Assembly (NCBI RefSeq): GCF_000012645.1
Contig: NC_007577.1
Location: 1,116,001 to 1,180,000 of the forward strand
Source: Prochlorococcus marinus str. MIT 9312
GTDB lineage: Bacteria > Cyanobacteriota > Cyanobacteriia > PCC-6307 > Cyanobiaceae
Reading direction: 5' to 3'
DNA: 64,000 nt
Both the position numbers and the translations under genes were made by a program. Below are positions 1 to 64,000 of the stretch, one piece after another. Within the stretch, counting starts at the first letter, position 1; each line of letters opens with the position of its first letter. The notes below the pieces were generated by a model. It worked only from the letters and a program-made list of their open reading frames with translations, did not search any database and was not told the DNA's origin.

Positions 1-1237
1 GCACACTACTAGATACTAAAATAACTTGTTCTGTAGATTCATTTACTAATGCAGAACACAAACCATCCCAAGGTTTGGAAAAGCCCTCGGTTGTTAAATT
101 ATCAAGGAATTCGAATGCAGCCAATCTTGTTGAATTTGATAATTTTATTGGCGAAGAATCAGGGTATTTCTGAGTTGTATTATTAAATGCAATTATTTGA
201 AAATAAACCTGGTCACTCTCAGATGTCGGAAGCCTATTTAGATGATCTTTAAGTGAAGAAATAGCATAAGTTATTAAACCTTTTCCATTAATTCTAGGCC
301 TAAGAAATTCAGGACTTGATTGAGTCCATCTTCCTTTAATAATTTCGCCATTTCTATGTTCAAAATTATCATCCATATTTTCTGAGATGTCCAGCATGAA
401 AGTAATTTTTCTTGACTTCAAACAAACTCCTAGCCAACAGCATTCACCTCCAATACAATTTGGCGCATTTCCACTACTTAAGGATGGAGGTGGAATCAAA
501 CTAATTTGAGATGAGTCCTGAACTCTGCTAAATCCACCTGAAGAAAGTAATGAAGTATTAGGGTTATTTGCAATTTTATTTTTATTATCCTCTACTTTGA
601 TTTGAATTTCTATTGCCTTATTAAAATTATCGATACAGTAAGAAAGACCACGCATAGTTTTGAGGGACTTCCAAGAATTATTGCACTTAATTTTCTGATA
701 ATTTTCTTTTGAAGATATATTTTCAAGAATAGTAGAATTCTGAAAATCATTAAATGAAGGTGATAAATAAAAACCTTTTTCATTAAATTGAGGCCCATAT
801 CTAATTAATTCATATGGGCCGTTTTCTTGGTTTGTACTTTGTTTTAAAGAATATACTATTGGACAATCAATTTGACTTAAGTTGAACTGATCTCCTCCTT
901 TTATATAATCACTTTTTGCTAAAGCTTGGTTCGGTAACTTTATTCCAAAGATAAATTCACTATCTGAAGGAAATGAACAATTATTATTTAAAGACCTTAT
1001 ATCTGATTCCTTATCAATTATTCTTTCACCACTCTCTACTTCATCAATAATAAAATCTAAAGCATCATTTACTTGGGAATTTAATCCAAACTGAATTTCA
1101 TCTATTTTATTTCCTTCAATGATATTTCTAAGAACAAAATACCCCATCATAATTGTCGATAGTGAAATTGAAGAAGCTAGAATTAGTTCAACTAATGTGA
1201 ATCCATTTTCTTTCCTAAAGTAATTCTTGAATTTCAT
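1..1237 (-). CDS. Type IV prepilin with C-terminal vWA-like domain (3' end outside window)
   Basis: An open frame of at least 412 residues starts at ATG 1237-1235 and runs off the left edge without a stop. The N-terminus reads MKFKNYFRKENG then FTLVELILASS, a class III prepilin signal with Gly-1, Phe+1 and Glu+5, followed by a hydrophobic helix. After about 250 residues of pilin-like body comes a Cys-rich linker (CIGGECCWLGVC). Next is a segment starting KITFMLDISENM that resembles the first strand and DxSxS metal site of a von Willebrand A domain, with Asn in place of the last Ser. It continues through VYFQIIAFNN and VILVSSS, which look like later core strands. The start overlaps the stop of the upstream gene by one base, so the two are cotranscribed. 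The pilin call is firm; the vWA call is by eye and the domain is incomplete here. Confidence 0.75.
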   Translation of the reverse strand, partial: MKFKNYFRKENGFTLVELILASSISLSTIMMGYFVLRNIIEGNKIDEIQFGLNSQVNDALDFIIDEVESGERIIDKESDIRSLNNNCSFPSDSEFIFGIKLPNQALAKSDYIKGGDQFNLSQIDCPIVYSLKQSTNQENGPYELIRYGPQFNEKGFYLSPSFNDFQNSTILENISSKENYQKIKCNNSWKSLKTMRGLSYCIDNFNKAIEIQIKVEDNKNKIANNPNTSLLSSGGFSRVQDSSQISLIPPPSLSSGNAPNCIGGECCWLGVCLKSRKITFMLDISENMDDNFEHRNGEIIKGRWTQSSPEFLRPRINGKGLITYAISSLKDHLNRLPTSESDQVYFQIIAFNNTTQKYPDSSPIKLSNSTRLAAFEFLDNLTTEGFSKPWDGLCSALVNESTEQVILVSSSV

Positions 1238-1860
1238 TAGAATTCGCATCTTTCGGGAGTAAGAATCCCGTTACTCGATAATTGGCTTACAGGCATATTA
1301 TCCAATAACCAAGAATTTGTATTGAATTTCCCTTTTTTTATTTGACCTGTAGGGATATTTATCGTAATGCAATTTAAAATTTTTGGTCTTGTTTTGTGGT
1401 ACTTAGAACCTATAACTACAACTATTGGTTTTGAGGCTGATATCCTTCCATTTGGAGTAACTTGAAAATTATTATTTACAACTTGAAAAAAAGAATTGTT
1501 TAATGCTGGAACCAATTCTTGAATCCTTCCTACATTCATTTTTGAACTATCGTAAGGCGTTGAAGTATATTTACAATTCACTACAAAACCCATATATTTT
1601 TTATCATCACGAATAGATTCATAATCAAAACTATTTGTATAAATAAAGCAGCTAGATCCCCATCTCCTTGCCTCTAATCTAATTAATCTAAAGAATTCAG
1701 AAAGTTCTCTTGTATAAGCATTTACCTTTTCCGTTCTAAGCCAAGTTAAAGAATAAGGGATAACAAATGAGGAGGTTATTGAAATGATACTTATAGCAAC
1801 TATCAATTCTAAAAGACTAAAACCTTTGCAGTTTATTATTTTATTTTTTGGCAACCTCAT
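1237..1860 (-). CDS. FimT/GspH-like minor pilin
   Basis: A 207-residue protein beginning MRLPKNKIINCKG, then FSLLELIVAISIISI: a prepilin leader with Gly-1 and Glu+5 and a hydrophobic helix. The following stretch (YTRELSEFFRLIRLEARRWGS) and the later ITINIPTGQIKKGKF fit the GspH/FimT minor pseudopilin family, whose members prime pilus assembly. I chose ATG 1860 over an upstream TTG at 1872. The ATG overlaps the preceding gene's stop by one base, exactly as at the next junction, and gives a short leader. It lies third from the end of a minus-strand pilin operon. Family assignment is by pattern; the exact role is inferred. Confidence 0.75.
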   Translation of the reverse strand: MRLPKNKIINCKGFSLLELIVAISIISITSSFVIPYSLTWLRTEKVNAYTRELSEFFRLIRLEARRWGSSCFIYTNSFDYESIRDDKKYMGFVVNCKYTSTPYDSSKMNVGRIQELVPALNNSFFQVVNNNFQVTPNGRISASKPIVVVIGSKYHKTRPKILNCITINIPTGQIKKGKFNTNSWLLDNMPVSQLSSNGILTPERCEF

Positions 1861-2444
1861 TAGAAACACCAACTGTGAGCCTCAGCTCCCAAATCAATAC
1901 TAATCCAATGCAAATTATTATCATTCCATTTGACCCTATAATTAATATTTGAGATATTTTGGTCTAAATTATTATTTTTATTGAATGATTTAACAACAAG
2001 TTCTCTAACTATAAGAACTGCTCTGCCTTTAAAAATTTTTCCCTTTTCTTGATCAGGCCACCAATATTGAATTCTCTCGTCATCACCAGAAGGGGGCGCA
2101 GGAGAATTCAACCCAGGTCTAGTTGAATTAATATCCCAATTTGGTAACCCTAAAATTTTTCCAGATATGTCAATACAAGAGTTCTGTTCAATAAGGTACT
2201 TTTTTTTAGTGGTATCAAGACCCATAGCCCACATATCAGATCTCAACGAATCAATATCTCTCTTAATTTCCTTATTAATAGACCTATTTATATTAGAGCT
2301 AAATAATAAATCCATTCTCTTGGTTACAAAATAAATCGAGTAGCTTAAAACTATACCCAATAATGAAATACTTACAATTGAGTCAACCAATCCAAAGCCT
2401 GAGGAGTAATTTTTTTTTAAATAAAAATACTCACTTTTTTGCAT
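1860..2444 (-). CDS. PilV-like minor pilin with Asp at +5
   Basis: A 194-residue protein with the leader MQKSEYFYLKKNYSSG and then FGLVDSIVSISLLGIVLSY. This is a prepilin processing site in which the usual Glu+5 is Asp, followed by a membrane helix and a polar C-terminal domain. Position in the operon between a GspH-like and a large PilX-like gene suggests a PilV-type minor pilin. ATG 2444 is preferred to the in-frame TTG at 2456 because it lies just after the upstream stop and removes a 10-base overlap. No enzymatic motif is seen. The acidic residue at +5 is kept in charge but shortened, which may still serve the methylation and assembly role. Confidence 0.65.
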   Translation of the reverse strand: MQKSEYFYLKKNYSSGFGLVDSIVSISLLGIVLSYSIYFVTKRMDLLFSSNINRSINKEIKRDIDSLRSDMWAMGLDTTKKKYLIEQNSCIDISGKILGLPNWDINSTRPGLNSPAPPSGDDERIQYWWPDQEKGKIFKGRAVLIVRELVVKSFNKNNNLDQNISNINYRVKWNDNNLHWISIDLGAEAHSWCF

Positions 2445-2445
2445 A

Positions 2446-4614
2446 TTAACTTTCAAAATCTTTTAGTGTATCCCAAAGAATAATAGATCTGCCTCTATAA
2501 AACTTAACTCCATAGTTAAAGTCATTTCCATATCTAGATTTAATGCCATCAATAAATTGATTATCAAATTCCCAGGTTTGGCTTGAATTTTTATCAAAAC
2601 ATAAATTTTTCACCCACGCAGCGCCTGAAAACCTTTTAGTTCTGTTATCACTCCTAGGCTCTAACTTAATATTATATTGATCAAGCAAATTCTTAGATTC
2701 ACCTTGATTTAAGTTCGCAGCACTATCTAAAAGAATCAATTCATCTTCCATTACAGCTGCTGCCCATGGGAAAAATCCTAAGCTACTTCTCTTATTACTA
2801 GGGTTTAAATTATCTGTAATTCTAAAACTTCTGAGGTAATAATTATTATTATCTACGTTATAAATTAAAAATTTACCTGTCTTAGGTTCTGATGAACGGG
2901 AATAATTTTGATATTCTTCATCATACCCAATCCCAATAATTTCTAGGGAATTCCCACCTTCAGTAAAATTCAAATAAGGAATTAAATAGCCATCTTTAGT
3001 AAGAATAAGATTTGTCATTTTGTCATGCCAGCGATTATCTCTCCCTCCAGACGAATCTAAAATCCAACCGTATGTTCCTCTATGCGAGACTATCATTGGT
3101 GCTCTTTCATTTTCATTACTAAGATTTGATTCTGTATATTGAACCCACGGGCTCTTTGCCCATGTAGAAATGAAAGTTGTTTTAGGTCCCAATAAAAAAG
3201 CTCCAAACCTTTCAGAAGATGACCAACCTGTGTTATCTATAAAAATACTGCTTCCAGGTAAATTGTCATTATCAAAACTAGACTTTGATAAGTCAATAAC
3301 CTTATTTACTCCTAGTCGTACACCCCCTTTAGTATTATCATTGCTGCAAAAAATTTTATTACCAGACAACTTTGTCTCTTGTTTAAATAAGATAGTTAGA
3401 TTTTTTGGATTACCTGAACCACAAACATTACTACCCTCTTCAAAGTGACAAAATATTCCATTATTACTTACATCTATATCACCCAAAATTTCAAGAGTTA
3501 TTGGTTTTGAATCTGAAGTTGTTACCTCAAACCTTGAGTTGGCAGTTGATGCATATATTGAAGTAATTCTGTAGTTAGAAGCCCCACTAGAGTTGGGCAA
3601 TTGACAATTTGTAGGAAGCTTCTGCAAATTTAAAGGGGTACACAAAAGAACTCCTTGTACATCATGAATGTTTTTTAATCTTGGTTGTTTAGGCAACCCA
3701 AGTGGTTGAACCCATAAACCTCCATTTCCTGAGCTGGGAAGAGAAGCACTACTAGCATTAGCTTGTTCTATGATTTTTGCGCAATCATCCTCATTTATGA
3801 TATTTCTTCTCCAGATAATTGCCCCCTCTGGATCACCTTCGCTGGAGATAATATTTAAATTTCCAAGGAATAAAGAATTATCCCCATCTAATTCATTTTC
3901 TCCTGCAGATAAAAACCCAAACCCTCTCAATGGAGTATCGTTATTTACTTGTATATTTGCTCTTAATTTATTGAAACCTGTTTTTTGTCCATTTTTTTTA
4001 TTTTTCACAATCCCTTCTACTACTATCGAGCTAAGGCCATATTTTTCCGTCCCTGTATATTCAGTTGATTTAACATCAAAATATTGTAAAAATTCTCTTT
4101 TTGCATTCACCAAATCATCACCTACTTTATCCTCGTTACTATCAATTAATTGATTAAAGATAGATTTATGAGTAGTCCAATCAATAGGACTTGGGTCCAA
4201 AGAAGATGAACCACTTGCACACATAGGAGCTTTTTGTCTGCCATTACAGTTACTTGCTCCATTACACCAGATCTCATCTGACCAGTATTCTAGAGGTGGA
4301 TTAGGAATCGTAACATTACCAACGTTAATTCCTGAAGGACAAGAAGTCGCTGATGCTGAACAGCTATCACTTAACCAAAAATAATGATAAAAGCTATCAC
4401 CACTATCGTTAAGTAAGTTTCTTATATTTGTTATGCCAGATTCAGAAGATGATTTAGACATTAATTCCTGTCTATTAAATCTGCTCCCGGCTAAATTTAA
4501 TATCGTGGTATAAAGTATTCCCGTTAATGCAACGCTTATTCCAATCCCAAGTAAAAGAACCTGGGGAATTGCAAATCCATTTTTTAATAATTGCTTCTTA
4601 TGATTTTTTTTCAA
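2446..4614 (-). CDS. Very large PilX-like prepilin, no Glu+5
   Basis: A 722-residue protein starting (TTG) MKKNHKKQLLKNG, then FAIPQVLLLGIGISVALTG. It has a basic leader, Gly-1, Phe+1 and a 20-residue hydrophobic helix, but Gln at +5 where most pilins carry Glu. The residues after the helix (LAGSRFNRQELMSKSSSESG) resemble PilX/PilK N-termini, where loss of Glu+5 is known for tip pseudopilins. The exported part is long, rich in Asn and Ser, and holds Cys clusters near residues 83-92 (CSASATSC) and 117-132 that could form disulfides. There is no recognised enzymatic domain. It is the biggest pilin of the operon and a candidate tip or adhesive subunit, by inference. The start is uncertain because only TTG is available. 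Confidence 0.65.
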   Translation of the reverse strand: MKKNHKKQLLKNGFAIPQVLLLGIGISVALTGILYTTILNLAGSRFNRQELMSKSSSESGITNIRNLLNDSGDSFYHYFWLSDSCSASATSCPSGINVGNVTIPNPPLEYWSDEIWCNGASNCNGRQKAPMCASGSSSLDPSPIDWTTHKSIFNQLIDSNEDKVGDDLVNAKREFLQYFDVKSTEYTGTEKYGLSSIVVEGIVKNKKNGQKTGFNKLRANIQVNNDTPLRGFGFLSAGENELDGDNSLFLGNLNIISSEGDPEGAIIWRRNIINEDDCAKIIEQANASSASLPSSGNGGLWVQPLGLPKQPRLKNIHDVQGVLLCTPLNLQKLPTNCQLPNSSGASNYRITSIYASTANSRFEVTTSDSKPITLEILGDIDVSNNGIFCHFEEGSNVCGSGNPKNLTILFKQETKLSGNKIFCSNDNTKGGVRLGVNKVIDLSKSSFDNDNLPGSSIFIDNTGWSSSERFGAFLLGPKTTFISTWAKSPWVQYTESNLSNENERAPMIVSHRGTYGWILDSSGGRDNRWHDKMTNLILTKDGYLIPYLNFTEGGNSLEIIGIGYDEEYQNYSRSSEPKTGKFLIYNVDNNNYYLRSFRITDNLNPSNKRSSLGFFPWAAAVMEDELILLDSAANLNQGESKNLLDQYNIKLEPRSDNRTKRFSGAAWVKNLCFDKNSSQTWEFDNQFIDGIKSRYGNDFNYGVKFYRGRSIILWDTLKDFES

Positions 4615-4688
4615 AAACCTAAACTATGAAAGAATAAATCCTTAATTAAGTTTATATGTCTTTATCAACTAAAAAAAAGAAATTAGCC

Positions 4689-5354
4689 TTACGCTCCATC
4701 AGAACCTGTACCGCATTGAATCGCGGGCCAATCTGGTACATTACCAACTCCTTTACCAGTTGATTTAGAAGTCATTTCTTTAACTTGAGAAACCCCCTGA
4801 GCAGGATTATAACAACCTGTTACACCACTGCCATTTTGGGCATAAGCTCCTCCATTAGGTAATGCGCGAACTTTAAAAACAGAATTACCATTTGTTCTCC
4901 TAAGATTTATATTGTAGTGACCAGAAGTTGAAAAGAATTGAGTAACATTTTCTGGAACTTTTTTAGGCGTGCTTCCTTTACATACTGATCCACCTTCGGA
5001 TGCCACATCATTATGATCACATCTTTGAAACATTGCATATTCGCTTAATTCACCCATATCTCTTGGGAGAGCCCCATATTCTGTATTATATGCCGTGGCC
5101 GACTTTACTAATGATGCAACAATAGCTGATGCCTCTTTTTGCTTTGCCTTGTCAGCAGCAGACATGAATTGAGGAATAGCTATAGATGAAAGAATTCCAA
5201 TCATCATAACTACAACAATTAGTTCTACTAAAGTGAATCCTTCATCATTTAAGGACTTTTTAATAACATTTTTTAAAACCTTCTCTTTTCTAATAACTGG
5301 ACTAAAGAAGGAAATGGTTTTAGAAATTTTGTTTTCTTTTAATAAGTTTTTCAT
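4689..5354 (-). CDS. Major-type type IV pilin (PilA-like) with long leader
   Basis: A 221-residue pilin. After an unusually long 39-residue leader ending LNDEG comes FTLVELIVVVMMIGILSSIAIPQF, the textbook type IVa pilin helix with Glu+5 and the Ile-Pro kink. The globular part has the AxxKAKQKEA alpha-helix, YNTEYGALP and paired Cys near residues 129, 139, 189 and 214, matching cyanobacterial PilA. No ATG, GTG or TTG lies between ATG 5354 and the cleavage site, so the long leader is forced by the sequence. It is separated by about 75 bases from the large pilin gene downstream. It probably forms the fibre or one variant of it. Confidence 0.85.
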   Translation of the reverse strand: MKNLLKENKISKTISFFSPVIRKEKVLKNVIKKSLNDEGFTLVELIVVVMMIGILSSIAIPQFMSAADKAKQKEASAIVASLVKSATAYNTEYGALPRDMGELSEYAMFQRCDHNDVASEGGSVCKGSTPKKVPENVTQFFSTSGHYNINLRRTNGNSVFKVRALPNGGAYAQNGSGVTGCYNPAQGVSQVKEMTSKSTGKGVGNVPDWPAIQCGTGSDGA

Positions 5355-5430
5355 TCTAAATAATAAAGCTTCTTAAGGCTAAGAAATTATGTATTTTCTA
5401 TTCTATATAAAATTCATTATTTTGACTATA

Positions 5431-5760
5431 TTATTGAAGAAGCATATATACAGTAGCTTTAAATAAACTATAAAAAGAATAAATAGATATAGGAAGATAA
5501 ATAATTAGAGGTAAAAATAAAAAATAGAAAAATCTTATTTGATTTCTTTGTTTATTGAAAAAAGCATTTAAAGTAAGTATTTGATAAGAAACAAAAACAG
5601 CCGAATAAAGTATTGAAACTATAATTTTATAATTTAAACCACAAGTAAAACATTCTAAATATTCATATCTTGAGCTGATTAATGCGAAAAACATAAATAC
5701 ATAAGCAAATAAAATAGATTCATATGAATTAAGTAATTTTCTTTTTTTTAGTAATTTCAT
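5431..5760 (-). CDS. Small multi-helix membrane protein in pilin cluster
   Basis: A 109-residue protein from ATG 5760 with a basic N-terminus (MKLLKKRKLL). Three to four hydrophobic helices follow, including ILFAYVFMFFALI, IIVSILYSAVFVSYQIL and YFLFLPLIIYLPISI. I do not recognise the family. It sits between two PilA-like genes in the same direction, 70 and 60 bases from its neighbours, so a role in pilin export, stability or processing is possible. No prepilin-peptidase Asp motif (GxGD) is present, so it is not PilD. Confidence 0.6.
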   Translation of the reverse strand: MKLLKKRKLLNSYESILFAYVFMFFALISSRYEYLECFTCGLNYKIIVSILYSAVFVSYQILTLNAFFNKQRNQIRFFYFLFLPLIIYLPISIYSFYSLFKATVYMLLQ

Positions 5761-5820
5761 TTTAAAGTGATTACATAGGTAAAGTTTAATCTTTAAATAT
5801 TTAATTTATCTAAGAATAAT

Positions 5821-6390
5821 TTACGGGTGAACCCAATCATCATTGTTCTCTCCACATCCTGGTGGATGTGTAATCTTTTCTAAATTATTATTATTTTCAA
5901 TAATTTTTTTAATTCCATATTTCCCACTAAAGCATGCAGCAACTCCATAACCTTGGAAGCCCATTTCGTGTTCTGGATAAGCTATGAAATAAATTAACTC
6001 TTCCGCCTGAGGATGCATAGCAATAGTATATAGGCCGTTATCAGTTCTCCAACTTACTAATTCTCTATCATTAAAGTTCATTGGTGAATTTGATTTGCAA
6101 TATTTTGGATTATGGTCCCAACTACAAACTGAACAACAACCTGTGATCTTCAAAAAATGTCCAAGTTCAGAGGTATTTTGAACTATCGAACCAAATTCAA
6201 CATAATATGCTTCAGCAGATCTCAAATATGAAGACAATAATGTAGTTGCTTCTTTTTGCCTAGTTTTATAGACGGTGTTTCGAAAACTTGGTATTGCTAT
6301 TGCAGATAATATTCCAATAATGCCAACGACAACTACTAACTCTACTAAAGTGAATGCTTTTTTATCTTTAACAAATAAATTTGAAAACAT
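5821..6390 (-). CDS. Type IV pilin (PilA-like), Ala at -1
   Basis: A 189-residue pilin starting MFSNLFVKDKKA, then FTLVELVVVVGIIGILSAIAIPSF. The processing site has Ala rather than Gly at -1, which prepilin peptidases tolerate, and a normal Glu+5. The globular part repeats the PilA pattern of the neighbouring pilin (KTRQKEATTLLSSYLRSAEAYYVEFG) and has Cys pairs at GCCSVC, CKS and near the end (GCGEN). It is the first gene of the minus-strand cluster and faces a glycosyltransferase across a 200-base divergent spacer (6391-6590), which must hold the promoters for both directions. Confidence 0.85.
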   Translation of the reverse strand: MFSNLFVKDKKAFTLVELVVVVGIIGILSAIAIPSFRNTVYKTRQKEATTLLSSYLRSAEAYYVEFGSIVQNTSELGHFLKITGCCSVCSWDHNPKYCKSNSPMNFNDRELVSWRTDNGLYTIAMHPQAEELIYFIAYPEHEMGFQGYGVAACFSGKYGIKKIIENNNNLEKITHPPGCGENNDDWVHP

Positions 6391-6590
6391 AATCTAGAAT
6401 TTAAGAATAATCATTCAACAGTCAATTACTACCCAAATATGGATAGCAATTTCAAAGTTAATAATAATGGTTCAGTGAAAAGGGAACTTAGAACTAATTA
6501 TTTATTTTGATTATTTGTTTAAAAAAGAATATGATTACTGAAACCAATTTATCCTTTATTTCATAAATACCACATTAAAAAAAATTAATT

Positions 6591-8489
6591 ATGGAATCTA
6601 ATAAGAATAATATTGATAAAAGTAAAAATAAACTATTTAAAGATAATGAATTTATATCACAAACAAAAAGAGCGATTCATTTCGCTAGATTGGGCAATTT
6701 TCATGCATCAGAAAAGATTTTTAAAGAATTAATTTCTAAATCTAAATATGATTACTTAACTTTACATAGATTAGCTGGAATATCATTAAGACTTGGGAAG
6801 GAGAATCAGTATCTCTATTACTTAAAAGAAACTATTAAATGTAAAAAAGACTATGGAGAAGCATATGCGGAATTAGGGAATTATTTCACAAAAGTTGGTC
6901 AAATTAATAATGCATTAAATTATTTCCATATGGCAGTTAATTTCACTCCGGATTTATATGGGGTTTATATAAATATTGGAAATATTTTTTCAGATTTAGG
7001 AAGAAATGAAGAAGCATTAAAAAATTATGAAAAAGCATTGAGCATCAAAAATGACTTTCCATCAACTTTATACAATATCGGTAATATTCTTTTTAACAAG
7101 AAAGATTTCAATGGTGCAGAGAAATATTTTCTTAAAGCACTTTCCTTTGAAAAAAATCATGTTAAATCAAAAATAGGATTAATAAGTATTTATTCAGAGA
7201 CTTTCAATATAAAATCTCTAAGAAATTTTAAAAGTTTTATTAAAAATGTTGGAATAAAAAATGGTGATGAGATATGTAGGTTAATGACTTTTTTTTACTT
7301 AGATAGTTCTCCACAAAAACAATATTTAAGAGCACAAAATTTTTCCAAGAAAGTTTTTGGTGATATTCAAAAGATTAACAAAATGCCAATAAAAATAAAC
7401 AAGAAAAAAATTAGAGTTGGTTATATATCATCAAATTTTAATGATCATCCAGTTTTAAAAGTAATGGATTCTATTTTTAAAGGTCATGATAAAACTAGCT
7501 TTGAAATATATGCTTATTACCTTTTTAAAAATGATGATGACAATACTAAAAAAGTAAAGAAATACTTTGATTCCTTTAAAAATATTGCATCATTATCCAA
7601 TAAAGAAATGATAAAAATCATAAGATCTGATGAATTAGATATAGCAGTTGATCTTATGGGTTATACAAATAGAAATAAGGCGAACATTTTTAATTCAAGG
7701 ATAGCTCCTATACAAATAAATTATTTGGGATTTGCAGGCACTACATGCATACCAAATATGGATTTTTTGATAGCTGATAAATTTGTAATTCCGAAAAAAA
7801 ATATGAAATTTTATTCTGAAAAAATTATTTATATGCCCAACTGTTTTATTAACTCAATTAAATATCAATATTCAAATTCAAAAGAATCAATAAAATTGAA
7901 TTTGCCACCAAAATCAATTGTACTTGCAGCATTTCACATGGCATTTAAATTATCCGAAGAAGTTGTTAACAGTTGGATAAAAGTTCTTAATCAAACAGAA
8001 AATACTTATTTATGGTTAAAAATTTCAAATAAACTTGCTAAAAAAAATTTAATTTCTCACTTTCAATCTAAAAATGTTGATTTAAAAAGAATTTTATTTG
8101 CTGAAAAGGTTGATCTTTATACTGAGCATATTTCAAGATATTCAAAAGCAGATCTCTTTTTAGACACTTTTAACTTTAATGGTCATTCAACACTTGTAGA
8201 GTGTATATGGTCCGAACTTCCTTTTATTACACTTGCTGGAGAAAGCTTTGCTTCAAGAGTTGGAGCAAGCATATTGCATTCTTTAGGGTTGTCAGAACTT
8301 ATCGCCAAATCTACAGATGAATATATTGAAAAGGTCATTTTTTATACTAAGAATTCTCATAAGCTCGCATTAATTAAGAATCAAATCAGAAAACAAAAAA
8401 AAGAAGGGGATTTTTTTAATCAAAAACTATTTGTTAATCAACTGGAAGAAAAATACAAAAGTTGCATTAAAAGTTTTAAGTCAACTTAA
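6591..8489 (+). CDS. TPR protein with O-GlcNAc-transferase-like (GT41) domain
   Basis: A 632-residue protein. Residues about 25-200 form TPR-like helical repeats (YGEAYAELGNYF, YGVYINIGNIFSDLGR, PSTLYNIGNILFNKKDF). Residues about 265-610 match the SPINDLY/OGT catalytic region: KKIRVGYISSNFNDHP, DIAVDLMGYTNRNKANIF, APIQINYLGFAGTT, DLFLDTFNFNGHSTLVE and WSELPFITLAGESFASRVGAS. Such enzymes transfer sugars from UDP-donors to protein Ser/Thr in the cytoplasm. There is no signal peptide. It diverges from the pilin cluster, so pilins are attractive substrates, but that is inference from position only. Cyanobacterial homologues are also linked to flagellin-like or surface protein glycosylation. Confidence 0.85.
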   Translation: MESNKNNIDKSKNKLFKDNEFISQTKRAIHFARLGNFHASEKIFKELISKSKYDYLTLHRLAGISLRLGKENQYLYYLKETIKCKKDYGEAYAELGNYFTKVGQINNALNYFHMAVNFTPDLYGVYINIGNIFSDLGRNEEALKNYEKALSIKNDFPSTLYNIGNILFNKKDFNGAEKYFLKALSFEKNHVKSKIGLISIYSETFNIKSLRNFKSFIKNVGIKNGDEICRLMTFFYLDSSPQKQYLRAQNFSKKVFGDIQKINKMPIKINKKKIRVGYISSNFNDHPVLKVMDSIFKGHDKTSFEIYAYYLFKNDDDNTKKVKKYFDSFKNIASLSNKEMIKIIRSDELDIAVDLMGYTNRNKANIFNSRIAPIQINYLGFAGTTCIPNMDFLIADKFVIPKKNMKFYSEKIIYMPNCFINSIKYQYSNSKESIKLNLPPKSIVLAAFHMAFKLSEEVVNSWIKVLNQTENTYLWLKISNKLAKKNLISHFQSKNVDLKRILFAEKVDLYTEHISRYSKADLFLDTFNFNGHSTLVECIWSELPFITLAGESFASRVGASILHSLGLSELIAKSTDEYIEKVIFYTKNSHKLALIKNQIRKQKKEGDFFNQKLFVNQLEEKYKSCIKSFKST

Positions 8490-8554
8490 AAAGTATCTAT
8501 AAATTTAAAACCAATTTCTAAAACAAAGTATATAAATTAATTAATTAAAAATTA

Positions 8555-9274
8555 TTACTTTTTTTGAAGAATATAAGCAACCTGACCGATAAAGAAAGGA
8601 AACAATCTTGAAAAAAGAAAGTAAATTGAACTCATATTTTTAGATAAGAATCTTCCTATGGGAGGAATCAACATTCCTTTTTCTATTGAAATTAATTTTG
8701 TTGACTTATCGACTTTGAACAATTCCTTAATCCTTCTTTTGTTACAAGCTAAAAAGTTGGCATTATTAAATTTCCCATAACGCCAATCAAACAAAATTAA
8801 GTACCCACCTTTTTTTGTTATCCGAATCATTTCATTTGCTATCTTTTGAGAAATATCATTATTTGTTATTTGAACAAACATAGTCGATTCATAAGTTAAA
8901 TCAAAATAATTATTTTTAAAATCAAGATTAGTTGCATCTTGCAAAGACAAATTAAGTAGAGGATAATTTTTTTTTGCAAAATTAATATCAACTTTATTTA
9001 TATCAATCCCGAATAAATTATCTTGATTAAAACCTAACGACACTAATTTAATCAATTGACTAGATGAACCACAACCAATATCAATAATTTTGGATTCTTT
9101 TTTATTAAGGCTAATTTTATTTAGAGAATTCACAAAGCATTTATTTAGTGCCAAAAATTGATACAAAGTTTCTGGATTTAAAAGATCATCTCTAAATTTA
9201 TTTTTTTTTTCATAATGTGCTTTGTAGTATTTTGTATACCAGTTTGGAATATCTAAAGTTTTCTTTTTAATCAT
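8555..9274 (-). CDS. SAM-dependent class I methyltransferase
   Basis: A 239-residue protein with the Rossmann SAM-binding motif IIDIGCGSSSQLIKLVSLG at about 65-83, an acidic residue ending the second strand (LFGIDINKVD), LQDATNLDF and the motif IV-like YFDLTYESTMF. The C-terminus (FLFSRLFPFFIGQVAYIL) is hydrophobic, as if membrane-associated. The substrate is unknown; the small-molecule or sugar methyltransferase class (Methyltransf_11/25) fits best. It converges with the glycosyltransferase gene 65 bases away, so it may belong to the same surface-modification locus, by inference. Confidence 0.8.
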   Translation of the reverse strand: MIKKKTLDIPNWYTKYYKAHYEKKNKFRDDLLNPETLYQFLALNKCFVNSLNKISLNKKESKIIDIGCGSSSQLIKLVSLGFNQDNLFGIDINKVDINFAKKNYPLLNLSLQDATNLDFKNNYFDLTYESTMFVQITNNDISQKIANEMIRITKKGGYLILFDWRYGKFNNANFLACNKRRIKELFKVDKSTKLISIEKGMLIPPIGRFLSKNMSSIYFLFSRLFPFFIGQVAYILQKK

Positions 9275-9625
9275 TAAATATATTTTTGGAAAGATACTTT
9301 AAGGGACATTTTAAGAGCCCCTTCTTGGTTAATAATATTTAATAACATCCGATAAATAATTGCAATACTCTTTTTCAAATCTTTTAAAATAGCTATGTTA
9401 TTTCAAAGCTATAACTTAATTTTAAAGATTATTAGAAAAGTAGTCACTAGTAATTTAGTAACACTAGGTTGGAGGTTAAAATACTTTCGCCCCGACTTTA
9501 TTCAATCCATTCATAGAAAACTTTCCCAAGGCAGTTTTTTTTAATGGGTTAATATTTTTCTCCACATTATGTGGGGAAATAGTGAGTAAATTTAACTTAT
9601 CAAATCAAAAGAGGAAGGTTTTCGA
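9275..9625. other. 351-base gene-free spacer
   Basis: No convincing reading frame on either strand. It contains an imperfect dyad (CTAGTAATTTAGTAACACTAG) near 9447-9467 and a short palindrome CCACATTATGTGG near 9564-9576. The latter follows the rluF stop but has no downstream T-run in either direction. Function not assigned. Confidence 0.4.
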
Positions 9626-10348
9626 TTATTCAAATATTTTTGAAGAGTTTTTCAGTAATGCATTTAAATCTGAGATTTCTTCTTTGGTAAATTCGCGATA
9701 TTTTCCTATTGGTAAATCTAGCTTAATATTCATAATCCTTACACGCTTTAATGATTGTACTCTGTAGCCTAAGGACTCACACATTCTCCTAATCTGACGG
9801 TTAAGTCCTTGAGTGAGTATGATTTTAAATTTTTTTGGCCCTAATTTTTTTACAAAACAATTCTTAGTTTTGGTTTCTAGTATTTCAACTCCATTACTCA
9901 TGGTTTGAATAAATTCTCTATTAATTGGACGATTAACGCTTACGATGTATTCTTTTTCATGATTATTTCTTGCTCTGAGTATTTTATTTACAATATCTCC
10001 ATCGTTGGTTAAAAAAATCAACCCCTCACTAGACTTATCTAATCTTCCAATAGGGAAGATCCTTTTCGGATATTTAATGAAATCTATGATATTGTCTGGT
10101 TCTACGCCCCTATCAGTTGTGCAAACGACTCCAATAGGTTTATTAAAGGCTAAATATATGTTTTTTTGTTTCGTAGATTTTTTTATTCTTTGACCTTCAA
10201 CTTCTACTTGATCACCATCCTCCACCTTGGCACCTATTTCAGGAATCTTACCATTAATAGTTACTTTTCCTTCTTCAATCAGTCTATCTGCTTTTCTTCT
10301 AGAGCAATAACCTACTTCACTTAAATATTTATTTATTCTAGTAGCCAT
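9626..10348 (-). CDS. rluF: 23S rRNA pseudouridine synthase, RluF type
   Basis: A 240-residue protein starting MATRINKYLSEVGYCSRR, an S4 RNA-binding domain (residues 1-60). A RsuA/RluB/E/F catalytic domain follows with GRLDKSSEGLIFLTNDGD carrying the catalytic Asp, then HEKEYIVSV and GLNRQIRRMCESLGYRV. The segment IDFIKYPKRIFPIGRLDK and the ending RIMNIKLDLPIGKYREFT align closely by eye with E. coli RluF (U2604 of 23S rRNA) rather than RluB or RsuA. Acts in the cytoplasm on rRNA. It stands alone, with no cotranscribed neighbour. The specificity call is from remembered family sequences. Confidence 0.85.
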   Translation of the reverse strand: MATRINKYLSEVGYCSRRKADRLIEEGKVTINGKIPEIGAKVEDGDQVEVEGQRIKKSTKQKNIYLAFNKPIGVVCTTDRGVEPDNIIDFIKYPKRIFPIGRLDKSSEGLIFLTNDGDIVNKILRARNNHEKEYIVSVNRPINREFIQTMSNGVEILETKTKNCFVKKLGPKKFKIILTQGLNRQIRRMCESLGYRVQSLKRVRIMNIKLDLPIGKYREFTKEEISDLNALLKNSSKIFE

Positions 10349-10423
10349 TTTTCAATTTACATTTTATTTATTTTAAATATGAGGACAAATTGCGAAAAGA
10401 AAATGGACAATTTCGTCAACAAT

Positions 10424-10623
10424 TTAAACTTCATTTTCAATAATTTCATGATTCACAAAATAATTTATTTCGTTAACATCCTCAATTTTTCTTGATGACA
10501 CTATTTTAGAAAAATAGGACGCAATAATCAATGTGGCAAAAGTTTGTCTCTTAGAATAATTAATTTGTTTATAAGTTATTTTTAAAAAGTGGCTTCTATG
10601 ATAAAAAATCTTATTAAAAACAT
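10424..10623 (-). pseudogene. Small membrane protein, frameshifted after start codon
   Basis: On the minus strand a frame open from 10630 down to the TAA at 10426-10424 encodes a plausible protein: NKIFYHRSHFLKITYKQINY, then a hydrophobic stretch (TFATLIIASYF) and the polar tail IEDVNEINYFVNHEII. It has no usable start codon. The only nearby ATG (10623-10621) is one frame off and separated by a run of five T; adding one T would give MFFNKIFYHRS in one frame. This looks like a single-base loss in a homopolymer, so the gene is either broken, slippage-switched or mis-sequenced. Family unknown. Confidence 0.4.
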
Positions 10624-10707
10624 TAAATATTTAATAGGCGAATTATTAAATATTAGTCGATAATATGCATTAAGAAATTAAGATAATAATAGTTAAACAA
10701 AAATAAT

Positions 10708-11313
10708 ATGATTAAATTCCCAAGCAAATTGTTTTATATTTCGATATTACCTTCTACAATCTTATATTTGACAATTTTATATATATCTAATCTTCATAAC
10801 ATTAAACTTAGTCTCGTACTTCGAGACCTTGCTCAAACCTGTGGATATCCAATTGGAGTTGGAATGATTTCGAATATTGGGATTTTATTATGGGGAGCTG
10901 CTACATCTATATGTTTATTTACAACATTCTCTCAGAAAATTAATAGTGATTCATCTAAATTACTTTTACTTGGGGGATTATTTTCAGGCCTGCTTTGTAT
11001 TGATGATTTCTTTCTACTACATGATCGTTATATAGGCCCAGATTTTCTGAATTTAACATACCTAGCAATTTCGATATTTTTATTAGTTAGATTTCGAAGG
11101 CTATTAAAAAACATTGGACTTTTTAACTTGGTAATTTCAATCTTATTCCTTGGCTTATCTATATTTTTTGATGGGGTAATACAACAGATATTTAATCAAA
11201 GTTATGAATTAACTCAATTAATTGAAGAAGGGTTTAAATTTCTTGGCATTACATGTTGGCTAAATTTTTGGTGTAAGGCTTCATCTTATGCATTGAAATC
11301 TGGCGCATCCTAA
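10708..11313 (+). CDS. Polytopic membrane protein with intramembrane acidic/His residues
   Basis: A 201-residue protein with about six hydrophobic helices (FYISILPSTILYLTILYI; GMISNIGILLWGAATSICLF; LLLLGGLFSGLLCI; LTYLAISIFLLVRF; LVISILFLGLSIFF; a C-terminal segment with FLGITCWLNFW). Charged residues sit next to or within the helices: DDFFLLHDR at about 109-117 and IEEGFKFLG near 183-191. This arrangement recalls membrane metal-dependent hydrolases of the CREST/ceramidase type, but I cannot assign it. It is monocistronic, and the broken small gene at 10424-10623 diverges from it. Confidence 0.6.
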   Translation: MIKFPSKLFYISILPSTILYLTILYISNLHNIKLSLVLRDLAQTCGYPIGVGMISNIGILLWGAATSICLFTTFSQKINSDSSKLLLLGGLFSGLLCIDDFFLLHDRYIGPDFLNLTYLAISIFLLVRFRRLLKNIGLFNLVISILFLGLSIFFDGVIQQIFNQSYELTQLIEEGFKFLGITCWLNFWCKASSYALKSGAS

Positions 11314-11501
11314 AGTAATAACACTTTTAATAAAAAGAGTGCTCAATTAATATGTTTTTATTTTAAAAATTTGACCGCTACTAAAAGGTTCAAATTAATG
11401 GCAAATGAATAGCTTACAAATCTAAATTATTAGTTAACTTAAGTTTCTAGAATGGATATATAAGTATGTTAAATCGAGACTTTATGAGCGCAGCATCAGC
11501 T

Positions 11502-11753
11502 TTATTTTTTTGGCCAAACTTCTTCAGTTTTTGTCCATCCCTGAGAAAGTAATCTATCATAAATTTCTCTAGCTAAGTCTATATCTATAGAAACTGTTGT
11601 TGTCATTACAGGTGGTTTTTTTTCTAACTGGCCAACTATTTTTCCAGTATCTAAAAACATATACTCAAAGACTCCATCAATACTCTTATTATTTCTTATG
11701 AATCTTTTTAATTCTGTTCTGTTTGGATTAATCAGCCAATGAGATTTAGCCAT
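11502..11753 (-). CDS. DUF1651 protein
   Basis: An 83-residue protein: MAKSHWLINPNRTELKRF at the start and AREIYDRLLSQGWTKTEEVW at the end, the two conserved blocks of the DUF1651 family of marine picocyanobacteria. Function unknown. A second member is encoded at 28209-28478. It lies just downstream of two tiny genes on the same strand (spacing 13 bases), so cotranscription is likely. Confidence 0.75.
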   Translation of the reverse strand: MAKSHWLINPNRTELKRFIRNNKSIDGVFEYMFLDTGKIVGQLEKKPPVMTTTVSIDIDLAREIYDRLLSQGWTKTEEVWPKK

Positions 11754-11766
11754 GATTATATATGTT

Positions 11767-11913
11767 CTAAACTTTTAATTTTCTGATTCCTCCATATAAA
11801 TATCGGCTTTCTATTGAAACCAGATACCAACACTTTTTACAGGAAAAATCCAATATAGATTTCACACTGTGATGGATTGTATCCATTTTATTGCATAAAC
11901 CACAGTCTTTCAT
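11767..11913 (-). CDS. 48-aa Cys4 zinc-ribbon-like protein
   Basis: ATG 11913-11911 to TAG 11769-11767 encodes MKDCGLCNKMDTIHHSVKSI and then a second CKKC pair. Two CxxC knuckles 22 residues apart are the hallmark of a small zinc ribbon. The start lies directly after the stop of the preceding tiny gene (TAAATG), so both are probably translated from one message. Function unknown. Confidence 0.5.
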   Translation of the reverse strand: MKDCGLCNKMDTIHHSVKSILDFSCKKCWYLVSIESRYLYGGIRKLKV

Positions 11914-12057
11914 TTATTTAGTGAGTATTTGGACAAGGTATTTGGCATATAAAATATTTTTCATTTTTAGCTCATAGGGAGATACGTCAACAGCATGAAA
12001 ATTTCTTTCTAATCTTTTTCTGAAATTACATACAGAGATTTTTGTTTCTTGATACAT
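11914..12057 (-). CDS. 47-aa hypothetical protein
   Basis: ATG 12057-12055 to TAA 11916-11914, preceded by GGAGA 10-14 bases upstream as a ribosome site. It begins MYQETKISVCNFRKRLERNF and is basic, with a helical C-terminus (KNILYAKYLVQIL). It forms a two-gene unit with the zinc-ribbon-like gene that starts one base after its stop. A dyad ATGAGTCAAATTATAACTCAT (about 12073-12093) lies immediately upstream and may be an operator or contain the promoter. Confidence 0.45.
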   Translation of the reverse strand: MYQETKISVCNFRKRLERNFHAVDVSPYELKMKNILYAKYLVQILTK

Positions 12058-12314
12058 AACTTACATTCTCCAAATGAGTTATAATTTGACTCATTATGAA
12101 TAATCCAATCCACTAATCCATTAAATAATCTTTTTTAACTTCTTTAGTCAAATAAAACAAATAATCAATTTAGGTTCAATACTAAAAATTAAGCTCTGCC
12201 TCTGCGATTTAATAGTCAATTAATTTACTCCTTTGGTAATGCCAAAATACCCAAAATATTCCACAGCAATAAATATAACTATCTTTTTATTGCTTGAATT
12301 ATCAAGCCTTTCAC

Positions 12315-12953
12315 TTAAAACAAACTCATCTGATCAGTCTTTTTTTTCTTCACATCTTCTATTAGCCATCCATCCGGCGACCAACCCAACATGATTGGAA
12401 ATAAACCTTTTAATTCATCAGCATTTTTCACCTGCTCTGTCCATTGTTTTTCATATCCATCAGGAACAATAACAGGCATTCTGTGATGTAAAGGTTTTAC
12501 TAATTCATTAGGCTTAGTTGTTAAAACGCAGCAACTTTCTAGTTCAGCACCATCAGGAGAAGTCCACCTGCTCCATATTCCTCCTAACCAAAAAGTATCA
12601 TAATTTTCCTTTCTAATACGATATTTCTTTTCAAAAAAACCACTCGCTGGTATTAAGCATCTTTTATGTTTCCAACTTCCACTAAATAATTTTTTTTCGT
12701 CTACGGTTTCTGATCTTGCGTTAAACGGTCTTGGTCTTTCTTTATCAAATGGGTTTTTAGTCCAAGGTGTAATAAAACCCCATGACATAAAAGTAGTTTT
12801 AATTCTCCCTTCGTTTTTAATTACAAGAACAGGATCAGTAGGTCTTATCAAATTTTGAGTCTCGTACTTAGTATCAAGTCCAATTGGAAAGTCTTGTCTC
12901 AAAACCTTTGGTAATTTATTAAACTTAGTTTTCAACTCAAATCTTCCACACAT
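12315..12953 (-). CDS. SRAP-domain protein (HMCES/YedK family)
   Basis: A 212-residue protein beginning MCGRFELK, so Cys2 becomes the N-terminal catalytic residue after Met removal. Further family blocks are PFNARSETVDEKKLF (about 87-101), KRCLIPASGFFEKK with the active-site Glu, and LHHRMPVIVPDG with the catalytic His. SRAP proteins form a thiazolidine link with abasic sites in single-stranded DNA and so shield them. It stands alone in a region of small genes. All key residues are present, so it should be active. Confidence 0.92.
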   Translation of the reverse strand: MCGRFELKTKFNKLPKVLRQDFPIGLDTKYETQNLIRPTDPVLVIKNEGRIKTTFMSWGFITPWTKNPFDKERPRPFNARSETVDEKKLFSGSWKHKRCLIPASGFFEKKYRIRKENYDTFWLGGIWSRWTSPDGAELESCCVLTTKPNELVKPLHHRMPVIVPDGYEKQWTEQVKNADELKGLFPIMLGWSPDGWLIEDVKKKKTDQMSLF

Positions 12954-13141
12954 TGATTTTAAAAAATCTTTTTAAAAACTCACTTTATAAAAAAGGGCAA
13001 ATTTACCTTATTTTAGATCGAATTTCAATGTTCTCAAATAAAAAAATTAATTCTTATCATAGATTTTTTTAAATGATTAAGAGAACTTATAGATATTGAA
13101 AAACTATCTCAAATTTAATTTTAATACTTCAGAATTGAATA

Positions 13142-13288
13142 ATGACAGACCCAATTCTATATTTATCAATGCTACTTGGACTTGGAGGAGTTTATGTATT
13201 AGTTTCTTCTTTCAATGATGATGATGGAGATGATGATGATGGAGAAAGATATATAATCTCAAATACACTAATTCAGCTAAATAGTTGA
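13142..13288 (+). CDS. 48-aa membrane protein with Asp-rich segment
   Basis: ATG 13142 to TGA 13288. One hydrophobic helix near the N-terminus (PILYLSMLLGLGGVYVLVSS) is followed by an acidic run (NDDDGDDDDGE) and a short polar tail. No strong ribosome site is visible. The topology, a single anchor with a polyacidic face, suggests cation binding or interaction with a basic partner, but no family is recognised. Confidence 0.45.
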   Translation: MTDPILYLSMLLGLGGVYVLVSSFNDDDGDDDDGERYIISNTLIQLNS

Positions 13289-13552
13289 AATTTTTTTTTA
13301 AAATCAAAGAAACTATTAGTGAAAGTTGATCTCGTTAGTAAGAACCTATCGTAAAGACGAAGTTTTAAGAAGGAATGGGTTAACTTAAATATAATCTCGC
13401 TGTATCACAACCTAACATAAATCATTATATGCATTTTTAAATCTAATTGTTGGTCCTCTATCCGTATACATTTGTACCTCAAACCGTACATCGATTTAAG
13501 TCGATTGATTATTGTGCCTAGTTAGAACTTAGTGGTAACAATAATAAGTAAA

Positions 13553-13738
13553 ATGCCTCCAATACCAATCAGATCTTGTAATAAATATTTGTTGAGTTAC
13601 AAAGACTCATCAAACAAAACACATCAGTTAGGCTTCTATGCTCGCGATGCATACGATTGCCTGATGCTTGCGAGAGAATTTAACTCTTACGTAAATAATC
13701 ATCCACGTTCTGTAATAAGAATCCAACAAAAATTTTGA
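13553..13738 (+). CDS. 61-aa conserved-type hypothetical protein
   Basis: Starts MPPIPIRSCNKYLLSYKDSS and continues HQLGFYARDAYDCLMLAREF, a compact soluble alpha/beta pattern. ATG 13553 is used here; a GTG at 13532 in frame would add seven residues. It is the first of three tiny genes in a row (next at 13750 and 13936) spaced by 11 and 21 bases, consistent with one operon. Function unknown. Confidence 0.6.
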   Translation: MPPIPIRSCNKYLLSYKDSSNKTHQLGFYARDAYDCLMLAREFNSYVNNHPRSVIRIQQKF

Positions 13739-13749
13739 GGTAACTAATC

Positions 13750-13914
13750 ATGAATTTAAAAAGATCACCATTTGCAATTCAAGATAAAAAGGCAAGAGGC
13801 CTTGATAATGCAAAAGAATATCCAACTATTGCAGATTTAATGAGAGAGCAGAAAGTCAAAAATGATGATGTGCATACTGTTCACCATAGAAGAGATTTAG
13901 ATTCTCTTGGTTAA
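13750..13914 (+). CDS. 54-aa hypothetical protein
   Basis: ATG 13750 to TAA 13914, preceded by TTTTGAGGTAACTAATC with a GAGG ribosome site. Encodes MNLKRSPFAIQDKKARGLDN and ends with a His-rich patch (VHTVHHRRDLDSLG). Hydrophilic, with no membrane helix. It lies 11 bases after the previous gene. Function unknown. Confidence 0.5.
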   Translation: MNLKRSPFAIQDKKARGLDNAKEYPTIADLMREQKVKNDDVHTVHHRRDLDSLG

Positions 13915-13935
13915 TTTTTAAATACATAGATAGTT

Positions 13936-14061
13936 ATGAATTTCAAAAAATCAACATTATTAATCCTCAATAAAAGAGAAAGAGAATTGGATTTTATCAA
14001 GGGAGTTTATAAGAGAAGATTTCAAGCTGAAATTGAATCTTATAAATCTTCCGAAGATTAA
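13936..14061 (+). CDS. 41-aa basic hypothetical protein
   Basis: ATG 13936 to TAA 14061: MNFKKSTLLILNKRERELDF followed by a charged helix (YKRRFQAEIESYK). It is the third member of the tiny-gene row. Codon use matches its neighbours, but the short length limits confidence. Confidence 0.4.
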   Translation: MNFKKSTLLILNKRERELDFIKGVYKRRFQAEIESYKSSED

Positions 14062-14207
14062 TATAAGAGCGAAACAATTCAAACTAAAGATATTTTGATG
14101 CTTGATAGATTCTCAACCTACTAAACATTTATTGATTTGCAAAACAATATTTTGATAAAAATTAAGTAAAGATTAATAGTTTATTTTGCTGATTCAGTTG
14201 AAGTTAA

Positions 14208-14342
14208 ATGATTGCTGCTTATTTTATTCTAAAAAATAATATCTGGGCACATTATACTTTTTTACTATATAAGGTTAAACAAGAAGCCCCTCCAGAAATT
14301 CCAACTACTGAAAGGGCTATTAAATTGACTCGTACTATATAA
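14208..14342 (+). CDS. 44-aa hypothetical protein
   Basis: ATG 14208 to TAA 14342: MIAAYFILKNNIWAHYTFLL, a hydrophobic start, then a polar tail with PPEIPTTERAIKL. No clear ribosome site. A rho-independent terminator follows 40 bases downstream, which supports a transcript here. Function unknown. Confidence 0.35.
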   Translation: MIAAYFILKNNIWAHYTFLLYKVKQEAPPEIPTTERAIKLTRTI

Positions 14343-14381
14343 AGTCAATCTATGTCTTGGAGTAAACGTAGAGCGTACTCA

Positions 14382-14406
14382 TTGAGGTTTGGCCTCAATT
14401 TATTTA
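14382..14406 (+). terminator. Rho-independent terminator
   Basis: Stem TTGAGG / CCTCAA with loop TTTGG, followed by TTTATTTAT, in plus orientation. It ends the tiny-gene unit at 13553-14342. The remaining sequence to 14625 shows no gene. Confidence 0.6.
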
Positions 14407-14625
14407 TAGCAAAATAATTAGAAATTAACGAAAATTGCTAATGCAATTAACTTTTTATTCATAAGATAATATTTTCTTCCTCAAGTTTATATTTAAGCTC
14501 TATGGGCATATAAGTAATATCTTTTTTTAATTGAATCAATGGCGTCTTGATACTTTTTAGGTTCAGCAAAAAGCATTTTGATCAAATTGTATTAACTTTC
14601 AATTTCTTAAGAAGAGAATTTTCCC

Positions 14626-14650
14626 ATAAAAAAGAGGGTTGTATCCCTCT
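14626..14650 (-). terminator. Rho-independent terminator of the DUF3303 gene
   Basis: Read on the minus strand, AGAGGG-ATACAA-CCCTCT is followed by TTTTTTAT. It lies 38 bases after the stop of the gene at 14689-15000. Confidence 0.75.
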
Positions 14651-14688
14651 ATGTTAGATCGAATGTCAATCACATTAAAGATTAACTA

Positions 14689-15000
14689 CTAATTCGAGAC
14701 TGCTGCAATTTCTTTATGGACGGAGAGAAATTCTTGATCTGTTAAAACTGGTGTAACTTCAATTTCTACGCCAAAATTATCGACCCAGATGTTGCTCCAT
14801 TTCCAAATGTTCTGATGATTTGAAGATTCAACTATTGCCCAACCATTAGCTCCCTCAGGATTCAATACTCGATTAAGAACTTTAAATCCATCAAATTCAT
14901 CACCATCGCATCCTCCTTCCACAAAACCCGCGAAAGCTTCTGCCCCTTGCATATGACTTTCTTGATCTGGAAATTGCCAATGTACTATGTATGTTTGCAT
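14689..15000 (-). CDS. DUF3303 protein
   Basis: A 103-residue protein: MQTYIVHWQFPDQESHMQGA, then FAGFVEGGCDGDEFDGFKVL, GWAIVESSNHQNIWKW and GVEIEVTPVLTDQEF. This is the whole-length pattern of the cyanobacterial DUF3303 family, which has a ferredoxin-like (dimeric alpha/beta barrel type) look. Function unknown. Monocistronic with its own terminator; no clear promoter motif noted. Confidence 0.8.
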   Translation of the reverse strand: MQTYIVHWQFPDQESHMQGAEAFAGFVEGGCDGDEFDGFKVLNRVLNPEGANGWAIVESSNHQNIWKWSNIWVDNFGVEIEVTPVLTDQEFLSVHKEIAAVSN

Positions 15001-15119
15001 GAATAAAATAATTTTTTTAATTATTAATTATCAAATTTGAAAATTAAATAAAAAGTCTTTAAATACTAATTAAAAAAGTAAATAAGCCTAAATAGAGAAA
15101 ATAACAAAAAAAAAGACTC

Positions 15120-15260
15120 TTACGAGCCTAGGTGATGGGGACTCCTATAATGACAAATTAAATAAAAACAAACAACCCCATCAATAGGTAATTTTTAATA
15201 CTTACAAACACCATATGTAGTGCTAGGATTATACAAAAGGCTGGGTGATGGGGATTATCT
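15120..15260. repeat. Two copies of GGTGATGGGGA in a non-coding spacer
   Basis: The 11-mer GGTGATGGGGA occurs near 15130-15140 and again near 15245-15255, each preceded by a related GCCTA/GGCTG block. The first copy also has a complementary CCCCATC near 15177-15183, so a stem could form. A TATAAT box follows the first copy in plus orientation, and another lies just beyond the second copy on the minus strand. The 504-base spacer 15001-15504 otherwise has no gene. Confidence 0.5.
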
Positions 15261-15277
15261 GCTTTTTTTTTTTAATT

Positions 15278-15303
15278 AGGGCGAAGCTAACGCCCTTTTT
15301 TTA
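15278..15303 (+). terminator. Strong rho-independent terminator
   Basis: AGGGCG-AAGCTAA-CGCCCT followed by TTTTTTT, plus orientation. No protein gene precedes it for nearly 1 kb on this strand, so it probably ends a short non-coding transcript starting within 15120-15250. Confidence 0.75.
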
Positions 15304-15504
15304 TGGAAAAATTTAGTTTAAGTAATTAACACAGATCAAGGGTTAAAGTATTTGAACCTTTTGAAGATAGTTTAAAACCCTCTTCCTTAATTAATTGAAT
15401 TATGAATTCTTATTTTTGTATAATGAAAAAATAAGTAATAGAGCCTATTGATGAGGATAATTTATCTAGATAAGTTATGCAAAGTATAAATTAAGGGGTA
15501 ATTC

Positions 15505-15648
15505 ATGAGTGGCGATTATGAGACACTAGAAATCAATCAACCAAAAATCTCATATTTCAAGAAAAGAACTGAAAATAATACAGAATGGTTAGATGAATTA
15601 ATCAATAAAATTGAAGATATGAAAAACAACATATCCAAAGCTTCTTAA
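15505..15648 (+). CDS. 47-aa hypothetical protein
   Basis: ATG 15505 with a strong ribosome site (TTAAGGGGTAATTC). Encodes MSGDYETLEINQPKISYFKK and ends with an amphipathic helix (WLDELINKIEDMKNNISK). Its TAA overlaps the next ATG (TAATG), so the pair is translationally coupled. Function unknown. Confidence 0.6.
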   Translation: MSGDYETLEINQPKISYFKKRTENNTEWLDELINKIEDMKNNISKAS

Positions 15649-15764
15649 TGACAGACAAAGAGCTAAAGGAATTAGAGAAATATGTAAAAGAAAATGGCTA
15701 CAATGACGAGCTAAAAGATTTATATTTAAGGGAAATTTTAGACCAAAATAAAGAATACGAATGA
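15648..15764 (+). CDS. 38-aa hypothetical protein
   Basis: ATG 15648 to TGA 15764: MTDKELKELEKYVKENGYND and a second charged helix (LKDLYLREILDQNKEY). Very acidic and helical. It overlaps the gene before (TAATG) and the gene after (ATGA), so it is the middle of a coupled three-gene set. Confidence 0.55.
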   Translation: MTDKELKELEKYVKENGYNDELKDLYLREILDQNKEYE

Positions 15765-15991
15765 GATCAAATTTTAGACCAAACATTAGACTAGCTTCAA
15801 ACATTCTTTTAGTTATTGGTACTTTTGCTATTGCTTTAAAGATTGCCCCAATAGCAGAGGTATATCAGGAAAAAAATCTATGTATTAAATATTTAAAACA
15901 TCAAATAGATCGAGACAAACTTATCAAAAGACTAAAAATAATTAAGCAAGCAAATCCATCTAGTATTTGTGACTCTATCCTTAAAAGTTAA
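15761..15991 (+). CDS. 76-aa single-helix membrane or secreted protein
   Basis: Starts MRSNFRPNIRLASNILLVIG and runs into FAIALKIAPIAEVY: a basic N-terminus and one hydrophobic helix. The C-terminal part holds two Cys (NLCIKYLKH, SSICDS). It resembles an anchored small protein whose tail is outside the cytoplasm. It begins inside the stop of the previous gene (ATGA). A decayed MauE-like gene follows three bases after its stop, which suggests the trio belonged to the metal-handling cassette. Confidence 0.65.
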   Translation: MRSNFRPNIRLASNILLVIGTFAIALKIAPIAEVYQEKNLCIKYLKHQIDRDKLIKRLKIIKQANPSSICDSILKS

Positions 15992-15993
15992 AA

Positions 15994-16445
15994 ATGAAGA
16001 TCAAGTCATTAACCCCCTTAATTGCAGTCTTTGGTACTTCATTTCTTATAACCATTACATTGCTTAAAAGTTTCCAAATTTTTATGGGGATATCAATTTG
16101 TCTTTTAGCGATGCTCAAGCTTATGGATATTGAAGCTTTTGGAACAAGTTATTAGAAATATGATTTAATATCTTCTCAATTTGATAGCTGGATATAAATT
16201 TATCCTTTTTGCGAATTATTAATTGGAATAAGTTTTCTACATTCTTCTCCACCCTCTTTAATTATATTTATTGCACTAATTTTAGGAATTTCTGGAATGA
16301 TTTCAGTATTTAAGGCTTTTATTTGGATAAATTAAAACTGAATTGTGCATGTATAGGTGGTTATGCAAAAACTCCTTTGGGAATTATTAGTTTTATCGAG
16401 AATCTTTTAATGGCAATTATGAGTTTCTTAATTTTGATTAATTAG
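15994..16445 (+). pseudogene. Decayed MauE/DoxX-like membrane protein
   Basis: From ATG 15994 the frame reads LLAMLKLMDIEAFG, then an in-frame TAG. It continues KYDLISSQFDSWI, TAA, IYPFCELLIGISFL and GISGMISVFKAFIW, and then shifts frame near 16326 to give KLNCACIGGYAKTPLGIISF and ENLLMAIMSF up to TAG 16445. The pieces in order match a MauE-type four-helix membrane protein with the conserved CACxGG and PLG motifs, a family often paired with metal or thiol-redox proteins. Two stops plus a frameshift make a functional product unlikely. The decay is recent enough for the homology to remain easy to read. Confidence 0.75.
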
Positions 16446-16507
16446 CAATTTTATAAATCTTCAATTATGTTTGATTTAAATATTCAAAATTAATGCTCGT
16501 TATTAGT

Positions 16508-17026
16508 ATGGAATTAAAAATAAAATCTATTAAAAGGAGATTTTTAAATTCTCTAATTTTTTCTGGAATTCTTTTTGCAAATACAATTAACGCTCATGTG
16601 GTTATTGCAGGAACTCAGGGAAATATAGATATCCCAAAAGTTGTTTCTTACAGATCAGCATCATGTGGTTGTTGCAAAAAATGGATTAATCATTTAAGAG
16701 ATAATGGATTAGTTGTTGTTGATAATATAGTTGAAGATGTTTCAGTAATAAAAAACCAATATCAAATACCTAATAACTTACGATCATGTCACTCTGCTCA
16801 AATAGCTAACTATACTATTGAAGGACATGTTCCTATCAAATCAATCAACAAACTTCTTAGAGAAAAACCAAGTATCAAAGGGATAGCTGTTCCAGGTATG
16901 CCTCTTGGCTCTCCTGGCATGGAAATGCATTCTCACGACTTGCACTCTCATGATTATGAGAATTACAAAGTAGTTTCATTTAGTAAAACTGGTAAAACAA
17001 AATTATTTGATAACATTTCTCCCTAA
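16508..17026 (+). CDS. DUF411 periplasmic metal-binding protein
   Basis: A 172-residue protein from ATG 16508 (an upstream ATG at 16493 adds five residues). A signal peptide (basic start, FLNSLIFSGILFANTINA) is followed by the DUF411 blocks YRSASCGCCKKWINHLRDNG, LRSCHSAQIANYTIEGHVP and GIAVPGMPLGSPGME. The tail is His-rich (MHSHDLHSHD). DUF411 proteins are exported and occur in copper-resistance clusters; CGCC and the later Cys are likely ligands. It lies between a decayed MauE-like gene and a DUF3721 gene. Confidence 0.88.
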   Translation: MELKIKSIKRRFLNSLIFSGILFANTINAHVVIAGTQGNIDIPKVVSYRSASCGCCKKWINHLRDNGLVVVDNIVEDVSVIKNQYQIPNNLRSCHSAQIANYTIEGHVPIKSINKLLREKPSIKGIAVPGMPLGSPGMEMHSHDLHSHDYENYKVVSFSKTGKTKLFDNISP

Positions 17027-17048
17027 TACAAATAATAAATCTGAAATA

Positions 17049-17270
17049 ATGCTTATTTTGCTTAGAAATTTTAAATTTTTTATTTTTTTATTTTTCTTAT
17101 CTCTAAATTTCAATAGTTATTCGCATGCACATATGAGTGGGATATTTCTTTCTGAAGAGGAGGCTGAATATAGATCCTTAGAACTTGGTTGCGAGGGAAT
17201 ACACAAGAACAAAGATAAATGGATGCCATGTAAAAACGAAAAAGAATTACATATATATATGAGGAAATAA
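17049..17270 (+). CDS. DUF3721 small exported protein
   Basis: 73 residues from ATG 17049 (a TTG at 17007 overlaps the DUF411 gene and is less likely). A signal peptide (FKFFIFLFFLSLNFNSYSHA) precedes the DUF3721 core EEAEYRSLELGCEGIHKNKD, then WMPCKNEKELH, with two Cys, an internal His and a terminal His. It is close to the DUF411 gene and to the following PepSY-like gene, so all three form one cassette. Probably periplasmic metal binding, by inference. Confidence 0.8.
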   Translation: MLILLRNFKFFIFLFFLSLNFNSYSHAHMSGIFLSEEEAEYRSLELGCEGIHKNKDKWMPCKNEKELHIYMRK

Positions 17271-17534
17271 ATGGAAAGATTAAAAGCCAATAAAAAAAAA
17301 GTTCACAGAAAAATAACCACAATTTCAGCGATCCCTCTAATAATTACTATTGTATCTGGGACTATTTATAGTGTTCTTCAACCATTAGGAGTAGATGCTT
17401 TTTGGTTAATAAAATGGCATACAGGTAATTTTGGCATTATTAATTTGCAACCTTTTTACTCGATATTTCTTGGTATAACATCAATAATCTCTATAATATC
17501 TGGCCTAAGACTATTACAAAAAGAACTTAGATAA
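17271..17534 (+). CDS. Small PepSY-TM-like membrane protein
   Basis: 87 residues starting directly after the previous stop. A basic N-terminus (MERLKANKKKVHRKITTISA) precedes two hydrophobic helices (IPLIITIVSGTIYSVL and FYSIFLGITSIISIISGL) with the loop WLIKWHTGNFGIINLQPFY between them. This resembles the short PepSY-associated membrane proteins in which a conserved His faces the membrane (RKITT and KWHTG). It is the third gene of the DUF411 cassette. Confidence 0.65.
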   Translation: MERLKANKKKVHRKITTISAIPLIITIVSGTIYSVLQPLGVDAFWLIKWHTGNFGIINLQPFYSIFLGITSIISIISGLRLLQKELR

Positions 17535-17555
17535 ATTCTAAGTAAGGCCAAAACT

Positions 17556-17756
17556 CTAATTAATACTATTTGCCCCGCCACTGACTAAGAAAATTATCGC
17601 TCCCAGTGCCATTGTTGCTACACCCATATAAGGGTATTTCTTAATTCTTGATTTAGTAATTGGAAGCCATGAAAAATATCTATCAGATTTATTTAATTCA
17701 ACTTTTTTTTGTCTAGGTGGCAAGCCTAATTCCTCTCTTCTTTTAGCTTCGCCCAT
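17556..17756 (-). CDS. DUF2839 protein
   Basis: 66 residues beginning MGEAKRREELGLPPRQKK, the signature start of DUF2839 in cyanobacteria, and ending with one transmembrane helix (GVATMALGAIIFLVSG). A paralogue is encoded at 19963-20178. Function unknown. It converges with the PepSY-like gene 21 bases away. Confidence 0.8.
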   Translation of the reverse strand: MGEAKRREELGLPPRQKKVELNKSDRYFSWLPITKSRIKKYPYMGVATMALGAIIFLVSGGANSIN

Positions 17757-17863
17757 AATATTAAATTTATTTATATCTCAATATTAAAAATTATTTTCTT
17801 CGCCTGCGAATTAATTTTATTAAAAAGAAATAGGCCTTTTAATAAGGATAAATTATTTAAATT

Positions 17864-18010
17864 TTATTTAGCCTTCTTTAAATATAGATTCTTTGTATTT
17901 GCCTGATCTGATGTAAATAACAAAATCAATATAGTTCCAACTAGAAATGAAAAAATCATTGTTAAACCAACAACTTCAACCATCTCACTAGGTAGATAAT
18001 TTAGAAACAT
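17864..18010 (-). CDS. 48-aa single-helix membrane protein
   Basis: ATG 18010 to TAA 17864: MFLNYLPSEMVEVVGLTMIF, then SFLVGTILILLFTS and a basic tail. One transmembrane helix. No recognised family. The reading frame and codon use look genuine. Confidence 0.5.
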   Translation of the reverse strand: MFLNYLPSEMVEVVGLTMIFSFLVGTILILLFTSDQANTKNLYLKKAK

Positions 18011-18164
18011 AATGAATAGATCTCTTATTTTAAACTTAGCAATTGTTTTTTTTTATGTAAAGTAAGTATTACTCCATTGATTTGGGCAAGAAATCAGTGA
18101 GACTAAATTATTTCTATTTATTTCTATTTGCAGGATAAACTTGTCCTAGTCCATCACAATTCTC

Positions 18165-18455
18165 TTACTTAGCTATTCCTATTTTCTTAAGCAATTTCAA
18201 GTAAGGTAAGGCCCAATTACCAAAGGTAAAAGAGATTGTCTTATTTTTTGTAGTTGGCAATAATTTTTTAGAACTTATAGAGGCTAATTTAGATAATTTC
18301 TTAATAGTCTCTGCTTCTAGATTATCTATATACAATTTTTTTTGAACTCCTCGGTCTTGCTTCTGTGGTAAAAAATTTTCTATAAACCACAAAACTTGAT
18401 ATAAATTTGATTTATTGGGTGAGCTTTTAAATTGTTTATATTTCTTTTTAAACAA
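18165..18455 (-). CDS. 96-aa basic hypothetical protein
   Basis: Begins (TTG) MFKKKYKQFKSSPNKSNLYQ and is lysine-rich and helical, ending FTFGNWALPYLKLLKKIGIA. Only a TTG start is available, at 18455. No family recognised and no membrane helix. It sits alone between small genes. Confidence 0.5.
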   Translation of the reverse strand: MFKKKYKQFKSSPNKSNLYQVLWFIENFLPQKQDRGVQKKLYIDNLEAETIKKLSKLASISSKKLLPTTKNKTISFTFGNWALPYLKLLKKIGIAK

Positions 18456-18596
18456 TATTATTTACCTCTTAATTCCTTTATTAAATTTGCCATTTATATA
18501 CTTGAAAGCAATAGTAAGAAGATCAAAATTATGTTCTTTTAATAATCGATAATCGAAAAAATCAATTGATAATTACTTTTTTTTTTATAAAAATAA

Positions 18597-18625
18597 AGAA
18601 GAGAGGATTTAATTCCTCACTTTTT
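18597..18625. terminator. Hairpin usable as terminator
   Basis: GAGGA / TCCTC stem with an AT-rich loop, followed by ACTTTTTG on the plus strand and by TCTTCTTTATTTTT on the minus strand. It lies 21 bases after the stop of the minus-strand gene at 18646-18816. Confidence 0.5.
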
Positions 18626-18645
18626 GATCAGTGCCAAATAAGAAT

Positions 18646-18816
18646 TTAATTTCTTAAGTCTTTCGATTTCATTTTTTTTTGTGTTTGCCTGATTCTTTCT
18701 TCAAAGACGGATCTTCTGTATGGAGTAACTTCTCCATTTTTTGTTGCCAAAATTTGGGCTTCATAGAGCCTATTGGCTCTTTTGATTTTTTCTCTTATTT
18801 GTAAGAGGTTATTCAT
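18646..18816 (-). CDS. 56-aa charged hypothetical protein
   Basis: ATG 18816 to TAA 18646: MNNLLQIREKIKRANRLYEA, then ATKNGEVTPYRRSVFEERIR. Two amphipathic helices with alternating charge and a short loop. No family recognised. Followed by a hairpin terminator. Confidence 0.55.
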   Translation of the reverse strand: MNNLLQIREKIKRANRLYEAQILATKNGEVTPYRRSVFEERIRQTQKKMKSKDLRN

Positions 18817-19004
18817 GGTATTTTGCAGTTAATGAGAATCCCGTTCCCTACTCCCATATCATGCGTCCAGAAATATAAACTTGGATGAACGTTATTGAAG
18901 GATAACATTTCCAAAAAAATTCCGCGAGAGTACTTTTTACTAATTTTTCTCAAGAAAATAAATATTGAATGAATTTGATAAAAAAGCTTTTAATATTACA
19001 TAAA

Positions 19005-19280
19005 TCAGGATAATAAAATTGTTTGCGACCCATCATTATTATCCTGAATCACTATTTGTTTATTGGGGAAAATATCTGATAATATTCTTTTCAAATTTGA
19101 ATTATCTGAAGGTATTATATTACTAATATTTTTTGAATTGATTTTCCAATTTTCATCTACAAATAATTCTTTATCATCACTTTTTTTAGCCACGACTGAT
19201 GTCTTATTTATAATCTTAAGTAACAGTTCAGAATCATAATCTTTAAATTCTTCAGGGTTCTCTTTGAAATTTGCAATCAT
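19005..19280 (-). CDS. 91-aa hypothetical protein
   Basis: ATG 19280: MIANFKENPEEFKDYDSELL and ending NKQIVIQDNNDGSQTILLS. Acidic and soluble, with no recognised motif. Monocistronic. Confidence 0.5.
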   Translation of the reverse strand: MIANFKENPEEFKDYDSELLLKIINKTSVVAKKSDDKELFVDENWKINSKNISNIIPSDNSNLKRILSDIFPNKQIVIQDNNDGSQTILLS

Positions 19281-19504
19281 TATTTTAAATCTAATGTTTA
19301 TAAATCTTGCATCATAAATTTGAAGAATACAAGGTATTAATTACCTAAAAATTTCCCTCAAAATAAAAAATTTGGATGAAATTAAAATATTTTTCTTTAG
19401 AAAATTTAATTTCAAGATCGCCAAAGAATGATATTTAAAAAGATTAATTAATCATTTACACGATTTATTTACTTGTTAAGTTGCTAATAAGTGATTCAGG
19501 AAGA

Positions 19505-19636
19505 ATGCCAAGAGTAATTAACAAAAAAATCAGAATTTTAAGATGGTTAAACTCAGGAATGATACTACCATTTATCTTTATGGCTGCATCCTCATCTATA
19601 ATTCTTTATGGTGTTTTATTTATCCTAATAAAATAG
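19505..19636 (+). CDS. 43-aa single-helix membrane protein
   Basis: ATG 19505 to TAG 19636, preceded by GATTCAGGAAGA with an AGGAAG ribosome site. MPRVINKKIRILRWLNSG, then a helix of about 24 residues (MILPFIFMAASSSIILYGVL). The basic head places the N-terminus inside. It converges with the gene at 19646-19780. Function unknown. Confidence 0.55.
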   Translation: MPRVINKKIRILRWLNSGMILPFIFMAASSSIILYGVLFILIK

Positions 19637-19645
19637 TTTTCTAAT

Positions 19646-19780
19646 TTAAGCAGCTAATTTTTCCTCAGATTTAGACATAATCATTGCAGCTTTTTTTAAT
19701 AAACTAACTACTTCTTTTCTTCCAACTGCATTATCAGCTTGACGCATTATTTCAGCATATTTTTTATTTATTTTTTTCAT
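19646..19780 (-). CDS. 44-aa helical protein
   Basis: ATG 19780 to TAA 19646: MKKINKKYAEIMRQADNAVG, then RKEVVSLLKKAAMIMSKSEE. Two short helices, with the appearance of a conserved picocyanobacterial small protein. Function unknown. Confidence 0.6.
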   Translation of the reverse strand: MKKINKKYAEIMRQADNAVGRKEVVSLLKKAAMIMSKSEEKLAA

Positions 19781-19962
19781 AAATAGTTTTAATTTAATCC
19801 AAAATTACAACACTATATGATGGTGTCAATCGTAAGTAAGTCTCATATATTATTTCTTCGATTATTTTTGCACAATTAAAATTGCTTATTATATTATCTT
19901 TAATGTTTTTTTAATTGATGAGGCAAAAAATTCATAAATATCAAAATTAACAATCCTGATAA

Positions 19963-20178
19963 TTAAGCAATATTAAAGGATTTAAAAACATAAAATAAAC
20001 CGCCTATTAGGATCAATATTGCAGCTCCATAAAAAATAAAAGGGATAATTGGATATTTATATAATGTAGACCTAACTTTTTCTTGTATGGCTTTTTTATC
20101 AAGTTGAGGCAAATTTATATCTTCAGTTTTTTCTCTAGGCAGAATACCTAATTTTTTTCTTCTCTTTGCTTCTCCCAT
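19963..20178 (-). CDS. DUF2839 protein (second copy)
   Basis: 71 residues: MGEAKRRKKLGILPREK at the start and a C-terminal membrane helix (IPFIFYGAAILILIGGLFYV). The head is nearly identical in pattern to the protein at 17556-17756 and the middle has diverged. It starts two bases after the stop of a frameshifted small gene on the same strand, so the two were one operon. Confidence 0.8.
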   Translation of the reverse strand: MGEAKRRKKLGILPREKTEDINLPQLDKKAIQEKVRSTLYKYPIIPFIFYGAAILILIGGLFYVFKSFNIA

Positions 20179-20180
20179 AA

Positions 20181-20406
20181 TTAATAATAAGGTATTCCCA
20201 TAAATTTTAAATAATTATTATCAGCTAAATCTAAAATTTGATCCCATTCTTCACGTGATGTTTCCAAAGGATTGTTAAAATCCTTTTTTAAGTGTACATC
20301 TTTTCTCTTTATTTTCTGGAGAATTATAATTTCTTAAAAAAGTAATAGTTAAATAAGATAATGATAAAAAAACTATTATTACCTTAGCAATTCTAAAACT
20401 ATTCAT
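20181..20406 (-). pseudogene. Small membrane protein with homopolymer frameshift
   Basis: ATG 20406 has an AGGGT ribosome site. It opens a frame with a membrane helix (FRIAKVIIVFLSLSYLTITF) that stops at 20275. The other minus frame then carries DFNNPLETSREEWDQILDLA and DNNYLKFMGIPYY down to TAA 20183-20181, two bases before the next gene. The two halves join in a run of six A (CTTAAAAAAGG); with five A they would make one 74-residue protein. It is therefore a single gene with a one-base insertion, or one that uses slippage. Confidence 0.6.
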
Positions 20407-20487
20407 ACCCTAGATGATATTTCCACATAACTAAATAAGTTAATTTTTGGTTTTATAATTAATTTAATATGTTAAAACAATTTTCAG

Positions 20488-20685
20488 ATGATAAATTCTG
20501 TGAATCTTAAGCATTTGCCTATTCAGGATTTGTTTTTTTCAGTCTTAATAAGCTTTATTATGTCGACAATTATTGTCAATATTTATGGCCCATTATTAGC
20601 AATACTTTATGCATTTGGAAATATACTTGCTCTTACTTTTTTGAGTTGGTTATACCAAGAAACTTGGAGTGATCCAAGTAAATAA
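20488..20685 (+). CDS. 65-aa two-helix membrane protein
   Basis: ATG 20488: MINSVNLKHLPIQDLFFSVL, helix ISFIMSTIIVNIYG, then LLAILYAFGNILALTFLSWL and a polar end (ETWSDPSK). Probably two membrane segments. It diverges from the frameshifted gene at 20181-20406. No family recognised. Confidence 0.6.
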   Translation: MINSVNLKHLPIQDLFFSVLISFIMSTIIVNIYGPLLAILYAFGNILALTFLSWLYQETWSDPSK

Positions 20686-20720
20686 AAGCAATTAAGAAAA
20701 AAAAGATTAATATATTTTTT

Positions 20721-20834
20721 CTACTTTTGTATTTTTAACTTTGAAGAATACTTTAAATTCACAATGTATGTGGCAACAAGAGATAGTATTAAGAAAAATA
20801 ATAAGCTCTCTAAAGTAGATTGAGGCATAACCAT
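20721..20834 (-). CDS. 37-aa single-helix membrane protein
   Basis: ATG 20834 (or 20828) to TAG 20721: MVMPQSTLESLLFFLILSLV and the tail YIVNLKYSSKLKIQ. The frame stays open upstream through hydrophobic codons (VLFLVLI), so a non-ATG start further up is possible. Tentative. Confidence 0.35.
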   Translation of the reverse strand: MVMPQSTLESLLFFLILSLVATYIVNLKYSSKLKIQK

Positions 20835-20915
20835 AATTAGTACCAAAAATAATACATTTCTAGAAAAACGAATTCTGAAGAAAAATCAACCCCTTAATTA
20901 TTTTTTATTTTCAAA

Positions 20916-22220
20916 TTAATAAATCCCAATCCCAAAGAATGAATTTGCAATAAACAACAAACTAAATAATGTTAAGAAAATTAATCCTATCCAACTTATT
21001 GTTTTTAGAAATAATCCATATCTATTTTTAATTGGTACTAATTTGCTATTTATAGTATCCATTGCCATCCATGCAAATAAAGGTGCGGTTAGAAAACTTC
21101 CTGTCATTGCAGCAAATACAAAATCTTTTACACCTATACCTCCAGACCTTGCAATCAGCAAAGCTATTAATGATGCAAAGATATGTATAATCATCCACAG
21201 TTGAAATCTATTTCGCTCTGCTTTGGAATCCATATGTCCAAAATCAGTTCCTCTCAATAAACCCTGAATAGCAGAAATACTTCTTGGATATGCATCTAGA
21301 CAAGTAATTGTGGTACTAAACATTGCGGCAAATGCTGCAGGTATAATGATCCATTTAGCCCAATTGCCAATGGATTTAGTGTAAAGGAGTATTAATTTTT
21401 GAGCAAAGGAGACTCCACTTCCGGAAAGCATTCCATCGCCTGTACCATACATTGTTATGGCTCCAAGAGTAAGGAAGAAAATAGCAGTGACAACAGTTAT
21501 TATGTAACCGAGATTAAAATCAAATTCTGCTTCACTAATATTTGGTTTATAATTTGAATCTTTTGCTCGAGAAAACATCCATAAAGAAGGCCAAACACAT
21601 AACTCTACTGGGCAAGGCATCCATCCCATTAAAGGGATCAAGAAAGCTAAATTTGTTAACTTCCATGGGCTGATTTCTGGTTCAAAAAAACTCATATTTA
21701 GAGACTCATTTATTGAACCTTTGAATAAAAGCGATAAAACTGCAAATAATGTTAAAAAAGTTAGAATAGATACTAAAAATTTTGAAATCCTATCAAGGGT
21801 TTTATATTTACCAAGAATTAATATCATCCCAGAAACAATCAGGATTCCTATAGACAAATCCATGGCTGGAAAAGCTGAGAAAAAGGTGATATTAGTTAAA
21901 AGGACACCAGAGACAAAACTTACAGCCGATATTGTGAAAGTACCTGTAATTAGACTAACTATTAGAAATAAAGGAAGATATAAAGGATTCTGCTCTTTGA
22001 AACCTTCTAATAATGATTTACCAGTAGATGCTGTAAATCTAGTCCCAACCAACAAGAATGGATATTTTAAAAGATTAGTAAGAAGGATTAGGCCGACTAA
22101 TGAAAATCCAAACCTTGCACCAGCAGTAGTTGATGACAATAAATGAGAACCCCCAATAGCCGCTCCAGCTAGCAAAATTCCTGGACCTAAACTTTTTTGT
22201 ATTCCTTTTGTAAAATTCAT
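20916..22220 (-). CDS. Nramp-family-like transporter lacking the DPGN motif
   Basis: A 434-residue protein with about eleven membrane helices. The start region GPGILLAGAAIGGSHLLSST aligns with Nramp TM1 (GPG...DPGN), but the metal-binding DPGN is replaced by GGSH. In TM6 the usual MPH becomes MPCPVELCVW. Later blocks (FAAMFSTTITCLDAYPRSIS, TGSFLTAPLFAWMAM) keep the LeuT-fold pattern. This fits the Nramp-related group with altered substrate rather than a standard Mn/Fe carrier. I use ATG 22220; the TTG at 22232 adds four residues. A 38-residue membrane protein gene lies directly upstream, probably in the same operon. Confidence 0.75.
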   Translation of the reverse strand: MNFTKGIQKSLGPGILLAGAAIGGSHLLSSTTAGARFGFSLVGLILLTNLLKYPFLLVGTRFTASTGKSLLEGFKEQNPLYLPLFLIVSLITGTFTISAVSFVSGVLLTNITFFSAFPAMDLSIGILIVSGMILILGKYKTLDRISKFLVSILTFLTLFAVLSLLFKGSINESLNMSFFEPEISPWKLTNLAFLIPLMGWMPCPVELCVWPSLWMFSRAKDSNYKPNISEAEFDFNLGYIITVVTAIFFLTLGAITMYGTGDGMLSGSGVSFAQKLILLYTKSIGNWAKWIIIPAAFAAMFSTTITCLDAYPRSISAIQGLLRGTDFGHMDSKAERNRFQLWMIIHIFASLIALLIARSGGIGVKDFVFAAMTGSFLTAPLFAWMAMDTINSKLVPIKNRYGLFLKTISWIGLIFLTLFSLLFIANSFFGIGIY

Positions 22221-22237
22221 GTCTTTAATCAAATGAT

Positions 22238-22354
22238 TTAATTTAATTTTTGAGCCCTTCTAAACTTATTTTCTAATACTCTTTTTTTAAAAGCAAAATC
22301 AGATAATGAGTAAAAAATAAAAAGTATAATTAGTAATCCTATTCGAACTTTCAT
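22238..22354 (-). CDS. 38-aa single-helix protein upstream of transporter
   Basis: ATG 22354 with GAAAGAG upstream; TAA at 22240-22238. MKVRIGLLIILFIFYSLSDF, then a basic tail (FKKRVLENKFRRAQKLN). It ends 17 bases before the transporter ATG. A small membrane partner is possible. Confidence 0.5.
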   Translation of the reverse strand: MKVRIGLLIILFIFYSLSDFAFKKRVLENKFRRAQKLN

Positions 22355-22381
22355 AAGATATCTCTTTCAATTATGCTTTTA

Positions 22382-22498
22382 TCAGATATTTATTTTGTAT
22401 TCAACCTCTTTTCTCCATAAGATCCCCAAAAACCTATCTAAAACATCTAATTCCTTTTTATCAAAACTTTTTATTTTCTTTTTATTTTGTTTTTGCAT
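22382..22498 (-). CDS. 38-aa basic hypothetical protein
   Basis: ATG 22498 to TGA 22382: MQKQNKKKIKSFDKKELDVL, then DRFLGILWRKEVEYKI. Charged amphipathic helix. It is 27 bases before the next small gene on the same strand. Weak support beyond frame and codon use. Confidence 0.35.
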   Translation of the reverse strand: MQKQNKKKIKSFDKKELDVLDRFLGILWRKEVEYKINI

Positions 22499-22598
22499 AA
22501 ATTATTACTTAAGTATTTCAACTTTAAACTGAGCTAAAAAAAACACAATAAGCAAAACTTCTTAAAACATTTAAAATTAATTTTTATTTAGGTTCTTC

Positions 22599-22955
22599 TT
22601 AATTTGATATATATTTTTCTGCCCTCCTTAAGGCTTTTATTGCTCCTTTATAGTCAAGATTTTTTAATTTTTCCTTACTTTTATGTTCCAACATTTTTAC
22701 TATTTCATTTATCTTTATTTCATCAATTTTCAGCTTATGATCGAAAATAAGATCGAATTTGGAGGAATACAAAATAGATAATTCTTCCCTATATTTTTCA
22801 ATAATTTTTTGATCACAAGATTTAGATTTCAATATTGCATTAGCCTTCATTTTGTCTTCTAAAGCTCCTTTGAAATTTCCTCGCTTAAATTTCTTTTCAC
22901 TTGATCTTGTTAGCTTAATAAGATTTTCCAATATCAATACAACAGAATCTTCCAT
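22599..22955 (-). CDS. 118-aa helical protein with TPR-like repeats
   Basis: ATG 22955. Two similar helical units, FKRGNFKGALEDKMKANAIL near 23-42 and LKNLDYKGAIKALRRAEKYI near 97-116, have the spacing of tetratricopeptide half-motifs. The protein is fully soluble. No family is assigned; a small TPR-type adaptor is plausible. Confidence 0.55.
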   Translation of the reverse strand: MEDSVVLILENLIKLTRSSEKKFKRGNFKGALEDKMKANAILKSKSCDQKIIEKYREELSILYSSKFDLIFDHKLKIDEIKINEIVKMLEHKSKEKLKNLDYKGAIKALRRAEKYISN

Positions 22956-23038
22956 TTTTTATCGTCCCTTTTATTAATCCTATCAGCATAAAGAAAAAAC
23001 AACTCATTTTTTTAATACTCAAATAACTGAATAATTAA

Positions 23039-23338
23039 TTAACCAAAAACAAGTCCTTTTTCAAGAAGTAAATCGAAAACCTCCACACTTTTTGTTTTCC
23101 CTAATTTAGGTGGCTTATATAAATCTAATATTTCAGCGAGGCACATGATCCAAGAAGTATCTTTTTTTAAATTAAGCTTTTCACAAATATGGGGGGGGGC
23201 CGATTTAAAGCAACCAAATTCTGTTGAAATATTAATGTTCATGATTTGAGTTTCAAGTTCCAGACTTAAGAGTTCTATTTCTTGCGCAGATAGGCTTGTC
23301 CCAAATGAATATGATTCAATTAAAAGTTGATAATTCAT
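23039..23338 (-). CDS. 99-aa hypothetical protein with C9 tract
   Basis: ATG 23338: MNYQLLIESYSFGTSLSAQE, ending VEVFDLLLEKGLVFG. Near residues 46-49 (SAPPH) the coding strand has nine C in a row (plus-strand positions 23191-23199), very unusual in this AT-rich genome. A change of one base would truncate the protein shortly after. Three Cys are present. No family recognised. It lies 16 bases downstream of the DUF3764 gene and is probably cotranscribed with it. Confidence 0.6.
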   Translation of the reverse strand: MNYQLLIESYSFGTSLSAQEIELLSLELETQIMNINISTEFGCFKSAPPHICEKLNLKKDTSWIMCLAEILDLYKPPKLGKTKSVEVFDLLLEKGLVFG

Positions 23339-23354
23339 AAAAAATTTTATTTTC

Positions 23355-23636
23355 TCAAGAAATCCAGCGCGTTATTTTTGTACCCTCGTAAATATGCCCT
23401 GAAGCCTCAACAATAGGTTTCGTTTCAGGATTCATAAAAATATCGAATAGAACATTTTCTGGTCCTTGAAAAATTACAATTGCCCTTTGTGGATCATCTA
23501 ATGATTTACCAATATAAAATGTTTTAACTCCCATTTCTTTAAACATCGACTGCTGCTCCTTAGCATTCATATGAGATTCATACTCATCGAAGGTATTACT
23601 TAGTTGAAAATCTAGAATAGTCGTTTCAATAGTCAT
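23355..23636 (-). CDS. DUF3764 protein
   Basis: 93 residues from ATG 23636: MTIETTILDFQLSNTFDEYE, then NAKEQQSMFKEMGVKTFYIG, SLDDPQRAIVIFQGPENVLF and EASGHIYEGTKITRW. This is the DUF3764 pattern, a small alpha/beta-barrel-like protein of marine cyanobacteria. A TTG at 23690 would add 18 residues and is less likely. Function unknown. Confidence 0.75.
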   Translation of the reverse strand: MTIETTILDFQLSNTFDEYESHMNAKEQQSMFKEMGVKTFYIGKSLDDPQRAIVIFQGPENVLFDIFMNPETKPIVEASGHIYEGTKITRWIS

Positions 23637-23765
23637 AAGAATAAAAAAAGAGTTTTTTAATTCTAAATCTTTTTCAATAAAAAATATCAAGAAAAATTAG
23701 TTTTCATTAAGCAAAGTATTAACTAATTTTTATTTATAAGTTATAAATCAACTATAAAAACGATT

Positions 23766-25115
23766 TTGGTTTTGGACTCAAAGATTTCTCAAAGAGAACA
23801 ATGGACTAGTAAGCTAGGATTCATTCTCGCAGCTGCTGGAAGTGCAGTAGGTCTAGGCAACCTTTGGGGTTTTGCTTACAGAGCATCTCAAGGAGGAGGT
23901 GCTGCTTTTGTACTTTTATATTTATTGATCGTTTTAATTGTATGTCTTCCGGTATTTGTTGCTGAAATGGCATTGGGTAGAAACGCAATGGCAAGCACAT
24001 TACTTGCTCCTGTTAAGCTGGCTGGGAAAAATTGGTATCCATTAGGAATTCTTTTCTTCTTAGCTCCCCTGGGAATAGCATCATATTATTCAGTGATAAT
24101 GGGATGGACAGCAGATACCTTGTTCCATTCTTTATTTTTTGGATTACCGAAAAATTTAACTGAAGCAGAAACCTTCTTTGGCTCTATTAGTAGTGGTAGC
24201 AGTGTTTTATTAGGGCACCTATTAAGTCTTGTACTTACAGCAATAATAGTTTCATCAGGTATAAAAAAAGGTATAGAAAAAGTTACTAGATATTTCATGC
24301 CAATCCTTTTCATAATTATTGTAATTCTTGCTATTTGGGCTACTTCTCTTTCAGGGGCTTGGGAAGGATATAAAACATTTCTACTTAAGTTTGATTTTAA
24401 TGAATTAAGAAATCCTCAAACAATAAGAAACGCTTTTACACAAGCATTCTTTTCATTAAGCTTAGGGATTGGAATTATGGTTACTTACGCCTCGTATCTA
24501 AATAAGAAAAGTAATCTTCCAAAACTAAGTGTTGGAGTTGCATCATTAGATACTTTGGTTGGACTAATGGCTGGATTTATAACTTTCCCAATAGTTTTAA
24601 CATTCGGTTTAAGTGACGCTATTTCTGAATCCACAGTTGGTGCTTTGTTCATATCAATTCCAACAGGCCTAGGTTCATATGGTGCAGCCGGAAGAATTGT
24701 AGCTGTTGCATTTTTTGCACTAGCTTATATTGCAGCTATAACTTCTTCTGTTTCATTATTAGAAGTTCCAGTTTCCTCTTTAATGGATAAATTTGGTTTT
24801 AAAAGAGAAAAATCTGTTTGGATGATAACTCTATTCCTATTCTTAGCTGGGATTCCTTCTGCATTGAACTTAAACATTCTTGGAACAGTTGATTCGATTT
24901 TTGGAGGCGTATTACTTATCTTTGGTGGATTCTTAGTAACTTTCTTTATGGGATGGGTCGTTCCAGGAAAGTTCGATGAAGAGCTTAGTGACTCAAAAGT
25001 TGGAATCAAAACAACCCGTTATTTGAAATTCATGACAAGGTGGGTTGCGCCTCCAATTATTGGTTTTGGACTATTTATTAGTGTGTTTGACTTGCTGAAA
25101 GGCTGGGTAAGTTAG
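23766..25115 (+). CDS. Neurotransmitter:sodium symporter family transporter (LeuT-like)
   Basis: A 449-residue protein with about eleven membrane helices. The TM1 signature KLGFILAAAGSAVGLGNLWG is followed by FAYRASQGGGAAFVLLYLLI, then FVAEMALGRNAMAS and, in TM6, FSLSLGIGIMVTYASYLN. These fit the SNF/NSS family, which imports amino acids or related solutes with sodium. Gly-Asn-Leu in TM1 and the SLSLGIG unwound segment are intact. The start is TTG 23766 (another TTG at 23772); no ATG is available. A palindromic terminator follows. The substrate is not predictable from sequence. Confidence 0.9.
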   Translation: MVLDSKISQREQWTSKLGFILAAAGSAVGLGNLWGFAYRASQGGGAAFVLLYLLIVLIVCLPVFVAEMALGRNAMASTLLAPVKLAGKNWYPLGILFFLAPLGIASYYSVIMGWTADTLFHSLFFGLPKNLTEAETFFGSISSGSSVLLGHLLSLVLTAIIVSSGIKKGIEKVTRYFMPILFIIIVILAIWATSLSGAWEGYKTFLLKFDFNELRNPQTIRNAFTQAFFSLSLGIGIMVTYASYLNKKSNLPKLSVGVASLDTLVGLMAGFITFPIVLTFGLSDAISESTVGALFISIPTGLGSYGAAGRIVAVAFFALAYIAAITSSVSLLEVPVSSLMDKFGFKREKSVWMITLFLFLAGIPSALNLNILGTVDSIFGGVLLIFGGFLVTFFMGWVVPGKFDEELSDSKVGIKTTRYLKFMTRWVAPPIIGFGLFISVFDLLKGWVS

Positions 25116-25118
25116 AAA

Positions 25119-25153
25119 CTTTTTTTAGATTATTTTAAAACAATCTAAAAAAA
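25119..25153. terminator. Terminator after the SNF transporter
   Basis: TTTTTTTAGATTATTTTAAA and its near-complement AATCTAAAAAAAA form a long stem with T-runs in both orientations. The rest of the 302-base spacer to 25417 holds no gene that I can see. Confidence 0.65.
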
Positions 25154-25417
25154 ATCTTCAATGTATAAGTATTTGCAGTTGTTCTTGCTTAAAAATTAAT
25201 ATATTGGAGAAGTTCTTTTTTATTTTTAAAAGCCAAAAAATCTTTTCCAAGAAAATGTCTTACCGCGGATCCTTTTTTTAATTAAGTATTAACTTTTAAC
25301 TTATATTTAATCTCAAACGTATCGCCAAAAACCATCCCTAATAGAATCTATATAAGATACATTTAGGTATTTAATTTAAAGAAATTAGAGCGCCACAAAG
25401 AATAGATAGCAAATTTG

Positions 25418-27121
25418 ATGTCAACCAAATCTGATTCATTAAAAGGAAAGCTTACAGAAAATTTTTCTGAATTTTCTCAATTATCTGACTATTCTCTTAT
25501 GAATTCTCTTAAAGCAGATCCTCAATCAACAAAAGATGGAAATGATCATAAGCCGCGTTCAGTATATTCAGGTCATTATGTACCAGTTGTTCCAACTCCT
25601 ATTCCAGAACCAGAATATATTTCCCATAGCAACAAACTTTTTAAAGAACTAAGGCTAAGCTCAGATCTTACTAAAGACGAGAATTTTTGTCGTTTTTTCT
25701 CAGGTGATATTTCTGTTGCTAATTATCCAATGAGTCCTGTTGGTTGGGCAACAGGTTATGCATTATCAATTTACGGAACTGAATATACCCAACAATGTCC
25801 CTTTGGCACTGGCAATGGTTATGGCGATGGCAGAGCAATTTCTGTTTTTGAAGGTTTATTCAATGGGAAAAGAATGGAAATGCAACTTAAAGGAGGAGGT
25901 CCAACTCCCTACTGTCGTGGAGCAGATGGCAGAGCTGTCTTAAGGTCTAGCGTACGAGAATTTCTCGCACAGGAATTAATGGATGCCTTGGGAATCCCTA
26001 CCTCAAGATCTTTAACACTTTATGTCTCACGTTCAGAAATAGTTAGAAGACCGTGGTATTCCAAAGGGTCCAGATATTTTGAACCTGATGTCATGATTGA
26101 TAATCAAGCGGCAATTACTACGAGAGTCGCTCCATCTTTTTTACGTTTAGGCCAGATTGAACTTTTTGCAAGACGAGTTCGTAATAATGCGCATGATGAG
26201 GCCCTCAATGAACTAAAGATGATAGTTCAACATCTAATTGATAGAAATTATAAAGATGAAATTGAATATGAGATTTCAATTGAAAGTAAAGTAATAAAAC
26301 TGGCTTCTTTATACAGATCAAGACTTATATCACTTATAGCCAACTGGATGAGAGTTGGTTATTGCCAGGGTAATTTCAATAGTGATAATTGTGCTGCTGG
26401 AGGTTATACCTTGGATTATGGCCCCTTTGGATTCTGTGAATTATTTGATCCAAGATTTCAACCATGGACAGGTGGAGGTGAACATTTCTCATTTTTTAAC
26501 CAGCCTTCTGCAGCGGCAATCAACTTTAAAACATTCTGTTCATCTCTTAGTCTGTTACTTTCACAAAGCAAACAAGATCAAGAAAAGTTAGATCAAATCG
26601 AAAAAGACTTTTTTGAATTAATGAATAAGGAATTGATGAAAATGTGGGCAAACAAGCTTGGTTTAGAACATTACAACGAAACTCTAATAAATGAATTTTT
26701 TAATCTCATGGTCATTTCAAAAGCAGACTATACAATTTTGTTCCGTAAACTCTCTAAAATCCCTGATAACTTAGATTCTTTAAAAGACTGTTTCTATTTA
26801 CCAATTAATGACGAGCTCAATAATAGGTGGGAAGTATGGCTTGAAAACTGGCAATCAGTCTTGAAGAAAGAGGGAAATATTAAAGCAAAATCGGCATCAA
26901 TGAAATCCCTTAATCCAGTCTATACTTGGCGCGAATGGATGGTCGTTCCCGCATATGAAGAAGCTGAAAAGGGAAATTACAAAAAAATAAAAGAGTTACA
27001 GGATGTCTTTAGCAATCCATATGTAGAACAACCCCCAGAAATAGATCAAAAATATAATCGACTAAAGCCAAGCCAGTATTTTAACTATGGAGGAGTATCT
27101 CATTACAGTTGTTCTTCGTAA
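25418..27121 (+). CDS. selO: SelO/YdiU-family protein AMPylase
   Basis: A 567-residue protein. Family blocks are FFSGDISVANYPMSPVGWAT, then QCPFGTGNGYGDGRAIS, RMEMQLKGGGPTPYCRGADG with the ATP-binding Lys, RAVLRSSVREFLAQELMDAL, and the NFNSDNCAAGGYTLDYGPFG segment carrying catalytic Asn and Asp. The C-terminus, HYSCSS, keeps the Cys that is selenocysteine in eukaryotic SelO. The enzyme transfers AMP to protein hydroxyls and is tied to oxidative stress. ATG 25418 is preferred to TTG 25415. Monocistronic. Confidence 0.9.
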   Translation: MSTKSDSLKGKLTENFSEFSQLSDYSLMNSLKADPQSTKDGNDHKPRSVYSGHYVPVVPTPIPEPEYISHSNKLFKELRLSSDLTKDENFCRFFSGDISVANYPMSPVGWATGYALSIYGTEYTQQCPFGTGNGYGDGRAISVFEGLFNGKRMEMQLKGGGPTPYCRGADGRAVLRSSVREFLAQELMDALGIPTSRSLTLYVSRSEIVRRPWYSKGSRYFEPDVMIDNQAAITTRVAPSFLRLGQIELFARRVRNNAHDEALNELKMIVQHLIDRNYKDEIEYEISIESKVIKLASLYRSRLISLIANWMRVGYCQGNFNSDNCAAGGYTLDYGPFGFCELFDPRFQPWTGGGEHFSFFNQPSAAAINFKTFCSSLSLLLSQSKQDQEKLDQIEKDFFELMNKELMKMWANKLGLEHYNETLINEFFNLMVISKADYTILFRKLSKIPDNLDSLKDCFYLPINDELNNRWEVWLENWQSVLKKEGNIKAKSASMKSLNPVYTWREWMVVPAYEEAEKGNYKKIKELQDVFSNPYVEQPPEIDQKYNRLKPSQYFNYGGVSHYSCSS

Positions 27122-27166
27122 AAGGTGAATCCTAAAAATGCAGATTGAACAAATTACAGAAAAATA

Positions 27167-27589
27167 TTATTTATTTATGGTCGTAGGCATTCCAACTACA
27201 GATACAACTCCCACATGAAGTATGACCGGCTTCTTTCCAACATTCTTCACATAGTGGGGGCCCCCATTATTACTCTCTATAAATGCATCACCCGCTTTAA
27301 AAAAATTAATTTCTTCACCCCTCACATGTTTTAATCTTCCTCTGGTGACATGAATCAACATTGGGGAAGGATGAGTATGAATTGGAGTTTTCAAGCCAAC
27401 TGGAATCTTTACTTTTAAAAGTCTTAATTCAGGCTTACCCTCGAGATAATTAAAATTTTTACCACTAAGTCCTTTTGAACTTTGAATAATAGGTATAACT
27501 TCAATCTTTTCATCAGCAAGAGATGGGTATGGTAAGGCTAAAGTCCCAATAAAAAGGAAACATAATGGAATAAATTTTTTTAATTTCAT
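27167..27589 (-). CDS. Secreted cupin-domain protein
   Basis: 140 residues from ATG 27589 (a GTG at 27607 adds six). A signal peptide (KKFIPLCFLFIGTLALPYPSLA) is followed by a single cupin: TPIHTHPSPMLIHVTRGRLK and AGDAFIESNNGGPHYVKNVG, with the metal-site His residues. Likely periplasmic. The ligand is unknown. Confidence 0.8.
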   Translation of the reverse strand: MKLKKFIPLCFLFIGTLALPYPSLADEKIEVIPIIQSSKGLSGKNFNYLEGKPELRLLKVKIPVGLKTPIHTHPSPMLIHVTRGRLKHVRGEEINFFKAGDAFIESNNGGPHYVKNVGKKPVILHVGVVSVVGMPTTINK

Positions 27590-27642
27590 TAGATATTTAA
27601 GTTTCACTAATAATAGGTAGTTTGCAAAAATAATAAACTAAT

Positions 27643-27804
27643 TTATTTTTTATATAACTTTTCTAATTGCTTTATTTCCTCTCTTAAATCCTTACCTCTG
27701 TTATTTAATTTATTATTCTTAATAACTATTGGGATAATCCACCAAGCTTGAAGACCTAAAAAGATAAATACAAGAATCAATAATTCAAAAGTACCAGGCT
27801 GCAT
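27643..27804 (-). CDS. 53-aa single-helix membrane protein
   Basis: ATG 27804 to TAA 27643: MQPGTFELLILVFIFLGLQA, then WWIIPIVIKNNK and a coiled, charged tail. The strong conservation-type motif LQAWWIIP and the frame support a real gene. It lies 53 bases upstream of the cupin gene on the same strand. Confidence 0.6.
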   Translation of the reverse strand: MQPGTFELLILVFIFLGLQAWWIIPIVIKNNKLNNRGKDLREEIKQLEKLYKK

Positions 27805-27876
27805 TTGATAAATAACCCTTCTTTGCTAGTAACACCATTCTAAAAGTTGTTAAACATTCCTGAGATATTAATATTT

Positions 27877-28059
27877 CTAGGCTGCCTCTAGTTCAATATT
27901 AAGTTCGATTCCCTTTGAAATGATTGCTTCTTTAAATTCAATAAGTTTGGAAATTATTCTTTGCTTCTCAGGATCAGTTTTATGGATATCCTCTACAACT
28001 TCCTGCATTGCAAGTGTTACTTTTTGTAGCTTGATTTCTAGATCTTCCCTGTAATTCAT
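27877..28059 (-). CDS. 60-aa coiled-coil-like protein
   Basis: From ATG 28059 (AGG upstream): MNYREDLEIKLQKVTLAMQE, then VVEDIHKTDPEKQRIISKLI. Amphipathic helices with heptad-like spacing. A longer frame from a TTG at 28143 would add a hydrophobic stretch but lacks support. Function unknown. Confidence 0.55.
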   Translation of the reverse strand: MNYREDLEIKLQKVTLAMQEVVEDIHKTDPEKQRIISKLIEFKEAIISKGIELNIELEAA

Positions 28060-28208
28060 AAGCCTAAAGAAATTATCTTTTTTATTAAAAAACAAAATAA
28101 TTATTAGTAAATAAGTACTTAACCTTAAAAGGATTGACAGCAAAACAAGGAGGATATATTTTATAGTACAAACGTATTAATAATCAGCCGGTCAATTAAA
28201 GGTAAAGC

Positions 28209-28478
28209 ATGGAGCCTAAGTACTCATTTGGTTGCAGCACTAGCAAACCCAACGGATGCCTACTAAATCCCGAAGGCAGCAGAATGATCTTTTTCGAAGA
28301 ATGCAAAACTTCTCCTAAACCTAATTTAAAAATTCATACTCATCTTTTCTACACAAATCACCTTGGAGAACCTGGAGGGTACAAATCCTCTGAAAAACTC
28401 AACATAGATTCAGCCTGGGAAAAGTGGCACCAACTTCACCAAAAAGGGTGGACAGAAGTAGCTCATAATTACGGATAA
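28209..28478 (+). CDS. DUF1651 protein (second copy)
   Basis: 89 residues: GCLLNPEGSRMIFFEECKTS and, at the end, SAWEKWHQLHQKGWTEVAHN, the DUF1651 start and end blocks, with GEPGGYKSSEKL between. Compared with the copy at 11502-11753 it carries an extra Cys-containing N-terminus (YSFGCSTSKPNG). Function unknown. Confidence 0.75.
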   Translation: MEPKYSFGCSTSKPNGCLLNPEGSRMIFFEECKTSPKPNLKIHTHLFYTNHLGEPGGYKSSEKLNIDSAWEKWHQLHQKGWTEVAHNYG

Positions 28479-28706
28479 GTGATCCGGCTAAAAAAGCTTA
28501 ATCAATCCCATTCATGAATAACTATAAATTGTAGAGTGCCAGCCAATCTGTAAAGCGTAGCAAGCCTAAAAAACGACTATTTAAAATTTAATGTCACGAC
28601 TATGTTACAATTATGTAGCGAATATCTTCAAAATAACTTAATTTAGACCTAATGCTTTACATTTGTTAATAGTAGTGTTACATTAATTAACAATTACATC
28701 ACTTAC

Positions 28707-28913
28707 ATGGCTAATTCAAACGTTACTACTGAATCAGGCGGCAGACAGAATATGTTTCCTACTGAGACACGTCCTTACATAGATGAGTCTGTTTCATACG
28801 ACAGCTACCCACAAAATGCAGAAAAAGTTAATGGTCGTTGGGCAATGATTGGGCTTGTTGCATTAGTAGGTGCTTACGTTTCTACTGGACAAATTATTCC
28901 TGGTATTTTTTAA
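28707..28913 (+). CDS. hli: High-light-inducible protein (Hli)
   Basis: 68 residues ending EKVNGRWAMIGLVALVGAYV, then STGQIIPGIF: the single chlorophyll-binding helix with ExxNGRxAMxG of the Hli/LHC family. It binds chlorophyll and carotenoid in the thylakoid and protects photosystems under stress. The 228-base upstream region has a palindromic TGTTACATTAATTAACA-like sequence (about 28669-28692) near the start that could be regulatory. Its TAA overlaps the ATG of the next hli gene. First gene of a four-gene cassette. Confidence 0.92.
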   Translation: MANSNVTTESGGRQNMFPTETRPYIDESVSYDSYPQNAEKVNGRWAMIGLVALVGAYVSTGQIIPGIF

Positions 28914-29173
28914 TGAGTCCACTTTCAGGTTTTTTAGCAGTAATGGTATTTTTTACTGCTGTCCTAATTGCTTATTTAACCAAGCAATTTCAAAACGAAA
29001 ATTCAAACTATTTATCTTCTAATCAAATGAAAAACACAAACACAAAAGTCAAAACAATAGAAAAAGAAAAAGTTGTTGCTGAAACTCTCAACGGCAGATT
29101 TGCCATGCTTGGATTAATTGCTGCTATTGGAGCATATCTAACAACAGGTCAAATAATTCCTGGTTTCGTATAA
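28913..29173 (+). CDS. hli: Hli protein with extra N-terminal helix
   Basis: 86 residues from ATG 28913, overlapping the previous stop (TAATG). An N-terminal membrane helix (PLSGFLAVMVFFTAVLIAYL) precedes a linker and the Hli helix ETLNGRFAMLGLIAAIGAYL, then TTGQIIPGFV. The two-helix layout differs from ordinary one-helix Hli proteins. The C-terminal block is nearly identical to the Hli at 39913-40047. Confidence 0.9.
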   Translation: MSPLSGFLAVMVFFTAVLIAYLTKQFQNENSNYLSSNQMKNTNTKVKTIEKEKVVAETLNGRFAMLGLIAAIGAYLTTGQIIPGFV

Positions 29174-29206
29174 ACATCCTAAATAATTGATTTACAAATC
29201 AAGAAA

Positions 29207-29335
29207 ATGGAAAATTCAAAACCAACTTATTGGCAAAACGCCGAGAGAACCAATGGAAGAATGGCAATGATGGGCTTATTTGCGTTAGTTGTAAATTATG
29301 GCTTATTCGGCTGGATGATCCCTGGGATTTTTTAA
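29207..29335 (+). CDS. hli: Minimal Hli protein, 42 aa
   Basis: ATG 29207: MENSKPTYWQNAERTNGRMA, then MMGLFALVVNYGLFGWMIPG. It carries the ExxNGRxAM chlorophyll-binding motif and one helix. Third gene of the hli cassette; the next ATG follows one base after its stop. Confidence 0.9.
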   Translation: MENSKPTYWQNAERTNGRMAMMGLFALVVNYGLFGWMIPGIF

Positions 29336-29336
29336 A

Positions 29337-29516
29337 ATGAATTTAGGCTTACTTTTTCTTAAAATAAATACTTTAGGCATAATAACTCTTTCAGAACTTG
29401 ATTGGATAACTAATCATCAATCTGATTTTTCAAGGTTAGATATGGCTCTAGTTATTAAAATTGGCCGTCTTATGGATTCTGGAATTGTAGAAATTGATAA
29501 TAGATTACCTGTTTAA
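29337..29516 (+). CDS. 59-aa protein of the hli cassette
   Basis: ATG 29337 to TAA 29516: MNLGLLFLKINTLGIITLSE, then LDWITNHQSDFSRLDMALVI and a short end. It looks like a small winged-helix or TM-free helical protein. It ends the hli cassette and is followed by a terminator. Position suggests a role with Hli proteins. Family not recognised. Confidence 0.65.
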   Translation: MNLGLLFLKINTLGIITLSELDWITNHQSDFSRLDMALVIKIGRLMDSGIVEIDNRLPV

Positions 29517-29540
29517 CTTTTAGAAAATTAGATCGTCATG

Positions 29541-29577
29541 AGTGTTTGTCAATAGGGATACTGACAAGCACTTTTTT
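29541..29577 (+). terminator. Terminator of the hli cassette with AATAGGGATAC loop
   Basis: AGTGTTTGTCA / TGACAAGCACT-type stem around the loop AATAGGGATAC, followed by CTTTTTTAT. The same 11-base loop occurs in the terminator of the second hli cassette at 39746-39780. Confidence 0.8.
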
Positions 29578-29596
29578 ATGAGAAAAATTATATATT

Positions 29597-29640
29597 AAAA
29601 AAAAAAAAAAGAGATTGTTTCTTAGCTGAAAACAATCTCT
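29597..29640 (-). terminator. Strong minus-strand terminator
   Basis: Minus strand: AGAGATTGTTT, loop, AAACAATCTCT (11-base perfect stem), followed by a run of about 14 T. It ends the small membrane protein transcript coming from 29762-30640. Confidence 0.85.
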
Positions 29641-29724
29641 AGATTACCTAATTCTTACATGAAAATTTCAAGTAAGCTATTAGATTCTAACTGATTTATT
29701 TTTATAGTAAATACGTAAAAATGC

Positions 29725-29766
29725 TTTTTTTGTTTATCTTTTTTTGTTTATCTTTTTTTGTTTATC
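29725..29766. repeat. Three perfect tandem copies of a 14-mer
   Basis: TTTTTTTGTTTATC is repeated exactly three times (29725-29738, 29739-29752, 29753-29766). The third copy contains the stop codon of the minus-strand gene at 29762-29977. Confidence 0.9.
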
Positions 29767-29977
29767 TTTTTAAACCACCTCTTTTTATCCATAGAAACCA
29801 CGTAACCCAAATAGGAGGAAGAAATCTAATTAAAAAAGAAATTTTATAAATATAAAATGGGTCATTTTCACCTTGAAATAAATTCATCAAAAAAGCAGAT
29901 ATAGTTACCCAAAATAAAATTATTAATATATTGGCTCCCAACAAAGCGAACTTATTTTGTTTGAAAATTTTTGGCAT
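29762..29977 (-). CDS. 71-aa two-helix membrane protein
   Basis: ATG 29977: MPKIFKQNKFALLGANILII and a second hydrophobic segment (FLIRFLPPIWVTWFLWI). The stop lies in a tandem repeat. It is the last of three small membrane genes on this strand, followed by a strong terminator. Function unknown. Confidence 0.6.
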   Translation of the reverse strand: MPKIFKQNKFALLGANILIILFWVTISAFLMNLFQGENDPFYIYKISFLIRFLPPIWVTWFLWIKRGGLKR

Positions 29978-30035
29978 AAGACAAATTCTTTATATTCTTA
30001 ATTTTAAATAATCTCAGGTAATTAATTATATAATT

Positions 30036-30287
30036 TCAAAAAAACTTTAAATTTAAAATCCATATCCAAATAAAAACAATACTAAATTTTAATCCCTCTC
30101 CTATTAACATTCCAAAGGCAATAGGAGGTGAAAATATTAAAAAAAGAATAGAGAAAAAACTAAATAAAGCGAATGATACTCTGAGAAAAAAATTTTTTCT
30201 TTTTGTTCTTCTTAAATTCTTTAATGTATTCCACTCCCATTCAATAAACCTGTAGAACTTTTCTGATAATAAAAATAAATACTTCAT
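30036..30287 (-). CDS. 83-aa membrane protein
   Basis: ATG 30287: MKYLFLLSEKFYRFIEWEWN, a basic patch (LRRTKRKNFFLR), then two helices (VSFALFSFFSILFLIFS and FSIVFIWIWILNL). No family recognised. Same strand and spacing as its two neighbours. Confidence 0.55.
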   Translation of the reverse strand: MKYLFLLSEKFYRFIEWEWNTLKNLRRTKRKNFFLRVSFALFSFFSILFLIFSPPIAFGMLIGEGLKFSIVFIWIWILNLKFF

Positions 30288-30340
30288 TAATATTAATAAT
30301 TTCTAAAGGCTTTTCCTATTTATAAAATTAATTTATCCTG

Positions 30341-30640
30341 TTAGCAATAAACTTTATCCCCTTCTTCAGAAAGATAGTAAATTCTATTTTCTGAACTTAC
30401 AAAAAAAGTTAATCCCTTATATTGTGATCTTCTAAATTTATCTAATCTAAGTTTGTGTAAATCCCAATTATCTGTACTTATATCAGGATTAAATTCTTGT
30501 TCTTTTAAGAAAGGAACAAAAGTTGGACTAATTGTTGTTTTTTTGGCTGACTTATTGTTTCGTCTTGAATAAAAAAATATAGAAAATAAAAGTACAACAA
30601 AAATAATCATCAAAAATAGAATTAATAATATATTTGTCAT
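30341..30640 (-). CDS. 99-aa membrane-anchored protein
   Basis: ATG 30640: an N-terminal helix (ILLILFLMIIFVVLLFSIFF), then a basic linker and a soluble domain ending FRRSQYKGLTFFVSSENRIY, then YLSEEGDKVYC. The C-terminal FVSSENRIYYL block looks like a small conserved beta unit. First gene of a three-gene set of small membrane proteins. Confidence 0.6.
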   Translation of the reverse strand: MTNILLILFLMIIFVVLLFSIFFYSRRNNKSAKKTTISPTFVPFLKEQEFNPDISTDNWDLHKLRLDKFRRSQYKGLTFFVSSENRIYYLSEEGDKVYC

Positions 30641-30803
30641 TCTCAGTTTCTATAATTTGAAATAACTTTATTTTAGAAAATCAAGAACTTTTTACAATAA
30701 ATTTTTTTAGTAAGTAAAAAATCCTATTTTTATATTCTTGTATTTTTGAATACTTATCAAGGGTGTACTTAAATCAGATTATAGAGTGAGTCGCATTTTT
30801 AAA

Positions 30804-30947
30804 ATGACTCAAAATTCTATGAATACTCCTTATGCAAAAAGAGTAGCTGAAAAATTCAGAGAGGCTCAAAACTATTTAAAAACTAATGGATTTAGTAGAT
30901 CAACTAAACATTTACTGGAAGATATTGAAAATTCTGTTGAAAAATAA
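30804..30947 (+). CDS. 47-aa helical protein
   Basis: ATG 30804 to TAA 30947: MTQNSMNTPYAKRVAEKFRE, then AQNYLKTNGFSRSTKHLLED. Basic and helical. The ATG is inside a possible hairpin (30787-30811). Its stop overlaps the next start (TAATG). Function unknown. Confidence 0.6.
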   Translation: MTQNSMNTPYAKRVAEKFREAQNYLKTNGFSRSTKHLLEDIENSVEK

Positions 30948-31105
30948 TGCCAATACCCCCTCACTTACCACAATTACAATATGGCTACGATGATGGCTTT
31001 ACAACCATTGTTTTTGGGTTAGTAGGAAGTTGCTTAGGATGTATCTTAATTTTATTAATTTCATTTTTTGAATTTAAATTCAAAAAGCAAAATAGTAAGC
31101 CTTAA
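30947..31105 (+). CDS. 52-aa single-helix membrane protein
   Basis: ATG 30947 to TAA 31105: MPIPPHLPQLQYGYDDGFTT, one membrane helix (IVFGLVGSCLGCILILLISF) and a basic tail. Translationally coupled to the gene before it. It converges with ychF eight bases away. Confidence 0.6.
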   Translation: MPIPPHLPQLQYGYDDGFTTIVFGLVGSCLGCILILLISFFEFKFKKQNSKP

Positions 31106-31113
31106 GAGACTTA

Positions 31114-32205
31114 CTAAACATTAAATAAGAACTCCATTACATCTCCTTCGTTTACAATATATTCCTTACCTTCACTTCTTAACAAACCTTTAGTTTTTGC
31201 ATTTGCAATTGAACCAGAATCAATTAAATTTTGATATGAAATAGTTTGAGCTCTAATAAATCCTTTTTCAAAATCAGTATGGATGACGCCTGCTGCTTGT
31301 GGCGCAGTCATCCCATCTTTTATAGTCCAGGCTTTTGTCTCCTTTTCTCCAGTAGTGAAATAAGTTTTTAATCCCAGTAATTTATATGTTGATCTAATTA
31401 AAGAACTTAATCCCCCTTCTTCTACTCCTAAACCAATAAGGTAGTCTTTTTTATCTTCTGGTTCTAACTCTATTAATTCAGATTCCACTTGAGCTGATAT
31501 TTTTATGCATTCTGTATTTTCACTACCTGCAAAACTCTGAACTTTTGATGAGAAATCATTACCTTCAGCTAAATCATTTTCATTCAAATTTGTTGCGTAA
31601 ATAATTGGTTTTGCGGTAAGAAAGCCTAATTGCTTAATTATTAAATTTTCTTCTTCACTCAAAGATATTGATCTAACTGAAAGTCCTTTATGTAACTCTT
31701 CTTCAATTTTTTCTAGTAAAGCATCTTCTTTTGCTGCCTCTTTACTAGTTCTAACCTGTTTTTTAATTCTTTCTCTTCTTTTTTGGAGTTGGGATAAATC
31801 AGCTAAATTCAATTCCAGATTAATTATCTCAATGTCATCCAAGGGATCTACCTTCCCGGATACATGAATTACATCATTATCCTCAAAGCACCTTACAACA
31901 TGAATTATTGCATCAACCTCCCTAATATTTGATAAAAATTTATTTCCCAAACCTTCGCCTTTACTGGCTCCTTTTACTAGTCCTGCGATATCTACAAATT
32001 CAATTTTTGTTGGGATAATATTTTGGCTAGAACTTAAATCACCTAACTCTTGCAACCTTTGATCTGGGACTGAAACTATACCTTTATTAGGTTCTATAGT
32101 ACAAAAGGGGAAATTAGCCGCTTGTGCTTTAGCATTTTCTACAAGTGCATTAAATAAAGTTGATTTTCCAACATTTGGTAATCCAATAATACCTGCTTTT
32201 AACAT
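31114..32205 (-). CDS. ychF: Redox-regulated ATPase YchF
   Basis: 363 residues: P-loop GLPNVGKSTLFNALVENAKA at 8-27, the switch region VDIAGLVKGASKGEGLGNKF, an Asn-Glu type specificity motif (YATNLNEND) in place of NKxD, a coiled-coil arm (QLQKRRERIKKQ) and a C-terminal TGS domain (YFTTGEKETKAWTIKDGMTA, then VIHTDFEKGFIRAQTISY). YchF/OLA1 binds ATP and ribosomes and responds to oxidative stress. Full length. Divergent from the HlyD-type gene. Confidence 0.95.
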   Translation of the reverse strand: MLKAGIIGLPNVGKSTLFNALVENAKAQAANFPFCTIEPNKGIVSVPDQRLQELGDLSSSQNIIPTKIEFVDIAGLVKGASKGEGLGNKFLSNIREVDAIIHVVRCFEDNDVIHVSGKVDPLDDIEIINLELNLADLSQLQKRRERIKKQVRTSKEAAKEDALLEKIEEELHKGLSVRSISLSEEENLIIKQLGFLTAKPIIYATNLNENDLAEGNDFSSKVQSFAGSENTECIKISAQVESELIELEPEDKKDYLIGLGVEEGGLSSLIRSTYKLLGLKTYFTTGEKETKAWTIKDGMTAPQAAGVIHTDFEKGFIRAQTISYQNLIDSGSIANAKTKGLLRSEGKEYIVNEGDVMEFLFNV

Positions 32206-32349
32206 TTGAAAAAATTTATGGAAAAATTATCAAGAAAACATCTTCTAGTAATATAGTATTTACTTAACCAATCTTGGATAAGTTAATTATAATCGTCTTG
32301 ATTATTTATTTAGTTTCTAAATATTATCTACTGCCGTTTTTCAAAAGAA

Positions 32350-33411
32350 ATGCTTGATTTAATAAAAAAAAATATAAATCTAAGAAGTGGAATTATATTG
32401 CTTTCTCTAGCTATATTTTTCGTTTTTATAACCAATTCCTTCAAGAAAAATAAATCAAAAGATATTTCTGATTTTGTCGTTCAAGTTGAAAAAGGAATCC
32501 TCTCAGATTCAATTAATACAAGTGGTGAAGTAAAAGCAATCAGGACAAGCAATATTGGTCCTAGGAAGCAAGGTGTAATAAAAGAAATTAAAGTAGAGGA
32601 AGGCGATCTTGTAAAAAAAGATCAGGTTTTGGCTTCTCTTGATGATGAAGATTTCATCTATAAAATTGAAGAACTTGAATTAAATATAGAAAAACAAAAA
32701 TCTGAATTTTTAAGAAGAGAATATTTATATCAAGAAGGTGCAGTAAGCAAAGAAGATTACGAAAGTTATAAAAATAGCTACGACATTAGTAGCGCCAAAC
32801 TTAATGATGCAAAAGCTGAAAAAAGTTTTTATATAATTAAAGCTCCTTATGGAGGAAAGATAACTGCAAAATATGCGGAGATAGGATCTTATGTCACCCC
32901 AAGCACAAATTTAAGTTCAGACTCTAAAACGAAAAACTTTATTTTTGAACTATCAGAGGGCCTCGAAATTGTTGCGAAAGTTCCTGAGAGTGACATTGGT
33001 AGAATAAAAATAGGTCAAGAAGCTTCTGTAAGAATTGAGGCTTATCCATCAAAAAAATATACTGCCATAGTTGAAAAAATAGCTACAAGAGCTGTAAAAG
33101 ATAATAATGTTACCTCATTCGAAGTAACTTTAAATTTTAAAGATATTTCTGAAGAAATAAAAATTGGAATGACTGCTGATCTTGAATTTAGAGTTGAAGG
33201 TAATGAAGAAAAAATCCTAGTACCAACAGTTTCTATTGTCACTGAAAAAGGTGAAAAGGGAATCTTGAAAGTTGATAAAAACAATTCTCCCAAATTTGAA
33301 AAAATAGAAATTGGTATTAGTAGTGGAAATAAAACTTCAGTAATTAATGGATTAGAACCTGGAGAGCAAATCTTTATTGATATTCCACCTTGGGCTAAGA
33401 AAAGAAAATGA
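32350..33411 (+). CDS. HlyD/RND-type periplasmic adaptor protein
   Basis: 353 residues with an N-terminal membrane anchor (IILLSLAIFFVFIT), a biotinyl-lipoyl half-motif (GVIKEIKVEEGDLVKKDQVL), a coiled-coil hairpin (IEKQKSEFLRREYLYQEGAV), the second lipoyl half (FYIIKAPYGGKITAKYAEIG), and beta-barrel and membrane-proximal parts (KIGMTADLEFRVEG, ILVPTVSIVTEKG). These proteins bridge an inner-membrane ABC or RND pump to the outside, similar to DevB. No pump gene is adjacent. The stop overlaps polA by four bases, so it is cotranscribed with DNA repair and tRNA charging genes. Confidence 0.85.
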   Translation: MLDLIKKNINLRSGIILLSLAIFFVFITNSFKKNKSKDISDFVVQVEKGILSDSINTSGEVKAIRTSNIGPRKQGVIKEIKVEEGDLVKKDQVLASLDDEDFIYKIEELELNIEKQKSEFLRREYLYQEGAVSKEDYESYKNSYDISSAKLNDAKAEKSFYIIKAPYGGKITAKYAEIGSYVTPSTNLSSDSKTKNFIFELSEGLEIVAKVPESDIGRIKIGQEASVRIEAYPSKKYTAIVEKIATRAVKDNNVTSFEVTLNFKDISEEIKIGMTADLEFRVEGNEEKILVPTVSIVTEKGEKGILKVDKNNSPKFEKIEIGISSGNKTSVINGLEPGEQIFIDIPPWAKKRK

Positions 33412-36338
33412 GTTTAAAATCAGAAAACTCTAAAAAACCAATTTTACTTTTAGTCGATGGTCACTCACTTGCTTTTAGAAGCTTCTATGCATTTAGCAAA
33501 GGGATTGATGGAGGTTTAACTACCAAAGAGGGTTTCCCAACAAGTGTCACATATGGATTTCTAAAAAGCCTTCTGGATAATTGCAAAAATATAAGTCCTG
33601 AGGGTGTTTGTATTACTTTTGACACAGAAAAACCTACTTTCAGGCATGAATTAGATCCAAATTATAAGGCAAATAGAGATGTAGCACCTGATGTTTTTTT
33701 TCAGGATATTGAACAACTAGAAATCATTTTAGAAGAAAGTCTTAATTTACCAATTTTCAAATCTCCAGGTTACGAAGCAGATGATCTCCTAGGCACAATT
33801 GCAAATGACGCTTCTTCTAAAGGATGGTGCGTGAATATTCTTTCTGGAGATAGGGATTTATTTCAATTAGTTGATGATCAAAAAGGTATTTATGTCCTTT
33901 ATATGGGTGGTGGTCCATATGCAAAAAGTGGTAATCCAACCCTAATTAATGAAAATGGAGTAAAAGAAAAATTAGGTGTAGTTCCAGAAAGAGTGGTTGA
34001 TCTTAAAGCTCTAACTGGTGATAGTTCTGATAATATTCCTGGAATTAAAGGTGTAGGTCCAAAAACCGCAATTAATCTACTAAAAGAAAACGATACACTT
34101 GATGGAATCTATCAGGCTTTGGACAAAATTCTGCAGAACAATGATAAAAAATATAAAGGATTCATCAAAGGTTCAGTTATAGAAAAGCTCAAAAATGATA
34201 AATATAATGCTTATCTTTCTAGAGATTTAGCAAAAATTAATACTGAAGTACCTTTGATATTAAGTGATGGTTATGAACTAAAAAATATAAATCAAGAACT
34301 TCTTTCAGAGTCACTGCAAAAACTAGAATTATCAACACTACTTCGGCAAATTGATATTTTCAATTCAACTTTTAGTAAAGGTGGTTTTGACAAAAATAAT
34401 GTAGCTAAAGTGGACGAGAAGGCACCAAAAGTCTCTAGTAAAAATGAATTGGACAATCGTGAGAATAAAATCCCTAAAATCAGCGTAACTATTGTAAATA
34501 ATTTTGAATTACTTGATAAATTAATTCAAAGATTAGAAAAGACTAATGAGATAGTTTCTTTAGATACAGAGACTAATAGTTTAAATCCAATCGATGCCGA
34601 ACTTGTTGGGATAGGATTATGTCTTGGAGAAGAAACTGATGATTTATTTTATATACCTCTTGGTCATCAAACAAAAAAAGAAACTACCAATCAATTATCA
34701 ATCGAAGAAGTTTTTTCAAAAATAAGAACTTGGATTGAAGATCCAAAAAAAGAAAAGGCACTCCAAAATTCTAAATTTGACAGGCAAATATTTTTTAATC
34801 ACGGACTTGATCTTAAAGGAGTAACCTTTGACACCTTGTTAGCAGACTATCTTCTAAATAATCAGGAAAAGCACGGGTTAAGTGAAATTAGTTTTAGATT
34901 ATTTGGATTTAAGCCCCCTTCATTTAAGGAAACAGTTGGAAAAAATAAAGACTTTTCATTTGTTGATATTGATGAAGCAAGTGTTTACTGCGGTTATGAT
35001 GTATTCCTAACTTTTAAAATCGTCAAAATTTTTAAAGAAAGATTCTCAATGGAAAAAGATGAATTAATCAAACTTTTCGAAGAAATTGAGCTACCTTTAG
35101 AGCCGGTATTATCCCAAATGGAAATGAATGGCATCACTATAGACATCCCTTATTTGGATAAACTCTCAAAAGAACTAAAAAGTACCTTAGAAGATATTGA
35201 AAGTAAAGTTTATGAATTAGCGGAAGGAAATTTTAATCTATCTTCACCAAAACAACTTGGTGAGATCTTGTTTGAAAAATTAAATTTGGATAAAAAGAAA
35301 TCAAGGAAAACAAAAACAGGATGGAGTACGGATGCAGTAGTTCTAGAAAGATTAGTCGACGAACATGAAATAATTCAATATTTAATAAAACATAGAACTC
35401 TTAGCAAATTACTAAGCACCTATATTGATGCTCTTCCAAATCTTATTAACGAAAAGACAGGAAGGGTTCATACAAACTTTAATCAAGCTGCTACAGCGAC
35501 TGGGAGGCTAAGTAGTAGCAATCCTAATCTTCAAAATATCCCGGTTAGGACTGAATTTAGTAGGAGAATCAGAAAAGCATTCTTGCCTGAAAAAAATTGG
35601 AAACTTTTATCAGCTGATTATTCTCAGATCGAATTAAGAATACTTGCTCACTTAGCGGATGAAGAAATATTAATTAATGCATTTCATAAAAATGATGATA
35701 TTCATTCTTTGACTGCAAGATTAATTTTCGAGAAAGAAGAAATATCATCCGACGAAAGGAGAGTTGGAAAAACAATAAATTTTGGAGTTATCTATGGTAT
35801 GGGGATCAAAAAGTTTGCCCGTTCAACAGGAGTAAGTACTCCAGAGGCAAAAGAATTCCTAATAAAATACAAAGAAAGATATTCAAAAATTTTCAAATTT
35901 CTTGAACTCCAAGAAAGGCTTGCCTTATCAAAAGGATATGTAAAAACAATTTTTGGTCGAAAGAGAGAATTTAAGTTTGATAAAAATGGACTTGGAAGAT
36001 TAATAGGGAAAGATCCTTACGAAATTGACTTGCAATCCGCAAGAAGGGCTGGCATGGAAGCACAGTCATTAAGAGCCGCAGCTAATGCACCAATTCAGGG
36101 TTCAAGTGCAGACATTATTAAAATTGCAATGGTTCAAATAAATAAGAAATTCATAGAAATGAATGTTCCAGCAAAAATGCTTTTACAAGTACATGATGAA
36201 TTATTGTTTGAAGTTGAACCAGATTCGTTGGAAATTACGACGAAATTAGTGAAGAAGACTATGGAAGATTGTGTAAAATTGAATGTGCCTCTTTTAGTTG
36301 ATATTGGCATTGGAGACAATTGGATGGAGACAAAATAA
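33408..36338 (+). CDS. polA: DNA polymerase I
   Basis: 976 residues. The N-terminal 5' nuclease domain (about 1-300) has LLLVDGHSLAFRSFYAF, YEADDLLGTIAN and KALTGDSSDNIPGIKGVGPK. The 3'-5' exonuclease domain has VSLDTETNSLNPI, NSKFDRQIFFNHG and the YCGYD end motif, so the Asp/Glu residues appear intact. The polymerase domain has SADYSQIELRILAHLADEE (motif A), RRVGKTINFGVIYGMG (O helix) and QVHDELLFEVE (motif C). It repairs DNA and removes primers. The start overlaps the upstream adaptor gene by four bases (ATGA); cysS follows 24 bases later. Confidence 0.97.
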   Translation: MSLKSENSKKPILLLVDGHSLAFRSFYAFSKGIDGGLTTKEGFPTSVTYGFLKSLLDNCKNISPEGVCITFDTEKPTFRHELDPNYKANRDVAPDVFFQDIEQLEIILEESLNLPIFKSPGYEADDLLGTIANDASSKGWCVNILSGDRDLFQLVDDQKGIYVLYMGGGPYAKSGNPTLINENGVKEKLGVVPERVVDLKALTGDSSDNIPGIKGVGPKTAINLLKENDTLDGIYQALDKILQNNDKKYKGFIKGSVIEKLKNDKYNAYLSRDLAKINTEVPLILSDGYELKNINQELLSESLQKLELSTLLRQIDIFNSTFSKGGFDKNNVAKVDEKAPKVSSKNELDNRENKIPKISVTIVNNFELLDKLIQRLEKTNEIVSLDTETNSLNPIDAELVGIGLCLGEETDDLFYIPLGHQTKKETTNQLSIEEVFSKIRTWIEDPKKEKALQNSKFDRQIFFNHGLDLKGVTFDTLLADYLLNNQEKHGLSEISFRLFGFKPPSFKETVGKNKDFSFVDIDEASVYCGYDVFLTFKIVKIFKERFSMEKDELIKLFEEIELPLEPVLSQMEMNGITIDIPYLDKLSKELKSTLEDIESKVYELAEGNFNLSSPKQLGEILFEKLNLDKKKSRKTKTGWSTDAVVLERLVDEHEIIQYLIKHRTLSKLLSTYIDALPNLINEKTGRVHTNFNQAATATGRLSSSNPNLQNIPVRTEFSRRIRKAFLPEKNWKLLSADYSQIELRILAHLADEEILINAFHKNDDIHSLTARLIFEKEEISSDERRVGKTINFGVIYGMGIKKFARSTGVSTPEAKEFLIKYKERYSKIFKFLELQERLALSKGYVKTIFGRKREFKFDKNGLGRLIGKDPYEIDLQSARRAGMEAQSLRAAANAPIQGSSADIIKIAMVQINKKFIEMNVPAKMLLQVHDELLFEVEPDSLEITTKLVKKTMEDCVKLNVPLLVDIGIGDNWMETK

Positions 36339-36362
36339 ACCTTATGAAATACTTAATTTAAG

Positions 36363-37832
36363 ATGATCAAACTTTTTAATACTTTAAGCAAAAGAGTTGA
36401 GGTTTTTAAACCTATTGATGATGTAGTAAAAATCTATTGTTGTGGAGTAACTGTTTATGACTTATGTCATCTTGGTCATGCCAGAAGTTATATAGCTTGG
36501 GATGTATTGAGAAGATTTTTAATTTACAGTGATTTCAAAGTGAAGTATGTTCAAAATTTTACAGATATTGATGACAAAATCTTAAAAAGAGCGAAAGAAG
36601 AAAGTAGTTCAATGAAGGAAGTATCTGAAAAGAATATTATTGAATTTCATAAGGATATGGATTCTTTAGGGATAATGCGTCCGGATAGTATGCCAAGAGC
36701 AACGAATCATATATGCAATATCTGCTCCTTCATAACAATCCTTGAGGACAAAGGTTATGCATACTCTAGGGATGGAGATGTTTATTATTCTGTTTTTAAA
36801 AATAAAAATTATGGAAAGCTAAGTAATCAAAATATACAAGAACAAAATATCAATAAGCAAGGAAGAATGGCTAATGAGGAAAATAATAAAAAACAAAATC
36901 CGCAAGATTTTGCACTATGGAAAAAAGCCAAAAATGATGAACCATTTTTTGATTCGCCATGGGGTAGAGGTAGGCCAGGATGGCATATTGAATGTTCGGC
37001 GATGGTTAAAGATGAATTAGGAGATACTATTGATATCCATTTAGGTGGTTCTGATTTAATTTTTCCACATCATGAGAATGAAATCGCCCAATCAGAAGCA
37101 GCCAATGGCAAAAAGCTAGCGAACTATTGGTTACATAATGGGATGGTCAATGTAAATGGACAAAAGATGAGTAAATCCCTTAAAAATTTTAAAACTATCA
37201 GAGAGCTAATTAAGTCAGGTATAAGCCCTATGACTTTGCGATATTTTGTTATGACTGTGAATTATAGAAAACCACTTGATTTTACTGAAGAAGCTTTAAG
37301 GAGTGCTGCAGAAGCTTGGAAAAACATTAATCTAGCCCTTTCTTTTATGGACCTTACAAAAGGTGCTTTTAGATCTATTGATAAAAATGAATCTATCGAA
37401 GAGGAATATAAAGAGAAATTAAGTTTTGAATTATCTCAAAAAAAGCTTAAATTTTCTGAAGCTCTAGGAAATGACCTTAATACAGCAGGTGCTATTGCAA
37501 TTATTTACGATTTAGCCAAACCATTAAAAAACTTTTTAAACCAATTTCAAAGGATTGAAGGTTTAAAAATAGACCTAAATGAAAAATTCTTTCTACTTGA
37601 GAATTTTAAAACTCTTGAAAAGTTGACTGAGGTACTTGGTCTTAAAAAAGAGGTTTTAGTAAAAGAAAGGAAAATAACAGAAGAAGAAATATCATCGCTT
37701 ATTAATGAAAGATTGAAAGCAAAAAAGGGAAAGAATTATGCGAAGGCTGATGAAATCAGGAATTTGTTAAAAGAAAAAGGTATTGAACTTATTGATCAAT
37801 CAAAGGAAATAACAACATGGATAAGGGTCTAA
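36363..37832 (+). CDS. cysS: Cysteinyl-tRNA synthetase
   Basis: 489 residues: YCCGVTVYDLCHLGHARSY with the HxGH signature, GWHIECSAMVKDELG with Zn ligands, LGGSDLIFPHHENE, and KMSKSLKNF as the KMSKS loop, followed by an alpha-helical anticodon region. Full length for the family. It charges tRNA-Cys. Between polA and dxr in a plus-strand run. Confidence 0.97.
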   Translation: MIKLFNTLSKRVEVFKPIDDVVKIYCCGVTVYDLCHLGHARSYIAWDVLRRFLIYSDFKVKYVQNFTDIDDKILKRAKEESSSMKEVSEKNIIEFHKDMDSLGIMRPDSMPRATNHICNICSFITILEDKGYAYSRDGDVYYSVFKNKNYGKLSNQNIQEQNINKQGRMANEENNKKQNPQDFALWKKAKNDEPFFDSPWGRGRPGWHIECSAMVKDELGDTIDIHLGGSDLIFPHHENEIAQSEAANGKKLANYWLHNGMVNVNGQKMSKSLKNFKTIRELIKSGISPMTLRYFVMTVNYRKPLDFTEEALRSAAEAWKNINLALSFMDLTKGAFRSIDKNESIEEEYKEKLSFELSQKKLKFSEALGNDLNTAGAIAIIYDLAKPLKNFLNQFQRIEGLKIDLNEKFFLLENFKTLEKLTEVLGLKKEVLVKERKITEEEISSLINERLKAKKGKNYAKADEIRNLLKEKGIELIDQSKEITTWIRV

Positions 37833-37914
37833 ATTTTAAGAAAAAACCCAATTTGAAATTTTTGTTTTTTAAATACACCTTTAAGTGGGAAGATATTAGA
37901 AATATCAGAGAAAA

Positions 37915-39141
37915 TTGAAATACATTACTGTTCTCGGTTCTACTGGTTCAATAGGGACTCAGACTCTCGAAATAGCTAGTGAGCAGCCTGATAAGTTTAA
38001 AGCCGTAGCTCTTTCGGCAGGACGAAATATTACTTTATTAACTGAACAAGTTAAAACACATAAACCAGAAGTAGTTGCAATTGAGGATGAAAATCTTATA
38101 GAAGATTTAAAAGATAATATTAATAACTTAGATTTGGATAGTGCTCCCTTGGTTTTGGGTGGAAAGGAGGGGATTAACGCAGTTGCAGCTTGGGATAAGG
38201 CAGATACAGTTATAACCGGGATAGTAGGATGTGCAGGCTTAATTCCAACAATGTCAGCAATTAATGCGGGGAAAAATATTGCCCTTGCTAACAAAGAAAC
38301 TTTAATTGCAGCAGGGCCAATTGTTATTCCTGCATTAAAGAAAAATAATAGTAGGCTTTTACCTGCTGATTCAGAACACTCTGCTATCTTTCAATGCTTA
38401 CAAGGATTACCTAATTATGAAAATGCAGATTTTTCAACAGGAGTGATGCCTAAGGGTTTAAAAGCCATACATTTAACAGCTTCTGGTGGTGCTTTCAGAG
38501 ATTGGCCCGTTGAGAATTTAAAGCATGTCACAGTGGAAGATGCGACTTCACATCCTAATTGGGATATGGGAAAAAAAATAACTGTAGATTCTGCAACTCT
38601 TATGAATAAAGGATTAGAAGTTATAGAAGCTCATTATTTATTTGGGACCTCTTACGAAAATATCGAAATAGTTATTCACCCTCAAAGTATTATTCATTCA
38701 ATGATTGAGATGGAAGATTCTTCAGTATTAGCTCAATTAGGTTGGCCAGATATGAAGCTACCTATTTTATATGCGATGAGTTGGCCTGAAAGGTTTAAAA
38801 CAAATTGGAAAAGATTAAACCTAAGTGAAATTGGAAAATTAACTTTTAAAGAGCCAGACGAGTTTAAATATCCATGCATGGGACTTGCTTATGCCGCAGG
38901 AAAATCTTCAGGGACTATGCCTGCAGTCTTAAATGCTGCTAACGAAATGGCTGTTGAACAATTCCTTAAAGAAAAAATTTCTTTTCAAGAAATTCCAACA
39001 TTTATAAGTAAAGCTTGTGAATCACATATGGAGAATTTGAATTTGAGTCCCGAATTGGAGGATATTCTTGAAGTGGATAATTGGGCCAGAATTTTCGTTA
39101 AGCAAGAAATAAAAAAAGGGAAAAAATACGTAAGTATTTGA
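37915..39141 (+). CDS. dxr: 1-deoxy-D-xylulose 5-phosphate reductoisomerase
   Basis: 408 residues. NADPH site [16 protein letters not shown] near the N-terminus, then [48 protein letters not shown] and [20 protein letters not shown] with catalytic Glu, Asp and His residues. It catalyses the second step of the MEP isoprenoid pathway, which feeds chlorophyll phytol and carotenoids. The start is TTG 37915 because no ATG exists before the dinucleotide motif. Confidence 0.97.
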
Positions 39142-39316
39142 TAAAAGTGAATATAAAAAAGGAATTAACTGACCAAACCTTTTTTAATACTATTAGATAA
39201 CTCAAGTGTTTCTATTAGTGGGATTAGGAAGTAAGCGTCTCATTAATAACCAATATTATTTCTAGGGTTAGTTATGTAAATTATTAGATTTAAAATATAA
39301 TTAGGAGGAAAATTTA

Positions 39317-39358
39317 ATGGCTTCAAAAGTAGTAAAGTCATTCCTTGAGTCACGTTGA
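39317..39358 (+). CDS. 13-codon ORF with perfect Shine-Dalgarno
   Basis: ATG 39317 follows TTAGGAGGAAAATTTA, the best ribosome site in the region, but the frame MASKVVKSFLESR ends at TGA 39358. It is either a leader peptide, a very small functional peptide, or the truncated head of a lost gene. No terminator hairpin follows. Confidence 0.35.
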   Translation: MASKVVKSFLESR

Positions 39359-39516
39359 ATCCTTTATCTTCTATTAATAAAAAAAAGGACCTCAAATATA
39401 CATTGTAATGTAACTATATTGTCAATTATTAAATTGGTTAAAAGGTGTTGAATCAAAAACTAAGTATTTATTTTAAATTATAAAAATCTAGTATTAAGTT
39501 ATTAATTTATAGAAAA

Positions 39517-39654
39517 ATGGAAATAATTTTAAAAAGAGAAACTTCATTAGGTTTAGATTCCTATGATGACTTAGGTTTTAATTCCGAAGAGGAACTTGAA
39601 TTAGAGATCTCAAGACTTACTAAATTAAGGCCTGAATTTGAAAATAATTGCTAG
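39517..39654 (+). CDS. 45-aa acidic protein
   Basis: ATG 39517 to TAG 39654: MEIILKRETSLGLDSYDDLG, then FNSEEELELEISRLTKLRPE. Acidic and soluble. No strong ribosome site. Codon use fits. Function unknown. Confidence 0.5.
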   Translation: MEIILKRETSLGLDSYDDLGFNSEEELELEISRLTKLRPEFENNC

Positions 39655-39745
39655 TAGTTCAGAACGTAAATGTTTTATTTAATATTCTAGATCTTTTAAT
39701 TATTGGTTTCTTTTAATACTTGAAAACCATTTGCTCAATACCCAT

Positions 39746-39780
39746 TAAAAAAGTCAGCCTGTATCCCTATTAGCTGACTT
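39746..39780 (-). terminator. Terminator of second hli cassette with AATAGGGATAC loop
   Basis: Minus strand: AAGTCAGC, loop with AATAGGGATAC, GCTGACTT, then TTTTTT. It shares its loop sequence with the terminator at 29541-29577. Confidence 0.8.
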
Positions 39781-39804
39781 CCATGACGATGAAAGTTTTG
39801 AAAA

Positions 39805-39912
39805 CTATACGAATGTATTTGTTGTTGTGATGCTTAAAACAACCGCAACAAAGAATATGTAAGGAACCAACTTAAGGGGTACATATCCTTGTTTTTTAGA
39901 TATAAAATCCAT
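39805..39912 (-). CDS. 35-aa single-helix protein of hli cassette
   Basis: ATG 39912, directly after the hli stop (TAAATG), to TAG 39805: MDFISKKQGYVPLKLVPYIF, then FVAVVLSITTTNTFV. A tiny membrane protein coupled to the hli gene and followed by a terminator. Function unknown. Confidence 0.6.
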   Translation of the reverse strand: MDFISKKQGYVPLKLVPYIFFVAVVLSITTTNTFV

Positions 39913-40047
39913 TTATACAAACCCCGGAATAATTTGTCCTGTTGTTAGATATGCGCCAATAAGGGCAATAAAGCCAATCATCGCAAATCTACCATTGAGC
40001 TTCTCAGCTACAATTTTTTCCTTCTCAACTGTTTTTGTTTCGTTCAT
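39913..40047 (-). CDS. hli: High-light-inducible protein (Hli), 44 aa
   Basis: ATG 40047: MNETKTVEKEKIVAEKLNGR, then FAMIGFIALIGAYLTTGQII. The ExLNGRFAMxG motif and single helix define an Hli protein. Its sequence from VEKEK to the end is close to the C-terminus of the protein at 28913-29173, so the two arose by copying. Followed by a coupled 35-residue gene. Confidence 0.92.
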   Translation of the reverse strand: MNETKTVEKEKIVAEKLNGRFAMIGFIALIGAYLTTGQIIPGFV

Positions 40048-40285
40048 TTGCTTGGTTGGTTGTTTAGCTAAGACGCTTCCTAATGCAATCTTGAAACAAA
40101 TCTAATAATGGAAAATTATAATCGTGAGTATAATTACTTACCCTCATACCCTCTATAAGCTGAACTTATAAAACTAACTTTTAAAGATTTAAGAACTTAC
40201 TTTAATTGTTGAAATAGAATTTTTAACAGGTTATTGAACCATCCCTTAGAATTATCCTAAAGCAGTATGGGAAAGATTTTTAAAA

Positions 40286-40636
40286 ATGGGGAAAGAGATT
40301 CATAAACACCTTCTACTATGCGCAACACCCACAAAACAAAAATGCTTTAAAAGCAATGAAGGTCAAAAAACATGGGAATCTCTAAAAAAGACCTTAAAAA
40401 AATTTGAGAATGATCCCTCTACTAAAAACTTTCATATTTTGAGATCAAAAGCTGACTGTTTAAGAATATGCAAAAATGGGCCAATTCTTCTGGTTTGGCC
40501 TGATGGTATTTGGTATGAGAAAGTTTCTCCAGAAAAAATCTCAGAAATTTTTACCTCACATATTATTAAAGGTAAGCCAATCGAAAAGTGGATTTTTAAA
40601 AAAACACCATTTTTAAATAGTCCTAGATACTCATAA
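40286..40636 (+). CDS. (2Fe-2S) ferredoxin-like (thioredoxin-fold) protein
   Basis: 116 residues with Cys12 and Cys20 in HLLLCATPTKQKC and Cys58 and Cys62 in ADCLRICKNGPILLVWPDG. This spacing is that of thioredoxin-fold 2Fe-2S ferredoxins. A C-terminal helix (KISEIFTSHIIKGKPIEKWI) is typical. Probably a small electron carrier or sensor in the cytoplasm. The 3' end overlaps the convergent hydrolase gene by 14 bases. Confidence 0.8.
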   Translation: MGKEIHKHLLLCATPTKQKCFKSNEGQKTWESLKKTLKKFENDPSTKNFHILRSKADCLRICKNGPILLVWPDGIWYEKVSPEKISEIFTSHIIKGKPIEKWIFKKTPFLNSPRYS

Positions 40637-41711
40637 ACCAATTCTTTACGGCTTCGTCTGACCAGCAGCCGTTAATCGAGTGAAAACCATTATGGCCACC
40701 CTTTTTAGTTATAAAAATAGTGAATTTATCAATAGATTCTTTTCTTAAACTCAAAGTAGCCTTATATGGAACCCAAGGATCATCCTTGGCATGAATAAAA
40801 AGTATTTGAGGTAATTTTTTTATTAATTTCTGGATTCTAAATATTGGAGAAGCTTTAACATAATAATCTTCTAAAGAATTAAATCCCCAACTAGGAGCTG
40901 TAAATTTCTGATCAAATTCCCTTATACTTTTTAAACTTCTAATTTTTTTTCTTAATTTCTCGTTATTAAGAATTTTGCCTTCATCATTATATCCATCCCA
41001 TAACTGATTTTTTAAGCGGTGAAGTAACCATTTTTGGTAGACAGAATTTCTAGGTTTTTCAATACAGAGGCTGCATGATGACAAATCTAAAGGACTACTT
41101 ACGCAGGCTAAGCCATCTAAAAGTTTTTCTCCATTGTTTTCATCGTAATCTAGGCAAGCATTTAAAAGAATTGTGCCACCTAATGATAATCCCACGCCGT
41201 ATATTGGAAGTTTATTATTCCTTTTAATTTGATCTTTGAACTCTAAATTAATTAATTTTTTAAAATATTTAATTGCTGAAATAACATCACTAGAGCATTT
41301 AGCGCAATAATTTCCTTTAGCCAAATATCTCGCAGGCCCAGATCCTCTTAGATTTAATTTAAGAACTCCGAAACCATTTTTTGCTAATTTCCTAGAGATT
41401 CTTCTTAAACCAAAACGTTTAGTTGAGCCCCCTAACCCATGTGTAACGATAACAAAACCCCTTAATGAGCTTAAGTTTTCAGGTAATTCTAGAAATCCCA
41501 AAAGATAATCACATTCAAATTTATCAGAAAGAATTTTATTAATCGGAAAGCATATTTTTATATTTTTTTTTGATTTACCAAAATCAATAACAAAGGTATC
41601 TCTCAAAGTTTGTAAGTCGCCACCTATCCAAGGTAAGACTTCTTGAAATGGCCTATTTTTTAAGTAATCTGAAAAACTAGAAGATATACTATTATTTCTC
41701 CCCAACTCCAA
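40623..41711 (-). CDS. Alpha/beta hydrolase, YheT/EMB8 type
   Basis: 362 residues. VIVTHGLGGSTKRFGLRRIS holds the oxyanion region, YGVGLSLGGTILLN the nucleophile Ser, FIHAKDDPWVPYKA the Asp and KGGHNGFHS the His. This order and the GLGGS start match the YheT family of esterases, whose substrate is unknown. The start is TTG 41711 (no ATG before the conserved part) and overlaps the pntB 3' end by 20 bases, so it is likely cotranscribed with the pnt genes. Confidence 0.85.
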   Translation of the reverse strand: MELGRNNSISSSFSDYLKNRPFQEVLPWIGGDLQTLRDTFVIDFGKSKKNIKICFPINKILSDKFECDYLLGFLELPENLSSLRGFVIVTHGLGGSTKRFGLRRISRKLAKNGFGVLKLNLRGSGPARYLAKGNYCAKCSSDVISAIKYFKKLINLEFKDQIKRNNKLPIYGVGLSLGGTILLNACLDYDENNGEKLLDGLACVSSPLDLSSCSLCIEKPRNSVYQKWLLHRLKNQLWDGYNDEGKILNNEKLRKKIRSLKSIREFDQKFTAPSWGFNSLEDYYVKASPIFRIQKLIKKLPQILFIHAKDDPWVPYKATLSLRKESIDKFTIFITKKGGHNGFHSINGCWSDEAVKNWFMSI

Positions 41712-43131
41712 GATCCTTTAACTCTCCAATAAGATCATTCAAGACCTTCTTTGCATCACCAAAGACCATCGAAGTATTTGGCAGATCAAATAAATCATTT
41801 TTTATTCCGGAGTAACCTGCACTCATACCTCTTTTAATTACGAATACCGTTCTTGCTTCCTGCACATCGAGCACTGGCATGCCGTATAAAGGAGAAGAAC
41901 TATCATTTTTCGCCTGAGGATTAACTACATCATTTGCTCCTAAAACCAACACAACATCCGTTGCTGGAAAATCAGGATTTACAACATCCATTTCTTTAAG
42001 TTGTTCGTAAGGAACATCTGCTTCTGCTAGGAGTACATTCATATGACCTGGCATCCTGCCCGCTACAGGATGTATTGCATAGGCAACTTCAATACCATTT
42101 TGCTCTAGTTTTTTTGTTACCTCCCTTAATGTATGTTGGGCTTGAGCTACTGCGAGACCATAACCAGGAACAATGATTACCTTGTTGGCAGCCTCTAAAG
42201 TCAATGCACATTCTTCAACACTACAAGAAGTTATATTAGTATATTCTCCTGATCCAGAAGAGGTCATACTTTGAGCAGATAGAGATCCTCCAAAAAGCAC
42301 TGAAACCAATGATCTATTCATACCTTTGCACATTACTTGAGTAAGTATTAGACCTGCTGCTCCAACCATTGCGCCTGCCACTATCAAAAGCTGACTATCA
42401 ACAACAAAACCTGCTGATGCTGCTGCTATACCTGAATAACTATTTAATAAAGATATAACAACGGGCATATCGGCTCCTCCAATTGGCAGAGTGACTCCAA
42501 TTCCTAATAAGGAAGAAAATATAACTAAAATCCAAATAGAACTTGTATTGCCATTTATCAGATCAAAAAAAGCTATAAGGGAAGCAACTGCAAAAACAAT
42601 ATTTACAAAATGTCTAACTTTGCTCTGAGTCCATCCTGGCGTTGACAACCAACCCTGCAACTTTGCCATTGCCACAATGGAACCAGTGAAAGTTATTGCA
42701 CCTACAAATATAGAAACCGATATAGAAACTTCGTTAATAAGTGATTTTAAAAAATCAACATTTTCAAAACTATTAGATATTGGGAAAATAGCTACTCCCA
42801 AGGCTACTAAAAGTGATGACATTCCCCCACAACCATTAAACAAAGCAACTGTTTCAGGCATAGAGGTCATTGGTACTTTCTTTGCGAGGATTGCTCCGAG
42901 CAAACTACCTATTATTGATCCCATTATTATCCAAGTCCAAGACTGAATAGCAATTCCAGAAGTCCCCAAGTAATAAGAGAGTAATCCTATTACCGATAGA
43001 AACATAGCGAATGCAGCTAATCTATTGGCATCCCTTGCTGATTTTACTTTTGACAACCCTTTTATTCCCAAAGCGAGTAAAAGTACAGCTATAAGGTCAA
43101 TAACGAATTTAATGATTACAGGTAGATTCAT
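41692..43131 (-). CDS. pntB: NAD(P) transhydrogenase subunit beta
   Basis: 479 residues. Up to nine membrane helices fill the first about 260 residues. The NADP(H)-binding domain III follows, with VIIVPGYGLAVAQAQHTLRE, VAYAIHPVAGRMPGHMNVLL, VVLVLGANDVVNPQAKND and VFVIKRGMSAGYSGIKNDLF. It couples hydride transfer between NAD(H) and NADP(H) to proton movement. ATG 43131. Third gene of the pnt set, nine bases after the alpha-2 gene. Confidence 0.96.
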   Translation of the reverse strand: MNLPVIIKFVIDLIAVLLLALGIKGLSKVKSARDANRLAAFAMFLSVIGLLSYYLGTSGIAIQSWTWIIMGSIIGSLLGAILAKKVPMTSMPETVALFNGCGGMSSLLVALGVAIFPISNSFENVDFLKSLINEVSISVSIFVGAITFTGSIVAMAKLQGWLSTPGWTQSKVRHFVNIVFAVASLIAFFDLINGNTSSIWILVIFSSLLGIGVTLPIGGADMPVVISLLNSYSGIAAASAGFVVDSQLLIVAGAMVGAAGLILTQVMCKGMNRSLVSVLFGGSLSAQSMTSSGSGEYTNITSCSVEECALTLEAANKVIIVPGYGLAVAQAQHTLREVTKKLEQNGIEVAYAIHPVAGRMPGHMNVLLAEADVPYEQLKEMDVVNPDFPATDVVLVLGANDVVNPQAKNDSSSPLYGMPVLDVQEARTVFVIKRGMSAGYSGIKNDLFDLPNTSMVFGDAKKVLNDLIGELKDLGVGEK

Positions 43132-43139
43132 ACTAATAA

Positions 43140-43433
43140 TTACTTCTTATTTGATGGTTTACGGCTAAACATTGCGAGCATTCGATCAGTTACAAAGAAA
43201 CCTCCCACAACATTGAAAAGAGCAAATCCAAGAGAAACTGAACCGATGATTAAAAGTGGCACATTTTCTCCTGCTTTAACTATTAAAGTCAATGCTGCCA
43301 GCATTGTTATTCCTGAAATTGCATTTGCTCCACTCATTAAAGGAGTATGAAGCGTTGGAGGAACTTTTCCAATTAACTCCAGGCCTAACAAACTACCAAG
43401 TAAAAGGACCCAAAGAAGACTTATAAAAGACAT
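43140..43433 (-). CDS. pntAB: NAD(P) transhydrogenase alpha subunit, membrane part
   Basis: 97 residues, three helices: LLWVLLLGSLLGLELIG, GANAISGITMLAALTLIVKA and LLIIGSVSLGFALFNVVGGF, ending FFVTDRMLAMFSRKPSNKK. This is the split C-terminal part of PntA (domain II), as in other cyanobacteria. Between the alpha-1 and beta genes. Confidence 0.93.
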   Translation of the reverse strand: MSFISLLWVLLLGSLLGLELIGKVPPTLHTPLMSGANAISGITMLAALTLIVKAGENVPLLIIGSVSLGFALFNVVGGFFVTDRMLAMFSRKPSNKK

Positions 43434-43445
43434 AATTCTAATACC

Positions 43446-44576
43446 TCAATTTTCAAAAACTTTATTTTGAAGGACAACTCCTTCATCACTTAATAAACAT
43501 CCAGAAATAAGTTCATCCTCTTTATCTAATTTAATTACACCATCTTTTATGAATGGTGTAATTAAAGATGTTAAATTTTTAGCATAAAGTGAACTCGCAT
43601 CGTAAGGAACTGATGAAGGTAATTCACCAGCACCTATAAGCTTTACACCATCTTTGATAATAGTTTCATTTGATTTTGTTCCTTCGCAATTACCTCCTTG
43701 AGAAACTGCCAAATCTATCACTACAGCCCCAGGTCTCATTTTTTCAAGCATTGGAGAGTCTATTAAAACAGGTGCCTTTTTACCCAAAACTTGTGCAGTA
43801 CAGATGGCAACATCTGCTTCAGATAAATATTTAGTTAAAGTAGCCTTCTGTTTTGAAAGAAATTCAGGAGTTACAGCTTTTGCGTAGCCTCCTGCCTCTC
43901 CTGGTTTTTCGTCAACTTCAGGAAGTTCTATAAATCTTGCGCCTAGGGACTCAACTTGTTCTTTAACAGCAGGCCTTATATCGGATACAAAAACTATTGC
44001 ACCAAGTCTTTTTGCTGTAGCAACTGCCTGCAATCCTGCAACGCCACCACCTAGAACCACAACTTTGGCAGGTTGAACAGTGCCTGCTGCAGTCATCAGC
44101 ATGGGGAAATATCTATCTAACTCACTTGCTGCTAAAAGGACTGCTTTGTATCCTGCAATATTAGCCTGTGAAGAAAGAACATCAGAAGATTGAGCCCTAC
44201 TAATTCTGGGAAGCAACTCTAGTGATAAAGCTGAAATCTTATTACTATTTATTATCTTAAGAAGATCTTTGTTACCGTATGGGTTAAGAAGGCCAAGCAG
44301 AACAGCACCATTTTTTAATTTAATTAAATTATCCTCTGATGGAGTTTGAACACAAAATATCATGTCCGCTTCACCCCAAATGTTTTGATCTAAGTTACTG
44401 ATTATTGTGCCGCCCGACTCTTCATATGATAAGTCACTAAATCCTGATAATTTTCCTGCTGAACTTTCAATATATACATCACATCCATGGCTTTTTAATT
44501 TCTTTACGGCTTCTGGAGTAGCTGAAACTCTCCTTTCACCAGAGCTAGTTTCGGAAGGAATAAGTATCTTTGTCAA
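43446..44576 (-). CDS. pntAA: NAD(P) transhydrogenase alpha subunit, NAD-binding part
   Basis: 376 residues from TTG 44576: TKILIPSETSSGERRVSATP, then SSQANIAGYKAVLLAAS, the Rossmann motif KVVVLGGGVAGLQAVATAKR, SDIRPAVKEQVESLGARFIE and VIDLAVSQGGNCEGT. It binds NAD(H) outside the membrane (domain I). A TTG at 44621 would add 15 hydrophobic residues not seen in the family, so the inner TTG is preferred. First gene of the operon. Confidence 0.94.
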   Translation of the reverse strand: MTKILIPSETSSGERRVSATPEAVKKLKSHGCDVYIESSAGKLSGFSDLSYEESGGTIISNLDQNIWGEADMIFCVQTPSEDNLIKLKNGAVLLGLLNPYGNKDLLKIINSNKISALSLELLPRISRAQSSDVLSSQANIAGYKAVLLAASELDRYFPMLMTAAGTVQPAKVVVLGGGVAGLQAVATAKRLGAIVFVSDIRPAVKEQVESLGARFIELPEVDEKPGEAGGYAKAVTPEFLSKQKATLTKYLSEADVAICTAQVLGKKAPVLIDSPMLEKMRPGAVVIDLAVSQGGNCEGTKSNETIIKDGVKLIGAGELPSSVPYDASSLYAKNLTSLITPFIKDGVIKLDKEDELISGCLLSDEGVVLQNKVFEN

Positions 44577-44701
44577 TTTATTTATTTTTTTACATACTAA
44601 ATATAAATTGAAGAAAGTCAAAAGTCTTGGATTTTTGTTAAAAATATATTTTCTTTTCTATAAAAAATAGCTATCAAATATATATAGGTACTAATAATCC
44701 A

Positions 44702-45280
44702 ATGAGTATAAAAGCAATCGAATGTCCTGATGGAGTATGTCACAGCCATCATGGTGGTCATGCTGTTCCCAGACAAGCTATGCAGAAGAATCTAGAAAAG
44801 CATGGTAAAGACTGGTGTGAGAAATTAGCAGAGAGAATTTACGAAATGTCTGTTGATACTTATTCACAGACAGTCATGCCAAGTCTTCACTCGGCTGGCT
44901 GGCAAAGAAGACATTTAGATTGGGAATTCAAGTTAGCAGAAAATGATTCTGAACCTGATGAAGCTCTTGTTGAAGGAATTATCAATGCCACAGAAAGCTT
45001 TTTAAGGAGTAGTGAAGTGCATAGATTATTTATTCAGGAATTAGTCCAGGGTACATTTGAAGAAGCTAATGATAAAAAAATAATTTCTAAAGCCATAAAA
45101 TCTATTATTGAAGAGGAAATTGTTAGTTCACTAAGAGAAAAGAAAGAAACTCTTTTGAAGAAAATATCTGCAAAATTAGTATCTGAAGAAAAAGTTAGCG
45201 AGGAACTTGCAGTAAATTCAGCCAAAGAGGGTTTCGAGGAAGTCGAAAGGCTACTTGCAAATCATAGCGAGGCAGTTTAA
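44702..45280 (+). CDS. 192-aa conserved-type cyanobacterial protein with Cys/His head
   Basis: ATG 44702. The N-terminus IECPDGVCHSHHGGHAVPRQ packs two Cys and four His, a possible metal site. The remainder is helical (LAERIYEMSVDTYSQTVMPS, then LHSAGWQRRHLDWEFKLAEN) and ends in a charged coiled-coil region. I do not recognise a named family. It diverges from the pnt operon. Confidence 0.7.
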   Translation: MSIKAIECPDGVCHSHHGGHAVPRQAMQKNLEKHGKDWCEKLAERIYEMSVDTYSQTVMPSLHSAGWQRRHLDWEFKLAENDSEPDEALVEGIINATESFLRSSEVHRLFIQELVQGTFEEANDKKIISKAIKSIIEEEIVSSLREKKETLLKKISAKLVSEEKVSEELAVNSAKEGFEEVERLLANHSEAV

Positions 45281-45434
45281 CACCTATTCTTTATATTTTC
45301 TTTATAATTACCGCAAAAACTGACTCAAATATAAATTAATAATTAAATTATTGTTTGGAAGTACAAAGTTGTAACTTATTAGACATTACATGCATTATCT
45401 ATTGTGCTTAGGTATTAACAACATTTAACTTTCA

Positions 45435-45659
45435 ATGGAAAATTTCATTAGGAAAAGAATTGATATTGCAACCTGTTGGGCTACCAACAGAATTTCTGCG
45501 ATGGATACTCTAGAAAGATATGAAGACAGTTATGCAATCGCAGAAGAATTTAGAGAGTGGATTTTACATATTGGAGAAAAGAACGAAAATTTAAGAGATT
45601 CAGTTTTAAACTTCCCCAAGGAATTAAAGGAATTACTAGACCAACAATTCAACGATTAA
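45435..45659 (+). CDS. 74-aa helical hypothetical protein
   Basis: ATG 45435: MENFIRKRIDIATCWATNRI, then SAMDTLERYEDSYAIAEEFR and a short helix pair at the end. Soluble and acidic. It lies 80 bases upstream of the NTRC gene in the same direction. Function unknown. Confidence 0.6.
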   Translation: MENFIRKRIDIATCWATNRISAMDTLERYEDSYAIAEEFREWILHIGEKNENLRDSVLNFPKELKELLDQQFND

Positions 45660-45739
45660 ATAATTAATCGATCTTGTGAAGGCCGACCTTCATTATTTGG
45701 GATTATTTATTATTATTAGAATTGAAATTAGCAAATAAT

Positions 45740-47116
45740 ATGGAAAATAAAGAGAAAAATTCAAACTTAGAAAATGTTGTAATTATAGGCTCAGGACCTG
45801 CAGGTTATACAGCTGCGATATATGCAGCAAGAGCAAATCTTCAACCTTTGCTTGTAACAGGATTTAATTCCGGTGGAATTCCTGGAGGTCAATTAATGAC
45901 TACAACATTTGTTGAAAATTATCCAGGTTTCCCGGATGGAGTACTAGGTCCTGAACTGATGGACCTAATGAAGGCTCAAGCTGAAAGATGGGGTACAAAT
46001 TTATACGAAAGTGATGTCGTTTCGATTAATACTGATTTGCATCCCTTTGAATTAAAAACTTTAGATGGAACTATAAAAGCGAATTCAATTATTATTGCAA
46101 CTGGGGCAAGTGCAAATAGATTGGGAGTCATAAATGAAGATAAATTCTGGAGTAAAGGAATAAGTGCTTGTGCAATTTGTGATGGAGCAACCCCACAATT
46201 TAGGGATGAAGAATTAGCTGTCATAGGAGGCGGAGACTCTGCATGCGAAGAAGCAGCATACCTTACAAAATACGGTAGCAAGGTTCATTTGATTGTTAGA
46301 TCAGAGAAATTAAGAGCTAGTGCAGCAATGGTTGACAGAGTAAAAGCTAATCCAAAAATACATATCCACTGGGAAACAAAAGTAGAGAAAGCTAATGGTT
46401 CTGAATGGCTTGAGAAAATAGAAACTATCCATTCTCAAGAAGGTAAAGGGGAAATCAATATTAAAGGTCTTTTTTACGCAATAGGACATACGCCTAATAC
46501 AAAGTTCTTAGACAAAAAAATTGATTTAGATAATAAAGGATATATTGCTTGCAAACCAGGACGGCCAGAGACATCAGTCGAAGGCATTTTCGCAGCAGGT
46601 GATGTTGTTGATTCAGAATGGAGACAAGGAGTTACTGCTGCAGGAACAGGATGCATGGCTGCATTAGCGACTGAAAGGTGGCTAGCCGAGAAAAACTTAG
46701 CAAAAACAATAATTAGAGAAACACCCGAACCAGATAAGAAACTTAATTCATCAGATTTTAATGAAGACGAAGTTAATGAAGATACCTTCGATTCAAATTC
46801 TGAATGGCAAAAAGGGAGTTATGCATTGAGGAAACTTTATCACGAGAGTAAAAAACCTCTCTTAGTGATTTTTAGTTCCCCAAGCTGCGGCCCATGTCAT
46901 GTCTTAAAACCTCAATTAAAAAGGATAATTAAAGAATTAAATGGTGCAGTGCTCGGCGTTGAAATAGATATTGATAAAGATCAAGATATTGCAAAACAAG
47001 CAGGCATTAACGGTACACCAACAGTTCAACTTTTTAAAGACAAATTATTAAAAAAACAATGGCAAGGTGTTAAACAAAGAAGTGAATTTAAAGAAGCTAT
47101 AAAAAATATTATATAA
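45740..47116 (+). CDS. trxB: NADPH-thioredoxin reductase fused to thioredoxin (NTRC)
   Basis: 458 residues from ATG 45740 (TTG 45722 adds six). The reductase part has VVIIGSGPAGYTAAIYAARA for FAD, SACAICDGATPQF with the redox Cys pair, VIGGGDSACEEAAYLTKYGS for NADPH, and FAAGDVVDSEWRQGVTAAGT. After an acidic linker (about 335-355) a thioredoxin domain follows with FSSPSCGPCHVLKPQ (CGPC) and GINGTPTVQLFKD. The fusion reduces 2-Cys peroxiredoxin and other targets with NADPH, linking redox to photosynthesis. Confidence 0.95.
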   Translation: MENKEKNSNLENVVIIGSGPAGYTAAIYAARANLQPLLVTGFNSGGIPGGQLMTTTFVENYPGFPDGVLGPELMDLMKAQAERWGTNLYESDVVSINTDLHPFELKTLDGTIKANSIIIATGASANRLGVINEDKFWSKGISACAICDGATPQFRDEELAVIGGGDSACEEAAYLTKYGSKVHLIVRSEKLRASAAMVDRVKANPKIHIHWETKVEKANGSEWLEKIETIHSQEGKGEINIKGLFYAIGHTPNTKFLDKKIDLDNKGYIACKPGRPETSVEGIFAAGDVVDSEWRQGVTAAGTGCMAALATERWLAEKNLAKTIIRETPEPDKKLNSSDFNEDEVNEDTFDSNSEWQKGSYALRKLYHESKKPLLVIFSSPSCGPCHVLKPQLKRIIKELNGAVLGVEIDIDKDQDIAKQAGINGTPTVQLFKDKLLKKQWQGVKQRSEFKEAIKNII

Positions 47117-47125
47117 AGTAGATGT

Positions 47126-47392
47126 TTACTTATTATTCCTCTTAGGATTATTTTTATTAGTCATAGGTCTGGCACCCCCTGCATTCCTCTCTCTATAAGT
47201 TATCCTCCCTCTAGAAAGATCATAAGGACTTATCTCAACTAACACTTTGTCTCCAGCTAATAATTTAATTCTAAATTTAGTCAATTTACCTGCAGCTCTG
47301 CATAAACATTGATGACCTTCAGGCTGCTCTAAGGTAACCAAATAAAATCCATTTCCCTGCTCTTTTTCTATTACACCTGAAGTTTCAATCAT
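47126..47392 (-). CDS. infA: Translation initiation factor IF-1
   Basis: 88 residues: MIETSGVIEKEQGNGFYLVT, then CLCRAAGKLTKFRIKLLAGD and VLVEISPYDLSRGRITYRER. The OB-fold of IF-1, with a basic tail (KNNPKRNNK) beyond the usual end. The motif GDxVxVEISPYDLxRGRI is diagnostic. Convergent with the NTRC gene nine bases away. Confidence 0.95.
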   Translation of the reverse strand: MIETSGVIEKEQGNGFYLVTLEQPEGHQCLCRAAGKLTKFRIKLLAGDKVLVEISPYDLSRGRITYRERNAGGARPMTNKNNPKRNNK

Positions 47393-47484
47393 TAATTAAT
47401 TTTTTACTAAATTTATATTATCAGAAAAAGATTGGCCAAAATTGATTATAGAAAAATTAAATGCTTAAAAATATGGAATTCAAT

Positions 47485-47697
47485 TTAAATTGAAAATTTA
47501 ATTTCATTAATTATTTGAAGTTGACCATAGTAAAAATTAGCTTTCGCAATTTTTTCAGAATCTTCTAATTGATCAAAAAAAACAAATCCAAGACTTTCCC
47601 ATAATGAAGATCCGCAGACGTTATTCAATTCATTTTTTGCTTCTTTTTCAAAATTATCAAGTTTTCGTTCAAGATTTTTAGACCTAGATACAGACAT
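47485..47697 (-). CDS. 70-aa hypothetical protein
   Basis: ATG 47697: MSVSRSKNLERKLDNFEKEA, then SSLWESLGFVFFDQLEDSEK. Charged N-terminal helix; ends in NEIKFSI. Soluble, no family recognised. It sits between infA and ycf39 on the same strand; spacing is about 55-90 bases to either side. Confidence 0.55.
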   Translation of the reverse strand: MSVSRSKNLERKLDNFEKEAKNELNNVCGSSLWESLGFVFFDQLEDSEKIAKANFYYGQLQIINEIKFSI

Positions 47698-47752
47698 AGC
47701 GACTAATATAGTTTATAGTACAAATATACTATATAACTCTATAATTGCAATA

Positions 47753-48715
47753 TTAGAAAGGTAATCTCTTTTTTTCTTCAATATTTAGATCTGCTTCCAT
47801 TTCCTTTAATCTTTTAAGTATTTGTTGATAGTACTCTTTGATATAACTTTCTAAAGATGTCATATCTTCTTTTTTTAGATCCAATATTTCGTAGGTTCTG
47901 CTCATGTCGGCATCTAATGATTCTCCACTACTTGTCACTTCAGCAAAAGCCAATCTTTCAGCAACATTTAAAGAGTCCTGAAAAAAAGAAACCACTTTTT
48001 GAGTAATACTAATAAGGAAGGGGGAAACTCTAAAAATTTTAGCCTTCTTTTCGCTAAATTTTTCACATAGGGATATAACTTCGTTTGAATCCCATGCTTT
48101 AGGACCAACTAATGGCATTGATTTTCTATGAGTTTTTGGATTATTAACTGCTGCAACAATAACTTTTGCCATGTCTTGAGTATTCATATAGGCAATTTTC
48201 GTTGGAGTTCCACTCATCCATACTGCTTGACTATCTAAAATGGGTATAGCGAATTGACCTATAACTCCTTGCATAAAAGCTGCACATTTGAAGATTGTAT
48301 ATTCTAGATCGGATTTCTCAAGAAGTTTTTCAGTACAGTATTTAATGTCCATTAATGGAACATTTCTAAATTTTTCTGTTAGAAGTATTGAAAGAAATAT
48401 TACTCTTTTTACATTTAAGGCCTCACAAGCATTGAATAAATTGAGTTTTCCATCCCAATCTATTTCATAAATACTTTTAGGGTCATCTGGTCTACTGGTT
48501 GCCGCATCAATAACAACTTCAATATCTTGCAATGCATATTTAATATCAGAAGAATTTAATAAATTACCTTTTGTTAGTTCACAACCCCACTCCTGTAGAA
48601 AAGAAGATTTTTTTGGGTTTCTAACAAAACATCTCACTTCATGTCCATCTTCTATAGCCTTCTTTGCTATTTGCCTTCCAAGAGTCCCTGTTGCCCCTAC
48701 TAAAAGAATCTTCAT
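47753..48715 (-). CDS. ycf39: Ycf39/HCF244-like photosystem II assembly factor
   Basis: 320 residues of the NmrA-like atypical SDR type: MKILLVGATGTLGRQIAKKA, ATSRPDDPKSIYEIDWDGKL, LMDIKYCTEKLLEKSDLEYT, FKCAAFMQGVIGQFAIPILD and YMNTQDMAKVIVAAV. In cyanobacteria Ycf39 works with Hli proteins to deliver chlorophyll to newly made D1. It lies 57 bases downstream of petM on the same strand. Confidence 0.9.
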   Translation of the reverse strand: MKILLVGATGTLGRQIAKKAIEDGHEVRCFVRNPKKSSFLQEWGCELTKGNLLNSSDIKYALQDIEVVIDAATSRPDDPKSIYEIDWDGKLNLFNACEALNVKRVIFLSILLTEKFRNVPLMDIKYCTEKLLEKSDLEYTIFKCAAFMQGVIGQFAIPILDSQAVWMSGTPTKIAYMNTQDMAKVIVAAVNNPKTHRKSMPLVGPKAWDSNEVISLCEKFSEKKAKIFRVSPFLISITQKVVSFFQDSLNVAERLAFAEVTSSGESLDADMSRTYEILDLKKEDMTSLESYIKEYYQQILKRLKEMEADLNIEEKKRLPF

Positions 48716-48772
48716 ATTTAAGATTTACTTAACTTGTAGACCATAACTCACTTTGTAATGTATTCGTGAGAA

Positions 48773-48871
48773 TCAATCTCCTTGAAACTTTAATAATAAT
48801 GCACCACCAACCAATCCTATTGGTATCAGTATCCAAAAAACTGCAGCAATACTAAAAATTTCTTTAGCCAT
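48773..48871 (-). CDS. petM: Cytochrome b6f subunit PetM
   Basis: ATG 48871 to TGA 48773: 32 residues, [20 protein letters not shown], then [12 protein letters not shown]. The sequence matches the one-helix PetM subunit (subunit VII) of the cytochrome b6f complex. Cotranscribed with ycf39. Confidence 0.92.
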
Positions 48872-48964
48872 AGTAAAATTCAATCATTACTATAATTTAC
48901 ATTCAATATACATTTATTTGTTAAAAAAGTAGATAATGCAAATATCTTGAAAATTTTTATATAT

Positions 48965-49915
48965 ATGAATAGTAATTTTAAAGAAGAAAATATAAACCAT
49001 CCTAACTACTGGACTTGGAATGGTTTTAAAATTTGTTGGAGTGTTATTGGCGAAGACAATGAAAATCCAATTATATTTCTCCACGGGTTTGGTGCTAGTC
49101 GAAAGCATTGGAGAAAAAATTTAAAATATTTTGCAAAAAGGAATTGTGCCTCATATTCTTTGGATTTAATCGGATTTGGGGATTCAGATCAACCTGGGAT
49201 AAGACAAATTGGAAGATTAAACAATGAGATTTGGTCTAACCAAGTGAAAGACTTTATTGAACAGGTTGTAAAGCCGAAGAATTCTAGGAAAGTCATTCTT
49301 ATTGGCAATTCCCTTGGATCATTAGTGGCTTTGACATGTGCAGTTTCATTAGAGGACCAGATTGCAACAGTTATTGCATCGCCTCTGCCAGATCAAATTC
49401 ACGAAAACAAAAGAAAAACAACCACTAAAAGATTATTTAAAAAATTTATAGATAGATTCATAAAAATATTTTTTATTTTTTTACCTTTAGAGATTATTTT
49501 ATTTTTAATAACCAAATTAGGGGTTATAAGGCTGGGTGTAAATTCTGCCTATTTCAAAAAAGATAATATCGATCATGAACTCATAGATTTGGTAACAAAA
49601 CCAGTTTTAAGGAGAACTTCAGCTAGATCATTAAGAGCAATGTGTATTGGAATGTCTTCAAGAGGTGAAAATTTTCAAGCCTCTTACCTTTTAAGAAAAC
49701 TTAGCACCTCAAAAAAAGTTCCATTTTTATTAATTTGGGGAGATAAAGATAATTTCATACCTTTGTTTGTTGGTAAAAAGATTGCAAATTTCCATAGATG
49801 GGTAAAATTAAAAATAGTATCCAATTCAGGGCATTGCATACATGATGAAGATCCTTCATTATTCAATAGAATCTCTTATGAATGGATTAGAGAATTAAAA
49901 CATTTTAAAATATGA
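48965..49915 (+). CDS. Alpha/beta hydrolase-fold protein
   Basis: 316 residues from ATG 48965 (an upstream TTG at 48947 adds six). [20 protein letters not shown], then [15 protein letters not shown], the nucleophile elbow [32 protein letters not shown] with Asp, and [16 protein letters not shown] with His. The triad is complete. The substrate is unknown. The last codons overlap the ilvN start by four bases, so they are cotranscribed. Confidence 0.88.
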
Positions 49916-50436
49916 AACATACATTATCAGTTCTTGTTGAAGACGAATCTGGAGCTTTGAGTAGAATCTCAGGTCTCTTTGCTAGAAGGGGATTCAACAT
50001 AGATAGCCTTGCAGTAGGTCCCGCAGAATCCAAAGGAATTTCAAGGTTAACAATGGTTGTAGAAGGTGACGATGCAACTCTTCAACAAATGACTAAGCAA
50101 CTTAATAAGTTATTTAATGTTCTGGGAGTTGTAGATTTTACTAATCTCGCAGCTGTTGAGAGGGAATTGATGTTACTCAAAGTTTCATCTAAAGAAGATA
50201 CCAGAAGTAATATCTTAGATATAGTTCAAATATTCCGTGCAAAAGTTGTTGACGTTTCAGATATAGCCTTAACACTCGAAGTGGTTGGAGATCCTGGGAA
50301 GTTAGTTGCTTTAGAGAAATTACTCGAACCTTACGGTATACTTGAAATCGCAAGAACTGGCAAGGTAGCTCTTAAACGATCTTCAGGAGTTAATACAGAA
50401 ATGTTGAAAATAAACAAATATTCTTTAGAAATTTAA
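49912..50436 (+). CDS. ilvN: Acetolactate synthase small (regulatory) subunit
   Basis: 174 residues: [20 protein letters not shown], then [20 protein letters not shown] and [20 protein letters not shown], an ACT domain plus the second regulatory domain. It binds valine and controls branched-chain amino acid synthesis together with IlvB, encoded elsewhere. ATG overlaps the hydrolase stop. Its end overlaps the convergent cyclophilin-like gene by four bases. Confidence 0.95.
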
Positions 50437-51089
50437 TTAGATATCCGGACTTCCTTTATATAGTCATTTAACTTGATTTCTTTAAGTACATCTAATCCTT
50501 TAATAATCCTTCCAAAAATTGAATATCTACCATCTAGTTCTGGAATCTTATTAGTTACAAAAAAAAATTCAGTAGAGGAAGAGTTATGCTTACCACTTTT
50601 AACCATAGCGATTGAGCCACTCTCAAAAGTATTAACTAAATTTTCAGTTTCATTAGGATTTTTTATTTGATAATTATATCTTGGTTTAATTTCTTCTCTG
50701 AATTTTATTTCTAAAGGTATTGAAGGACTTGTCTTATTTAAAGTTTGATTTCTTTCAACATAAAATTTTTTTTCTGGATTAACGCCTCCATGAATAAATC
50801 TTATTTGGGGATAATTTATTATTTTATAAAATTGTTGATTTACATAAATATTATTGTTTATGTTTTCTAGAAAATTTGATACTGTTACTGGGCTTTCTTC
50901 ACCAAATAATTTAACCTCAAAATCACCTTTTGAAGTTTTAAAATAAACTATTTTATTATCTTGAATACAACTAAATTTAAGTTTCTGGCAGTAATAATTT
51001 GGACTGATCTCATTTTTGAAACTGCATGCTTGTACCAAAAACAGAACCTGAATAAAAGATAATGTTTTTAATAAATTATTTTTTTTTAT
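50433..51089 (-). CDS. Cyclophilin-like lipoprotein with apparent ATA start
   Basis: 218 residues if read from ATA at 51089-51087. The first canonical start (TTG, 51038) falls inside the signal peptide. Upstream codons encode [20 protein letters not shown] followed by Cys, a lipoprotein signal with lipobox VQAC. GGAGGG lies seven bases before the ATA, and ATA overlaps the ycf4 TAA just as ATG overlaps stops elsewhere. The cyclophilin fold has [40 protein letters not shown] and [18 protein letters not shown]. Catalytic Arg and Gln positions read Lys and His (FYKI, FIHGG), so isomerase activity is doubtful. Confidence 0.75.
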
Positions 51090-51643
51090 TTTAAGCCCTC
51101 CAAATTAACATTCAAAAATTTAGCCAGCCGAGCTCCTTCTTCTTCAACTTGAAGAAGCGGTTTAAGTTCACCTGCCCCACTTAGAGGGAGAGGTTTTTTC
51201 CTACCTTTGAGTACTAAAGCAATTCTTCTTCTAGGATTAAATCCCTCACTTATATCCAACTTAACTGATTTAATTTCATCAAAATTTAATTTGACATCAA
51301 TATCTTTAAATAATCCTTTTCTTTTTATTTCAACAGATTTTGATGACTTATTAAAAGAATTACTACCTGAACCAAAGTTAATGTAAACCATATACCATAA
51401 ATAAAAATTTAACAAATTAGCAACTACTCCATAAGCTCCCATTATTATTCCTTGAGGTATAAACAATAAAGTTGAAGGATTCCCCAGAGGTAATAGATCC
51501 TTTCCTGTATAGCTAGATATGGAGGCCAAAAGAAAACCAATACCCCCAATCGTTAGCATTCCACCAATAATGTAATTAGAAGTTTTTCTTGATCCACCAA
51601 TTTTTTGTTCGATTTTATCGAAAGACGTGAGGTCTGAATTCAT
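51086..51643 (-). CDS. ycf4: Photosystem I assembly protein Ycf4
   Basis: 185 residues with two membrane helices (YIIGGMLTIGGIGFLLASIS and TLLFIPQGIIMGAYGVVANL), then NFYLWYMVYINFGSGSNSFN and a soluble tail with FNPRRRIALVLKGRKKPLPL and the terminal EEGARLAKFLNVNLEG. The GxPLLPLG-like DLLPLGNPSTLLFIPQG region is typical of Ycf4. It is needed for PSI assembly. Divergent from psbD. Confidence 0.93.
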   Translation of the reverse strand: MNSDLTSFDKIEQKIGGSRKTSNYIIGGMLTIGGIGFLLASISSYTGKDLLPLGNPSTLLFIPQGIIMGAYGVVANLLNFYLWYMVYINFGSGSNSFNKSSKSVEIKRKGLFKDIDVKLNFDEIKSVKLDISEGFNPRRRIALVLKGRKKPLPLSGAGELKPLLQVEEEGARLAKFLNVNLEGLK

Positions 51644-51824
51644 TTTTATCTTTTTTTAGATCCTAATTCAGATAATTTAACAAACTAATGGAGTATTCTT
51701 ACCTAATTTTTAATAAAAAAGTCAGAAAACCTTTACAAGGCATTTCAGATATACAAATATTTCCCCACATTACTCTCAATCTTTGTTACAGTTTCTCCGT
51801 ATCCCGAAGCTAAAACGATTTCTC

Positions 51825-52901
51825 ATGACGATCGCAGTTGGTAGCGCCCCACAAAGAGGATGGTTTGATGTCCTCGATGATTGGTTGAAGCGCGACCGCT
51901 TTGTATTTATTGGTTGGTCCGGACTACTACTTCTTCCTTGTGCATATCTTGCTATAGGTGGTTGGTTCGTCGGAACAACATTTGTTACCTCATGGTACAC
52001 ACATGGAGTTGCAAGCTCATACCTTGAAGGTTGTAACTTTTTAACAGCAGCTGTTAGTACCCCTGGTGATGCCATGGGACACAGTCTTCTATTTTTATGG
52101 GGTCCTGAAGCCCAAGGTAGTTTCGTTAGATGGCTACAACTTGGTGGTCTTTGGAACTTTGTCGCATTACATGGAGTATTTGGCCTTATTGGTTTTATGC
52201 TTCGTCAGTTTGAAATTGCTGGCCTTGTTGGAATAAGACCATACAACGCATTAGCTTTCTCAGCAGTAATTGCAGTTTTCACAAGTATTTTCCTTATTTA
52301 TCCCTTAGGACAGCATAGTTGGTTCTTCGCACCTTCATTTGGTGTTGCAGCAATCTTCCGTTATATTCTGTTCATTCAAGGTTTTCATAATATTACTTTA
52401 AATCCCTTCCACATGATGGGAGTAGCTGGAATTCTTGGTGGTGCTCTACTTTGCGCTATTCATGGAGCTACAGTACAAAATACTTTGTATGAAGATACAA
52501 GTATTTACACAGATGGTAAGGTTCAAAGTTCAACATTTAGAGCTTTTGACCCTACACAAGAAGAAGAAACTTATTCAATGATTACGGCGAATAGATTCTG
52601 GAGTCAAATCTTCGGTATCGCTTTCTCAAACAAGCGTTTCTTACACTTCTTGATGCTTTTTGTACCTGTTATGGGTATGTGGACATCTTCAATTGGTATA
52701 GTCGGCTTAGCACTAAACCTAAGGGCTTATGATTTCGTAAGCCAAGAGATACGTGCTGCAGAAGATCCTGAATTTGAAACTTTCTATACAAAAAATATAC
52801 TTTTGAACGAAGGTATGCGAGCATGGATGTCTTCTGTGGATCAACCACACGAAAATTTTGTATTCCCTGAGGAGGTTCTTCCACGTGGAAACGCCCTTTA
52901 A
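51825..52901 (+). CDS. psbD: Photosystem II D2 protein
   Basis: 358 residues from ATG 51825: [20 protein letters not shown], five membrane helices, [20 protein letters not shown] with ligand residues and [20 protein letters not shown]. Ends [10 protein letters not shown]. Heart of photosystem II, binding P680 chlorophylls, pheophytin and QA. A TTG frame extension upstream (51783) is not used. It overlaps psbC by 17 bases. Confidence 0.98.
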
Positions 52902-54267
52902 TAATTTATTAAGAGCTCCAAACCAAAGTATTGAAGAGACTGGTTATGCCTGGTATGTAGGTAACGCTAGACTAATCAATTTATCTGGACGTTTATTAGG
53001 AGCTCACATCGCTCACGCTGGACTTATAGTCTTCTGGGCAGGAGCAATGATGCTTTTTGAGGTTAATCATTTTACTTTTGATAAACCAATGTGGGAGCAA
53101 GGTCTAATTTGTATGCCACACGTAGCAATGTTTGGTTATGGAATAGGACCTGGTGGTGAAGTTACTGATATCATGCCTTTCTTTCAGGCTGGCGTGGTTC
53201 ATTTAATAGCTTCTGCAGTGCTTGGCTTTGGTGGAATTTACCATTCATTAGCGGGTCCCGAGAAGCTTGAAGAAGCTTTCCCATTCTTCTCTACTGACTG
53301 GAGAGATAAAAATCAAATGACCAATATTCTTGGTTATCATTTGTGTGTTCTTGGTGTAGGTGCATTAGCATGGACTGTGAACTGGTGTTTCATTGGTGGT
53401 GCTTATGATACTTGGGCACCTGGTGGTGGTGAAGTCAGATTAGTCAATCCAACATTAGATCCAAGGGTTATTCTTGGTTATCTATTTAGATCTCCATGGG
53501 GAGGCGCTGGTTCTATAATCGGTGTTAACTCAATTGAAGATATTGTTGGTGGACATGTCTATGTGGGTGTAACTGCAATTATTGGAGGAATATTCCACAT
53601 TTTTACCAAACCTTTTGGATGGGCTAGAAGAGCATTCATCTGGAACGGTGAAGGTCTATTAAGTTACGCTCTTGGTGGAATTTGTGTAGCAAGTTTTATT
53701 GCATCAACATTCATCTGGTTTAACAATACTGCTTACCCATCTGAGTTCTATGGCCCTACAAACGCCGAAGCTTCACAGGCCCAAAGCTTTACTTTCCTAG
53801 TGAGAGATCAAAGAATTGGAGCTAATGTAGGTACAACAATGGGACCAACAGGTTTAGGTAAGTATCTCATGAGATCTCCTACAGGTGAAATTATATTTGG
53901 TGGTGAAACAATGAGATTTTGGGATTTCAGAGGTCCATGGTTAGAGCCTTTAAGAGGGCCAAACGGATTGAGCCTTGAGAAAATCCAAAATGATATTCAG
54001 CCTTGGCAAGTCAGAAGAGCTGCTGAATATATGACTCATGCTCCTAATGCTTCTATCAACTCTGTTGGTGGAATCATTACTGAGCCTAATGCTGTTAACT
54101 TCGTTAATTTAAGACAATGGTTAGCTGCAGCTCAATTCTTCCTAGGATGGTTTACATTCATCGGTCATCTTTGGCATGCAGGACGTGCTAGAGCTGCCGC
54201 TGCTGGTTTCGAAAAAGGAATCGACAGAAAGAGTGAACCAGCTCTAGAAATGCCAGATTTAGATTAA
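52885..54267 (+). CDS. psbC: Photosystem II CP43 protein
   Basis: 460 residues from GTG 52885, with ribosome site GAGGAGG nine bases upstream inside psb[13 protein letters not shown], six membrane helices with many His ([20 protein letters not shown]), the lumenal loop [20 protein letters not shown] with the Arg near the manganese cluster, and [20 protein letters not shown] at the end. The inner antenna of photosystem II. The 17-base overlap with psbD is standard for cyanobacteria and chloroplasts. Confidence 0.98.
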
Positions 54268-54282
54268 TTTCTATTTCATATA

Positions 54283-54318
54283 AAAAAAAGCCCTATCAAA
54301 AGATAGGGTTTTTTTTTT
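54283..54318. terminator. Bidirectional terminator of psbDC and maf
   Basis: CCCTATC-AAAA-GATAGGG followed by ten T on the plus strand and preceded by eight A (T on the minus strand). It serves psbC and the convergent maf gene. Confidence 0.92.
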
Positions 54319-54319
54319 G

Positions 54320-54940
54320 TTATATTTTTTGTTTAAGTAAATTTTTTCTGAGCCATGGCAAACTTAACCCCATTACATTACTGAAACAACCCTCTATTTT
54401 TTCTATATATTTACCACCTATTCCTTCCAAAGCAAATCCTCCGGCACAATATAAAGGTTCATTCGTATCTATATAAGTCTTGATTTCCCAATCTTCCAAC
54501 TTGGAAAAATAAACTCTTGAACTTACTGTTTTTTTAATTGTATCAGTGATTTTAAAAATATTTGAAGTAGAATCAAAATTTCCAATTATTAAAGTATGAC
54601 CAGTATGTAAAAATCCAAATTCTCCAGACATTTTTTTCCATCTAATAAATGCCTCTGCTTTGTCAGAAGGTTTTCCATAGGCTTCTCCTTTAAATTCAAA
54701 AATTGAATCACATCCAAGGATTCCCAAAGGACCATAATTAATCTCTTCGGGCAATGATATTTTTTTTATACTTTTAGATAAACTATTAGCCTTTTGAAAA
54801 GATAATTCCAAAGCTAAATTAAATATATTCTTTTCTTTTATTGAAGTTTCATCAAAATTACTTGAGATTTGAATAAATTCAATTTGACAATTTTCAAGTA
54901 ATTTCTTTCTAGATTGAGAAGCAGAGGCTAGAATTAACAC
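54320..54940 (-). CDS. maf: Maf-family nucleoside triphosphate pyrophosphatase
   Basis: 206 residues from GTG 54940. [17 protein letters not shown], then [12 protein letters not shown] and [20 protein letters not shown] with the catalytic Asp, and [20 protein letters not shown]. Maf proteins hydrolyse non-canonical or TTP/UTP nucleotides. The start codon is GTG; no ATG fits. It diverges from cobQ. Confidence 0.93.
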
Positions 54941-55008
54941 AAATTTTTTTTATCAAATTATAATTCAATTTACAAATTAATAAATTTCAAAATTAATATA
55001 AATTACGA

Positions 55009-56538
55009 ATGTATTTAGAAGAGAAATTACATAAAATAAAGAAACCAATAATGGTCCTAGGTACTTCTAGTGGAGCAGGAAAATCATTAACGGTTACAGC
55101 TATTTGCAGGATTCTTAAAAATTTAGCTGAACAGCCAATACCTTTTAAAGGACAAAACATGAGTAACAATGCATGGGTTGACTGGGAAGGGGGAGAGATG
55201 GCATATTCACAAGCACTTCAGGCCTTCGCTTGTGGTGTCAATCCTTCTTCAGAAATGAACCCCATTTTATTAAAACCACAAGGCAATTCAGTAAGCGAGG
55301 TAATTCACCTTGGCAAAAGTATAGGGACCACAAGCGCGAAAAATTACTACCAAGATTGGTTTATTCCCGGATGGGAAGTAATTAAAAAAAGTTTAAACTC
55401 TATTTATAAAAAAAATCCAAATTGTCGTTTAATTATAGAAGGGGCTGGCAGTCCAGTAGAAATGAATTTAAAACATAGAGACCTTACTAATTTAAAAATT
55501 GCAAAGTATTTAAAGGCAAATTGCATTTTAGTTACTGATATTGAAAGGGGAGGAGTATTTGCACAAATAATTGGAACCCTTGAATTAATGAAACCTGAAG
55601 AAAAAAAACTTATAAAGGGAATTATAATAAATAGATTCAGAGGAGACCTTTCATTATTTGAAGAAGGGAAAAAATGGATAGAAGAAAAAACTCAAATACC
55701 TGTTATTGGAATTGTTCCATGGCTAAATGATTCATTCCCTCCAGAAGATTCTTTAGATTTATTAGAAAATAAATCTCGTTTCACAAATGCTGAGATCAAA
55801 GTTGGAATTATAAAATTACCATCTATAAGTAACTTCTCAGATTTTGATCCATTAGAAAATGAAGAATCAATATTAATTGAATGGATTAGAGAATCGCAAA
55901 ACCTTAAGAAGTATGACTTTATTATTCTGCCTGGTAGTAAACAAACTATTAAAGATCAAATGTTTCTTGAAAAGACTGGTTTATCTCATGATTTGAGGGA
56001 ATATTCAAATAATAAGGGTCACATTATTGGGATCTGTGGAGGTTTACAAATGTTAGGCACATTTCTTGAAGATCCTTTTTTAAAAGAGGGCTCGAAAACT
56101 TTCTCAGAACAAAAAATTAAAGGCATTGGATTACTGCCATTAAGAACCACTTTCTTTGAAGAAAAATTAACCCGTCAAATCAGTTCCGAATCTTTATGGC
56201 CATGCCAATCTAAAATTAATGGTTTTGAAATTCACAATGGCCAGACCGAATTAGATAATACTCAAAACTCATTAAAGATTAACCCTATCTTCAAAGACTT
56301 AAATTTAGGTTGGTACAAAGAAAATAAAGAAGGTGGGACAATTGCAGGTACATACATTCACGGGATCTTTGAAAATGATATTTGGAGAGATCAATATATA
56401 AATTTGATAAGAATGAACAAGAAATTGCCAGCATTAAAAAAAAGAACAAGCTCTTATAAAAACAAGAGAGAAAAAATAATTGAAAATCTAGCAAATGAAT
56501 TTAATAAGCATTTAAACCTCTCATCATTATTAAATTGA
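55009..56538 (+). CDS. cobQ: Adenosylcobyric acid synthase (glutamine-hydrolysing)
   Basis: 509 residues. GTSSGAGKSLTVTAICRILK is the ATP site, KGQNMSNNAWVDWEGGEMAY and ADCILVTDIERGG-like CILVTDIERGGVFAQIIGTL follow. The glutamine amidotransferase domain has IIGICGGLQMLGTFL with the nucleophile Cys and GTYIHGIF with His. It amidates cobyrinic acid side chains in B12 synthesis. Its TGA overlaps the TTG of the ferredoxin gene by four bases. Confidence 0.95.
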   Translation: MYLEEKLHKIKKPIMVLGTSSGAGKSLTVTAICRILKNLAEQPIPFKGQNMSNNAWVDWEGGEMAYSQALQAFACGVNPSSEMNPILLKPQGNSVSEVIHLGKSIGTTSAKNYYQDWFIPGWEVIKKSLNSIYKKNPNCRLIIEGAGSPVEMNLKHRDLTNLKIAKYLKANCILVTDIERGGVFAQIIGTLELMKPEEKKLIKGIIINRFRGDLSLFEEGKKWIEEKTQIPVIGIVPWLNDSFPPEDSLDLLENKSRFTNAEIKVGIIKLPSISNFSDFDPLENEESILIEWIRESQNLKKYDFIILPGSKQTIKDQMFLEKTGLSHDLREYSNNKGHIIGICGGLQMLGTFLEDPFLKEGSKTFSEQKIKGIGLLPLRTTFFEEKLTRQISSESLWPCQSKINGFEIHNGQTELDNTQNSLKINPIFKDLNLGWYKENKEGGTIAGTYIHGIFENDIWRDQYINLIRMNKKLPALKKRTSSYKNKREKIIENLANEFNKHLNLSSLLN

Positions 56539-56786
56539 AAAATTCAAAAATTAAAATTATTTGGCCAAATAATATTGAAACATATGTTTCTGAAGGGGAA
56601 GATTGGTTCTCTACTGCAAAAAAAGCAGGTTTAGAAATTCCAACTGGCTGCTTAACAGGAAGTTGCGGAGCTTGTGAAATAGATGTTAATGGAGAAACTA
56701 TAAGAGCTTGCATAAGCAATATTGAAAGTAAAAAAAGATCTCCATTAAAAATTTCTCTGACTACAGACCCGTTCTGGGAAGACTAA
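56535..56786 (+). CDS. Small plant-type [2Fe-2S] ferredoxin
   Basis: 83 residues from TTG 56535 (ATTGA overlap with cobQ). The binding motif CLTGSCGACEIDVNG gives Cys39, Cys44 and Cys47; Cys59 is in RACIS. It is shorter than photosynthetic PetF and its last third differs (KKRSPLKISLTTDPFWED). Coupling to cobQ suggests it may supply electrons in cobalamin or another reductive step, by inference. Confidence 0.85.
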   Translation: MKNSKIKIIWPNNIETYVSEGEDWFSTAKKAGLEIPTGCLTGSCGACEIDVNGETIRACISNIESKKRSPLKISLTTDPFWED

Positions 56787-56879
56787 ATCTTCTGTTAATT
56801 CAACAAAAAAATTTAATTTAATTCCAGTCCCTAAGTTAGTTTTCTATCTTTAACCTAGCACTATTTGTATTAATAGAAG

Positions 56880-57110
56880 AAAAGGGTGTTAGTGGGATGT
56901 TCCTAGTTTGTCCAGTAAAGAAAGTATTTGTCATGTAAAAAAGAAATATTTATCAAAGACCCTGACACCATCAGATTATTTGTCATAAGTTTTGGGTGTA
57001 CTGACTTAGAGAAACCACTGATTTTCACTGTAAAAAAAGTGATTTTGGACAACCTGAATATCCCTGACTAAGTTTTGTCCGTTTAGAAATCAGGAGAGGG
57101 TTAAATTCTT
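56880..57110. other. Repeat-rich non-coding region of unknown role
   Basis: Part of a 968-base gene-free stretch (56787-57754). No frame is open. It has two TATTTGTCAT copies (near 56925 and 56978), TTTGTCC at about 56908 and 57074, its complement GGACAA at about 57047, and CCCTGAC twice (about 56960 and 57062). GGACAA and the second TTGTCC can form a stem over about 30 bases. Base composition is less AT-rich than usual spacers here. Confidence 0.45.
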
Positions 57111-57248
57111 TCTTAAGCAGTATAGGCAGATATTAGACTATTTATGACTTATTTTTGATTCATTTCAATGTATATTCCACCAAAACATTATTGGTATGAG
57201 TAGGAAACACTTTGAACGATATAGGAAAGTTAATAAAAGTAGTAAGTT

Positions 57249-57340
57249 AAAAAAAAAAGGCCCCTATTTTTAGAGGCCTTTTTCTGGTTTTACCTAACCA
57301 AGTGTTTCCTTGTTCCCACTGCTTGAGTAAAACCACTCCT
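57249..57340 (-). ncRNA. yfr2: Yfr2-family RNA (cyano-1 type)
   Basis: Minus strand: stem GGTTTTAC / GTAAAACC (57334-57327 with 57293-57286) encloses a loop with GGGAACAAGGAAACACTTGG, the GGAAACA-bearing core of the Yfr2-5 family. A terminator follows (AAGGCCTCT, loop, AGGGGCCTT, then ten T). Total length about 90 bases, as expected for these abundant cyanobacterial RNAs. Target unknown here. An inverted copy of AGGAAACACTT lies at 57202-57212. Confidence 0.8.
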
Positions 57341-57446
57341 TCACACTTGTTTAAAATATTCCATATATTTCATTTCCGTGGAAGGGGCGCATGGAATGTT
57401 ACGTAACTGTCACATGTAGCAGTTATGTATTAAAGGATTTATGGCA

Positions 57447-57516
57447 ATAAAAAACACCCTAATTTAGAGAAAAGGGTGTTTAATTATCAGAAATTAGTGT
57501 GTGAGGAGTTTCTGAT
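57447..57516 (-). ncRNA. yfr1: Yfr1 small RNA
   Basis: Minus strand: ATCAGAAA and TTTCTGAT bracket the invariant single-stranded motif ACTCCTCACAC (57509-57499). The 3' terminator AACACCCT, loop, AGGGTGTT, TTTTTT (57480-57448) follows. This is the defining layout of Yfr1, which base-pairs with mRNAs of outer-membrane proteins. A TTATAT box just upstream (about 57517-57523) is a fitting -10 element. Confidence 0.92.
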
Positions 57517-57754
57517 TTATATAACCTAATGGAACAAGGGTACAAATATCTAAAGTATTAATTACTAATAATATTTTTGTTAATAGTTTCTAATCTATAT
57601 AATCTATGAATGATTAATCCCTCTTGCAGGATTTAATAAATTCATCATTGATATAAAGAGAAATAGTAAAAAAGAACCTGTTTAATGCAACTGTATTAAG
57701 GACTAGAGAATCTTCTTCTTATTCTCCTAATCAAAAAGAAGATTTGAGATCTTA

Positions 57755-57839
57755 CGGAGAGGGTGGGATTCGAACCCACGAATAGTTGCCTATTAAACGA
57801 TTTCGAGTCGTTCGCTTTCGACCTCTCAGCCACCTCTCC
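57755..57839 (-). tRNA. tRNA-Ser (anticodon CGA)
   Basis: 85 bases. Acceptor stem GGAGAGG / CCTCTCC with discriminator G; D-arm TGGCTGAGAGGTC; anticodon stem AACGA-CTCGAAA-TCGTT with anticodon CGA, which reads UCG; a long variable arm typical of Ser; T-arm GTGGGTTCGAATCCCAC. CCA is not encoded. Confidence 0.96.
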
Positions 57840-57900
57840 ACCTTCTTATAAGTATGCACATAATTAAAAATAAAATATAATCTATCTAATTATCTTAATT

Positions 57901-58932
57901 TTAATCCCAACCTGCATCTTTCATCAATTTTATTGCTATAGAATTTTTTGCCCCAAGGTCTTCTATAGTTACCTTATCAGGAATAAATTCTCCAAAGTCT
58001 TTGACAATTGGATTTTGATTAACCTCTTTTAATGGATGTTCAAAAGTTGGAGCAGCAAGGCCATTGCTTCCCTTTGGAGATGCCAAATATTCAAGGAGCT
58101 TAATAGCTTCATTTTTGTTTGTAGCGTATTTAGCTACACCACCAGCACTAATATTTAAATGTGCCGGATTAGGTGTGAGGACAGTTGTTCGTTTTGCATA
58201 TAAAGCATCTCTTCTTCCATTTACACCAGCTAGCATTCTTGCAACATAGTAATGATTTACAATACCAACACCACACTTTCTTTTAGAAACTGCTCTTACT
58301 ATAGAAATATCTCCCGGGAAAAATGGTTGTGATACATTTGAAATCATCCCGTTAAGCCAATTTTTTGTGTCCTCTTCTCCCTTATTAATTATTTGATTCG
58401 CAACCAAAGATTGATTATAGGGACTTTTTCTATTCCTCAGACATACTTTTCCTTTTAAAGAAGGGTCGGCCAAATCAGTGTAATCATTAATCTTACTTAC
58501 ATCTACCACCTTTGGATTTGCGACCATAACTCTAACTCTTCTCGTTAATGCGTACCATTCCTTATTAGGATCTTTTAATCCAATAGGAACATCATTTTCT
58601 AAAGTGGGAGAATCAATTTTTTGTAGCAATCCTAATTTTGCAGCATTAGTAATTCTTGCCGCATCAACAAGCAAAATTAGATCGGCTTGAGAATTTTTTC
58701 CCTCTCGTTTTAACCTTTCGATTAAGGAGATACCAGCAGCTTCGATTAGTCTGACTTTTATACCAGTTTCCTCTGCAAATTTTTTATAAACACTTCTATC
58801 TGTGTTGTAATGTCTCCCTGAATAAACTTTGACTTCTTTTTCTGTCGAATTTGCAGGTATATTTAAATTAAATAAAAAGGAACAAGTCAAAGCTGAATAA
58901 AATATTTTTTTTAGGTTTTGCAATTTTTTCAA
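57901..58932 (-). CDS. futA: Iron(III) ABC transporter substrate-binding protein
   Basis: 343 residues from TTG 58932. A signal peptide (LKKIFYSALTCSFLFNLNIP) precedes EVKVYSGRHYNTDRSVYKKF, then ADLILLVDAARITNAAKLGL and KCGVGIVNHYYVARMLAGVN. The His/Tyr pair (SGRHY) and the Tyr pair (NHYYVAR) are the iron ligands of FutA/IdiA. It captures ferric iron in the periplasm. Divergent from the PiuC-like gene, so a shared iron-responsive promoter is likely (58933-59025). Confidence 0.93.
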   Translation of the reverse strand: MKKLQNLKKIFYSALTCSFLFNLNIPANSTEKEVKVYSGRHYNTDRSVYKKFAEETGIKVRLIEAAGISLIERLKREGKNSQADLILLVDAARITNAAKLGLLQKIDSPTLENDVPIGLKDPNKEWYALTRRVRVMVANPKVVDVSKINDYTDLADPSLKGKVCLRNRKSPYNQSLVANQIINKGEEDTKNWLNGMISNVSQPFFPGDISIVRAVSKRKCGVGIVNHYYVARMLAGVNGRRDALYAKRTTVLTPNPAHLNISAGGVAKYATNKNEAIKLLEYLASPKGSNGLAAPTFEHPLKEVNQNPIVKDFGEFIPDKVTIEDLGAKNSIAIKLMKDAGWD

Positions 58933-59025
58933 ATAGTATCTATGGTTACTTTATATATATTAAAAGAACAAGAATCCTAAAAGATATTTTCTATACACCA
59001 CCTTGTATCATTTTTTATAATCAAA

Positions 59026-59691
59026 ATGAATTTTTTAACTAACCAGCTTCTCATTCAAGAAGAAATAGAAGCATTAATTAAAAATTTAAACAAAGAAAAT
59101 ACTCTCTGGGAAGATGGAAAAAAAACTGCCGGCAGTCACGCCTCAATGGTAAAAAATAATTTGCAATTAAATAGAGAATCCGAAATATCTAAAAAACTCT
59201 CCCATTTAATCAAAAAGAAAATTCTTTCCAGCCCTCTAATAAAAAGCTTTGCCTTACCAAAAATAATTCATGGAATAATGTTTACGAAATCATTAAAAGA
59301 TATGCAATACGGTAGGCATATTGATAATCCATTTATGTCATCAGGACGTGCTGATTTATCTTTTACCATTTCTTTAACTGATAAAAATACATACGATGGG
59401 GGAGAACTCATTATTGAAGAGATGAATTCAGAAAAAGAATTCAAACTAAATGCAGGTGAGATAATTATTTATCCTAGTACTTACTTACATTCAGTTAAAG
59501 AGATTAAAAATGGAGAAAGATTAGTATGTGTAGGTTGGATTGAAAGTTATGTAAAATCAATCGAACAAAGAGAATATTTATTTGATCTGGATGCAGGTGC
59601 AAAAGGCTTATTAGCTAAAAATGGGAGGTCAGATGAATTGGATCTTATTTTCAAGTCTTATTCAAATCTTCTTAGGCTACTTGGTAACTAA
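59026..59691 (+). CDS. piuC: PKHD-type Fe(II)/2-oxoglutarate dioxygenase, PiuC-like
   Basis: 221 residues. The metal triad appears as HxD in DMQYGRHIDNPFM and His in IIIYPSTYLHSVKEI; the 2-oxoglutarate Arg is in GERLVCVGWIESYV. PLIKSFALPKIIHGIMFTKS and RADLSFTISLTDKNTYDGGE complete the YbiX/PiuC pattern. These enzymes are linked to iron-limited growth. It faces futA. Confidence 0.9.
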   Translation: MNFLTNQLLIQEEIEALIKNLNKENTLWEDGKKTAGSHASMVKNNLQLNRESEISKKLSHLIKKKILSSPLIKSFALPKIIHGIMFTKSLKDMQYGRHIDNPFMSSGRADLSFTISLTDKNTYDGGELIIEEMNSEKEFKLNAGEIIIYPSTYLHSVKEIKNGERLVCVGWIESYVKSIEQREYLFDLDAGAKGLLAKNGRSDELDLIFKSYSNLLRLLGN

Positions 59692-59763
59692 AGAATCATT
59701 TTATACACTAAATAGAAAATTGTTTAAAAAATATTTAAAATAAAAAATAATTAGAAATTTGGA

Positions 59764-59991
59764 ATGCCAAAAAAAAGTTCGATAGCATTATTCATTGCTG
59801 CTACTAGCGCATTGTCTATATCATCATCAGTTAATAGTGGGGAAAATGATATGGGGGGCCTAAAAGAATGGAATACAGACATGGACGTTAATGCAGATTT
59901 CATATTAGATGAAAAAGCACAAGAAATTGCAGATAAGGCACAAAAATCCAACGTTTGTATACCTATTGGGGAAGGAGAAAATTGTTGGTAA
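59764..59991 (+). CDS. 75-aa small secreted protein
   Basis: ATG 59764: MPKKSSIALFIAATSALSIS is a signal peptide; the mature part is acidic (ENDMGGLKEWNTDMDVNADF) and ends VCIPIGEGENCW with two Cys that can pair. Followed by a terminator shared with the porin gene. Function unknown. Confidence 0.65.
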   Translation: MPKKSSIALFIAATSALSISSSVNSGENDMGGLKEWNTDMDVNADFILDEKAQEIADKAQKSNVCIPIGEGENCW

Positions 59992-60015
59992 GTTAAACAA
60001 AAAATAATAATCAAA

Positions 60016-60042
60016 AAAAAACACCCTTAATGGGTGTTTTCT
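60016..60042. terminator. Bidirectional terminator
   Basis: AAACACCC-TTAAT-GGGTGTTT with T-runs in both orientations; between the small secreted protein and the porin gene. Confidence 0.85.
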
Positions 60043-60074
60043 AGTTCAATTTCAGCAATTGCTTAAAGTTGACT

Positions 60075-61388
60075 TTAGAACTTGAACGCTGTTGTTACAA
60101 CTGCTCCAAAAGTATCATCATCTGCTTGGAAAGAATCAGACCCGCCAAAGATTGCAGGAGTTATTGTCACAGAATCATTTTGTTTCCATGAATAATATAC
60201 TTCCCACAATAGTGGATCAACTTCATTAGTATCACCTCCGCCAGCAATAGAAGTAGCCTTTAATGGTTGAGTAAATGCAATTCCAATTCTGTCATCTGGC
60301 TGACGAATATCTTTCCAAGTCAACCCAACCATCCAGCTATCTGCCTCATCAACAGTTCCGGCAGCAGCATCATCCCAGACCTTTGTATCGTAACCAACAG
60401 AAATTTCAGGCATTGCAGTACCTGTTTCTTCTGGCATCCAATATGCTCTTGCGGCATATCCCATCGAATCTGTCGCGGTATTCTCACCTAATGCTGTTGC
60501 ATTATAAAGCTGAGATGTCCAGTTCTGAGCATTTGAAACAGTTAAAGATAAGTGATACCTAGGCTGGGTATATGCAATTTGAGTATCCCATTTGCTAACT
60601 GAATCGTCTTGGAAGAAACCACTATTGGCTGCATCAGCGTTTTTATCAACAACGTTCGATGCTATAGCAAAACCGTTATCGGCTTCATATTTTAAACCAA
60701 AACCAACGTCGGTACTAGCTCCAAAGTTACTATTTCCACCTAACTTAAAGGCTTTTAAAGCACCTGGTTTATAAATAGATGGAGTTACATACATGTAGTA
60801 GTTCTCAATCCTAGGACCTGCGAAAGCAGTAATGTTATCTCCTATAGGGAATGTATACCAAATCTTATCAACCCTAAATTCATCATTTGTATCTTTGGTA
60901 TGGATATGGTAACCAGCTGGTTTAGATGACCAAGCCCCACCATTTTCTCCAGCTTTTAAACGTACATAGAGGTTATCATCACCTGTAAAACTTGTATTTA
61001 AGTTCATTGTGTAGGTATAACCTGTCTGAACCGAATCAGATGGTTCATCTGTATTGAGACCATCCTCATTGTCATCAACATCATTGATACCTTCTATTGC
61101 ACCAATCCAAAAGATCGCCTTACCATCCATGGATGTTGTAGAAGAGAAAGCGCCTGCTTCAAAATCATTTTGTTTAGACTCAAGGCCATCAATACGGCCG
61201 TTTAGAGTTGCAATATCTTCACTAACTTCGTTAATGAATGTATTACTGTCAAGTTTTGAAGATTTTTTTTGGCTACGTCCGTAGCTATTCATTTCTTCTA
61301 AATTGACTACATCGGAAGCTTGAGCAGCAATTGGAGCTAATAAGCTCAAAGATGCCCCTGCCACCAACATTTGTTGGAAGAGTTTCAT
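60075..61388 (-). CDS. som: Outer-membrane porin (Som/OprB-like)
   Basis: 437 residues. Signal peptide MKLFQQMLVAGASLSLLAPI ending AQAS, then a helical stalk (VSEDIATLNGRIDGLESKQN) where larger porins have an SLH domain, then alternating beta strands to the C-terminal AVVTTAFKF with terminal Phe. It forms the main diffusion pore. GAGG lies just upstream of ATG 61388. Confidence 0.88.
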   Translation of the reverse strand: MKLFQQMLVAGASLSLLAPIAAQASDVVNLEEMNSYGRSQKKSSKLDSNTFINEVSEDIATLNGRIDGLESKQNDFEAGAFSSTTSMDGKAIFWIGAIEGINDVDDNEDGLNTDEPSDSVQTGYTYTMNLNTSFTGDDNLYVRLKAGENGGAWSSKPAGYHIHTKDTNDEFRVDKIWYTFPIGDNITAFAGPRIENYYMYVTPSIYKPGALKAFKLGGNSNFGASTDVGFGLKYEADNGFAIASNVVDKNADAANSGFFQDDSVSKWDTQIAYTQPRYHLSLTVSNAQNWTSQLYNATALGENTATDSMGYAARAYWMPEETGTAMPEISVGYDTKVWDDAAAGTVDEADSWMVGLTWKDIRQPDDRIGIAFTQPLKATSIAGGGDTNEVDPLLWEVYYSWKQNDSVTITPAIFGGSDSFQADDDTFGAVVTTAFKF

Positions 61389-61540
61389 TTTACCTCACAC
61401 TAAAGTAACCCAATAAAATGGGGTATACATACTGTATCTAAAGAAACAATCTTGAAATGATATAAAAGTTTCAAGGAGATGTAACCATTGATACTTTCCA
61501 TATATCAAGAATATTTGACATATCAATATTTTTTGATTTG

Positions 61541-62416
61541 TTAATTTACTTTTTTTATTAGTGGATATCCCAAAAATTCTCTTTCCTCTCTCCAAGATGA
61601 TGCAACTTCTCTTGCTAATTTTCTAATCTTTTCAATATATTGAGCACGGTCTGTAACTGAAATAACTCCCCTGGCATCGAGCAGATTAAAAGTATGACTA
61701 CATTTCAGAACAAAATCAAGCGCGGGATATGTTAATTTCTTTTCTATTAAAGAATTTGCCTCTTCTTGGTAAATTTCAAATAATTTCCTCAGATTATCAG
61801 GATTAGATTCAGTAAAATTATATTCGCATTGACTTTTTTCAAATTGAAGCCAAATATCACTATATTTCAAATTTTTGTTCCAACTTAAGTCCCAGATACT
61901 TTCCTTATCCTGCAAAAACATTGCAATTCTCTCTAATCCAAAGGTGATTTCAATTGGGATTGGATTACAATCAAACCCTCCGCATTGCTGAAAATAGGTG
62001 AATTGAGTAACTTCCATTCCGTCTAGCCATACTTCCCAACCCACTCCCCAAGCTCCAAGAGTTGGCGACTCCCAATTATCTTCAACAAATCTTATGTCAT
62101 GATTTTTAGGTTCTATTCCAAGAGATTCCAGACATTTTAAATATTTTTCTTGAATCCCATCAGGGGAAGGCTTAATTATTACTTGATATTGAAAGTAATG
62201 TTGAGCACGATTAGGATTATCTCCAAATCTTCCGTCTGTTGGTCTTCTACATGGCTCGGCATATGCAACCGACCAAGGTTCCGGTCCAATAGCCCTCAAA
62301 AAGGTATGAGGATTCATTGTGCCAGCACCCTTTTCAGTATCGTAAGGCTGCATAATCAAACAACCTTCTTTAGACCAAAAATTATTTAGATTTTGAATTA
62401 TATCCTGAAAAAACAT
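61541..62416 (-). CDS. glyQ: Glycyl-tRNA synthetase alpha subunit
   Basis: 291 residues from ATG 62416: [20 protein letters not shown], then [60 protein letters not shown] and [17 protein letters not shown]. It is the catalytic half of the alpha2beta2 enzyme; glyS is not in this window. Full length. Confidence 0.97.
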
Positions 62417-62570
62417 CAATTTTTAAAAAGTGAAAAATTTAGATCAATGCCATTAAATATAATAACAAAGCTTAAAAACAAAAATATCTTCAACTCTAAG
62501 TTCTGAAAAGTATTATCTAGTAAAAAGCTATAATTAAAATAAAATCCTTGATAAATACATAAATTAGAAA

Positions 62571-62960
62571 TTAATTATGAAAAAAATCTAGTGGCAATGG
62601 TCCAAAAGTACTAGATTCTTTATATTGCTGTTCATACTGACTGGTTAATAAAATCCCTTCACCAATACCAGTTTCAGATCTAATAAAAACATTCCCAGTT
62701 TTTTGATTACCTTTTAAAAAAACACTTCCATCAGCATGAAGGGATTCTAAATTCACAAATTTAATTGAGGAATATCTTTCAGTAATTGATTTCAATGCTT
62801 CAATAGCTTTAGTATCACTAGGTGCCATTATTCCTATTGTTAGCCAATCAGCATTAAAAATATTTGCTTCTAGTTCTTCTAATATTTTTTTTACTTGACT
62901 ATTGCTTAATTGAGGAGCCGTTCTAAGACCGTTTAAATCAACTAACTTATTTATTTCCAT
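62571..62960 (-). CDS. DUF1824 protein
   Basis: 129 residues: NGLRTAPQLSNSQVKKILEE, then ADWLTIGIMAPSDTKAIEAL, FVNLESLHADGSVFLKGNQK and GEGILLTSQYEQQYKESSTF with the ending GPLPLDFF. This matches the cyanobacterial DUF1824 family. Function unknown. Downstream of a tautomerase gene on the same strand. Confidence 0.8.
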   Translation of the reverse strand: MEINKLVDLNGLRTAPQLSNSQVKKILEELEANIFNADWLTIGIMAPSDTKAIEALKSITERYSSIKFVNLESLHADGSVFLKGNQKTGNVFIRSETGIGEGILLTSQYEQQYKESSTFGPLPLDFFHN

Positions 62961-62983
62961 TTAATTAATACCTAAAATAATAA

Positions 62984-63316
62984 TTAACCAAAGGTTCTTC
63001 CATTCCAAGCCCACATTGAAGCAGGCACATCCTCGAAAGAAATATAAATCTTATCTATTGGAATTCCTATTTTCTCATATACAAAATTAGATATTGGCTT
63101 TGCTATTTCTGAAGGAGTTAAAGAGCCTATTGACTTAATCTCTAAAAAACAACAAGGGCTTTCATCTTCGAAATACATATCAGAGTTATCATCTAATTTA
63201 GCCATAACAAATCTTTTTGATTTATTTGTTAAAGATGAAACCAATATTGAGATTTCTTCAAGTAATTTTTTCTTGTCCTCTATTTTGGCTGAAGTAGAAA
63301 CATTAATGTAAGGCAT
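62984..63316 (-). CDS. MIF-like phenylpyruvate tautomerase
   Basis: 110 residues: MPYINVSTSAKIEDKKKLLE, then KRFVMAKLDDNSDMYFEDES, and the end DVPASMWAWNGRTFG. Pro2 is the catalytic base of this superfamily. A cyanobacterial MIF homologue. It starts two bases after the stop of a 56-residue gene. Confidence 0.88.
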   Translation of the reverse strand: MPYINVSTSAKIEDKKKLLEEISILVSSLTNKSKRFVMAKLDDNSDMYFEDESPCCFLEIKSIGSLTPSEIAKPISNFVYEKIGIPIDKIYISFEDVPASMWAWNGRTFG

Positions 63317-63318
63317 AT

Positions 63319-63489
63319 TTATGCAGCTAAATTATCTTTTTGAAAATCATTCTGTAGATTAAAAGTTTTATTTTTTAAAACTTTTTTTGATGAAAGATAT
63401 GCCATATCGTATTCACTTATTCCGTTTTTATATGGATTGAAAAGAGCATTTTTAGATCTACTTTTTTTGCTCTTTTTGAATTCAATCAT
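63319..63489 (-). CDS. 56-aa basic hypothetical protein
   Basis: ATG 63489 to TAA 63319: MIEFKKSKKSRSKNALFNPY, then KNGISEYDMAYLSSKKVLKN. Strongly basic at the start. Same operon as the tautomerase. No family recognised. Confidence 0.5.
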   Translation of the reverse strand: MIEFKKSKKSRSKNALFNPYKNGISEYDMAYLSSKKVLKNKTFNLQNDFQKDNLAA

Positions 63490-63644
63490 TTTTAACTAAA
63501 TTATTAATTAATAATTTAACTTTTTTTGAATAGATGTCTAGTTTTTTTAAAGATCTTTAATTAATTAAATGCAAAATACATTTCAAAAACACAATATTAA
63601 TATCTATTTACTAAATTTAAAGGGCGTCTTAAATAATTATCATT

Positions 63645-64000
63645 TTGGAAGTTTTAAATATTTATCAAAGAAGGAAACTGGATGAGAGCAATGATGAAGA
63701 ATTTTATTCTGACCCAAAATTTGTTTATCATTTAGATGCAAACTTCAGGCGATATCTATCATATGTTTATAAAAATGAAATTTCAGATTATTCAACAGTA
63801 CTCGACTTAATGTCCAGTTGGGATAGTTATTTACCTGAAGAGAAAAAATATAAAAAGGTTATCGGGCATGGCTTAAACAAACAAGAACTTGAGAAAAACA
63901 AAATTTTTGATACTTATTGGACACAAAATTTCAATTTGAATCAAAAAATTCCTCTAAATAACGAAAGTGTTGATTATTGTTTAATGGTCGCAGCTTGGCA
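63645..64000 (+). CDS. Methyltransferase-like protein, 5' part only
   Basis: An open frame from TTG 63645 past the right edge (118 codons). FYSDPKFVYHLDANFRRYLS, then VLDLMSSWDSYLPEEKKYKK, VIGHGLNKQELEKNKIF and NESVDYCLMVAAW. The DLMSSWDSYLP and VIGHGLN blocks resemble a SAM-dependent methyltransferase-type Rossmann fold common in cyanobacteria. No ATG is available near the start. Confidence 0.65.
   Translation, partial: MEVLNIYQRRKLDESNDEEFYSDPKFVYHLDANFRRYLSYVYKNEISDYSTVLDLMSSWDSYLPEEKKYKKVIGHGLNKQELEKNKIFDTYWTQNFNLNQKIPLNNESVDYCLMVAAW

Follow-up and report, generated by a model that had tools for sequence, protein, structure and literature searches.

A predicted target site for Yfr1/Yfr10-type sRNAs and a candidate 5′ hairpin in the leader of a SomB-type porin gene of Prochlorococcus marinus MIT 9312

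In this study, a 64,000-nucleotide stretch of the Prochlorococcus marinus MIT 9312 genome (NC_007577.1, positions 1,116,001 to 1,180,000; hereafter the window) was analysed, in which a porin gene is preceded by a short leader and followed further downstream by two sRNA genes, all on the minus strand (Table 1). The porin matched NF033921 with 103.3 bits, barely above the cut-off of 100, and carries the NCBIfam label 'iron uptake porin'; a Pfam search with it returned no match. The adjoining region (57901-59691) is likewise iron-flavoured: an Fe2+-dependent dioxygenase (NF003974) is encoded there along with a solute-binding protein (PF13343). Elsewhere in the window, Rfam matches above gathering were found for a Glutamine-II riboswitch (18832-18894), Yfr13 (14299-14396) and Yfr19 (29596-29677, minus strand). 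A match to IsrR (53299-53482, minus strand, 141.8 bits) lies antisense to an ORF at 52858-54267 that resembles psbC by eye; this match is possibly due to the similarity between isiA and psbC and would then not mark a true IsrR gene.

Table 1. Features of the porin locus and of the nearby sRNA genes (window coordinates)
Feature	Position	Strand	Remarks
SomB-type porin ORF, 437 aa	60075..61388	-	NCBIfam NF033921 por_somb
Predicted Yfr1/Yfr10-motif target site GTGTGAGG	61393..61400	-	Shine-Dalgarno GAGG inside; 4 nt to ATG
Predicted 5′-terminal hairpin ACCC..GGGU	61408..61424	-	Stem of only 4 bp in MIT 9312; +1 predicted
Putative -10 box TACAGT	61431..61436	-	Leader start defined 6 nt after
sRNA Yfr10 (RF02362)	57439..57516	-	104.1 bits, gathering 43
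Motif ACTCCTCACACAC in predicted Yfr10 hairpin loop	57497-57509	-	Fold prediction
Cyano-1/Yfr2-family sRNA beside Yfr10	57281..57350	-	61.7 bits; predicted competitor for Yfr1/Yfr10 motif

The initial annotation had taken the RNA encoded 4 kb from the porin for Yfr1. Rfam covariance-model matches ruled this out: the neighbouring gene is matched by the Yfr10 model, and the Yfr1 model (RF01116) matches at about 980.2 kb of the genome instead, some 197 kb from the porin. A second Yfr10-type RNA was located at 952.2 kb, next to another Cyano-1 RNA. Exactly three genomic copies of the motif ACTCCTCACACAC were found (952.3, 980.2 and 1173.5 kb), the Yfr1 gene among them; since three RNAs carry it in identical form, the sequence does not name one of them as the regulator. 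The Cyano-1 family is one that we take to be Yfr2. This fits the description of Yfr10 in PMC2518516, where it adjoins Yfr2. Viral contigs were also scanned for ACTCCTCACACACT, and none of the 101 stretches found had Yfr10-like flanking arms of at least 7 bp.

Directly 5′ of the porin ATG (61386-61388), the minus strand reads TTTAGTGTGAGGTAAA, a 16-mer at 61389-61404. It contains GTGTGAGG, the perfect complement of CCUCACAC, so that 8 contiguous bp overlapping the translation start region can be formed; the exact complement of GTGTGAGG, CCTCACAC, is part of the motif ACTCCTCACACAC. The proposed complementarity of eight consecutive bases, including the Shine-Dalgarno (SD), to the Yfr1 motif is present, and the site does lie upstream of the porin ATG, with its position corrected by 2-3 bases from the 61386-61402 first assigned. 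In itself the 8-mer is only mildly enriched, as it occurs 15 times on both strands of the 1,709,204-bp genome, compared with 8 occurrences of the reversed control pattern. Three of these 15 copies are accounted for by the three sRNA genes with the motif, read on the opposite strand, and among the other 12, four sit 4-7 nt 5′ of porin start codons. SD-like words (GGAG, GAGG or AGGA between -16 and -4, with the first ATG taken as the gene start) precede 3 of the 42 window genes, the porin among them, which makes the fixed GAGG at the porin unusual here.

By match, the genome encodes six porins, and the exact site is present in four, including the porin at 1414475 with an apparent TTG start. The fifth porin (672329) has GTGTTGAGG 5′ of its ATG, equal to the motif site plus one extra T, at which the energy script described below found no pairing; before the start of the sixth, no such site was found. 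In strain MED4, the som porins PMM1119 and PMM1121 are reported to be under Yfr1 control (Richter 2010; Lambrecht 2019, PMC6778093). Two MED4 porins (starts at 1066188 and 1069407), separated by a single gene, were taken as PMM1119 and PMM1121 from their order, their energies and the published position of Yfr21 near PMM1121 (PMC2518516). This pair resembles two directly adjacent porin genes of MIT 9312 (1045694 and 1046975), and from site type and pair order we infer that the two pairs correspond. The best-scoring MED4 match to the window porin, with 34% identity, was the PMM1121 locus, and the second match was partial; the search for orthology to PMM1119 or PMM1121 yielded no MED4 orthologue. 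With so distant a best match, the window porin is placed as a third paralogue; MED4 appears to be without it, and the gene would be a third candidate target beside PMM1119 and PMM1121.

Pairing energies were calculated with an IntaRNA-like script summing duplex energy and opening costs; unconstrained duplexfold energies were dropped, as they picked long artefactual duplexes, and this accessibility-limited script was used in their place. The window porin gave -10.1 (-10.5 with the predicted 36-nt leader), a value computed without the loop constraints of Yfr10 and equal for Yfr1 and the two Yfr10 copies. By the same script, the RNAs of MIT 9312 gave -11.0 with PMM1121 and -13.6 with PMM1119, near the IntaRNA values of -10.54 and -13.42 published for these targets (PMC3142192). 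Pairing comprises 8 bp at the window porin and is one bp longer at PMM1121 and two longer at PMM1119; the porin site is partly folded, with an opening cost of 4-4.6 kcal/mol. RNA pairing prediction, proposed as a check in the initial annotation, came out in its favour: with Yfr1 as with Yfr10, the porin ranked first among the 42 window genes, its energy being like that of the validated target PMM1121, and the next-best genes reached -6.2 (Yfr1) and -6.1 (Yfr10). None of 300 dinucleotide shuffles of the porin start region reached -10, the best being -8.0 and -7.8. The Yfr2 of the window gave -15.3 with Yfr1 and -14.5 with Yfr10, as against -10.1 for the porin, which agrees with the relief of Yfr1 repression by Yfr2 reported in PMC6778093.

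Among the best 80 of 107 porin orthologues found (median protein identity to the query about 54%), GTGTGAGG was intact in 79; the exception reads GTGTGAGT, with the last G lost and no visible compensation. The hairpin loop, the linker and the 5′ portion of the leader varied across these orthologues. Within the genus, GTGTGAGGN3-10ATGAA stands before some gene in 84 of 87 genomes, and ACTCCTCACAC was found in all 87. Conservation on both sides, as looked for from the outset, was thus observed; since both are nearly invariant, covariation is unable to prove the pairing. In a sample of the family, the site precedes an ATG in 114 of 121 genomes and 31 of 34 genera, with 287 sites compared with 19 (counted by eye) for a reversed control. 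Nine of 12 family sites chosen by the tool precede porins and three do not, and 40 hand-picked sites from other genera, overlapping in part with these 12, all precede frames whose first residues resemble those of SomB porins; one of these frames ends after 52 codons. The Yfr1 targets predicted in work on Nostoc include a porin homologue (PMC6974561).

From these results, GTGTGAGG is very probably a selected target of the single-stranded motif ACUCCUCACAC of Yfr1/Yfr10-type RNAs, with the SD being blocked and Yfr2 bringing release. That the 8-mer is instead retained for its strength as a ribosome-binding site, or is a remnant of an old porin-family leader, and is not paired by any sRNA, we regard as distinctly improbable. 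The spacing of GAGG is indeed suitable, and high abundance is reported for a MED4 porin mRNA (PMC2897979), but GTGT 5′ of the SD varies no more than GAGG does, and SD-like words are as scarce among the window genes as described above. Inheritance would account for several paralogues being preceded by the same word; however, beyond the 8-mer common to them, the leaders of the different porin groups appear unrelated by eye, and two MED4 paralogues are published Yfr1 targets.

Direct repression by the neighbouring RNA had been proposed; of this proposal the pairing across the SD was upheld, and neither the identity of the RNA nor a conserved 4-kb neighbourhood was. Of the 71 orthologous loci with enough DNA, 2 have the motif in the 6 kb downstream of the porin, and none has it on the other strand within this distance. 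Because only these two loci share the arrangement, the closeness looks incidental; the 4-kb neighbourhood was rejected as meaningful, and the proximity of Yfr10 and porin is probably accidental. Yfr10 as a specific regulator acting locally on the window porin would suit two genes on the same strand, 3.9 kb apart, with an identical motif in the RNA, and Yfr10 increases in darkness in MED4 (PMC6778093). This reading is nevertheless rather improbable in view of the scarcity of the arrangement, the equal predicted energies of Yfr1 and both Yfr10 copies, and the MED4 pull-downs, which report PMM1121 and PMM1119 with Yfr1 (PMC6778093). A target open to any RNA of the Yfr1/Yfr10 type is the reading retained below.

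Upstream of this site, one of the hexamers TACAGT, TACAAT, TAAAGT and TAAAAT was present in all 81 leaders, and setting the leader start 6 nt past it gave leaders of 33-39 nt. A stem of 4 bp or more can be formed within the first bases by each of the 65 distinct leaders, and one of 5 bp or more by 58, whereas dinucleotide shuffles gave means of 28 and 12, respectively. Exchange of arms between leaders, a register-free test whose statistic ignores relatedness, gave means of 57.8 and 41.5 and maxima of 61 and 48 in 200 exchanges. When the stem was held to fixed columns in an ungapped subset of 29 leaders, 82.8% of positions were paired compared with 81.7% after shuffling; three pairs had double changes, matched by 10 of 500 shuffles, and the covariation score was matched by 69 of 500. 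Fixed-column covariation is therefore weak, partly owing to a hairpin register that differs from leader to leader, and the arm exchange provides the stronger evidence.

In other genera, 37 of 40 leaders reached the hairpin score compared with 12.5 for shuffles, and their stems are diverse (GGCGC/GCGCC, GACTTC/GAAGTC, GAGAC/GTCTC). Between the best -10-like hexamer and the hairpin, a spacing of 6 nt was the commonest (18 of these 37), and the mean score of such hexamers also peaked there (5.38; reached in 0 of 500 position permutations). The hairpin seems to begin at +1, after the -10 box; we infer this 5′-terminal position because the start site was placed via that box. That the hairpin is a terminator of the upstream glyQ, or a DNA operator, appears unlikely. 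glyQ is co-directional and a U run follows the hairpin in several leaders, but the score peak at 6 nt speaks against both possibilities, many other-genus linkers are C/U mixtures and not U runs, and loops of 3 to 10 nt with widely different arm sequences are unlike a protein operator. A 5′-terminal RNA structure is thus the preferred reading, and its likeliest role would be protection of the 5′ end of the mRNA, by analogy to E. coli ompA. The alternative that the hairpin keeps the sRNA site open was rejected, the mean opening cost over 80 leaders being 2.35 kcal/mol with the hairpin and 2.34 kcal/mol without it. A narrow full-text literature search of incomplete coverage brought up no paper on the hairpin.

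A rule that required 4 bp, 3 GC pairs and TAnnnT 5-7 nt before the hairpin was passed by 72 of 81 leaders of the window-porin gene, 16 of 40 other-genus leaders and none of 41 other window genes. With the search widened from 70 to 100 nt upstream and 5 bp required, a single one of the 42 window genes passed; the porin, with its 4-bp stem, failed. The hairpin score was reached by 8 PMM1121-like leaders (n = 20) compared with 4.3 for shuffles, and by 5 PMM1119-like leaders (n = 20) compared with 4.95. None of either group passed the rule with 3 GC pairs; when only 2 GC pairs were required, 10 of 20 PMM1121-like leaders, 4 of 20 PMM1119-like leaders and 2 of 41 other window genes passed. With no clear excess in these two groups, a general occurrence of the hairpin in the porin leaders of the genus is doubtful. 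As a separate observation, 57 of 74 distinct orthologue upstream regions contain GTTAC-N4-GATAC (GT-N10-AC) at a position overlapping the -10 box, a count resting on the position of GTTAC; the window itself has GTTTC in that place. This sequence resembles an NtcA/CRP-type site.

The following mechanism can be proposed. Yfr1 or a Yfr10-type RNA would pair with 8 bp over the SD of the porin mRNA and so block ribosome entry, and Yfr2, encoded beside Yfr10, would bind the motif more strongly and release the porin; 5′ of the site, nearly all leaders of the porin gene would bear the small hairpin at the apparent +1. Occupancy and repression in the cell, the acting RNA and the transcription start are deduced here from sequence, and repression of the window porin is extrapolated from its published paralogues PMM1119 and PMM1121 (PMC6778093, PMC3142192). 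Yfr1 is reported to repress a PMM1121 5′UTR-GFP fusion 4.7-fold in E. coli, with restoration by Yfr2 (PMC6778093). The same report describes SD sequences as not enriched in Prochlorococcus and SD blocking as perhaps less established in cyanobacteria. The PMM1121 mRNA of MED4 is among the longest-lived, with half-lives of 28.6 min (array) and 13.0 min (qRT-PCR), and is abundant, with a high signal (PMC2897979); silencing, if any, should therefore be partial or conditional. A wider scheme, which we put forward tentatively and with slightly less than even confidence, is that many SomB porin mRNAs of Prochlorococcus and Synechococcus relatives have a two-part leader, in which a stem-loop at +1, kept in fold with its sequence replaced between lineages, is followed by the near-invariant Yfr1-motif site over the ribosome-binding site, and that the hairpin maintains a long-lived mRNA pool, which is silenced reversibly by Yfr1/Yfr10 and freed by Yfr2.

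Porins decide what enters these highly abundant ocean phototrophs, and protein regulators of porins are few. The control principle is known already. What this analysis adds is a third porin, a picture of how widely the site occurs among the sampled genera, and a candidate hairpin, which may be a second leader element beside the Yfr1-motif site. The data suggest that Yfr1-type control would span porins of most sampled genera of the family and not just two MED4 genes. The RNA near the porin is now correctly named Yfr10, and its closeness is probably due to chance.

Compared with PMM1119 and PMM1121, the window porin has the same motif at the same position over the SD, a related product and a similar energy; it differs in being another paralogue, in pairing over 8 and not 9-10 bp, and in its clearer upstream hairpin. 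The neighbouring RNA resembles Yfr10 as described by Steglich 2008 (PMC2518516) in having the motif in a hairpin loop and a Yfr2-family RNA adjacent. The start of MED4 Yfr10 was found at 346661, matching that report; at 346.7 kb it lies far from PMM1119 and PMM1121, whereas in MIT 9312 Yfr10 is near the porin. MED4 has been described as being without hfq (PMC10989914). For E. coli ompA, a stabilising 5′ untranslated region and pairing of MicA at the start site are reported (PMC7509114). Both systems concern mRNAs of outer-membrane proteins in which sRNA pairing over the ribosome site is combined with a hairpin close to the 5′ end, the two elements being predicted ones in the case of the porin. 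In ompA mRNA the 5′ element is a stem-loop. The sequences and the RNAs are unrelated, however, and stabilisation by the porin hairpin is putative; if true, the two-part porin leader would be analogous to the enterobacterial ompA/MicA system and yet have evolved apart from it.
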